Shown: positions 1 through 34,085 of the stretch, piece after piece
Layout of the letters: every line of letters begins with the position of its first letter
How positions within the stretch are numbered: position 1 is the stretch's first letter
Assembly: GCA_017541465.1 (NCBI GenBank)
Contig: JAFXYZ010000036.1
Span: 1-34,085 of the forward strand
Origin: a bacterium
GTDB lineage: Bacteria; Cyanobacteriota; Vampirovibrionia; Gastranaerophilales; Gastranaerophilaceae
DNA: 34,085 nt
Direction of reading: 5' to 3'
Made by a program: the position numbers and the translations under genes
The notes under the pieces: generated by a model
Database searches by the model: none
Told to the model about the DNA's origin: nothing
Seen by the model: only the letters and a program-made list of their open reading frames with translations

Positions 1-407
1 CGATTGAACCTGCTTCAAGCCCCGTTCTTTCGGGCGGTCAGCCTGGGGCACACAAAATACAGGGTATAGGCGCAGGTTTTGTCCCTGATACTTTTAACAG
101 AGAGGTTATTGACGAAATCATAAGGGTTGAAAATGATGACGCTATTCAGACGGCAAGATTCAGCGCTATTTTAGAGGGCTTGTTAATCGGAATTTCCTCG
201 GGTGCAAGTTTATGGGGCGCACTCGAAATTGCAAACAGACCTGAAAACAAAGGCAAAACAATTGTCGCAATTCTCCCTGACACAGGCGAAAGATACCTCT
301 CGAGCGTACTTTTTGAGGACTGCGAAGATATAACCGATGAGGAAATTCAGGCAATGCTCTCAAAATGCCACGGCAACTGCGCCTGCGGATGCAATTGCAA
401 TAAATAA
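1..407 (+). CDS. cysK: Cysteine synthase A, C-terminal part (5' end outside window)
   Basis: The reading frame is open from base 3 and ends at the TAA at 405-407. The product is the C-terminal part of a PLP-dependent O-acetylserine sulfhydrylase, which makes L-cysteine from O-acetylserine and sulfide in the cytoplasm. Visible family signatures are [19 protein letters not shown], then [10 protein letters not shown], then a [10 protein letters not shown] block near the end. The N-terminal half with the PLP lysine lies outside the window. The natural end of the family is just after the YLSSVLFE region; here about 29 more residues follow and finish in [13 protein letters not shown], a tail with five cysteines and one histidine. 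This tail could bind metal or respond to redox state, but that is inference. A strong terminator follows the stop. Confidence 0.95.
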
Positions 408-421
408 TTATTATTACAATC

Positions 422-465
422 AATAATCAGGGTGTACCAAAAACCGCACCCTGATTATTTTTTGT
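422..465 (+). terminator. Rho-independent terminator of cysK
   Basis: A perfect 13-bp stem (422-434 with 447-459, arm AATAATCAGGGTG) and a 12-base loop are followed by a run of T from 458. It lies 15 bases after the cysK stop. Confidence 0.9.
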
Positions 466-559
466 TTTCTTTCATTACATTTCGTTACAATTCAATGATA
501 TATATAAAGTATATACCGCATGTTGCCGATAAGAATCATGTACAGAATAAAGGTGAAAG

Positions 560-682
560 ATGGCGGTACAACAATTAAACACAGAAATTTCCGAAAACAT
601 TAACGCTTTTTTGAGCTCTTTAATCGAGGATGTTGAAAACGCATTGCTTTTAATGTCAGCTGAACCCCTTCAGGCTAACTGA
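560..682 (+). CDS. Possible small protein, 40 residues, unknown function
   Basis: An ATG at 560 opens a 40-codon frame ending in TGA at 680-682. An AAAGGTGA purine stretch stands just before it, giving a Shine-Dalgarno match with short spacing. The protein begins MAVQQLNTEISENINAF and is acidic with a hydrophobic stretch (ALLLM), compatible with one or two amphipathic helices. It has no signal peptide and no cysteine. An AT-rich stretch with TATATA-like boxes lies at 495-520. Its last 8 bases overlap the convergent 3' end of nadA. I do not recognise the family. It could be a chance frame; the ribosome binding site and the location after a terminator are the only positive signs. Confidence 0.4.
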   Translation: MAVQQLNTEISENINAFLSSLIEDVENALLLMSAEPLQAN

Positions 683-1586
683 TTTTAAGCATTCTTTCAA
701 TAGTTAAAGATGCTCTCTGAGCGGTCTCAACAGATAATGTTACTTCAAAAAGGTCGTTTTGTAAGGATTTGAGAATATCATCAAGTGTGATGTATTTCAT
801 ATTCCTGCAAACGGCTTTTTTGTTTATAAGATAGAATTTTTTGTCTTTATAATCTCTCTCTAACCTTTCAACTACACCCGTCTCGGTCGAGATTATAAAC
901 TCATTTTCCCTGCTGTTTTTAACATATTCAAAAATGCTTTTTGTGCTTCCGATAAAATCAGCCTTATTTAAAAGCTCCTTTCTGCACTCGGGGTGGGCAA
1001 GAAGAATTGCGTTTGGGTGCAAATTCCTTTGTTCCTCAACATCTTCAGGGGTTATTTGGTCGTGAATAGGGCAGCAGCCGTCAAACGGGATAATATTTTT
1101 ATCCTCAACCTTTGTCTGAACATAGGCCGCAAGGTTTCTGTCGGGAACAAACAAAACATCTTTGCTCTCAACACTCTGAACCACCTTAACCGCATTTGAA
1201 CTTGTGCAGCATATATCAGAGAGGGCTTTAACCTCTGCCGTTGAATTAATATAGCATACAACGGGAACGGAAGGGTGTTTCGTCTTAAACTCCCTTAGTT
1301 TTTCCCCTGTTATCATATCCGCCATTTCGCAGGAGGCTTCACTTCTCGGAATCAAAACTTTTTTCTTCGGAGATAATAATTTAGCCGTTTCCGCCATAAA
1401 ATAAACACCCGCGAAGATTATGGTTGAAGCGTCAGTGTTTTTTGCTTTTCGGCTCAGCTCGAGCGAATCTCCGACAAAATCAGCGACCTCATCAACCTCA
1501 ATATTTTGGTAACTGTGCGCCAAAATAACCGCATTTTTTTCTTTTTTTAATCTGTTTATTTTCTCAATTAATTCGGCTTTTTCCAT
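675..1586 (-). CDS. nadA: Quinolinate synthase NadA
   Basis: The 303-residue product is a [4Fe-4S] enzyme that condenses iminoaspartate with dihydroxyacetone phosphate to form quinolinate in de novo NAD synthesis. Family motifs in order are ILAHSYQ (21-27), VGDSLELS (38-45), GVYFMAETAKLLSP (60-73), CCTSSNA (126-132), GCCPIH (170-175), AHPEC and VCRNMKYITLDD. The three cluster cysteines are expected at C86, one of C171/C172, and the Cys of the VCRNMKY motif; all are present. The segment before C86 reads IPRSEASCEMAD, where many relatives have an acidic residue in place of the arginine. Length fits the short, archaeal/thermophile-type NadA. The gene starts 2 bases after the stop of the metallo-hydrolase gene, so the pair is cotranscribed. 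nadB and nadC are not in the window. Confidence 0.95.
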   Translation of the reverse strand: MEKAELIEKINRLKKEKNAVILAHSYQNIEVDEVADFVGDSLELSRKAKNTDASTIIFAGVYFMAETAKLLSPKKKVLIPRSEASCEMADMITGEKLREFKTKHPSVPVVCYINSTAEVKALSDICCTSSNAVKVVQSVESKDVLFVPDRNLAAYVQTKVEDKNIIPFDGCCPIHDQITPEDVEEQRNLHPNAILLAHPECRKELLNKADFIGSTKSIFEYVKNSRENEFIISTETGVVERLERDYKDKKFYLINKKAVCRNMKYITLDDILKSLQNDLFEVTLSVETAQRASLTIERMLKIS

Positions 1587-1588
1587 AG

Positions 1589-2212
1589 TTACCTCACAAA
1601 AATATTGTTTTCTATCTCATCTTCAATTGTTGTAAAATCAACGTGCCCGGGGTAAACAGGGGTTGAAGGGGGAAGAATAAAAAGTTTTGTTTTTATTGAA
1701 TTAATCAGCTCTGCGTGGCTTCCGCCCTTTAAATCGGTTCTTCCTACTGAGTGTCTGAACAGAGAATCACCACAAAAGAGGTTTCCGTCTATTATATATG
1801 ACTGTCCCCCGGGAGTATGCCCCGGAGTTGAAAGAATTTTAACGGGGTAGTTTCCGACCTTCAGTTCTGAAGTTTCATCAATAAATTTATCCACCTTTAT
1901 TGAAGTTACATCAGAGTTTATTCTGAAATGAGAGAGCATCAAAGGAAGATTTTCAATATAAACCATATCTTTTTCGTTCATCAGAACGGGGATATTTTCT
2001 GTTTTTTGCATTTGGGCTATCCCTAAAATATGGTCAAAATGCCCGTGGGTTAAGAGAATATAATTAATTTTAAACCCCAGATTACCGGCATCTCGTTTTA
2101 TTTCGTCCCAGCTTCCGCCAAGGTCAATAATAATCGCATCTTTCGTTTCTTCGTCAGCGACAAGATAGGTATTAACCTCAATCGGACCTGTGATATATCG
2201 TTTTATGAACAT
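1589..2212 (-). CDS. Metallo-beta-lactamase-fold hydrolase (glyoxalase II/YcbL-like)
   Basis: The product is a cytoplasmic binuclear-metal hydrolase of about 207 residues, probably acting on a thioester. It has THGHFDH (H56, H58, D60, H61), then GHTPGG, then GDSLFRHSVGRTDL with the bridging Asp, and a final YPGHVDFTTIEDE, so all metal ligands are visible. GRTDL after the bridging Asp is typical of the glyoxalase II/YcbL branch. I chose the ATG at 2212 because AAAAGGGA lies just upstream and the family begins close to the MFIKRYITGP sequence; a TTG at 2242 would add ten unlikely basic residues. The gene is followed after 2 bases by nadA, but no functional link with NAD synthesis is evident. 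The exact substrate is unknown. Confidence 0.85.
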   Translation of the reverse strand: MFIKRYITGPIEVNTYLVADEETKDAIIIDLGGSWDEIKRDAGNLGFKINYILLTHGHFDHILGIAQMQKTENIPVLMNEKDMVYIENLPLMLSHFRINSDVTSIKVDKFIDETSELKVGNYPVKILSTPGHTPGGQSYIIDGNLFCGDSLFRHSVGRTDLKGGSHAELINSIKTKLFILPPSTPVYPGHVDFTTIEDEIENNIFVR

Positions 2213-2257
2213 CTTTTTCCCTTTTTTAGAAAAAGAATACAATAAAAAGAGTTAAAT

Positions 2258-2298
2258 GTAAAATCGGCGCACCTTTTTAAAAAGAGTGCGCCGATAAA
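2258..2298 (-). terminator. Terminator after the secreted paralog at 2313
   Basis: A 10-bp perfect stem ATCGGCGCAC (2263-2272 with 2286-2295) is followed on the minus strand by a short T run. It separates the paralog gene from the hydrolase-nadA unit, whose promoter must lie in 2213-2262. Confidence 0.75.
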
Positions 2299-2312
2299 TT
2301 TAAAAAATTAAA

Positions 2313-2744
2313 CTATTTTCTTTTTTGTTTTTTGAGTTTGCACTGTTTAATGAGCTGAGGATAGTATTTAACCTGTTCCTCCTCGGTCATTTCCGCTGCA
2401 TTTTCAAGTCCCGTAAAGAAGAGGTTCTTCTTTTTTGCATAAGAAACATTCTTGAGTTTCGTTGTACCGTGGCAAATCATCGGAATACCAACAGGAGCAG
2501 TAACTATAAGGTCAGTAAGTACAACACCCCAGATAAGTTCTTTTGTTCCGCTTTTTTTCGTGAAATCGGTTCTCGGATTTTGGTATTTTTCGGGAACATA
2601 ATCTGTCCATCTCGGAGCATTTTCAGGCACTTGCGCCTGAACTCTCATGTCTCTTTCACCGTCTGTATCATTGTCTTTTGCAAAAACAGGTGTTGCAAAA
2701 AGCGACACACTCAAAAGCAATAATAAAGCAATTTTCTTTTTCAT
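2313..2744 (-). CDS. Secreted protein of unknown family, paralog A
   Basis: The 143-residue protein starts with a clear signal peptide (MKKKIALLLLLSVSLFATPVFA) and then a short acidic linker. It shares a layout with its neighbour at 2975-3361: a DYVPEKYQNPRTDF block (about 50-63), a hydrophobic segment long enough to cross or enter a membrane (about 73-93), then KLKNVSYAKKK, then a C-terminal YYPQLIKQC segment with one conserved cysteine, and a very basic end (KKQKRK). I do not recognise the family. After signal cleavage it would be periplasmic with one membrane-inserting segment. A GAGGTT ribosome binding site precedes the ATG. It lies 230 bases downstream of paralog B with a hairpin-rich spacer between them. 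Confidence 0.8.
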   Translation of the reverse strand: MKKKIALLLLLSVSLFATPVFAKDNDTDGERDMRVQAQVPENAPRWTDYVPEKYQNPRTDFTKKSGTKELIWGVVLTDLIVTAPVGIPMICHGTTKLKNVSYAKKKNLFFTGLENAAEMTEEEQVKYYPQLIKQCKLKKQKRK

Positions 2745-2974
2745 TTTTTTAACCTCACAATTTTATATCTAATCTAGTGTCGCCTTATGCCGCCTCGTCC
2801 TCCGAGCCGTCATAAAGGCTCACCTTACTTGGTTGTCGGCATTAAACGTGTCTTCGGTTTTTCTTTTTACAAACGGTGTTTGTTTCAAAGAAAACACCTT
2901 CGCACTCTGCCGACAATCCGCTTTCTGCCGCGTCACTCCCAAAATTCGCTTATTGCGAATTTTACTCGGACTAA
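2745..2974. repeat. Hairpin-rich non-coding spacer between paralogs
   Basis: No convincing gene is present. Several inverted repeats are visible: arms TTGTCGGCA (2833-2841) and TGCCGACAA (2908-2916) enclose an inner GGTGTTT/AAACACC pair (2875-2881, 2892-2898). A perfect 9-bp hairpin AAAATTCGC/GCGAATTTT follows at 2941-2963. The last hairpin lies 12 bases past the paralog B stop but has no T run on the minus side, so it is not a typical terminator. The spacer may be a degenerate interspersed element or a structured RNA region. Confidence 0.45.
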
Positions 2975-3361
2975 CTATTTTGTTAATCCGCATTGTTTAA
3001 GTAATTGAGGATAGTAAGCCTGCTGCTGCTCATAGGTCATGTTCTGAGCCTGCTCTAAGCCTCTAAAATACTGCTCTTTTTTCTTTGCATAAGAAATATT
3101 TTTTAATTTCTTTGAACCACTAAAAATCAACGGAATAGTAAAGGGTACAAGCAATGTACCTGCTGCGATTTGAGCAATCGCTCCGCCTTTTGAATAATCA
3201 GTTCTCGGGTTTTGGTATTCCGCAGGAACATAATCATTCCATTGAGGTGCATTATAAGGTCCCTGTTGCACTCTTGAATCTCTTGCGCCGTCATCAGCGA
3301 AAGCCGGCAGACAAAAACCAACCAGACTCAATAATAAAACCGATGAAATAACCTTTTTCAT
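2975..3361 (-). CDS. Secreted protein of unknown family, paralog B
   Basis: The 128-residue protein has a signal peptide (MKKVISSVLLLSLVGFCLPAFA) and the same order of blocks as the protein at 2313-2744: APQWNDYVPAEYQNPRTDY, a hydrophobic segment (about 66-82), KLKNISYAKKK, GLEQAQNMT, and YYPQLLKQC near the end. The two clearly arose by duplication. AAAGGAGAT stands 9 bases before the ATG, overlapping the end of the upstream acyltransferase gene, which stops only 16 bases earlier. It is therefore probably the last well-coupled gene of the polyene minus-strand operon. Function is unknown; the coupling suggests an envelope role, perhaps with the lipid or pigment made by the cluster. Confidence 0.8.
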   Translation of the reverse strand: MKKVISSVLLLSLVGFCLPAFADDGARDSRVQQGPYNAPQWNDYVPAEYQNPRTDYSKGGAIAQIAAGTLLVPFTIPLIFSGSKKLKNISYAKKKEQYFRGLEQAQNMTYEQQQAYYPQLLKQCGLTK

Positions 3362-3377
3362 TTTTTACTATCTCCTT

Positions 3378-4292
3378 TCAATCTTGATTATCCATAAAAA
3401 TATCATAAAAATGATAAAATTGGTATGGGGCAATTTTTGTCATTTTTTCGATGAAATGAATAAATTTATCCCTTAAAACTTCTTCGCTGTTCACTTCTTG
3501 CGGCTCCAGATATATCTTAAACTCTTTTCCTTCTTTGACTACGCTGATAAAATATACAGGCGCGCCCAGTATTTTCGGGAATTTGAAAGTGCCCAGAGGA
3601 AGAAAAATATTCTTATTAAATAATTTAACTTTTACCGATTTTTCGGGGTTATTTGAGGCAATTCTGTCGCCCGCAATAAACAAAGCACCGCCTTGTTTTA
3701 AATCGTCATCGAGCTGAGATACCGTTGTGATGTCGATTTCTTCTATCGGGTAAACCTTAATATTCCCTGGGTTTTTCTCTATTTTTTTCAAAAATGAGTT
3801 AAAAACCTCACAATGCTCCTTCTGAAGAAGAATTGATAAACTCTCCCCTTTCGTTTTTTCGCTGTTTGTTAAATATGAGCGCAAAACATCAATATTCCCG
3901 ACGTGGGAAAAGATGAAAATTCTTCCCTCTTTGTTTTTAATTTTTTCATAGAAAACCTTTTCCATAGTTTCATCTGCGAAGCTGACTTTTGCGCTTTTAA
4001 ACCCGCCCGAAAAAGTTTCTATCTTATAGGCAAGCGAGTTTGCGTAAGAGAGAATGTGTTTAAAAACATTAATTCTGCTTGGTTTCAGCGATTTATCATT
4101 AAAATATTCGGAAACCGCTTCAAAATATTTTCTGGAATAACCTCTGAGGTCACTGTTTAAAAGGTAAGTAAAAAGGGCAACAAAAAACGAGATAATAAGC
4201 AAAACCCTTGTCCCGAAAATCTTATAGAGATACCAGGAAATTAAGAGCCTTTTATCCCCTGCCGATTTTTCCTTTACCTTATACCAGTCCAT
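3378..4292 (-). CDS. LpxL/HtrB-like lysophospholipid acyltransferase of the polyene cluster
   Basis: The 304-residue inner-membrane protein has an N-terminal hydrophobic helix (about 30-46) and an LPLAT domain. Its HVGNID (H130, D135) gives the H-x4-D catalytic motif, and a later GDRIASNN block matches the LpxL family. Such acyltransferases are regular members of aryl-polyene clusters, where they are thought to help move the polyene to a lipid carrier. A TATAAT box on the minus strand (4320-4315) and a purine-rich GGCAGGGA before the ATG suggest it can also be expressed from its own promoter, since 68 bases separate it from the exporter gene. It might act on lipid A instead, but the gene order favours a role in the cluster. 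Confidence 0.85.
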   Translation of the reverse strand: MDWYKVKEKSAGDKRLLISWYLYKIFGTRVLLIISFFVALFTYLLNSDLRGYSRKYFEAVSEYFNDKSLKPSRINVFKHILSYANSLAYKIETFSGGFKSAKVSFADETMEKVFYEKIKNKEGRIFIFSHVGNIDVLRSYLTNSEKTKGESLSILLQKEHCEVFNSFLKKIEKNPGNIKVYPIEEIDITTVSQLDDDLKQGGALFIAGDRIASNNPEKSVKVKLFNKNIFLPLGTFKFPKILGAPVYFISVVKEGKEFKIYLEPQEVNSEEVLRDKFIHFIEKMTKIAPYQFYHFYDIFMDNQD

Positions 4293-4309
4293 TATCCCTG
4301 CCTTTATGA

Positions 4310-4325
4310 TAAAAATTATATCATA
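4310..4325 (-). promoter_or_regulatory. Possible promoter of the LpxL-like gene
   Basis: A TATAAT match lies at 4320-4315 on the minus strand in the 68-base gap before the acyltransferase. No good -35 box at normal spacing is visible, and the same bases can form a weak TATGATA hairpin. Confidence 0.35.
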
Positions 4326-4360
4326 TTTTTTAATTATTTTCCCCTCAAAATCAAGATTTT

Positions 4361-6442
4361 TTACTCAAACACCTTTATAAGGAAGTATGAGCTCAAAATT
4401 CCGATAAATAATGTTAAAGAGAGGGAACTCAGCAACGCAAAGCCTGAAAATGACAGTAATAAAAACGAAGCAGAGGTCGTTATCCCTGCAAGAAGTATTG
4501 CGTTCTTTGTGTTTTCGCTCTTCTGAGATGAAAACAGAGAATAATCAACCGTAAAGCCTAAGACAAGCAAAAGCGCTAACAAATGAAACAAATTAAGCTC
4601 AAAAAACAGTGACAACAGAGAAATTGTAAACAAAGACGACAATAATATAGGCAAAAACATCTTCACCGCCCGTTTTTTCTCATAAAAAGCGAAAAACAAA
4701 ACAAAAAGAAGAAAATAAACCGCAGGCAAAAGTTTCAGTAATTTAACCCTGTAGTGCTTCAGATAATCTGAAACATCGCCCTGAATATCCGTTTCCAGAG
4801 CAAAATCTTTATTCAGAGAAATTTTATCCGATGAATAGTACATCATAAAAGAGGTATTATCCTTTAAAACAAAGTTTTTGAGGTAGGGCGCTTCGTTCAG
4901 GTTGAACTCCTTAAAATTAAACTCCTGATTTTTGAGTGCCGAAATCTGCCCGGAGGTCAAAATATCACCAAAACTGCTGAGGTCATTATTATACAGGCTC
5001 TTAACAAGTTCAAAATTCTCTCTCTGCCTTTTTTCGGAAGGCAAAAATTTTGAGAGTGAAAGATAATTAACCATATTATTATCGAAAATACCCGATATTT
5101 CCTCCTCTTTAGTCAGAATATCCTCCAAATTATCCCCTTTAACCGTTAAAAATCTTGCTTTCAGGTCATTCGGGTTAGTCAGCTTCAGATAAAGCGCTTC
5201 GCCCTCCTTCAGCTCTTTTTTGGGGGTATAGAGCGCGCTCAGGTTGTCGTCAAAGTGATGATGAAACACTCCAAAGCCTGTCACAACAAGGCAGATAGTT
5301 AAAACCGATATTTTAAATTTTTTCGCTAAATCAGTGTTAAAAGTCTTTTGGGGAGGGGGAAAATCAACACAAGGGTAAATAAGCAAGATAAAGAGATAAA
5401 CACAAATTAGCCCCGAAATGGTAAACAGCGCTATCTGGCTCATAACTTCAATTTTGAGGAAAAAGAGAAGAGAAAACGCAAGCGCGGTCGAAAGCATGCT
5501 CAGAGTTAAATTCTTGTAGAAGTTTTTATCCCTCTCAGCCGAAAACAAATAGTGAATTGAATAATCAACCCCTATTCCGATTAATGTAACTCCAAACAAA
5601 ACGGTTATTATATGGAAGTTCAAAAACGTTGCTTTTGCAACGAAAAAACCTCCCAAAAATCCAAAGATAATACTTAAACCGATAAACAGAAGTATTTTGA
5701 GATTTTTGAAATAAACCCACGTCAGCCCGACAATCAAAAGGGTTATAAGAGCACATATAACATTAACGGTTAAATTCGCTGAAGTACTTGTATAATAGGT
5801 ATGAACGGGCGTTCCGGTCAGATAGATTTTTGTTCCTTCCCCTTCAAAATTTTTCCGGAGCAAAATCAAATCTTTAACCCTATCCGTGTTTTGTCTGAGT
5901 TTTAAATCAAGAATATCGTAGTTTTTATTATCTATAGTGCTTTTTTTGTCTCTGTTATTCGACAAAACAAAATCAGACAGGAAGGAATAAGGATCTTTAT
6001 CTACCCCTGCTATCTGGAAGCCCCCGGGGTTATACAGGCGCTCTAAAGCCTGATGATGAACAATTTCATAGTCCTTATCCTTTAAAAGTTCTCTTGTGTT
6101 TGGCGAAATAAAATTTGAACTCTGAGAAAGATAATATTCAAGCAGTTTTTCGGGGCTGTATTCCGTAATTTCAAAATCAGCTGTGTCTATTTCAGAGGCA
6201 AAATTATCTTTTATCTCCTCGAGATTATCCTCATCCTCATCTTCAAAGATAACGTGAATTGTTTTTGAAGTTATGTCTGAAAGCGCAGTTATATTTGAGG
6301 TTTCAGATATGGAGGAGGGCAAAATGGCTTTCACAAGGTTATATTGCACCTGATTTTTATTAAAAATAATACCGAAAACAAAAATCAGCATTAAAAGAGC
6401 AACAATTAAAATTTTAGCAAATTTTATTTTTCCATAAACCAT
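4361..6442 (-). CDS. MMPL/RND-family exporter of the polyene cluster
   Basis: The 693-residue inner-membrane transporter has an N-terminal helix, a large periplasmic loop, about five to six helices, a second periplasmic loop and a second helix bundle, the usual duplicated RND layout. The charged transmembrane motif is seen twice: GIGVDYSIHYLF in the first half and LGFTVDYSLFSSQ in the second. These Asp-Tyr pairs relay protons in the family. MMPL proteins of this type are part of aryl-polyene clusters and are presumed to export the lipid-linked product. The gene overlaps the LolA-like gene by 19 bases, so the two are translationally coupled. At 693 residues it is on the short side for the group. 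Confidence 0.9.
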   Translation of the reverse strand: MVYGKIKFAKILIVALLMLIFVFGIIFNKNQVQYNLVKAILPSSISETSNITALSDITSKTIHVIFEDEDEDNLEEIKDNFASEIDTADFEITEYSPEKLLEYYLSQSSNFISPNTRELLKDKDYEIVHHQALERLYNPGGFQIAGVDKDPYSFLSDFVLSNNRDKKSTIDNKNYDILDLKLRQNTDRVKDLILLRKNFEGEGTKIYLTGTPVHTYYTSTSANLTVNVICALITLLIVGLTWVYFKNLKILLFIGLSIIFGFLGGFFVAKATFLNFHIITVLFGVTLIGIGVDYSIHYLFSAERDKNFYKNLTLSMLSTALAFSLLFFLKIEVMSQIALFTISGLICVYLFILLIYPCVDFPPPQKTFNTDLAKKFKISVLTICLVVTGFGVFHHHFDDNLSALYTPKKELKEGEALYLKLTNPNDLKARFLTVKGDNLEDILTKEEEISGIFDNNMVNYLSLSKFLPSEKRQRENFELVKSLYNNDLSSFGDILTSGQISALKNQEFNFKEFNLNEAPYLKNFVLKDNTSFMMYYSSDKISLNKDFALETDIQGDVSDYLKHYRVKLLKLLPAVYFLLFVLFFAFYEKKRAVKMFLPILLSSLFTISLLSLFFELNLFHLLALLLVLGFTVDYSLFSSQKSENTKNAILLAGITTSASFLLLSFSGFALLSSLSLTLFIGILSSYFLIKVFE

Positions 6443-6933
6443 TGTGTAGTCTTACTTCCGTCTTTTGTCACGATGACCGTTTTGTCGATTTTCTCTGAGC
6501 CCGTCAGTTCTATAAAATCAAGATATTTAAAGGCTTTTGAACCCTCCCTGGGCTCCAGTTTTAAAGTCCATACATTTTTATTTTTTGAATAATCCAGGCT
6601 GAATTCTCTGTCGAGTCTTGAATATTTTCTGTTTGAAACTGCCAGAATAATGTCGTTTATTTGTTTATACTCCTTATTTGTATAGGAAACGGTTGATTTT
6701 ATAGGGTAAACAGTCTCAAAATAAACTCCTTCACCTTTAACCAGCTTAAAATTCCCGTTTGAAACAAGAGGTTTCTGAATATTTTTGAGAATTTTTTCCT
6801 GTTTAAACGAACACTCCCTGTCCTCTATCTCGGGAAGTTTATTAAACAGTTCAGAAGATGAAATCTTCTGGGCGTTTGCCGTTCCTAAAAACGCAATGAA
6901 AAAGAAAACACAACAAGCGGTTTTAAACTTCAT
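6424..6933 (-). CDS. LolA-like periplasmic carrier of the polyene cluster
   Basis: The roughly 169-residue protein has a signal peptide (MKFKTACCVFFFIAFLGTANA) and a single LolA-like half-barrel domain with the typical early phrase CSFKQEK (about 40-46) and a KGEGVYFETVYPIKST strand pair. LolA-family proteins shield acyl chains in the periplasm, and an outer-membrane lipoprotein-carrier-like gene is a regular part of aryl-polyene clusters. I chose the ATG at 6933, preceded by GGGTG, over a GTG at 6942. It overlaps the thioesterase gene by 11 bases and the exporter gene by 19, which argues for a joint role of the carrier and the exporter. Confidence 0.85.
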   Translation of the reverse strand: MKFKTACCVFFFIAFLGTANAQKISSSELFNKLPEIEDRECSFKQEKILKNIQKPLVSNGNFKLVKGEGVYFETVYPIKSTVSYTNKEYKQINDIILAVSNRKYSRLDREFSLDYSKNKNVWTLKLEPREGSKAFKYLDFIELTGSEKIDKTVIVTKDGSKTTQWFMEK

Positions 6934-7342
6934 CTTTAACACCCAAAATCTTTTTCAGAGTTGAAGGTGCGCTGTAGATAGTCTCTCTTGTTTCGATAAG
7001 TACCGCAAACTGAACGGTTTCACCTTCAAACACCTTATCGCCCGTCTTATTATCAAAGATTTTATATTTTATAACCATAGTCGGCTCGATTTCTTCCAGC
7101 GAGGTAACGATTTTAACCTCCTGATTATAAGTTAGAGGTCTTATAAACTTTGTTTTCATCTTCGCAACAGGGTATGCCCAGCCGTCATCTTTCATATTGT
7201 AGTAGTTATAGCCAAGTTTATTGAGCATATCGCATCTTGCCTGCTCCATATATTTAACATAGTTTCCATGCCAGACGACATCCATCGGATCGAGGTCGTG
7301 GAAAGCAATTTTCATTTCAAATTCGGACTCAAACAAACTCAT
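6923..7342 (-). CDS. Hot-dog acyl-CoA/ACP thioesterase (4HBT/YbgC type)
   Basis: The 139-residue protein is a single hot-dog domain. The start reads HDLDPMDVVWHGNYVKYMEQAR (split here as HDLDPMDVVWH, then GNYVKYMEQAR), which is the 4HBT active-site block with the catalytic Asp at D18. A later strand TYNQEVKIVTSLEEIEPT fits the fold. It would release or transfer acyl chains from the ACP. Thioesterases of this kind occur in aryl-polyene clusters. Its first codon directly follows the stop of the ligase-dehydratase gene, and its end overlaps the LolA-like gene. Confidence 0.88.
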   Translation of the reverse strand: MSLFESEFEMKIAFHDLDPMDVVWHGNYVKYMEQARCDMLNKLGYNYYNMKDDGWAYPVAKMKTKFIRPLTYNQEVKIVTSLEEIEPTMVIKYKIFDNKTGDKVFEGETVQFAVLIETRETIYSAPSTLKKILGVKDEV

Positions 7343-8953
7343 TTATTCTTCTTCCCCCGCCAAAATATTATCACACGAGAACTGACCTGAGGAAAATACC
7401 TCATCCTCTGTTTTGTACTCATAACTTACGGTATTATCCGTTTTTATAAGCTCTAAATCGACTATATCCCCTTCTTTTATTATATTACTGAACTTAATCT
7501 TCTTCATCTGCCCGTCTGTGAGCTGTTCTTTAAAATAGTGACTGCCTAAAAACGAGGCAAGATAAAGCTGTGCAACCCCCGGGGTTATCGGCTGAGAGGG
7601 AAAATGCCCGGAATAAAAATTACTGTTCGGATAAAAATAGAGTTTATATCTTATTCTGTTCTCATACCATTTTCGCTCTAACACAATCGGGAATGAGAAA
7701 TTGATGTCAAAAATATGCGCAATAAACTCAACGTCTATCTTTCCCCTGTTCGTAACGGGGATAGTGTCAATAAACTTCCACCTTTGGGGAATTATCTCAA
7801 ACGTCTTTTTTGCGTGTTGCTTCAATTCTTTTGTGAGCTCAACTATGCCGTTTTTGAGAAGATAGTTTTTCCCTTCAGTCGAAAGGGCACAAAGACAGGC
7901 TATTTTATCCGTTTTCTTAAAGCAGAAGGCATCGTTCACGAGTTCGCTTTCCCTTAACTTACTTTCCATACTTTCTGCGGAAATACGTTTTTCCTGAATT
8001 TTTAAAAGCCTGTCAGTTCTGTTTTTGAGAAGAATTTTTCTGCCCTTAACCTCAATCGCATCGTGGATAAGAATTTCGTTGTTTATGGCATAGGGTGTAT
8101 TTACAATAGAACCCTCCTCGCAGGGAGTTATGTTTACCTCACTGAAGAGAGTAAGCTCTTCATCAAAAGAGTTTGTTCTGTAGCCGATTATCCCCGTTTC
8201 CGTTGAGCCGTAGATTTCAATAATATGCTGGTCTTTTTCAAAATACTCAAAGGTTTCCTTCTTTAACCTGGAGCCCGCAGTGATTATATACTTTGGGGAA
8301 GAGGGGAATTTGATGTTATTATTCTTTATGGAATCGAGAAAAGAGGGGGTTGAAACGATGATATAATCGCACATCGGTGTCTTTTCGGGATAGTACATCT
8401 TATCGAGTGAAATCGTATAATTTTTTGCTAACGGCATAAAGAGTGCAAAAGTTAAGCCAAAGAGGTGAGAATAAGTCGTGGTGGTTTTAACCGTAAAATG
8501 GCGGTTATAAGGACAGGTAATGTCCGTGCATACCCCCTTCGCTTCTGCCATCATATTATGGAGGGTATTTTTGATTATCTTGGGATACCCTGAACTGCCT
8601 GAGGTTAAAAGGTTTATATAGACCTTATTATCATCAATTTTTGGAAGAGAAACCTCTTTATCCTCTGCCTTAATATCGATTGTCGAAAGCACGTCAAAAT
8701 CGAAGTCAACGTTTTCAATTTTTATAACCTCATCTGTTATATAAATATTTTTGTTCGCAAACGCAGAGGTGAAAAAGTTTACGATAAAAGAAAGAGAGTC
8801 GTTGCTCAGAATAACAACATTTTCCTTTTTCTTCTTTATGCTCTCAAGATTATGAGCTATTAGTTGTTTAAACCTTAAAAAGGTAAATTCCTCGGAATTA
8901 CTCTTCAAAAACACATAATCATCAAGCTCTGACGTATAAAATTTATTAATCAT
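7343..8953 (-). CDS. Acyl/aryl-ACP ligase fused to a FabA/FabZ-like dehydratase
   Basis: The 536-residue cytoplasmic protein has two domains. Residues 1 to about 400 form an adenylate-forming enzyme: LLTSGSSGYPK (P-loop-like A3), IYGSTETG (A5), KNRTDRLLKIQEKRIS (A8) and NRGKID with the late catalytic Lys (A10). From about 415 there is a hot-dog dehydratase domain with YSGHFPSQPITPGVAQ, which contains the FabA/FabZ active-site His. In related clusters these two activities can be on separate proteins (starter activation and one of two dehydratases). It would load the starter acid onto an ACP and dehydrate 3-hydroxyacyl intermediates. The nature of the starter cannot be read from the sequence. 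The gene shares an ATGA overlap with the membrane protein upstream. Confidence 0.88.
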   Translation of the reverse strand: MINKFYTSELDDYVFLKSNSEEFTFLRFKQLIAHNLESIKKKKENVVILSNDSLSFIVNFFTSAFANKNIYITDEVIKIENVDFDFDVLSTIDIKAEDKEVSLPKIDDNKVYINLLTSGSSGYPKIIKNTLHNMMAEAKGVCTDITCPYNRHFTVKTTTTYSHLFGLTFALFMPLAKNYTISLDKMYYPEKTPMCDYIIVSTPSFLDSIKNNNIKFPSSPKYIITAGSRLKKETFEYFEKDQHIIEIYGSTETGIIGYRTNSFDEELTLFSEVNITPCEEGSIVNTPYAINNEILIHDAIEVKGRKILLKNRTDRLLKIQEKRISAESMESKLRESELVNDAFCFKKTDKIACLCALSTEGKNYLLKNGIVELTKELKQHAKKTFEIIPQRWKFIDTIPVTNRGKIDVEFIAHIFDINFSFPIVLERKWYENRIRYKLYFYPNSNFYSGHFPSQPITPGVAQLYLASFLGSHYFKEQLTDGQMKKIKFSNIIKEGDIVDLELIKTDNTVSYEYKTEDEVFSSGQFSCDNILAGEEE

Positions 8954-9360
8954 AATAAATTATGCCTCTTTCTGAACATTAGTCTTACTATATATTCAAC
9001 AATAAATATTGTACCAACAAGAAAATAAGATAAAAAGCCGTTATAAACCAGCCAGATTTTGTCTGACATAAAAATGGTCAGAACGGAAACCAGAAAATTC
9101 AAAAACAAAAATACACACCAGATATATGTGAGTTTTTTTGTGTAATCGAGCTCTAAAGGACTGAGCGAAGGGTTCATAGCGAGTGCAATCTTCTGAATAA
9201 CCGTTTTTTCGGTAAAAAGCGATATAAAGAACACCATAAAGAAGAAAAAATTCATTATCGGCGGGTAAAATTTAATGACAACCCAGCGCTTAAAATAAAA
9301 AAGCACCAAAAGGCAAATTGTGAATATTAAAGGGAGTATAGAAATTATTTTCTTCTTCAT
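8950..9360 (-). CDS. Four-helix membrane protein of the polyene cluster (COG4648-like)
   Basis: The 136-residue protein has four hydrophobic helices (about 5-24, 30-50, 76-97, 102-124), short loops and a basic C-terminus (RLMFRKRHNLL). A protein of this size and topology usually sits next to the ACP genes in aryl-polyene clusters and is filed as an uncharacterised membrane family (COG4648). The loop LAMNPSLSPLELDYTKKLTYIWC is polar and may face the cytoplasm. ATGA overlaps link it both to the ACP gene upstream and to the ligase-dehydratase gene downstream. Assignment to COG4648 is from context and topology, not from an alignment. Confidence 0.75.
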   Translation of the reverse strand: MKKKIISILPLIFTICLLVLFYFKRWVVIKFYPPIMNFFFFMVFFISLFTEKTVIQKIALAMNPSLSPLELDYTKKLTYIWCVFLFLNFLVSVLTIFMSDKIWLVYNGFLSYFLVGTIFIVEYIVRLMFRKRHNLL

Positions 9361-9608
9361 ATCAAATCATAAATAGCATTAATGACATCTTCAACCGTTC
9401 TGATTTGTTTAAATTCCTCGGGCGAGATTTTTTTGTCAGTAAACTGCTGAAGCCGAACAGCCAAATCAACCGCATCAATACTGTCAAAATCAAGCTCTTC
9501 AAAGAGGTTCGCATCTTTGGTGATTTTGTTTTCATCTATCTCAAAATCGTTGATTAGAATTTCTCTGAGCCTTTCTTCTATCTGTTCTTTTGTATAAGGT
9601 TTAGCCAT
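9357..9608 (-). CDS. Acyl carrier protein 2 of the polyene cluster
   Basis: The 83-residue acidic helical protein carries the phosphopantetheine site LDFDSIDAVDL, with the attachment serine at S43. It begins 8 bases before the end of the first ACP gene and shares ATGA with the membrane-protein gene. Paired ACPs are a hallmark of aryl-polyene clusters, where they play non-equivalent roles as chain carrier and helper. Confidence 0.93.
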   Translation of the reverse strand: MAKPYTKEQIEERLREILINDFEIDENKITKDANLFEELDFDSIDAVDLAVRLQQFTDKKISPEEFKQIRTVEDVINAIYDLI

Positions 9609-9858
9609 TCCGGTGACTCCTTATATAGTCCGCTAAGGTCTTTACGGAATAAAAATGCGCCTTATTCCCGACTTTATCAGAACCAAAAGAAATATTATAT
9701 TTATGTTTTAATGCCATACCAAGCTCAAGGGCATCAATGGAATCGAGCCCGAGCCCTTTATCAAACAAAGGCTCCTCGTCTATTATGTCCTCAGGCTTTA
9801 TATCCTCTAAAGATAAGGATTTTATGATTAATTCTTTAATTTCATTTTCTAAACTCAT
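9601..9858 (-). CDS. Acyl carrier protein 1 of the polyene cluster
   Basis: The 85-residue protein carries GLGLDSIDALEL with the phosphopantetheine serine at S40. It differs strongly from the second ACP (basic C-terminal half, KHKYNISFGSDKVGNKAHF), so the two probably have different partners. It follows the PlsC-like gene after 21 bases and overlaps the second ACP gene by 8 bases. Confidence 0.93.
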   Translation of the reverse strand: MSLENEIKELIIKSLSLEDIKPEDIIDEEPLFDKGLGLDSIDALELGMALKHKYNISFGSDKVGNKAHFYSVKTLADYIRSHRNG

Positions 9859-9879
9859 AACAAAATAATACCATGTTCC

Positions 9880-10623
9880 CTATAAATTATAAAGTCTTTT
9901 TTCTATCTCTTTGGTAATTTCTTTTTTGGCGGTTATTTCGTCTTTCCGGAGATAATTTTCAATACTTATTTTTTCCTTTCCTTCAACGAAATAGATAACC
10001 GTTTCATTTCCCCCATCCCAAATCGGCTGTTTTGTTAAAAGAAAATCCGTATTCGTGGACATCTGAACGGGCACAATATCTTTTTTTGCACTGAGAGCAA
10101 TTAAAGAAGCACCTTTATGAATTTTCAGGTGTTCATCTTTTCTGTGTCTTGTTCCCATAGGGAAAATAAGGACATTGAGCCCTTCTTCAAGCATTTCGGA
10201 AGCATCCGCCTTCATCTCATCAACTTCTTTCCCTGAAGCCAGAAACATTGAACTGACAATATTTCTAAAGAAAATATTTCGTTTTAACTTTGGGGCAACA
10301 AAACAAGTCGTTCTCGGAATTAAACCAAGAAGTATTAAAACATCAAAATAGCTCGGGTGAGTGGAAACTATAACGGAATTTTTAATGTTTTTCAGCACCT
10401 CTATATTTTTTGGCTCAACTTTATAGACCTTAACAAACTCCATAAAACGCACGTAAGCATGCCAGGAGGAGTGAATAATATCCGAAAGACAGTGGAGCCG
10501 TTTTTGTTTATCCCGTATAAACAATTTAACTATAGGGAAAAGGATAAGCCCGTACATCAAAGACGCAAGCCCGAAGATAATAAAACAAAGACTAAGGACA
10601 ATACTTCGGATAAACCTAATCAT
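9880..10623 (-). CDS. PlsC-like acyltransferase of the polyene cluster
   Basis: The 247-residue protein has one or two N-terminal hydrophobic helices (about 8-32) and an LPLAT domain with THPSYFD (H-x4-D) and FPMGTRHRKDEH. In most PlsC proteins the second motif reads FPEGTR; here a methionine replaces the glutamate. It would transfer an acyl or polyene chain to a glycerol- or sugar-phosphate acceptor at the inner membrane. PlsC-type genes next to the ACPs are usual in aryl-polyene clusters. It overlaps the ketosynthase-like gene by 8 bases. A role in general phospholipid synthesis is possible but less likely given the tight operon. Confidence 0.88.
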   Translation of the reverse strand: MIRFIRSIVLSLCFIIFGLASLMYGLILFPIVKLFIRDKQKRLHCLSDIIHSSWHAYVRFMEFVKVYKVEPKNIEVLKNIKNSVIVSTHPSYFDVLILLGLIPRTTCFVAPKLKRNIFFRNIVSSMFLASGKEVDEMKADASEMLEEGLNVLIFPMGTRHRKDEHLKIHKGASLIALSAKKDIVPVQMSTNTDFLLTKQPIWDGGNETVIYFVEGKEKISIENYLRKDEITAKKEITKEIEKRLYNL

Positions 10624-11215
10624 AGCTGTCCTCCTCTATCGTATATCCGCCAAAAACAGCTTTTTTTGTTTTTCCCTCAAAAAGCCCTGTTATATCCCTT
10701 AAATCCATTGTCCCGTCTAAAGTTTCATTTCGTTTTAAAACGTATTTTCGGCTGGTCTGAGTTGGGGAAATTGAGAAGCCTATTGATTTTATATCCCCAA
10801 AGAAGTCCAAAAAACAATAAACCACTGTTTTTTTAGTCGTTATTGCGGTAATGAGCCCCTGAATAAACGTTTCTTCGCCGCAGGAAATCGCAAGAGAAGG
10901 AAGAGTTTTCTTTGTTAAAAGAGTATATTGCCCAACAGAGGTATTGTGAACGGAAGTCGAAAAGAGCGCAGGGGAAACCTCCTTCATCTCTTTAAACTGC
11001 TCCGTTAATTTTTGGAGCCTGTCAAAGCATCCGTATTGTGAAGCAAAAACGATTTCTTCCGCGTCCTCTCTCATACAATAATTTATTGAAAAAACCGTAT
11101 GCTTATCCTCTAAATTAAACCTGCGCCTTATGTTCGCAGGAACAAACCCCAAATCGGGCTCCTGTTCTTTTTCGGTATAAACAAATTTATCAATATAGAA
11201 AGTTAAATCGTTCAT
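10616..11215 (-). CDS. Short beta-ketoacyl-synthase-like protein (Ketoacyl-synt_2 type)
   Basis: The 199-residue protein matches only the N-terminal part of a ketosynthase fold. The segment PALFSTSVHNTSVGQYTLL (about 96-114) is typical of the Ketoacyl-synt_2 family (PF13723) found in aryl-polyene clusters, where its exact job is not settled. No active-site Cys with the TACSSG context is present (the nearest is a lone LAISCGEE), so it is unlikely to condense on its own. It is the first gene of the minus-strand arm and starts 34 bases from the divergent ketosynthase gene. The ATG has no Shine-Dalgarno sequence, and a TATAAT box lies only about 7 bases upstream, so a nearly leaderless mRNA is possible. 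Confidence 0.8.
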   Translation of the reverse strand: MNDLTFYIDKFVYTEKEQEPDLGFVPANIRRRFNLEDKHTVFSINYCMREDAEEIVFASQYGCFDRLQKLTEQFKEMKEVSPALFSTSVHNTSVGQYTLLTKKTLPSLAISCGEETFIQGLITAITTKKTVVYCFLDFFGDIKSIGFSISPTQTSRKYVLKRNETLDGTMDLRDITGLFEGKTKKAVFGGYTIEEDSYD

Positions 11216-11249
11216 GGTAATATTATATAATAAATTATACGGATGAGAT
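11216..11249. promoter_or_regulatory. Compact divergent promoter between the two arms of the polyene cluster
   Basis: The entire intergenic space is 34 bases. On the plus strand TATAAT lies at 11226-11231 and GGATGAG (11241-11247) serves as the ribosome binding site. On the minus strand TATAAT occurs at 11239-11234 and again at 11227-11222. The -10 boxes of both directions overlap, and the -35 regions must lie inside the opposite coding sequence. Confidence 0.65.
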
Positions 11250-12389
11250 ATGAAGATAACAATTTCGGGTTATGAAGCCGTATGTAATCTCGGCAAAAAT
11301 ACGGATGAAATATACAAAAACGCACTTGAGGGGAACAACACTTTTTTTGAAACCGACAAAGAAACTGCCCCCGATTATGAGCTGCGGCTCGGGAAAATCA
11401 GGCTTAAACTGCCTGAAATCGAGAAGGAAAACTACAAAACAAGATGCAACAGCGCGGTTTTATATGTTTTAAACCTGCTTGAAAATAAAATTAAGGAATT
11501 AAAAGAGAAATACAGAGAAGAAGATATTGCCATTATCTGCGCAACAACAAACACAGGGGTTGATGAGTTCGCACAAACGGGCAACAAAGAATTTGCCGCA
11601 CTTTCAAACCCTGCTGAGTTTATAAAAGATTATTTAAACCTTAAAAATATCGCTCTTTCCGTTTCAACGGCATGCTCCTCGGGGAATAAAGCCTTCGGAG
11701 TAGCGGATAATCTGATTTCGTCAGGTGTCTCAAAAGCCGCAATTGTAGTCGGTGTTGATACAATTGCAAGACTTCCTTTGTATGGCTTCAGCTCGCTTGA
11801 AATTTTAACCCCAAAGCCAACAAACCCTTTGAGCAAAAACTATACGGGGATAAACATAGGGGAAGGATGCGCCATATTTATTGTTGAAGAAAAGAATAGC
11901 GCAAAAGGAATTGACATTATTGCTTTGGGCGAAAACTCCGATGTTTACCACCAGACAACCCCTAACCCCGAAGGAACGGAAGCCAAAGAATGTATTTTAG
12001 AAGCCTTAAAAAACGCAAAATTAAGTCCAAAAGATATTGATTATATAAACCTCCACGGAACGGGCACTTTCGCAAACGATTTAATGGAAACAACCGCAAT
12101 AAACGAAATTTTCGGCACTCAGACACCCTCTAGCTCCACAAAACCTCTGACAGGACACTGTCTTGGTGCTGCTGCAAGCATAGAAACAGTTTTATGCTGC
12201 CATTTATTAAACAATTTTTCGGGAAAACTCTTTCCCCACGTCTTTGACGGTGAATATAACCCCGATTTAAAACCGATAAAACTCATAAAAAACAATGAAA
12301 CCTTCAAAAAATGTAATGTTTGTTTATCAAATTCTTTTGGTTTTGGAGGGAACAATGCTATTATTATCTTAGGGAAAAACCATGGATAA
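11250..12389 (+). CDS. Beta-ketoacyl-ACP synthase 1 of the polyene cluster
   Basis: The 379-residue ketosynthase condenses acyl-ACP with malonyl-ACP. The full triad is visible: STACSSG with C142, LHGTGT with H269, and TGHCLGAAAS with H303. The sequence is shorter than FabF and has a reduced N-terminal half. It is the first gene of the plus arm and overlaps the dehydratase gene by 8 bases. It could pair with the second ketosynthase of this cluster or act at a separate elongation step; sequence alone does not decide. Confidence 0.92.
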   Translation: MKITISGYEAVCNLGKNTDEIYKNALEGNNTFFETDKETAPDYELRLGKIRLKLPEIEKENYKTRCNSAVLYVLNLLENKIKELKEKYREEDIAIICATTNTGVDEFAQTGNKEFAALSNPAEFIKDYLNLKNIALSVSTACSSGNKAFGVADNLISSGVSKAAIVVGVDTIARLPLYGFSSLEILTPKPTNPLSKNYTGINIGEGCAIFIVEEKNSAKGIDIIALGENSDVYHQTTPNPEGTEAKECILEALKNAKLSPKDIDYINLHGTGTFANDLMETTAINEIFGTQTPSSSTKPLTGHCLGAAASIETVLCCHLLNNFSGKLFPHVFDGEYNPDLKPIKLIKNNETFKKCNVCLSNSFGFGGNNAIIILGKNHG

Positions 12390-12837
12390 CAAAAATTATT
12401 TAGAAACACTTTTACCACATAAAAAGCCGATGGTTCTGATTGACGATGTCCTTGACTATTCAGTTGAGGAGGGCTGGCTCAGAAGCTGCGTTACAATAAA
12501 TAAAGATTCTATTTTTTTCGATAACAAAATAAACGGAATTTCGTCTATTGTCGGAATAGAGTTTATGGCGCAGACCATAGGCTGTTTTGCCTTCCTAAAA
12601 AGCGGAAGAGAAGAGCCCAAAATCGGTTTCCTCTTAGGAACAAGGCTCTACAACAATAAATATTCCGTATTCAGGGAGGGGGAATATTATGAAATTCTCG
12701 TTAAAGAATTTTTTTCGAGCGAGGATATAGTCTCTTTTGAGTGTTTCATTTATAATGAAGAAAAGGACGAGGTTGCGAGCGCAACCATAAATGTGTATCA
12801 GCCTGAAAATATTGAGGAAAGATTACTGAATGTCTAA
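12382..12837 (+). CDS. 3-hydroxyacyl-ACP dehydratase (ApeP/FabA-like hot-dog)
   Basis: The 151-residue hot-dog protein has LLPHKKPMVLIDDVLDY (10-26), the start typical of the ApeP-type dehydratases, and GIEFMAQTIGCFAF (about 60-73), the helix carrying the acidic catalytic residue. It would remove water from 3-hydroxyacyl-ACP to give the trans double bonds of the polyene. Together with the dehydratase domain fused to the ligase it gives the cluster two dehydratases, as in known aryl-polyene systems. It overlaps the genes on both sides by 8 bases. Confidence 0.88.
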   Translation: MDNKNYLETLLPHKKPMVLIDDVLDYSVEEGWLRSCVTINKDSIFFDNKINGISSIVGIEFMAQTIGCFAFLKSGREEPKIGFLLGTRLYNNKYSVFREGEYYEILVKEFFSSEDIVSFECFIYNEEKDEVASATINVYQPENIEERLLNV

Positions 12838-13546
12838 AACGGTCTTAATTACGGGTGCAAGCAGGGGTATAGGAAGAGAAACGGCAAAATATCTCGCTGA
12901 CAGCGGATATAATCTTGTCCTCCACTGCAATAAAAATATTAAAATGCTCGAGGATTTAAAGAAGGAATTAAAGACTGAAACAAGACTTCTTCAGTTTGAT
13001 ATTTCAGACAGGGCAGAATGCCAAAAGGTGCTGAGCGCTGATGTTGAGGAGTATGGAACATATTACGGAGTTGTTTTAAACGCAGGAATAGCGAAGGATA
13101 ACCCGCTTCCCGTTATGAGCGATGAAGAATGGGACAGTGTAATAAACACAAACCTCAATGGGTTTTATAACGTCATAAAGCCCCTTATTATGCCGATGAT
13201 TCAAAAAAGGGAAGGCAGAATTATCGCACTTTCGTCTGTTTCGGGGCTGACGGGAAATAACGGTCAAATGAATTACAGTGCCTCGAAGGCGGGAATTATA
13301 GGTTGCGTAAAGGCTCTGAGCCGGGAAGTTGCAAAAAGGAAAATAACGGTTAACTGCGTAGCCCCGGGGATAATCGAAACGGACATGACGGTAAATATTC
13401 CCGAGGATATAGTAAAACAAATCGTTCCGATGAAAAGAGAAGGAACAACAAGAGAAGTGGCAAGCCTTATAAACTATCTTTTATCCGAAGATGCAGGATA
13501 TATAACAGGTCAGGTAATCTCTGTAAACGGAGGAATGTATATATAA
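12830..13546 (+). CDS. 3-oxoacyl-ACP reductase of the polyene cluster (FabG-like)
   Basis: The 238-residue short-chain dehydrogenase has TGASRGIG (8-15) for NADPH, LNAGI (83-87), the Ser of SSVSG near 136, and YSASK with Y149 and K153. The C-terminal GQVISVNGGMYI matches FabG. It reduces 3-ketoacyl-ACP to 3-hydroxyacyl-ACP. The location between the dehydratase and the second ketosynthase shows that it serves the polyene pathway; the main fatty-acid fabG is expected elsewhere. Its stop overlaps the start of the next gene (TAATG). Confidence 0.95.
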   Translation: MSKTVLITGASRGIGRETAKYLADSGYNLVLHCNKNIKMLEDLKKELKTETRLLQFDISDRAECQKVLSADVEEYGTYYGVVLNAGIAKDNPLPVMSDEEWDSVINTNLNGFYNVIKPLIMPMIQKREGRIIALSSVSGLTGNNGQMNYSASKAGIIGCVKALSREVAKRKITVNCVAPGIIETDMTVNIPEDIVKQIVPMKREGTTREVASLINYLLSEDAGYITGQVISVNGGMYI

Positions 13547-14772
13547 TGGAAAAACGTGTTGTTATAACGGGTATGGCACTTGCAAGCCCTTTAGGTTCAA
13601 CCGTCAAAAGCGCTTTTGAACGACTTCAGGTGCTTGAAAACTGCATTGAACGTGAAGCCGTTCTCGATGAATACGAAAACCTTTATACAAGACTTTCTTC
13701 AAGAGTTCAGGGTTTTAAACAGCCCGAATATTTTACGAGAAAAACGACAAGAACAATGGGCCCCGTTTCGGTTATGGCTGTAACAACCGCCATAGAAGCA
13801 CTTGAGCAGGCCGGATTAACCGATAACCCGATAATAAAAAGCGGACAGACAGGTGTCAGCTACGGCTCTTCAAGCGGCTCTCTTGATGCCGTTTTCGACT
13901 TTTATTCCATGCAGATAAATAAAAAAGTTAAAGACTTAAACTCGGGCTCTTATATAAAAATGATGCCCCAGACGACCGCCGTCAACCTCTCTCTTTATTT
14001 TCAGACACACGGCAGGCTCGTCAACAGTTCTACTGCGTGTACTTCAGGCTCACTTGGGATAGGAAGCGCGTATGAACTCATCAAAAACGGGGTTCAGACC
14101 GTTATGATAGCAGGCGGAGGAGAAGAATTTCACCCCTCTCAGGTCGGAGTTTTCGATACTCTTTATGCCACTTCAACCAAAAACGACACCCCAAAATTAA
14201 CCCCCTCGCCGTTTGACAGGGACAGAGACGGGCTCGTTATCGGGGAAGGCGCAGGCACTTTAATTCTTGAAGATTATGAGTTTGCAAAATCAAGAGGGGC
14301 AAAGATTATAGCTGAAATTATCGGCTATGCAAACAACACAGACGGCACTCACATCACAAACCCGAACGCAGAAACAATGGCTATTGTAATGAAGGAGGCA
14401 CTCAAAAACGCAAACCTTTCCCCTTCTGACATAGGGTATATTAACGCACACGGAACGGGAACAAAGGGCGGTGATATAGCGGAATCAAAAGCGACACAAG
14501 AGGTTTTCGGCTCAAATATCCCGATTAGTTCGATTAAGAGCTATACTGGTCACACTCTTGGTGCGTGCGGGGCGATTGAAGCCATTATGTCGATTGAAAT
14601 GATGCACAATAACCTCTTTGCACCGACTTTAAACCTTAAAAATATTGATGAAAACTGCGGTGAACTCGATTATATTACGGAAACACCCAGAAAAATTGAC
14701 ACAGAGATTATAGTGTCAAATAACTTTGCATTTGGCGGGGTTAATACCTCACTTATAATAAAAAGAGTATAA
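13546..14772 (+). CDS. Beta-ketoacyl-ACP synthase 2 of the polyene cluster (FabF-like)
   Basis: The 408-residue ketosynthase has the complete triad: SSTACTSGS with C165, NAHGTGT with H302 and YTGHTLGACGA with H336. A conserved PFDRDRDGLVIGEGAG block (222-237) precedes the histidines. Because it keeps its Cys it is not a classical chain-length factor. In known aryl-polyene systems one ketosynthase elongates together with a partner subunit while another starts the chain; which of the two ketosynthases here does what is open. It ends the biosynthetic part of the plus arm; a small secreted-protein gene follows 36 bases later. Confidence 0.94.
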   Translation: MEKRVVITGMALASPLGSTVKSAFERLQVLENCIEREAVLDEYENLYTRLSSRVQGFKQPEYFTRKTTRTMGPVSVMAVTTAIEALEQAGLTDNPIIKSGQTGVSYGSSSGSLDAVFDFYSMQINKKVKDLNSGSYIKMMPQTTAVNLSLYFQTHGRLVNSSTACTSGSLGIGSAYELIKNGVQTVMIAGGGEEFHPSQVGVFDTLYATSTKNDTPKLTPSPFDRDRDGLVIGEGAGTLILEDYEFAKSRGAKIIAEIIGYANNTDGTHITNPNAETMAIVMKEALKNANLSPSDIGYINAHGTGTKGGDIAESKATQEVFGSNIPISSIKSYTGHTLGACGAIEAIMSIEMMHNNLFAPTLNLKNIDENCGELDYITETPRKIDTEIIVSNNFAFGGVNTSLIIKRV

Positions 14773-14807
14773 TGGAAGAAAAAGATAAAGAAAGGCTTTA
14801 AAAGAAA

Positions 14808-15125
14808 ATGAAAAAGATTATTTTGGCAGGTGTGGTTTTATCTTTGTTTCTGACAACAACGGTTTTTGCGACAGAGATGTATGACAGAAAACTTGATGTT
14901 CTGAAAAACTCAAAAAATGCGAAACAAAAGGTTGTTAAGGGTAAGATAAAAATGACCAAAAAAGAGATTAAAAGAACGGTCGAAAACCCCAACCTCTCTG
15001 ATAAAGAAAAATACAGAAGAATTGAAATGTACCAGAACAGACTGGCTGCACTCGAACAGCAGAATAAAAGCATCAAAAAACAGTATAAAAGAGACAAAAA
15101 AGTGTTGAAGCAGAAGTATAACTAG
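14808..15125 (+). CDS. Small secreted basic coiled-coil protein, unknown function
   Basis: The 105-residue protein has a signal peptide (MKKIILAGVVLSLFLTTTVFA) and a mature part made almost only of charged helix. Lysine-rich segments (KNAKQKVVKGKIKMTKKEIK) are followed by a heptad-like region around residues 60-100 (RLAALEQQNKSIKKQYKRD), suggesting a coiled coil. It has no cysteine and no recognised domain. It follows the second ketosynthase gene by 36 bases on the same strand and is followed 11 bases later by the TRL-like gene, so it may be read from the polyene promoter. Function unknown. Confidence 0.7.
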   Translation: MKKIILAGVVLSLFLTTTVFATEMYDRKLDVLKNSKNAKQKVVKGKIKMTKKEIKRTVENPNLSDKEKYRRIEMYQNRLAALEQQNKSIKKQYKRDKKVLKQKYN

Positions 15126-15136
15126 GGAGCTGAAAG

Positions 15137-15451
15137 ATGAAAAGAGCATTATTTTTAACATTTTTATTTGCATCGCTTGGTTTTTGTTCAACCGCAATGG
15201 CTTACGAACCTTATGAGGGCGGAATCTGGACAAGCGTAAAAACCCCGAGCGGTGAAACCGAGAATACAAGACTGGGTTCAAAAGTCGGCAGAGCAACCTG
15301 CACAAACTACGTAGGACTGGTTAAAGTCGGCGACTGCTCACTGAAAGCGGCGATGAAGAACGGAAAAATCTCAAGAGTCAACGGCGCAGACTGGGAAAAA
15401 TCCTGGAAAGTAATCTACGGCACAAAAACCTTTGTTGTGTATGGAGACTAA
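15137..15451 (+). CDS. TRL-like family secreted protein
   Basis: The 104-residue protein has a signal peptide (MKRALFLTFLFASLGFCSTAMA). The mature part shows LGSKVGRATCTNYVGLVKVGD (given here as LGSKVGRATC and NYVGLVKVGD), then CSLKAAMKNGKISRVN and a final YGTKTFVVYGD, the pattern of the TRL-like family (PF13146), whose members are small envelope proteins of unknown role. Two cysteines (C10 of the TRL block and C in GDCSL) could form a disulfide. GGGAG stands 7 bases before the ATG. It is probably cotranscribed with the preceding small gene and ends before the terminator at 15530-15565. Confidence 0.8.
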   Translation: MKRALFLTFLFASLGFCSTAMAYEPYEGGIWTSVKTPSGETENTRLGSKVGRATCTNYVGLVKVGDCSLKAAMKNGKISRVNGADWEKSWKVIYGTKTFVVYGD

Positions 15452-15487
15452 AAATATTTAATAAAATTTTTAATATTTTTGTTAGAA

Positions 15488-15511
15488 GTAGGTCGTGTTG
15501 TAAAACACGAC
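15488..15511 (+). repeat. Palindrome of the GTAGG family, copy 1
   Basis: GTAG is followed by a perfect 8-bp hairpin GTCGTGTT-GTAA-AACACGAC (15492-15511). The same palindrome recurs at 32690-32712 with the loop GTCA. Confidence 0.8.
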
Positions 15512-15526
15512 AAAATAAAAAAGAAG

Positions 15527-15565
15527 TATGTCGGGTTCAAAATTTTCATTGAACCCGACTTTTTA
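15527..15565 (+). terminator. GTCGGGTTCA palindrome acting as terminator, copy 2 of the palindrome family
   Basis: Arms GTCGGGTTCA (15530-15539) and TGAACCCGAC (15550-15559) form a perfect 10-bp stem followed by TTTTT, so it should end transcripts coming from the polyene/TRL arm. The same 10-base arms occur at 23498-23528. Confidence 0.8.
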
Positions 15566-15585
15566 AATCAATTATGCGTTAAAAA

Positions 15586-15614
15586 TTTACAAATTTGGGA
15601 ATATTTGATAATAT
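15586..15614 (+). promoter_or_regulatory. Promoter of phase-variable prepilin gene 1
   Basis: TTTACA (15586-15591), a 17-base spacer and TAATAT (15609-15614) form a good sigma-70-type promoter. The same boxes and the phrase GGGAATATTTGATAATATAG recur before prepilin gene 3 (32491-32519), so the promoter region is part of the repeated unit. Confidence 0.7.
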
Positions 15615-15649
15615 AGAATTAAATTTATTGTTGATGAGAGGTATTTATT

Positions 15650-16347
15650 ATGAGAAATATAATTAAAAATTTAATGCCTACCCCCCCTATAAAAAAGGTT
15701 TTACACTTGCAGAAGTTCTGATTACTCTTGTTATAATCGGAGTAATTGCCGCAATAACCATTCCTAGTTTGATAAATAAAACAAGAAATCAGGAATATGT
15801 TTCAAAGTTAAAAAAAGCATATTCAACATTGGCACAAGCAACTAAACTAATCGTTGCAGAAGAGGGAATGCCAAGGGCAGACAAGGGTGGCTGGGCAACC
15901 TCTGGCGAAAATTTATATCTTTTATATAAAAAACATTTACTAAAATCTAGAGATTGTGAAGGTAATGTAGGTTGTTTTGAACAAGGTGGTTATGTTGGTT
16001 TAAACGGAACTGATCAAAGTAACTTTAATGTAGCCGCTAGTGAAAAATATAATTTTAGAAAATTAGTTTTATCTGATGGAGTACAAATCAGATTTGATGG
16101 TATATCAACAGATTGTTCAACTTCCCGTACTGGTTCATCTAACTTTTGTGCTTGGATGCATGTCGATATAAACGGAGCCAAAAAACCAAACACCTATGGT
16201 AGGGATTTATTTGAATTTATTATAAAAGAAAATGGCGGATTGTATCCTGTCGGTTGTGATAACGAAGAAACAGATAAATGCGATAGAGAACATTCAGGTC
16301 GTGCTTGTGCCTGCAAAGTTATAAGAGAAGATGCAATGAATTATTAA
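15650..16347 (+). CDS. Prepilin-like protein 1, poly-C phase-variable, out of frame as sequenced
   Basis: The ATG at 15650 has GAGAGG upstream and a leader MRNIIKNLMPTPP, but a run of 7 C (15681-15687) leaves the rest one base out of frame and translation would stop within about 10 codons. Adding one C restores a 232-residue protein with a 17-residue leader ending KKG, then FTLAEVLITLVIIG with Glu at +5, a helix, and IPSLINKTRNQE. The body has C-x-n-C pairs, the block VDINGAKKPNTYGRDLF and a Cys-rich end (GRACACKVIRED). With 8 C the leader has the same length as that of gene 2, so I read this as the OFF state of a phase-variable gene, not decay. A sequencing error in the homopolymer would look the same. 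Without the leader, the first ATG in the body frame is at 15769 and would lack the secretion signal. Confidence 0.75.
15681..15687 (+). repeat. Poly-C tract, 7 C, in prepilin leader 1
   Basis: A homopolymer of 7 C lies inside the leader codons for Pro-Thr-Pro-Pro. Eight are needed for the reading frame. Confidence 0.9.
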
Positions 16348-16393
16348 CACACCCACATTGGACGAGGTTAGTGATTATACGATTTTTTAATTT

Positions 16394-16428
16394 ATAAGTT
16401 GGATATTCCTACACAACTTCATTTTTTA
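16394..16428 (+). terminator. Weak terminator after prepilin gene 1
   Basis: A 6-bp stem AAGTTG/CAACTT (16396-16401 with 16414-16419) is followed by CATTTTTTAATT. The long loop and short stem make it a modest candidate. The rest of 16348-16438 holds nothing else I can identify. Confidence 0.4.
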
Positions 16429-16438
16429 ATTATTTGTT

Positions 16439-16825
16439 TTAAATTAATTCATACAAAATTTTTGAGCAGTCCTCGACCATTGTTTTGCAATGTTCTTTTC
16501 TCTCTTTTGACGCCATATCAAAGCCTGCGGTCAAAACTCTGCAGCATGTGGCTTTGTGGGTTTTCTTAAACTCTTCGATAAATTTTCTTGCTTTTTCTCT
16601 TGCCTTAACTTCGTTTCCCTGCTTGTTTTCTCTGCCATAAAGATACCCGAGAACAAGCTGAGAGCCTGCAATAGCACCGCACAAACAACCTGAGCCCATA
16701 CCACCCGAAAATGAGGTGGCACAGGAGAGTAGTTCAGAGGGCACAAGTCCTTTATCTACCGCATCTTTTACTATACTCTCCGAGCACGAATAGCCCTGAG
16801 CAAAATATTCCGTTGCACTCATCAT
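16439..16825 (-). CDS. C_GCAxxG_C_C family protein
   Basis: The 128-residue cytoplasmic protein has the cysteine pattern of the C_GCAxxG_C_C family (PF09719): GYSCSES (about 11-17), CATSFSGGMGSGCLCGAIAG (about 35-54) and a late CCRVLTAGF and HCKTMVEDC. The family is thought to bind a cofactor or metal through these cysteines; its biochemical role is unknown. AAAGGAAAT precedes the two consecutive ATG codons at 16825 and 16822, and ATGA overlaps the bioC stop. It is the last gene of the HAD-glycosyltransferase-biotin operon. Confidence 0.85.
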   Translation of the reverse strand: MMSATEYFAQGYSCSESIVKDAVDKGLVPSELLSCATSFSGGMGSGCLCGAIAGSQLVLGYLYGRENKQGNEVKAREKARKFIEEFKKTHKATCCRVLTAGFDMASKERKEHCKTMVEDCSKILYELI

Positions 16826-17541
16826 AATTTCCTTTCATTTTTAATATATATGGGATAATAGGTTAAAGTGTTGTCAAATCTGTCGTTCAGTATGTTTAGT
16901 GCCTCTTTTATCCTGCAATACCCCATGGGCAGGTCATTAAGAGAGTTCACCCCCGTATATTTTAAATGCCTGAGAACATCGAGAGGACTGTCAAATTTTA
17001 AAGATATTTCATCTTTAAAAATAACCGAATTTTCACCAAAAACCTTTTTTATCACCGTTTCATCGGGATAATTTAGCGAAACTCCAAACACTTCTTTGAT
17101 TTCTTTTAAGTTATCTGGCGAGAATATGCTTATTGCAAGCACTCCGCCATTATTGAGCGCTCCCAAAAGTTTTTTTATTATTCCTTCAAAGTCAGAGCAC
17201 CACTGAAGAGAAGCATTTGAGATAATCAAATCAAATTTTTGTTTGGTCTCAAAATTTTCTATATCGCACTTTTGAAACTCAATTTTGTCATCAATTTTTT
17301 TTAAGTATTCCCCTGATTTTTCCACTACATCAATGGCTAAATAGCTGTTATAATCGATGTTTTGGCTTATTTCCCGAGTTAAAAAACCTGTATAAGATCC
17401 GATTTCAAGAACTGAAGAAAATTGCTTCCGAGGAAGAAGAGAGACGAGTTTTTTCGCCATTTGCTTCTGAACAACCGCGTTTTCGGAGTAGTCATCTATC
17501 CTTTTTCCAAACTTTTTATAAACGACCTCTTTATTAATCAT
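16822..17541 (-). CDS. bioC: Malonyl-ACP O-methyltransferase BioC
   Basis: The 239-residue SAM-dependent methyltransferase would methylate malonyl-ACP so that fatty-acid enzymes can build pimeloyl-ACP methyl ester for biotin. The N-terminus KKFGKRIDDYSENAVVQ is the typical BioC start, followed by VLEIGSYTGFLTREI (SAM loop) and DLIISNASLQW, a BioC hallmark. I chose the ATG at 17541, which forms an ATGA overlap with the bioG stop; a GTG at 17556 would extend the overlap without benefit. It lies between bioG and the C_GCAxxG_C_C gene. The assignment is firm because bioG and bioF are adjacent. Confidence 0.92.
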   Translation of the reverse strand: MINKEVVYKKFGKRIDDYSENAVVQKQMAKKLVSLLPRKQFSSVLEIGSYTGFLTREISQNIDYNSYLAIDVVEKSGEYLKKIDDKIEFQKCDIENFETKQKFDLIISNASLQWCSDFEGIIKKLLGALNNGGVLAISIFSPDNLKEIKEVFGVSLNYPDETVIKKVFGENSVIFKDEISLKFDSPLDVLRHLKYTGVNSLNDLPMGYCRIKEALNILNDRFDNTLTYYPIYIKNERKL

Positions 17542-18167
17542 ATCAGCTCTTCCCACGATTTAAAAAGGTTAAAAGGATAATGAGGGGCGCTGAGTAGTTC
17601 GGTAGAAGTCCTGTTCAGCCAGTAGTTAACCTGATTTTTAGAGGGAACTATTCTGTCCTCCGTTGAAATACAGGCTTTATCGAACTTCAGAAAATCAGTT
17701 ATTTTAAGATTATTAAGGCTTTCAAGCTCTTCTTTCAGCTCTTCTGTCGGTCGTTTCAGCTTAACTGAACCGTTACCGTTAAACATATTTTGAACAAATT
17801 TTTCGCAAGATTTTTCATTAAACCTTGAAAGGGTGAGGATATAAATCCTCTTTGGTATCCCAAACTCGTCATCTATCATCTTTTGAGTGCCGTTTATGGC
17901 GATTTTCCTGTCAAAATCATTAAATTCAGACTTAAACAGGTTTGAAACATAGACACCCATTGACCAGCAGATTAAATATTTTTTATCATACTTTTTAAAA
18001 TCGAACTGTTTAAAATCGAAGTTTAAATCGCGGTAATCAAATAAAACCAAAACGTCAAAACCGCTATAAGATAAATGTTTTACGGCAGTTTCATCAAACC
18101 CCCAGCCGTTAAAAAAGACGATGAGAGAACTATTTTTTTCCTCTTTATTGAGCCAGACGAAATTCAT
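17538..18167 (-). CDS. bioG: Pimeloyl-ACP methyl ester esterase BioG (DUF452)
   Basis: The 209-residue alpha/beta hydrolase has FFNGWGFDETAVKHL (18-32), the DUF452 signature, the nucleophile elbow ICWSMG with S69, and a terminal SAPHYPFNLFKSWEEL with the catalytic His. BioG removes the methyl group from pimeloyl-ACP methyl ester and so ends the disguised fatty-acid elongation started by BioC. It is joined to bioF by an ATGA overlap and to bioC by another. Confidence 0.92.
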   Translation of the reverse strand: MNFVWLNKEEKNSSLIVFFNGWGFDETAVKHLSYSGFDVLVLFDYRDLNFDFKQFDFKKYDKKYLICWSMGVYVSNLFKSEFNDFDRKIAINGTQKMIDDEFGIPKRIYILTLSRFNEKSCEKFVQNMFNGNGSVKLKRPTEELKEELESLNNLKITDFLKFDKACISTEDRIVPSKNQVNYWLNRTSTELLSAPHYPFNLFKSWEELI

Positions 18168-19306
18168 TTTACCACCTCAAACAAAGGTGCAATTTCTTCA
18201 AATGTCATATCGGCGCACAAAGATAAACGAAGCCTTGAAGTGTTTTTAGGTACTGTCGGAGGATTAATTGGAAGTACATAAAACCCATTATTTTGCAGTT
18301 TTTGAGCCATTTCAACAGTCTTTTCGGCACTCCCTAAAACAACGGGAATGATTTGGGAAGAGCTGAGAGAAGGATAAATTGAGTGGACTTTTCTGAATAA
18401 ATTATTGAGTTTTTCCTGCTTTTTCTTCAAAACCTCAAATTTTTCGGTTAAAAGAAAATTCGACCACATAACATTGACGGGCGCAAGCGCAGTCGAGAAA
18501 ATGAAACTTGCCGCTTTATTTACAAGATAATCAATTATCGTTTTTGTTGAAATACAGACAGCACCCATCGAAGCGAGCGATTTTCCGAGCGTTACCGTTA
18601 TTATATCAACCTTATCAAGCAGCCCCATTTCCTGTGCAACCCCCTGAAGATTTTCCCCGAAAACCCCGAAGGCATGGGCTTCATCGAGCATGAGAAGGCA
18701 GTTATATTTTTCCTTCAATTCAACGAGTTTTTTTATGTCCGAAATATCACCATCCATAGAAAAGACTGATTCAGAGATAATTACAGCATTTTTATACTTA
18801 TCTCTGTTAGTTTTTAAAAGGGTTTCGAGGTTTTCCATGTCATTATGTTTAAATCGAAAATGGTCGGCTCTTGAAATCTGAAGCCCCGAAACGATGCTTG
18901 CGTGGTTTAGTTTATCAGAGAAAATGCAGTCGCCTTTTGAAAAAAGGGCAGTAATTATCCCCTGATTACACTGGTAGCCCGTATTAAAAAGAAGAGCCGC
19001 TTCTTTATTGAAAAGCTGAGAGAAAGTGTTTTCGAGTTTTTTATAAACCCCGCTTGTTCCTGTCAAAAGGCGGGCGGAGGCAGAGGAAAACAAAAATTCG
19101 CTGTCATTTTTATATTTTTCTATAAATTCAAGTTTCAAACTCTCGTCAGTGCTGAGGTTAAGGTAGTCGTTCGAGGATAAATTGAGCATCATTTTTCCGT
19201 CAACGACAATAAATTTACCCTCTTTTTTATTAACATTTTTTATCGACCTGAAGTTTGAATTTTGTTTTAATTCGTCTAACTCTTCAGCATACCCGGCAAA
19301 AATCAA
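18164..19306 (-). CDS. bioF: 8-amino-7-oxononanoate synthase BioF
   Basis: The 380-residue PLP enzyme condenses pimeloyl-ACP with L-alanine. Key blocks are NLSSNDYLNL (42-51), SARLLTGTSG (77-86), NTGYQCNQG (108-116), DEAHAFGVFG (208-217) and VTLGKSLASMG with the PLP lysine K242. The length and the early NDYLNL motif are those of BioF; other alpha-oxoamine synthases would look similar, but bioG and bioC next to it settle the role. bioA, bioD and bioB are not in the window. It is coupled by ATGA to the glycosyltransferase gene upstream. Confidence 0.93.
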   Translation of the reverse strand: MIFAGYAEELDELKQNSNFRSIKNVNKKEGKFIVVDGKMMLNLSSNDYLNLSTDESLKLEFIEKYKNDSEFLFSSASARLLTGTSGVYKKLENTFSQLFNKEAALLFNTGYQCNQGIITALFSKGDCIFSDKLNHASIVSGLQISRADHFRFKHNDMENLETLLKTNRDKYKNAVIISESVFSMDGDISDIKKLVELKEKYNCLLMLDEAHAFGVFGENLQGVAQEMGLLDKVDIITVTLGKSLASMGAVCISTKTIIDYLVNKAASFIFSTALAPVNVMWSNFLLTEKFEVLKKKQEKLNNLFRKVHSIYPSLSSSQIIPVVLGSAEKTVEMAQKLQNNGFYVLPINPPTVPKNTSRLRLSLCADMTFEEIAPLFEVVK

Positions 19307-20241
19307 AAGTTAATCCTTTCTTTTTCAACAACGACAGGTCTTTTGTTTACTCTTGTGTAGATAGCTCCAACGTATTCCCCGACAATTCCTATGAAGAAAA
19401 GCTGAACGGCAGAGAAGAAGAATAAACCGATGACCAATGGTGCCTGACCGACATTGAAGGAGTTCCAGAAGAGGAGTTTATAAACAAGATAAAAAAACGC
19501 CGCCAACAGACTGAGAGTGCCTATCACAAACCCCGTAAACGCAGCCATTCTCAATGGCATTTTTGAATGTTTTACTACACCTATCATCGCGTTATCGTAC
19601 ATAGTATAAAAATTATTGTGGGTTTTTCCGTGCTCTCTTTTTGGCTGAGTGAAAGGAATTAAAGCCTTTTCAAACCCGATGTCGCAAATCAGTCCTCTCA
19701 TATAAGGATAAGGATCGTCTATTTTTCTTATTATATCAATAATTTCTTTGTCGTACAAACCAAAACCCGTACACTGTTTGAGTTGTTCGGTTTCATCATC
19801 AGCTATTTTTTTCATAAAAAAATAAAACAATTTTCTGACCAGAAACATCAGGGGGGACTCTTTCGATTTCGTTTTTTGAGCAAGCGCCATTTTATATCCC
19901 TGCTCCCATTTTTCGATAAATTCCGGAATCAACTCGGGCGGATCCTGAAGGTCTGACGCCATATAGATGATAGCATCGCCCGTTGCGTTAATTATCGCCC
20001 AGTAGGGAGAGCGTATATGCCCAAAATTTCTTGAATTAATGATTATTTTGAGCCTTTTATCCTCCTGAGCGAGAGTGCGCATAAGTGCTTCACTGTTATC
20101 GGTCGAGCCGTTATCAACGAGAATCTGCTCCCACTCATATTTGCCCTCATATTTTTCCATTTGGGCTTTAACGCGCTCACAGAGAGTTTTTATGTTCTCT
20201 TCTTCGTTGTAACAACTTGAAACTATGCTTATTTTCTTCAT
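19303..20241 (-). CDS. Polyprenyl-phosphate glycosyltransferase (GT2, GtrB/ArnC-like)
   Basis: The 312-residue protein has a GT2 catalytic domain: SSCYNEEENI (8-17), DNGSTDNS (43-50), and MASDLQDPPELI with the metal-binding DLQD at 97-100. Two C-terminal membrane helices (about 233-257 and 266-290) end in VGEYVGAIYTRVNKRP, the usual tail of GtrB/ArnC-type enzymes that transfer a sugar from a nucleotide donor to undecaprenyl or a related lipid phosphate. The sugar cannot be predicted. It lies 9 bases downstream of the HAD gene and overlaps bioF by ATGA; there is no obvious functional reason for the link with biotin genes. Confidence 0.9.
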   Translation of the reverse strand: MKKISIVSSCYNEEENIKTLCERVKAQMEKYEGKYEWEQILVDNGSTDNSEALMRTLAQEDKRLKIIINSRNFGHIRSPYWAIINATGDAIIYMASDLQDPPELIPEFIEKWEQGYKMALAQKTKSKESPLMFLVRKLFYFFMKKIADDETEQLKQCTGFGLYDKEIIDIIRKIDDPYPYMRGLICDIGFEKALIPFTQPKREHGKTHNNFYTMYDNAMIGVVKHSKMPLRMAAFTGFVIGTLSLLAAFFYLVYKLLFWNSFNVGQAPLVIGLFFFSAVQLFFIGIVGEYVGAIYTRVNKRPVVVEKERINF

Positions 20242-20250
20242 TTTTTCTGC

Positions 20251-20952
20251 CTATGCTTTTACACTTTGCTCATTTATAATAAAATTTCTGACTTCTTTGA
20301 GTGAAGTAAACTCAAAATCGGGCTTAATATCCGTTTCGTTTTTCATATTATACCTGTTAAACCAGACAGTTCTTATTCCCGCGTTAATTCCGCCTTTTAT
20401 ATCAGAGGTCAGAGAATCGCCCACAATAATTGTTTCTTCCCTTTTAAATTCGGGAATACGGGCAAAACAATAATCAAAAAACTCTTTATTAGGTTTGCAT
20501 GCGCCGTTTCGCTGGGAGGTAAAGACATCAGAGAAATAATGCCCGATGTTTGAAAGTTTTAATCTACTCTCCTGTATTCTGACAAGACCGTTTGAGGAAA
20601 TATAGAGCCTGTAGTTTTTATGAAGCTCCTCGAGTATTTCTCTTGCGCCGTCTATAAGGTGAGCGCTGTTTCCGAGTTCGTTTTCGTAAATATCCTCCAT
20701 TTTTTCGGCATCAAAATTTATGTTATTTACCTCAAAAAGCTGACGAAACCTCTCAACAACAATAAACTCGCAGTCCTTTTCTTTTCTCTCATAAGCCTGC
20801 CACAAGGGAATATTTATTGCATGGTAACTTTTTAAAAGCTCATCGGTCGGCTCAATTCCCGCCTTCAAAAGCGCGGTCGAAAGCGCAACTTTTTCGGACT
20901 TAAAATAGTCAAATATGGTGTCGTCTAAATCAAAAAATATATTCTTTATCAT
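20251..20952 (-). CDS. HAD-family hydrolase, YjjG/YfnB type nucleotidase
   Basis: The 233-residue protein has the HAD motifs FFDLDDTIFDY (D8, D10), ISSNG for motif II, the Lys of ACKPNKEFF for motif III and VGDSLTSDIKGG for motif IV, with a helical cap between 17 and about 90. This arrangement, with DDTIFDYFKSE after the first Asp, fits YjjG-type 5'-nucleotidases that clean up non-canonical pyrimidine nucleotides. It is the first gene of the operon that continues with the glycosyltransferase and the biotin genes. Confidence 0.85.
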   Translation of the reverse strand: MIKNIFFDLDDTIFDYFKSEKVALSTALLKAGIEPTDELLKSYHAINIPLWQAYERKEKDCEFIVVERFRQLFEVNNINFDAEKMEDIYENELGNSAHLIDGAREILEELHKNYRLYISSNGLVRIQESRLKLSNIGHYFSDVFTSQRNGACKPNKEFFDYCFARIPEFKREETIIVGDSLTSDIKGGINAGIRTVWFNRYNMKNETDIKPDFEFTSLKEVRNFIINEQSVKA

Positions 20953-20992
20953 TTCTTGATTATATCATCGACAGAGATTTTTAGCACAAATT

Positions 20993-22552
20993 TTAAGCGG
21001 GCGAATTAACAGGCTCGATGAAGTTTCTGAACTGTATAGCCTGGGCGACATGAGGGAGTTTTATATCCTCTGAGCCCTCTAAATCGGCTATTGTTCTTGC
21101 TAGCTTCAAAATTCTGTCGTAAGCACGCCCTGAAATGTTGAAGTTTTTAGCCGCTTCTCTGAGCAGATTTTCAGACTGTTCATCGATTTTACAGAATTTT
21201 TTGATTAATTTTGCGCTCAGCATTGAATTTGTATAGATATTTAGCCCCTTATACCTTTCGTACTGCAGTTTTCTCGCCTTAACAACCCGCGCTCTTATTG
21301 TTTTGGAATCTTCTGCGGTGAAGTTTTTATCAATTAAATCGTCAACCTTCAGTCTCGGTACTTCTATCTGAATATCTATTCTGTCTAAAAGCGGGCCTGA
21401 GAGCTTTGAGCGGTATCTTGAAATCTGAAAATCGGTGCAGGTACACTGTTTTTCGTAGTCACCCAAATATCCGCAGGGGCATGGGTTCATCGCGGCAAGC
21501 AGCATAAAATCAGCGGGAAAACGGACTGTCGTCTGGGCTCTTGAAATGACTATCGTCTTATCCTCTAATGGTTGCCTTAAAACTTCTAAGACATTTCTCG
21601 GAAACTCAACGAGTTCATCAAGAAACAAAACTCCTCTGTGCGCAAGCGTTATTTCCCCCGGTTTCGGATTACCTCCGCCCCCTATTATCCCGACCGCAGA
21701 AGCGGTATGGTGAACAGGACGAAACGGGCGCTTTGTCACCAAAGGCTTTTTACTGTCCAAAAGCCCCGAAACAGAATAAATTTTTGTGAGTTCAATTGCC
21801 TCTTCAAATTCAAGCGGCGGCAAAATCGAGGCGAAACATTTTGACAAAAGAGTTTTCCCTGAACCCGGAGGACCTGACATAAGAACATTATGACCGCCTG
21901 CCGCGGCTATTTCAAGCGCCTTCTTTGCTTTTGTCTGACCTTTAACGTCCTTAAAGTCATAAAGGTCGTCTGCTTCCGCGTTTTCTTTTAAATATTCTTC
22001 AATATTTACAACTGTCGGAGGAATAAGCTCGTGCGTTTCCGTTGTCGAGGAAAAGTGATTGACTATCTGCCTTAAATTCTTAGCCCCGATAACTGTTATT
22101 TCGGGGATAAGCGCAGCTTCGGTTGCGTTTTCAAACGGAACAACAACCGTCTTTATTCCCTGCTCCTTTAACCCCTGAACGATAGGCAGAATACCTCTGA
22201 CACTTCTTATAGAGCCATCAAGAGATAATTCGCCTATAAACGCAGCATCTTTAAAATCACTCTGGAGGATAATTCCGCTTTTAACCAAAATTCCGACCGC
22301 GATAGGCAAATCATACAAACTGCCCTCTTTTTTGATGTCGGCAGGCGCGAGGTTAACGACAACTTTTGTCTGAGGGAAATTATACCCCGAGTTTTTTATG
22401 GCGGCGCGAACCCTCTCTTTTGCTTCAGAAACGGCAATATCAGGCAGACCGACAATCGAAACCGAAGGGAGCGACATATTTGTATCCACCTCAACAGTGA
22501 TTTTATATACATCAAGCCCGATTACAGTAGCGGTAATAACCTGAGAAATCAA
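20993..22552 (-). CDS. comM: YifB/ComM-like Mg-chelatase-type AAA+ ATPase
   Basis: The roughly 519-residue protein has an N-terminal Lon-like domain (ATVIGLDVYKITVEVD, then PSVSIVGLPDIAVSEAKERV), then a AAA+ module with GPPGSGKTLLSK (Walker A), GVLFLDELVEFP (Walker B), MNPCPCGYLGD with the cysteines typical of the family, and SGPLLDRIDI. ComM is a helicase for branch migration of incoming DNA in natural transformation; many relatives are uncharacterised. I chose the TTG at 22552 because AAGGGG lies 6 bases upstream and the family starts about 7 residues before the ATV motif; a TTG at 22579 is less likely. No other competence gene is adjacent. Confidence 0.88.
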   Translation of the reverse strand: MISQVITATVIGLDVYKITVEVDTNMSLPSVSIVGLPDIAVSEAKERVRAAIKNSGYNFPQTKVVVNLAPADIKKEGSLYDLPIAVGILVKSGIILQSDFKDAAFIGELSLDGSIRSVRGILPIVQGLKEQGIKTVVVPFENATEAALIPEITVIGAKNLRQIVNHFSSTTETHELIPPTVVNIEEYLKENAEADDLYDFKDVKGQTKAKKALEIAAAGGHNVLMSGPPGSGKTLLSKCFASILPPLEFEEAIELTKIYSVSGLLDSKKPLVTKRPFRPVHHTASAVGIIGGGGNPKPGEITLAHRGVLFLDELVEFPRNVLEVLRQPLEDKTIVISRAQTTVRFPADFMLLAAMNPCPCGYLGDYEKQCTCTDFQISRYRSKLSGPLLDRIDIQIEVPRLKVDDLIDKNFTAEDSKTIRARVVKARKLQYERYKGLNIYTNSMLSAKLIKKFCKIDEQSENLLREAAKNFNISGRAYDRILKLARTIADLEGSEDIKLPHVAQAIQFRNFIEPVNSPA

Positions 22553-22646
22553 TTCCTGCCCCTTAAAAACTGTCAACAAGAAAAGTATATAATGATAAAC
22601 CCTCTCCCTTCAAGATGTTTTAACGAAAGATGAAGATGAGAATTAT

Positions 22647-22676
22647 TTGTTAAAAATTTATAAAATGTGGTATTAT
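22647..22676 (+). promoter_or_regulatory. Promoter of prepilin gene 2
   Basis: TTGTTA (22647-22652), an 18-base spacer and TATTAT (22671-22676) lie before the gene; AAGGAG at about 22696 is the ribosome binding site. This differs from the promoter shared by genes 1 and 3. Confidence 0.55.
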
Positions 22677-22709
22677 ACTATTAAATTATTATAAGAAGGA
22701 GAGAAAATT

Positions 22710-23426
22710 ATGTTTAATAATAATTTAAAATCTGTTCCTACCCCCCCCAATAAATTGGGATTTACACTCGCAGAAGTTTTGATTACTCTTGTCATCATTG
22801 GCGTTATTGCAGCGATAACTGTTCCAAGTTTAATTAATAAAACAAATAATCAGGAAACTGTTGCTAAACTAAAAAAAGCATATTCGACTCTTGCTCAGGC
22901 TGTTAAACTCTCTGAAATAGATAATGGAAGTACAGATAATTGGGATTATTCTTTATCATCTGAAAATTTTTATAAACAATATTTAAAAAAATATGTAATA
23001 AATACGAAAGAATTCGGCTATGTCGATTTAGAATCACTGGGAATTAAGTATTATTGGCCAAATGGGACAGAAATAGGTTCAGGGTATGAATTATATGGCG
23101 GTTTATATAGATTTATTTTAAATGACGGAATTTCTATATACTTCGGCAATTCTTACGATACCTTTAGAGCATTATATGTTGATATAAATGGTGCTAAAAA
23201 ACCAAATAAAATGGGAAAAGATTTGTTTGTATTTTCTATCCAAAAAGATTATAAATTTACTCCGTATGGATTTGGAAATTCTAATCAATCTTTTGGAACA
23301 GTTGCAAATCGTGATGTATTAAAAGGAACAAATTCTCATGCTTGCGCAAAAGACAAATATGGTTTTTGGTGTGCGGCATTAATTATGACTGATAGTTGGC
23401 AAATAAAAAGTGATTATCCAATTTAA
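22710..23426 (+). CDS. Prepilin-like protein 2, poly-C tract in frame (ON)
   Basis: The 238-residue protein has a 17-residue leader (MFNNNLKSVPTPPNKLG), then FTLAEVLITLVIIG with Glu at +5, so a type IV prepilin peptidase would cut after G17. A run of 8 C (22741-22748) codes for part of Thr-Pro-Pro and keeps the frame. The helix is followed by KTNNQETVAKLKKAYSTLAQ, an aromatic-rich variable part, the block VDINGAKKPNKMGKDLF (about 171-187), and a C-terminal WCAALIMTDSWQIKSDYP with cysteines. Type IV pilin-like proteins of this kind are assembled in the envelope or released; the role here is unknown. It is AT-rich compared with its neighbours and stands alone on the plus strand, followed by two palindromes. 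Confidence 0.88.
   Translation: MFNNNLKSVPTPPNKLGFTLAEVLITLVIIGVIAAITVPSLINKTNNQETVAKLKKAYSTLAQAVKLSEIDNGSTDNWDYSLSSENFYKQYLKKYVINTKEFGYVDLESLGIKYYWPNGTEIGSGYELYGGLYRFILNDGISIYFGNSYDTFRALYVDINGAKKPNKMGKDLFVFSIQKDYKFTPYGFGNSNQSFGTVANRDVLKGTNSHACAKDKYGFWCAALIMTDSWQIKSDYPI
22741..22748 (+). repeat. Poly-C tract, 8 C, in prepilin leader 2
   Basis: A homopolymer of 8 C lies inside the leader; this length keeps the leader in frame with the FTLAEV segment. Confidence 0.9.
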
Positions 23427-23452
23427 TTTGTAGTTTGTAGTAGCAGTAGAAA

Positions 23453-23474
23453 GTAGGGTAGACTTCAGTCTACC
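23453..23474 (+). repeat. Palindrome of the GTAGG family, copy 3
   Basis: GTAG overlaps a perfect 8-bp hairpin GGTAGACT-TC-AGTCTACC (23457-23474). It lies 30 bases after the stop of prepilin gene 2. Confidence 0.7.
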
Positions 23475-23496
23475 GATATAAAAAAACAAGAATTCA

Positions 23497-23529
23497 GGTC
23501 GGGTTCATTGTCAATTTATGAACCCGACT
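23497..23529. repeat. GTCGGGTTCA palindrome, copy 4, possible bidirectional terminator
   Basis: Arms GTCGGGTTCAT (23498-23508) and ATGAACCCGAC (23518-23528) give a perfect 11-bp stem; the inner 10 bases are identical to the copy at 15530-15559. It lies between the convergent ends of prepilin gene 2 and the M16 peptidase gene. No T run follows directly on the plus strand; on the minus side a T-rich stretch appears 10 bases later. Confidence 0.65.
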
Positions 23530-23535
23530 ATAAAT

Positions 23536-26145
23536 CTATTTATCCAGTCCTTTAATCGACTTCTTATCCCCTGCAACAGAGAGAAAGTAAGGCTTTGAGA
23601 AGTATTTATTTGCAGCTTCTTTTATATCCTCTTTTGTTACGGCATTAATCAACTCGGGATATTTTGTGATAAATTCATACCCTCTGCCTGTTATCTCAAG
23701 CCAGTTAACAGTTGCCGCCTTTTCTCCGTTCGTTTCCATTGAAATAATATAGTTTCCGATTAACTTCGATTTTGCATCTCTGAGCTCGTCATCAGAAACA
23801 AACTCTTTCTTAATCAGATTAATTTCGTTAATCAGCCCTTCTTTCGCTTCTCTTGCGCGTTTCGGGTTAGTTCCTATATAAACCGTAAACACCCCTTTTT
23901 GAATATTTGCGCTGAAATCAGAGCCGACCTGATAGGCTAAACTCTTTGAATCTCTCAAATTTACAAAAAGTCTTGAACTCATGCCCGAGCCTAAAATCGC
24001 GTTTAAAACATTGAGCACTGCCCAGTCTTTTTGGTTATTTATCCCCTCCGTATGCCAGCCCATAACAAGCCAGAGCGCCTGAGAATCTTTTTCCGTCAGT
24101 TTTGTCCTGACCGAAGGAGCAGGAAAATTTGTTTTTCTTGTTGTTATATCAAGTTTAGGGGCATCGGTTTTATTAAAAATATCCGTAAAATATTTTATAA
24201 ACTCATCAGGGTTAACATTCCCGTTGACCGAAATTTTGAGATTTTGAGCATCAAACAAACCGTTATAATATTTGACTACATCCTCTCTTTTTATTTTCGG
24301 AACGGAGTTTTGAAGAACAGAATTACTGCTGTCATAAGTGCTGCCGCCCCAGACGAGATGTTTATATTCATCAAACGCAATACCCGAAGGCTGATTTTTG
24401 CTCTGGGTTATCTCGAACATCTTATCGGACTTTGCTTTTTCAATTTCATTATCGCTCAAAAGTGCGTTATTAACCACTTCCTTTAAAATATCAAAGGCCA
24501 AAGCACTGTCATTTTTGGTAAATTTCATCGAGGCGGTATAAATTTCAGTACCTGCGCCAAGAGCGAGTTTAATTCCGTTTTGCTCTAAAAGTTCCGAGAA
24601 GGTTTGTTTATCATATTTTTTCGTCCCCTTCGTCATTGTTTTGGCGCAAATTGAAGCCGTTCCTTTGATTTCCTCCGTCATTAAACCCTTTGGAGATGCG
24701 ATATTCACTGCAATTATATCGTTTGTTTTATTTTGGGTTATGACAAGCTCCGCCCCGTTTGAGAGCAGATATTTTGTGGTATCCCCGTCCTGTTTTAGTA
24801 TTTTATAAGAATAGTCTTTGTTTTCAGCCTTTGAAAGAGTTTTTGAAGGCTGATTTTTGGACTGAACAATTGTTAAAACTGAATTTTGCTCTGTAAGGTA
24901 CTTATTTGCAACCCTTTTTATATCCTCCGCCGTTACCTTATTGATGTTTGAAACATAACTGTTATAAAAATTAAGGTCTTTATTTAGAGTATAGACATAC
25001 CCAAGCTCATTTGCTATATTTGATACGGATTCTCTTGAATAGAAGGTGTCTCTTTCAATCATACTCTTTGCTTTTTTGAGTTCACCCTCCGAAACCAAAT
25101 CGGTTTTAAGTGAATTTATCTCTTTAAAAATTTCATTTTTAATTTCTTCCGTATCAGAGGAGGAATAAGTCGCGCTTACGATAAAAAGAGAGTCCTCAAC
25201 CATATTTGAATTACCAGCAGAAACAGAGAAAACAAGCTCTTTTTCGTCTTTTAAACTCTTATACAGCCTCGAAGTCCTTCCGTCACCTAAGATAACGGAC
25301 AAAACATCGAGCGCATAGTTGTCTTTTGAGGACAAATCAGGTGTTCCTTTGAACGCAAGCGAGAAATAGTTTGTGTCTATATCCATTGAAGATACGTTTT
25401 TAATCGGTTTTTGAGGTTTTAAATCAACTTTATATTTCGGTTTTGTTGTTTTATTGGCGGTTTTTGGCTGAATAAAGTTATCTTTTACCAGTTTGACTGC
25501 CTTTTCACTGTCGATATCCCCGACAATAACCGTTGTCATATTGTTTGGGGTGTACCAGGTATGGTAAAAATCAAGTATTTCATCTCTCGAAATTTTTGAA
25601 ATTATCTCTCTTGTGCCGATTACATCGCGTTTATAAGGGTGTGTTTTATAAAACGATCTGAACATTTCACTATAAATCTTCCTTGAAGGCGAGTCCTCAC
25701 CCTTTGAAATTTCCTCGATAACAACGCCCCTTTCCTTCTCAATTTCATCAGGGGGAAGAAGAGGGTTCAAAAGCATATCCGCGTGCATTTTAAGGGCAAG
25801 TTCAAAATCTTTTGAAGGAATTAAAATATAATAGTGGGTAAAATCTCTGCTCGTTGCAGCGTTTGTGACTGCGCCTTTTGACTCCAGAATTTTATCAAAA
25901 CTGCCCGCAGGATAGTTTTTACTTCCCTTAAAAAACAAGTGCTCGAGGAAATGCGCAACACCGTTATTTTTGTCGGTTTCGTTTACAGAGCCCGTCTTAA
26001 TCCAGGTGTCAATAATAACCATCGGGTTCGCCTTAATCTCCTCTACAACAACCGTCTGCCCCGAGGGAAGTTTTTCAACAACCACCTCCTGACCAAAACA
26101 AACTGAAGTGAAAACAAAAACCATTATAACCAAAATTTTTTTCAT
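23536..26145 (-). CDS. Secreted M16 family zinc peptidase (two-domain, PqqL/MPP-like)
   Basis: The 869-residue protein starts with a signal peptide (MKKILVIMVFVFTSVCFG) and has two M16 halves. The first half carries the inverted zinc motif HFLEH (H65, E68, H69) and the third ligand in VVIEEISKGEDSPS further on, so it is catalytic. The second half, from about residue 450, aligns in layout (LSNGAELVITQNK, SGMSSRLF, AYQVGSDFS) but has no HxxEH, as in other two-domain periplasmic M16 enzymes where it shapes the substrate chamber. It would degrade peptides in the periplasm. It starts 133 bases downstream of the matrixin-like protease gene on the same strand, with its own promoter probable in that gap. 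Confidence 0.92.
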   Translation of the reverse strand: MKKILVIMVFVFTSVCFGQEVVVEKLPSGQTVVVEEIKANPMVIIDTWIKTGSVNETDKNNGVAHFLEHLFFKGSKNYPAGSFDKILESKGAVTNAATSRDFTHYYILIPSKDFELALKMHADMLLNPLLPPDEIEKERGVVIEEISKGEDSPSRKIYSEMFRSFYKTHPYKRDVIGTREIISKISRDEILDFYHTWYTPNNMTTVIVGDIDSEKAVKLVKDNFIQPKTANKTTKPKYKVDLKPQKPIKNVSSMDIDTNYFSLAFKGTPDLSSKDNYALDVLSVILGDGRTSRLYKSLKDEKELVFSVSAGNSNMVEDSLFIVSATYSSSDTEEIKNEIFKEINSLKTDLVSEGELKKAKSMIERDTFYSRESVSNIANELGYVYTLNKDLNFYNSYVSNINKVTAEDIKRVANKYLTEQNSVLTIVQSKNQPSKTLSKAENKDYSYKILKQDGDTTKYLLSNGAELVITQNKTNDIIAVNIASPKGLMTEEIKGTASICAKTMTKGTKKYDKQTFSELLEQNGIKLALGAGTEIYTASMKFTKNDSALAFDILKEVVNNALLSDNEIEKAKSDKMFEITQSKNQPSGIAFDEYKHLVWGGSTYDSSNSVLQNSVPKIKREDVVKYYNGLFDAQNLKISVNGNVNPDEFIKYFTDIFNKTDAPKLDITTRKTNFPAPSVRTKLTEKDSQALWLVMGWHTEGINNQKDWAVLNVLNAILGSGMSSRLFVNLRDSKSLAYQVGSDFSANIQKGVFTVYIGTNPKRAREAKEGLINEINLIKKEFVSDDELRDAKSKLIGNYIISMETNGEKAATVNWLEITGRGYEFITKYPELINAVTKEDIKEAANKYFSKPYFLSVAGDKKSIKGLDK

Positions 26146-26278
26146 ATTTTAATCCCTTAACCATTTTAACAGGGTTAGTAACCCCGACCTGTATAAATTT
26201 TACTATAAAACAATAAGAGAGGAAAACATATTAGCCAAAAAGGTTAATAATATTCTGCCCTATCCTTTGTGAGAGGGT

Positions 26279-27136
26279 TTATTTCTTACTGTATATCGCC
26301 TTAATTGTATTTGCATCGCGGTTTGAAATTTGCGAATTTTTATAGGTTTCTGTCGAATAGTACATAATGTCGTTTTTATTTTTTGTATGCTCTAAAATAC
26401 CTATGGCATGCCCGACCTCGTGAAGAATGATAGAGAGAAGCTCATTATCGGTGTAAGGTCTGTTTGAATTGGTATCCTGAGTTGCAATATCGATAGTGAC
26501 GGGGGGCTTAAAATAAATATCGCCTGTCTGGGTATTTTTCATAAAACCGCCTTTAAAACTCGTCAGCCCTGCAACATTTTTCTTTATAAATTCAACGTAA
26601 GAGCAGATAATATCAGCGCCTTCGCGTTTTGTCTGAAACGCAAAATGTATCATCATCAGACGGCTGTCCCAGGTCTGAAAAGCGCGCCTGAAGAGAATTT
26701 CTTTTCCCTTTGCAGGCTCAATATAAACTTTTATGTTATTAGGATTTTGCCATTTTGCAGTTGCCGAAATTTCGTTGAGGTAGTTGCCGTTATCCTCTGA
26801 ACCCGCCTTAACCTTTGATTTATACTGTTCATCAATATAAGCTATCATCTGTTTTGCGCTCTCATCAAGCCTGGGGTTTTGGTTTCTGTCGGTCGTCAAA
26901 AAGCCCGAAAGTTCTCTTCTTGCCTCAACAAACTTCTTTTCCTGAAACAAATACATTCCATACATATACCTTATGGCATTTATGTTGCTGTTCTGATATA
27001 AAAGACGGTAACAGTTGGAAGTTTTTTCCTGCTCGCACTTTTCAACACCCGCCTTCAAATCTTTTTCAGTCATTTTTGCCTGAGCAAGCGGACAAATTAA
27101 AAACATTATTATTAAAGCTAAAAGAAATTTTTTCAT
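26279..27136 (-). CDS. Secreted matrixin-like zinc metalloprotease
   Basis: The 285-residue protein has a signal peptide (MKKFLLALIIMFLICPLAQA), a helical region with two cysteines and repeat-like helices (about 25-105), then a small zincin domain: HEVGHAIGILEH (239-250) followed by the Met-turn DIMYY (256-260). This is the HExxHxxGxxH signature of metzincins, family M10/matrixin. The N-terminal part could be a pro-domain or TPR-like binding region, since YQNSNINAIRYMYGMYLFQ and the following segment have that flavour. It starts 12 bases after the pseudopilin gene, so the two are cotranscribed and might be exported by the same machinery. Substrate unknown. Confidence 0.88.
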   Translation of the reverse strand: MKKFLLALIIMFLICPLAQAKMTEKDLKAGVEKCEQEKTSNCYRLLYQNSNINAIRYMYGMYLFQEKKFVEARRELSGFLTTDRNQNPRLDESAKQMIAYIDEQYKSKVKAGSEDNGNYLNEISATAKWQNPNNIKVYIEPAKGKEILFRRAFQTWDSRLMMIHFAFQTKREGADIICSYVEFIKKNVAGLTSFKGGFMKNTQTGDIYFKPPVTIDIATQDTNSNRPYTDNELLSIILHEVGHAIGILEHTKNKNDIMYYSTETYKNSQISNRDANTIKAIYSKK

Positions 27137-27148
27137 TGTTTTACCTTA

Positions 27149-27781
27149 TTACAAATTACTTCCGACCAGGTAATATTTTGCACAGAATAAGCCTTTGCCT
27201 ATCTTTGAACAGCCTGCTGAGAGTTTTGAAATTGAATATCCGTCACCATAAGCGGTAATTTTATCGTTAAAAATATTTACAAAGAAAATATCCGCACCAA
27301 TTTTGTTAGGCTTCTTAAATCCGTTCACGTCAACAAACATAAACGCGTAAGGCATAGGGCGGTTGTCCTCGCTCTCCGTATTTTTCTTTATAGCGCCAAT
27401 AACATTATTTTTCATCATAAAAAATTTATTAAAATAATATTTTGATGACTGTTTGACGTAAGTTTTGTTTCGGTAAGTGTATTTGTACTTTGCAAAATCT
27501 TTGCTGTAATCAGCAGTATTATCAATATCAAGAAAAGGCTTCACCTGCTCAAAATACTCTTCGCTTGTCATAGAGGAAGGGTTATCCCCGAAAATCGAGC
27601 CGTTCTGAGCTTTTGCGAGATTAAAGGAATACTCTAAATCGCTAAAAACCTTATGCCACTTTGCAACCCTCTGCCCCTGAGACGCATCGGACATACTCAA
27701 AGGCATCATAACCGCCGCAATAATGAAGATTGCAAAAAAGATTATTAATATTTCAAGTATTGTAAATGCTCTAAACTTCAT
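27149..27781 (-). CDS. Pseudopilin-like protein (prepilin leader without poly-C tract)
   Basis: The 210-residue protein has a very short prepilin leader, MKFRA, then FTILEILIIFFAIFIIAAV, with Glu at +5. The tail holds VDVNGFKKPNKIGADIFFV (about 151-169) and a YGDG turn, the same block as in the three dispersed prepilin-like genes, and a Cys-x-n-Cys pair near the end (GCSKIGKGLFCAKYY). It is thus a fourth, diverged family member, but a stable one: the leader has no homopolymer and no palindromes lie nearby. It overlaps the PHP gene by ATGA and precedes the matrixin-like protease by 12 bases, so it belongs to the rny operon. Confidence 0.85.
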   Translation of the reverse strand: MKFRAFTILEILIIFFAIFIIAAVMMPLSMSDASQGQRVAKWHKVFSDLEYSFNLAKAQNGSIFGDNPSSMTSEEYFEQVKPFLDIDNTADYSKDFAKYKYTYRNKTYVKQSSKYYFNKFFMMKNNVIGAIKKNTESEDNRPMPYAFMFVDVNGFKKPNKIGADIFFVNIFNDKITAYGDGYSISKLSAGCSKIGKGLFCAKYYLVGSNL

Positions 27782-28626
27782 TTTGACAGTTCAACTCTTT
27801 TCTTCTCTTTGATTAATTCATCGTAAACCCACTCGGGAACAAAATTTTTGCCTAAAATAATATTTCCGTTGGTCGGATTTGGTGCGTGAAAATCGCTTCC
27901 GCCCGTAACAATTAACCCGTATTTTTCCGCCAGTGTTGAAAAATATTCGATTATGGCGGGGGAATGCTTTCTGTGGTATGCTTCAAGCCCTCTCAACCCA
28001 AAGTTCATGAGGTCTTTTGTCAGAGCATCCGCAATATCAACGTCATAAGGATGAGCGAAAACAGGTATTCCGCCTGCATCGTAGATGACCTCAACGGCAT
28101 CATGGGGGCTTACCGTTTTTCTTTTTACATAAACGTTTGAATCGTCATTAATGTATTTTGCGTAAGCATCGGTAATGGAAAGGTTCCCCCCCGAAGCCAT
28201 GGCAATAGCCCTTGCGATATGAGGACGACCGATACTACCGCCTTCTGCAACGAGTTTTTTTATGTCCTCAAAGCTCACGTTAATGCCTGCCCTCTTCTTC
28301 AGAAGAGAACTGATTTCTTTTGCCTGTTTTATACGAGCCTGCTGCTGAGTTTTAATTAACTTCTGAAAATCGGAATTGTTGATGTCCATAAAATATCCGA
28401 GGATGTGGACTTCGTAGCCTTTATAAAGAGTATTTATTTCAACACCCTGAATAAGTTCTATCCCGTTTTCTTTTGCATAATCACCCGCTTCACTCCACGA
28501 CAGAACATTGTCATGGTCAGTGATTGCGATTGCACCAAGCCCTGCGTCTTTTGCACAGTCGACTATTTTCTTTGGAGAAAATACGCCGTCAGAAAAAGAC
28601 GTATGGATATGCAAGTCAATTTTCAC
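27778..28626 (-). CDS. PHP-domain phosphoesterase (YciV/RNase AM-like)
   Basis: The 282-residue enzyme has the PHP motifs DLHIHTSFSDG (4-14), AITDHDN (about 34-40), GVEINTLYKGYEVHILGY, GRPHIARAI, FAHPYDV and GGSDFHAPNP, giving a trinuclear metal site. The order and length match the YciV/RNase AM group, which acts on 3',5'-nucleotide bisphosphates and RNA 5' ends. That fits its place one base after ymdB and next to rny, so the three may share an RNA-turnover role. This link is an inference from gene order. Confidence 0.9.
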   Translation of the reverse strand: MKIDLHIHTSFSDGVFSPKKIVDCAKDAGLGAIAITDHDNVLSWSEAGDYAKENGIELIQGVEINTLYKGYEVHILGYFMDINNSDFQKLIKTQQQARIKQAKEISSLLKKRAGINVSFEDIKKLVAEGGSIGRPHIARAIAMASGGNLSITDAYAKYINDDSNVYVKRKTVSPHDAVEVIYDAGGIPVFAHPYDVDIADALTKDLMNFGLRGLEAYHRKHSPAIIEYFSTLAEKYGLIVTGGSDFHAPNPTNGNIILGKNFVPEWVYDELIKEKKRVELSK

Positions 28627-28627
28627 C

Positions 28628-29452
28628 TTATTTACCTTTCATAATAATATTTCCTTCATTATCGTTGTACTTTAAATCAATTCTTTTTATCGTTTCGGTT
28701 TTTCCCGTTAAAGTGTTTACGGATAATTCAACACCGTTTATCTGTAAACTGTCGGAAACCGAAACATCAAGTCTTTCAGGAAGAGATGTAATCATTCTTC
28801 TGATTGACTGTTCATAGTTCATCCCGATTATGCCCGAAGTATCACCGCAGTAGCCTGCGTCTGTAATGTACCCTAAGCCGTTTTCAAAAATTCTCTCATC
28901 TGCCGTCTGGATATGGGTATGAGTGCCGACTAAAGCGCTCACCCCGAGTTCATCACAAAATCTTGCCATACAAAGTTTTTCTGCTGTAGCCTCTGCGTGA
29001 ACATCAACAAAGATAAGAGAAGTTTCTTCTTTTATTTTCTTAACCGTTTCTTCTAAAATTTCCCAGGGAGAGTCAATCAAATTCATAAAAGTGCGCCCGA
29101 GAACATTTATTACACCGAGCTTTACCCCCTCTTTTTCAATAATACGAAACCCGACTCCGGGTGTATTTTTCGGATAATTCAGAGGACGGATTAATCTGTC
29201 GGACTCTTCAATATAATCGAAAATTTCACGTTTATCCCAGATATGATTACCCGAAGTAAAGACATCAATACCCGCCTGCGAGAGTTCATCGTGGTTCTTC
29301 TTAGTCAGCCCGAAGCCATGTGAAGCATTCTCTACATTTGCTATCAGAAAATCAGGTTTGTTTTCAAGAGAATTAACATAACTTTCCACGACATGCCTGC
29401 CCTGACGGCCGACTATATCACCTAAAAAAATTATATTAACATTATCTTTCAT
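28628..29452 (-). CDS. ymdB: YmdB-family metallophosphoesterase (cyclic nucleotide phosphodiesterase)
   Basis: The 274-residue protein has FLGDIVGRQGR (9-19), ANVENASHGFG (about 39-49), GNHIWDKREI, VDVHAEATAEK and GTHTHIQTADERI, the ordered metal ligands of the YmdB family (TIGR00282 group). In Bacillus YmdB hydrolyses cAMP and cyclic dinucleotides and influences biofilm gene expression; rny next to it is a conserved pairing in several phyla. The gene follows the rny stop by 6 bases. Function here is inferred from the family. Confidence 0.92.
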   Translation of the reverse strand: MKDNVNIIFLGDIVGRQGRHVVESYVNSLENKPDFLIANVENASHGFGLTKKNHDELSQAGIDVFTSGNHIWDKREIFDYIEESDRLIRPLNYPKNTPGVGFRIIEKEGVKLGVINVLGRTFMNLIDSPWEILEETVKKIKEETSLIFVDVHAEATAEKLCMARFCDELGVSALVGTHTHIQTADERIFENGLGYITDAGYCGDTSGIIGMNYEQSIRRMITSLPERLDVSVSDSLQINGVELSVNTLTGKTETIKRIDLKYNDNEGNIIMKGK

Positions 29453-29458
29453 AGCCTT

Positions 29459-31039
29459 TTATTTTGCGATTTCAGTATTTCTTGTTTCTCTGACAACGGT
29501 AACCTTAATTTGTCCCGGATAATCAAGCTCTTCTTCAATTCTCTTTGCAATATCTCTCGCAAGTTTTGCGCTGGCTAAATCGTCAAATTTATCAGGCTGA
29601 ACGATAACTCTCATCTCGCGCCCTGCCTGAACAGCAAAGGACTGCTTAATTCCATCGTAGCTGAGCGCAATTTCTTCGAGTTTCTGAAGTCTTTTGATAT
29701 AAATTTCGAGTGTATCACGTCTTGAACCCGGACGGCCTGCCGAAATAGCATCGGCAAGTTTTACAAGCACCGCCTCGATTGAATTTGCGGTAACATCATC
29801 GTGATGAGCCTCTATCGCGTGGATAATATTTTCTTTTTCACCATAACGTCTTGCGAGCTCAACACCCAGCTCAATATGAGTTCCTTCCTGAGTCTGGTCA
29901 ACGGCCTTACCTATATCATGTAATAAACCTGCTCTCTTTGCCACCTTGATGTCTGCACCAAGCTCTGCCGCAAGCATTCCTGCGATATGCCCGACCTCAA
30001 GAGAGTGTTTAAGAACATTTTGACCATAACTGGTTCTGTAATATAATCTTCCTAAGTATTTAATTAATTCCTTATGAATATTCATTATGCCCATTGAAAT
30101 AACGGCATTTTCACCCTCTGCCTTAATTTTGGCATCAACCTCTTCAGTTGCCTTTTCAACCATTTCCTCAATTCTGACGGGGTGGATACGACCATCCGCA
30201 ATAAGTTTTTCGAGTGCAATTTTTGCAATTTCTCTTCTGACAGGATCAAAAGAGGATAATACAACGGCTTCAGGGGTATCATCAATGATTAAATCAACAC
30301 CCGTCAGAGTTTCAAGTGTTCTGATGTTTCTTCCCTCACGGCCGATGATTCTGCCCTTCATTTCGTCAGATGCAAGCTGAACAACGGACACCGTTGATTC
30401 AACCACCTGGTCGATAAGGCAGCGCTGCATAGTCGTTGTGAGAATTTCTTTTGCTCTTTCGTTTGAAACCTCTTTAATATGATTTTCGTTTTCTCTAATC
30501 ATATTGGCAGCCTCTTGCTGCAAATCCTGTTTCAGTTGGTCAAGCAAAATTCTTTTGGCATCCTCAGATGATAATCCGCTGATTCTCTCTAGTTCCTGAA
30601 CCTGATGAGAAATAACTTCATCGAGATAGTCCTCTTTTTCGACTAACTCTTCATTTTTCTTGGTAAATTCAGCCTCTCGGTCAACAGCCTGCTGAATTTT
30701 AGCCTCAAGTTCTTCTTCACGTTTAATTAATTTGTTTTCCTGCCTGTTAAGTTCCTGACGGCGCTCTTTTTGCTCTTCCTGAAACTTTTCGATGTCTCTT
30801 TGTACAGACTCTTTGGCATCAATCATAGCCTCTTTTTTGATTCTGTCGATTTTATCTTCCTGGTCTTTATATTTGAGTTCAAGAAGATGAAGGGATGACT
30901 GATAAGATTTTCTTTGCAGCAAAAATGCGAACACTGCAATAAAAGCGAGTGCTTCAGTAACATGCGGCAATATCTGATTAATACTAATAATTGTCCTATA
31001 CCTCGTTCTTAAATACGTATAACATAGGCAAATATGCAC
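29459..31039 (-). CDS. rny: Ribonuclease Y
   Basis: The protein has a membrane helix ([13 protein letters not shown]), a long coiled coil (about 50-200), a KH domain with [15 protein letters not shown], and an HD domain with [12 protein letters not shown] and [11 protein letters not shown]. RNase Y is a membrane-anchored endonuclease that starts mRNA decay. The start is uncertain. The longest frame begins at a GTG (31039) with no Shine-Dalgarno sequence and adds 16 unlikely residues ([16 protein letters not shown]). An ATT at 30991 has GAGGT 8 bases upstream and gives 510 residues, the usual family length; no ATG, GTG or TTG is suitably placed. It is the first gene of the rny-ymdB-PHP-pseudopilin-protease operon. 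Confidence 0.94.
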
Positions 31040-31131
31040 TATCGCATATTCGAAGGTCTATTAACAAATGTATAATTTAATGTTTATTTCATATAGTTAA
31101 AATTGTTTTATTGTATCTACACCTTAAAAAT

Positions 31132-31161
31132 ATTCTATCATATATCGGGCAATTTTAACAA
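31132..31161 (-). promoter_or_regulatory. Possible promoter of the rny operon
   Basis: On the minus strand TTGTTA (31161-31156), an 18-base spacer and TAGAAT (31137-31132) lie about 95 bases before the rny start region. The leader between them and the gene is AT-rich and shows no clear structure. Confidence 0.45.
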
Positions 31162-31204
31162 TAGATTTTTAATTTTTATATATAATATTTTTTTGAGAAT
31201 AATA

Positions 31205-31233
31205 TTGACTAAGAAGTTTTTTAATTTTATACT
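31205..31233 (+). promoter_or_regulatory. Promoter of tRNA-Leu
   Basis: TTGACT (31205-31210), a 17-base spacer and TATACT (31228-31233) form a strong sigma-70-type promoter; the tRNA begins 12 bases after the -10 box. Confidence 0.8.
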
Positions 31234-31245
31234 TGAGAAAGAAAT

Positions 31246-31331
31246 GCCTTGGTGGCGGAATCGGTAGACGCGTCGGACTTAAAATCCGATCGGGGTCAAA
31301 CTCGGTGCCGGTTCAAGTCCGGCCCAGGGCA
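31246..31331 (+). tRNA. tRNA-Leu (UAA)
   Basis: The 7-bp acceptor stem GCCTTGG/CCAGGGC, a GCGGAATCGGTAGACGC D arm, anticodon stem TCGGA/TCCGA with loop CTTAAAA (anticodon TAA), a long class II variable arm and the T arm GCCGGTTCAAGTCCGGC are all visible. The discriminator is A and the CCA end is not encoded. Confidence 0.96.
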
Positions 31332-31336
31332 GATTT

Positions 31337-31364
31337 AAAACAGTCGGCAACGGCTGTTTTTTTT
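31337..31364. terminator. Bidirectional terminator between tRNA-Leu and the radical SAM gene
   Basis: Stem ACAGTCG/CGGCTGT (31340-31346 with 31351-31357, one G-U) with a GCAA tetraloop is followed by 8 T on the plus strand; A's on the other side give a T run on the minus strand too. It reaches the stop codon of the convergent gene. Confidence 0.8.
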
Positions 31365-32394
31365 ATTGAAAATAATACTTATAATTTTTGTCTGTATTTT
31401 CGCTCTTATATTTTTCAAAGAGTTCTCTGTCTAAACCATTTTGATGAGGGAAAGTTCTTGCCATTGAAACATATTTGGCAGAATCATACCATTCAAATTC
31501 CAAGTTATTACTTTGCGCATAATTTTCAAAATAATCCATCAGCATATAAACGTGAGGCGAAATCTCTTTTAAGTTGTTGTTCGCATAAGAATATTCAACA
31601 TCAACAATAATACTTCTTATATCAAGTTCTTTTATCTTCCTGAGGTATGCATCAACCTCATCAAGCGTATCATTTACCCCGGGGATTATTATGTATTTTA
31701 CTTTTACCATTTTCTGATAAATTTCGGGCAGATTTTTCCTATAGTGGGCAATATTTCCCCAAACCGTATCTGATTTATCCACACGTTTAATTTTCTCATA
31801 AACTTCCTTTGTCGCAGAGTCGGGGGAAATAATAATACTGACTCTTCCCTTTTTTAGTCCTTCTCTGACCGCACGTGAAAATAAAATTCCCGAAGAATGA
31901 ATACGAATAGCGGTTTTTGTCGGAATAAACAGATTAAGAAGTTGTTCAAACTCCTTCATAATGGTCGGCTCACCACCCTGAAAAGTGATTTCACCGTAAT
32001 CACGGAACTTCCCCGATTTAATTAAATCTTTAATGGCAGGCAAAATATTATTTTTCGTTCTCGGTCTGTTTAAATTAACCCCGCAATAAATACATCTTGA
32101 ATTGCACTCACTCCAGTGGTTGAAATTAATATAGGCAATATAATCGTCATCGTCCCAGTCCTGCTCATAAAGACTATAACAACCCTCGCACTGCGCAAGA
32201 TCTTTTATCTGCTGAGCCTTCCTCTGTTCTCTTTTAACCCTGAAAAGTTCATCCCAGTTAATCTTGTTGTTGCCGTAAAAATTGAGAACAGGCAAAAGCC
32301 CTTTGTTAAACTCCCTTGATAGACAACAAGCCTGAACAGAATCAATGTCAATCGAAATTCCATGCTCAATTAAATGACAACTCTTGTATTTCAT
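31363..32394 (-). CDS. Radical SAM protein of unknown function with N-terminal cysteine cluster
   Basis: The 343-residue protein has the radical SAM motif CNSRCIYC (C97, C101, C104), then FQGGEPTIMKEFEQLL, IRIHSSG and IIPGVNDTLDE, the order of a partial TIM barrel. Unusually, extra cysteines lie before the motif: C6, C23-C24 and QCEGC (C69, C72), like a SPASM/Twitch-type auxiliary cluster set at the N-terminus instead of the C-terminus. No substrate peptide or partner gene is next to it. AGGAGAT stands before the ATG and a TTGTTT/TAATAT promoter lies upstream. Possible roles include peptide or envelope sugar modification; nothing here decides. Confidence 0.82.
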   Translation of the reverse strand: MKYKSCHLIEHGISIDIDSVQACCLSREFNKGLLPVLNFYGNNKINWDELFRVKREQRKAQQIKDLAQCEGCYSLYEQDWDDDDYIAYINFNHWSECNSRCIYCGVNLNRPRTKNNILPAIKDLIKSGKFRDYGEITFQGGEPTIMKEFEQLLNLFIPTKTAIRIHSSGILFSRAVREGLKKGRVSIIISPDSATKEVYEKIKRVDKSDTVWGNIAHYRKNLPEIYQKMVKVKYIIIPGVNDTLDEVDAYLRKIKELDIRSIIVDVEYSYANNNLKEISPHVYMLMDYFENYAQSNNLEFEWYDSAKYVSMARTFPHQNGLDRELFEKYKSENTDKNYKYYFQ

Positions 32395-32412
32395 AATATC
32401 TCCTGAACTCGA

Positions 32413-32441
32413 ATATTATCATAAAAAACAGAGATAAACAA
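32413..32441 (-). promoter_or_regulatory. Promoter of the radical SAM gene
   Basis: On the minus strand TTGTTT (32441-32436), a 17-base spacer and TAATAT (32418-32413) stand about 20 bases before the ATG. Confidence 0.6.
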
Positions 32442-32490
32442 TAATTAAATGTAAGTTAGGCATTACTGAAATACGAAAAAACGTTATAAA

Positions 32491-32519
32491 TTTACAAGAC
32501 GGGGAATATTTGATAATAT
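32491..32519 (+). promoter_or_regulatory. Promoter of prepilin gene 3, shared with gene 1
   Basis: TTTACA (32491-32496), a 17-base spacer and TAATAT (32514-32519) repeat the promoter of gene 1, and the phrase GGGAATATTTGATAATATAG is the same in both. Confidence 0.7.
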
Positions 32520-32555
32520 AGTTATTAATTAGAGAATTAAGAGAGGTTTTTAAGT

Positions 32556-32595
32556 ATGTTTAATTTGTAAAACAAATTCGTTTCTACCCCCCCCC
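32556..32595 (+). pseudogene. Remnant of the original leader of prepilin gene 3, with poly-C tract
   Basis: An ATG (32556) preceded by GAGAGG opens MFNL and then hits TAA at codon 5. Read through, the frame gives the NKFV-S-T-P-P-P pattern with a run of 9 C (32587-32595) at the same place as in genes 1 and 2. The leader is broken by the stop and by the hairpins inserted right after the C tract. Confidence 0.6.
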
Positions 32596-32780
32596 ACTTC
32601 TTTTGGAAAAGAAGTAGGCAAGAAAACTTTCGTAGTTTTTAAAGTTCTATCAATAATTTACTAAATCATTGTTTTGGTAAAGGTATTTGTAGGTCGTGTT
32701 GTCAAACACGACAAATGATTTATATTTCTAGCGAATACAACCCTCTCCCTAGCCCTCTCCCCAGGAGAGGGAACGTGTTG
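32596..32780 (+). repeat. Hairpin insert between old leader and body of prepilin gene 3
   Basis: Three palindromes follow one another: ACTTCTTTT-GG-AAAAGAAGT (32596-32615), the GTAGG-family copy GTCGTGTT-GTCA-AACACGAC (32693-32712) and a REP-like CCCTCTCC-CCA-GGAGAGGG (32753-32771) with a spare left arm at 32741-32748. The 9 C tract stands at one side and the prepilin segment at the other, so the block looks inserted. Besides these hairpins I see no gene in 32395-32714. Confidence 0.6.
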
Positions 32781-33467
32781 GGCTTCACCCTCGCCGAAGT
32801 CTTAATAACTCTCGTCATTATTGGCGTTATTGCAGCTATTACAGTACCTACATTAATAATAAAACATCAAAAGGAACAAACCGTAACAAGATTAAAAAAA
32901 GCGTATTCTGATTTGTCAAATGTTATCAAATATTCAGAAGTTTCAAATGGATATATTTCAACTTGGGATTTTACATTAACAACAGAAAACTTTATCAATA
33001 AGTATCTTTCATCTTATATTGTCCTTTCAAAATTATCTAACGAAAGATATAGGCAAGAAGTAGTATATAGTAATATTAAAGGTGAAAAATTTGGAAGTAG
33101 TGGTTTTTCATTATTTAATGAAACAAATCATAATCGTATATGGAAATTAAATTCAGGTAGCACATTATTATTCGATTATACTTCCATGGATATTGAAAAT
33201 GGCTATTTGGTTGCTATTGATATTAATGGGAATCAAAAACCAAATAAATTAGGAAAAGATCTTTTTGTTTTCGGAATACATAAATATAAAGGTTTACAGC
33301 CATATCGATGGAATTTAAATAATGGTACTCCCGCAGATGTTACAAGAAATTCTCTTTTGACAAGAACAGCGGAACCATGTTGTAATAAAAATTGTTTTGT
33401 TGGATATGGTTGCAGTGCATTAATAATGATAGACGGCTGGCAGATTAAAGACGATTATCCGTGGTAA
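32775..33467 (+). CDS. Prepilin-like protein 3, with rebuilt start
   Basis: The body begins GFTLAEVLITLVIIGV with Glu at +5, followed by KHQKEQTVTRLKKAYSDLSN, an aromatic-rich variable part, IDINGNQKPNKLGKDLF and a C-terminal CNKNCFVGYGCSALIMIDG (the last about 45 residues). I chose the GTG at 32775, with AGGAG 7 bases upstream, giving a leader of only MLG and 230 residues. An ATG at 32715 gives 250 residues and the leader MIYISSEYNPLPSPLPRRGNVLG, but it has no ribosome binding site and lies 2 bases after a hairpin. The AGGAG itself sits in the right arm of the REP-like hairpin, so it may be hidden. Expression is uncertain; the body is intact. Confidence 0.78.
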   Translation: MLGFTLAEVLITLVIIGVIAAITVPTLIIKHQKEQTVTRLKKAYSDLSNVIKYSEVSNGYISTWDFTLTTENFINKYLSSYIVLSKLSNERYRQEVVYSNIKGEKFGSSGFSLFNETNHNRIWKLNSGSTLLFDYTSMDIENGYLVAIDINGNQKPNKLGKDLFVFGIHKYKGLQPYRWNLNNGTPADVTRNSLLTRTAEPCCNKNCFVGYGCSALIMIDGWQIKDDYPW

Positions 33468-33473
33468 CTAAAA

Positions 33474-33500
33474 ATCGGTAGGGTGCAATTTTTTGCAACT
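33474..33500 (+). repeat. Degenerate GTAGG-family palindrome, copy 6
   Basis: GGTAGGGTGCAATTTTTTGCAAC keeps the GTAGG start and a 6-7-bp imperfect stem (GGTGCAA/TTGCAAC, one mismatch). It lies shortly after the stop of prepilin gene 3. Confidence 0.4.
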
Positions 33501-33515
33501 TAATATAAAAACAAC

Positions 33516-33545
33516 AAAAACCTCTGAGTTAATCAGAGGTTTTTG
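33516..33545. terminator. Bidirectional terminator of the rRNA operon
   Basis: A perfect 12-bp stem AAAAACCTCTGA/TCAGAGGTTTTT (33516-33527 with 33533-33544) with a 5-base loop, A-rich on one side and T-rich on the other, ends the 23S-5S transcript on the minus strand and can also stop the prepilin transcript. Confidence 0.85.
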
Positions 33546-33557
33546 TTTAAAAAAGGT

Positions 33558-33672
33558 ACCGGCAGCTAGTTATCTTTCCGTGCGGTCTCCCGCAGAGTAT
33601 TTTCACCGCAATCAGTCTTTACGATCGTGTTCGGGATGGGAACGAGTGGTATCCTGACGCTTGGCCACCGGA
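33558..33672 (-). rRNA. rrf: 5S ribosomal RNA
   Basis: On the minus strand the sequence begins CCGGTGGCCAAGCG and contains the conserved CCCATCCCGAACACGA and the closing helix with AGCTGCCGG. The ends are approximate to a few bases. It follows 23S rRNA by about 120 bases. Confidence 0.95.
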
Positions 33673-33789
33673 AAAGTTTTGTCGAACAGTATCAATAAAA
33701 TCGACTGTTCAATGAACTTTTGAGGTTCATACGCTGAAAGCTGCATAGAATTATAAAATATATCATAAATCAAACTAAAAAGTTTAGGA

Positions 33790-34085
33790 AAAGCGTTCGT
33801 CCGATTAGTATCGCTCGGCTGAAAATATTGCTACTCTTACACCTGCGACCTATCAACCATATAATCTGTATGGGGACTTATTATCTTGCGATAGAGAGAA
33901 CTCATCTTACGGTGGGCTTCGTACTTATATGCTTTCAGCACTTATCCGCTCCGAACACAGCTACCGGGCGTTTACCGCGGGCGCGATAACCCGTACACTG
34001 GAGGTTCGTTCTTCCCGGTCCTCTCGTACTAAGGAAGACTCCGTTCAATTCTCTTGCGCGTATACCGGATATGGACCGAACTGTC
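33790..34085 (-). rRNA. rrl: 23S ribosomal RNA, 3' part (gene continues beyond the window)
   Basis: The minus strand contains the sarcin-ricin segment AGTACGAGAGGACCGGGAAG and a 3' end near ATACTAATCGGACGAACGC. Only the last 300 bases or so are in the window; the exact 3' end is uncertain by about 10 bases. Confidence 0.95.

Follow-up and report, generated by a model that had tools for sequence, protein, structure and literature searches.

Prepilin gene 3 raises the question of whether a pilin gene can still be expressed once its leader holds stop codons, and of what broke the switch that this leader should carry. The window, meaning the whole stretch of 34,085 nt that was analysed, is one contig of a 2.117 Mb genome, which is 99.7% complete and represented by one assembly. 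The prepilin runs from the -1 glycine to the stop codon (32781..33467), with the mature pilin starting at Phe 32784. It matches N_methyl (PF07963), DUF6613, and TIGR02532 above cut-off and shows the hallmark of type IV prepilins, G/A-FTLxE followed by about 20 hydrophobic residues (GFTLAEVLITLVIIGVIAAITVP). The mature part is undamaged and retains the residues on which its closest sisters all agree. The leader is presumably translated and then removed: the G of GFTLAE would be its last residue, taken off together with the rest by a prepilin peptidase, and a gene of the prepilin peptidase family is present in the genome.

All features of gene 3 lie on the forward strand, and a sequence-only reading of the window had already placed most of them correctly: the promoter, the Shine-Dalgarno sequence (SD), the ATG, the C9 tract, the stop at codon 5, the 185-nt block of three palindromes, and an AGGAG with a GTG 7 nt behind it. 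The promoter-like TTTACA-17-TAATAT (32491..32519), in which a TG precedes the second hexamer, was found in a consensus scan and is common to the sister genes. It is followed by the SD AGAGAGG (32540-32546), with an anti-SD duplex of -5.3 kcal/mol, and by the original start ATG (32556-32558), an arrangement (32540..32558) that has the SD-ATG layout of 65 genes. From this ATG, gene 3 reads MFNL and then TAA (32568..32570), which the 5' cassette alignment places at the fifth codon of the original leader, where the sisters have AAA (Lys). Next comes the C9 tract (32587..32595), placed by tract register analysis in the ON register (STPPH frame). Over this 5' region, gene 3 shares 86-89% identity with the intact sisters L056, L057, L059, L086, L091, and L101.

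Between the tract and GFTLAE stands the block (32596-32780), whose palindromes lie at 32597-32614, 32689-32712, and 32753-32771. The first of them (CTTCTTTTGGAAAAGAAG) is part of module A, an 81-nt unit (32597..32677) recognized from its genome copies and their alignment, and normally translated as FFWKRSRQENFRSFSSSI.... Within module A lies a second in-frame TAA, at codon 29 (32640..32642), which the sequence-only reading overlooked and which is TCA in the other copies of a 15-copy alignment. The middle palindrome (GTAGGTCGTGTTGTCAAACACGAC) is GTAG-headed and REP-like, has 18 copies in the genome, and forms a hairpin of -10.3 kcal/mol. The third, CCCTCTCC-CCA-GGAGAGGG, is preceded by a further CCCTCTCC arm at 32741-32748; arm and palindrome together (32741..32771) are translated as NPLPSPLPRRG. 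This palindrome has 40 exact copies in the genome, folds into a stable hairpin of -13.5 kcal/mol, and holds the AGGAG (32763-32767) that sits 7 nt 5' of GTG 32775.

Gene 3 belongs to a large family. Searching the genome with it gave 89 matching places, and the stretches around these hold 81 GFTLAE-type starts, corresponding to about 80 prepilin genes. A C tract is found at 66 of the 81 starts (33 with C9, 27 with C8, three with C7, two with an interrupted C5, and one with C10), and the tract register was judged for the 65 that have enough upstream sequence. These share the promoter, SD, ATG, and C-tract start, with a purine-rich SD before the ATG in all 65. In 64 of the 65 genes, exactly one tract register allows a stop-free reading from the ATG behind the SD to GFTLAE; tract length sets the reading frame in these 64 sisters and does not in gene 3 (TAA 32568, TAA 32640), the only one with stops in its start segment. 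As assembled, 26 of the 64 open genes are ON and 38 are OFF (24 with one C extra, 14 with one C short), and the ON frame of most tract genes reads TPP and then Tyr or His. The shared switch would consist of the SD-ATG, about ten leader codons, a C tract that sets the frame, an optional in-frame repeat filler, and GFTLAE. Slippage in the tract would presumably switch these genes, a reading based on the tract lengths of one assembly.

Four members depart from this layout in another way. The tract of L028, L079, L096, and L100 is either broken up (CCCCTCCCC, CCCCCTCCC) or missing, and with their open leaders they are apparently locked ON and thus the reverse of gene 3. Prepilin gene 1 (L080, window 15640-15700) has a C7 tract, one C below the ON register, and its annotated TTG start at 15769 falls within the conserved helix region.

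Repeat blocks like that of gene 3 are common in the family: 81-195 nt separate tract and GFTLAE in 42 of the 65 tract genes, and this filler is made up of module A, CCCTCTCC palindromes, GTAGGTTGGGC and GTAGGTCGTGTT palindromes, and others. With gene 3 as the sole exception, the inserts (41 of 42) are free of stops in the GFTLAE frame and interrupted in the other two frames, while base composition would lead to 3.2 stop-free ones. Because they are open in exactly this frame, the inserts are best described as translated filler behind a switch that is still usable. The repeats are also strongly concentrated in this place. The module GAAAAGAAGTAGGCAAGAAAACTTT, searched with up to 3 mismatches, has 20 genome copies, and prepilin leaders hold 18 of these (0.18 expected). 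Since module A is read in one frame in these leaders, there is little reason to see an RNA regulator in it. Similarly, 15 of the 40 copies of CCCTCTCC..GGAGAGGG lie within 230 nt 5' of GFTLAE, against 0.35 expected, including two (L012, L075) that are upstream of the start and thus outside the leader. The 15 aligned copies of module A show 93 single changes; counted by codon, 54 are replacement and 18 silent, and the peptide is loosely kept. Chance would give 4.8 nonsense changes among them, and the TAA of gene 3 is the single one. The inserts look tolerated as translated leader, with staying open as their main constraint, and since the leader is cut off, repeats could accumulate there as long as they are open and in register. 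Palindromes of the CCCTCTCC or GTAGGTCGTGTT type also occur up to 100 nt past the stop codons of L006, L011, L013, L016, L089, L099, L065, and L102, and repeats can therefore flank the mature part at both ends.

Against this background, the cause of the damage in gene 3 can be reconsidered. The loss of the switchable leader, as proposed in the sequence-only reading, is supported by the fact that no tract length joins ATG 32556 to GFTLAE. The cause named there, namely the inserted block, does not hold, given that 41 sisters carry such blocks in frame behind the C tract. That reading had also overlooked that C9 places ATG 32556, the block, and GFTLAE of gene 3 in a single reading frame. With the tract ON and the frame preserved across the block, the switch was disabled by point mutation and not by insertion, through the substitutions AAA to TAA at codon 5 (compared with the sisters) and TCA to TAA at codon 29 (compared with the module A copies). 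These two nonsense substitutions, 5' of the tract and in module A, block every register of gene 3. A start in another frame that reaches GFTLAE via the tract was considered as well and rejected: TAA 32640 closes that frame, and a productive start must be downstream of it. Gene 3 is a member of the tract family in the ON register that two nonsense changes have stopped, and it is probably locked off and mostly silent, with at most weak internal initiation to be expected.

What counts against a locked-off gene is the position of the stops, both of them upstream of ATG 32715 with the mature part stop-free (P = 0.018 if random), which hints at a mature pilin that may still be expressed or maintained. 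Other family members do have stops in their mature parts (C55:14189, C35:3584, and C30:1140), and decay is therefore normal in this family. In one of them, L057 (C55:14189), the leader is open and in the ON register, yet a TAG lies near mature codon 32, so that its decay is opposite to that of gene 3.

The same position of the stops, 5' of ATG 32715 and with an intact mature part behind it, also speaks for the main rival to the locked-off gene, in which gene 3 is translated constitutively and free of any switch from this ATG (32715..32717), with a repeat-derived leader of 23 residues (MIYISSEYNPLPSPLPRRGNVLG). It is the first standard in-frame start past both stops, and its codon is fairly accessible (unpaired 0.4-0.75). 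The hydrophilic leaders of class III signal peptides end in Gly and measure 6-26 residues (PMC4471445), and both the length of this one and its RR fit that range and the positive-inside pattern, although open sister leaders often have 40-80 residues. However, ATG 32715 has no SD (duplex energy +1.7), in contrast to the purine-rich SD of all 65 tract genes, and it lies directly 3' of a stable hairpin. Constitutive translation from this codon is considered rather unlikely.

A second internal start had been put forward in the sequence-only reading, according to which the block gave gene 3 a new start at GTG 32775, with an AGGAG supplied by the palindrome and the leader MLG, either constitutive or controlled by structure. 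The AGGAG is indeed a strong anti-SD match (-7.4 kcal/mol) at a good spacing, and a promoter-like TTGTCA-16-TATATT at 32699-32726 could give a short transcript, being one of 4 promoter-like sites where 1.4 are expected. The GTG and the TTG behind it (32775..32780) are possible weak starts, with leaders MLG or MG, and the same codons are found in sisters that read through them from the upstream ATG. AGGAG and GTG both recur in L052 and L057, whereas L050, L071, and L028 have the GTG behind an altered AGGAG, and all five leaders are open from an ATG further upstream. As sisters with open leaders share it, the AGGAG/GTG pair is a by-product of the palindrome and not something that gene 3 gained. 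Elsewhere, the palindrome is followed by ATG, GAG, or AAA at the position of the GTG. Furthermore, the leader MLG would have 3 residues and no charge, below the known range, which argues against MLG as a working leader.

The folding of the RNA also weighs against this start. The two left partners proposed for the AGGAG arm are both real: in the folding check, the alternative pairings with 32741-32748 and 32753-32760 were recovered at about 0.2-0.56 and 0.44-0.8 in local windows, the nearer one reaching 0.98 in the long window. The access depending on the fold that had been proposed with them was not recovered, as GGAG is fully paired with either partner, and in each of the five windows folded its pairing probability is at least 0.99. 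Because both foldings hide GGAG (unpaired probability of 0.01 or less), they do not amount to a switch of the riboswitch or thermometer kind, and Rfam returned no riboregulator in 31000-34085; its only matches were tRNA and rRNA. Initiation at GTG 32775 is thus quite improbable, and the locked-off gene is still the preferred explanation.

By type, the middle palindrome of the block is a GTAG REP, with the head, the stem-loop, and 18 copies. The genome also encodes two Y1 (RAYT-like) transposases, L237 and L238, each located between GTAG/GTAAG-headed palindromes. Since palindromes of this type border both Y1 genes, the middle palindrome fits the GTAG REP/RAYT class, even though the exact sequence of 32689-32712 is absent from their flanks. 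In the block of gene 3, no GTAG precedes either the CCCTCTCC palindrome or the module A palindrome.

Leaders and mature parts do not appear to share one history. The similarity of two 5' cassettes hardly predicts that of their mature parts (Spearman 0.07): L065 and L014 are 96% identical in the leader and 49% in the remainder, and L052 and L057 are 91% and 48% identical. Mapped on the mature tree, neither module A (13 changes vs 14.1 when shuffled) nor the 5' type (9 vs 9.4) shows any signal. The simplest reading of this decoupling would be cassette exchange or gene conversion. Gene 3 might then be a silent reservoir, in which the exchange of 5' cassettes or gene conversion among prepilin loci keeps the mature part intact and a working leader can be regained by recombination. 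Nevertheless, the mature tree is weakly resolved, with stars on 6 of its 58 inner branches, decoupling could partly be mimicked if the mature parts diverge fast, and no exchange event was seen. A reservoir is considered rather unlikely. It is compatible with a locked-off gene and does not exclude it.

Comparison with other genomes was of limited help, because the genus contains this genome only, and the ancestral state of gene 3 was judged from paralogues. The ortholog comparison found no orthologue of gene 3 in any of 39 related genomes, where the best full-length matches are 43-46% identical. Its divergent neighbor, a radical-SAM gene, does have orthologues, 64-65% identical, in rabbit-gut Gastranaerophilales MAGs (labelled 'Lapin', presumably rabbit). 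None of these orthologues adjoins a prepilin, and the prepilins of those MAGs reach at most 39% whole-length identity to gene 3. The radical-SAM gene (window 31363-32394) belongs to an expanded family itself, with 10 matching places here and 18 in the relative G017.

The arrangement of the prepilins extends beyond this genome. Many other genera of the family have 50-85 prepilin matches each, and several show a poly-G tract (8-15) at the equivalent position, with open leader inserts of up to 338 nt. In the relative G010, five prepilins (L170-L174) keep a tract ORF with G11-12 that runs into stops, and a GGAGG-ATG with the leader MKKRN follows about 160 nt past it; the conserved spacer holds CTAACAGTTAG and CCGTGCC..CACGG palindromes. 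The switch of these five genes may act from the upstream ORF. Their GGAGG-ATG is an example of a real new start, unlike the GTG of gene 3.

Beyond gene 3, the larger discovery is a genome-wide set of tract-switched prepilins with palindrome-filled leaders, which apparently are also shuffled; no description of it was found in the open-access literature, and a full-text search of that literature likewise gave none of pilin phase variation in Gastranaerophilales. A tentative generalization is that the removable leaders of Gastranaerophilales prepilins are landing pads and exchange zones, in which REP-type palindromes lie in the translated segment that follows a homopolymer switch, while dozens of pilins exchange whole switch cassettes with one another, gene 3 being locked off and open to revival by exchange. 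Most of what is known of phase-variable pili comes from a few pathogens, and here an uncultured gut lineage appears to have dozens of independently switchable pilins. This number would allow a great many surface combinations, and the switch sits in the part of the protein that is removed. A harmless route for repeats into coding genes is suggested by the translated palindromes, and gene 3, with a switch broken by point mutation, offers a natural test case.

Tract switching, in-frame palindromes, and GTAG REPs with RAYTs are already known individually. Frame-shifting homopolymer tracts cause phase variation of contingency genes in Neisseria, Campylobacter, and Helicobacter. The prepilins resemble these in having a run of 7-15 C or G shortly behind the start codon, one of three registers that is ON, and a mixture of ON and OFF genes per genome. 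They differ in their number, about 65 in this one genome, in a tract that lies in a cut-off leader, and in a slippage that is presumed from one assembly, and gene 3 additionally in being locked off by stops 5' and 3' of the tract. The pilE/pilS system of Neisseria combines many pilin sequences, a conserved N-terminus, and exchange between loci. Many pilins, a conserved N-terminus, and possible exchange are found here too; in contrast, most copies have their own promoter, start, and tract, and no single expression locus was seen. Rickettsia palindromic elements (RPE) are palindromic repeats that stand in frame within protein genes and are translated (PMC10969869). The likeness lies in the palindromes being in frame and open, as in 41 of 42 leader inserts, with gene 3 broken at codon 29, and implies no sequence kinship with the RPE families; the sequences are others, of several kinds, and concentrated in the removable prepilin leader and not spread across unrelated genes. 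Finally, GTAG-headed REP repeats with RAYT transposases form a described class (PMC3733652), to which the middle palindrome of gene 3 corresponds in its GTAG head and stem-loop and the two Y1 genes in the GTAG/GTAAG palindromes bordering them, while the copies inside translated leaders, and the module A and CCCTCTCC palindromes without a GTAG head, set this system apart.
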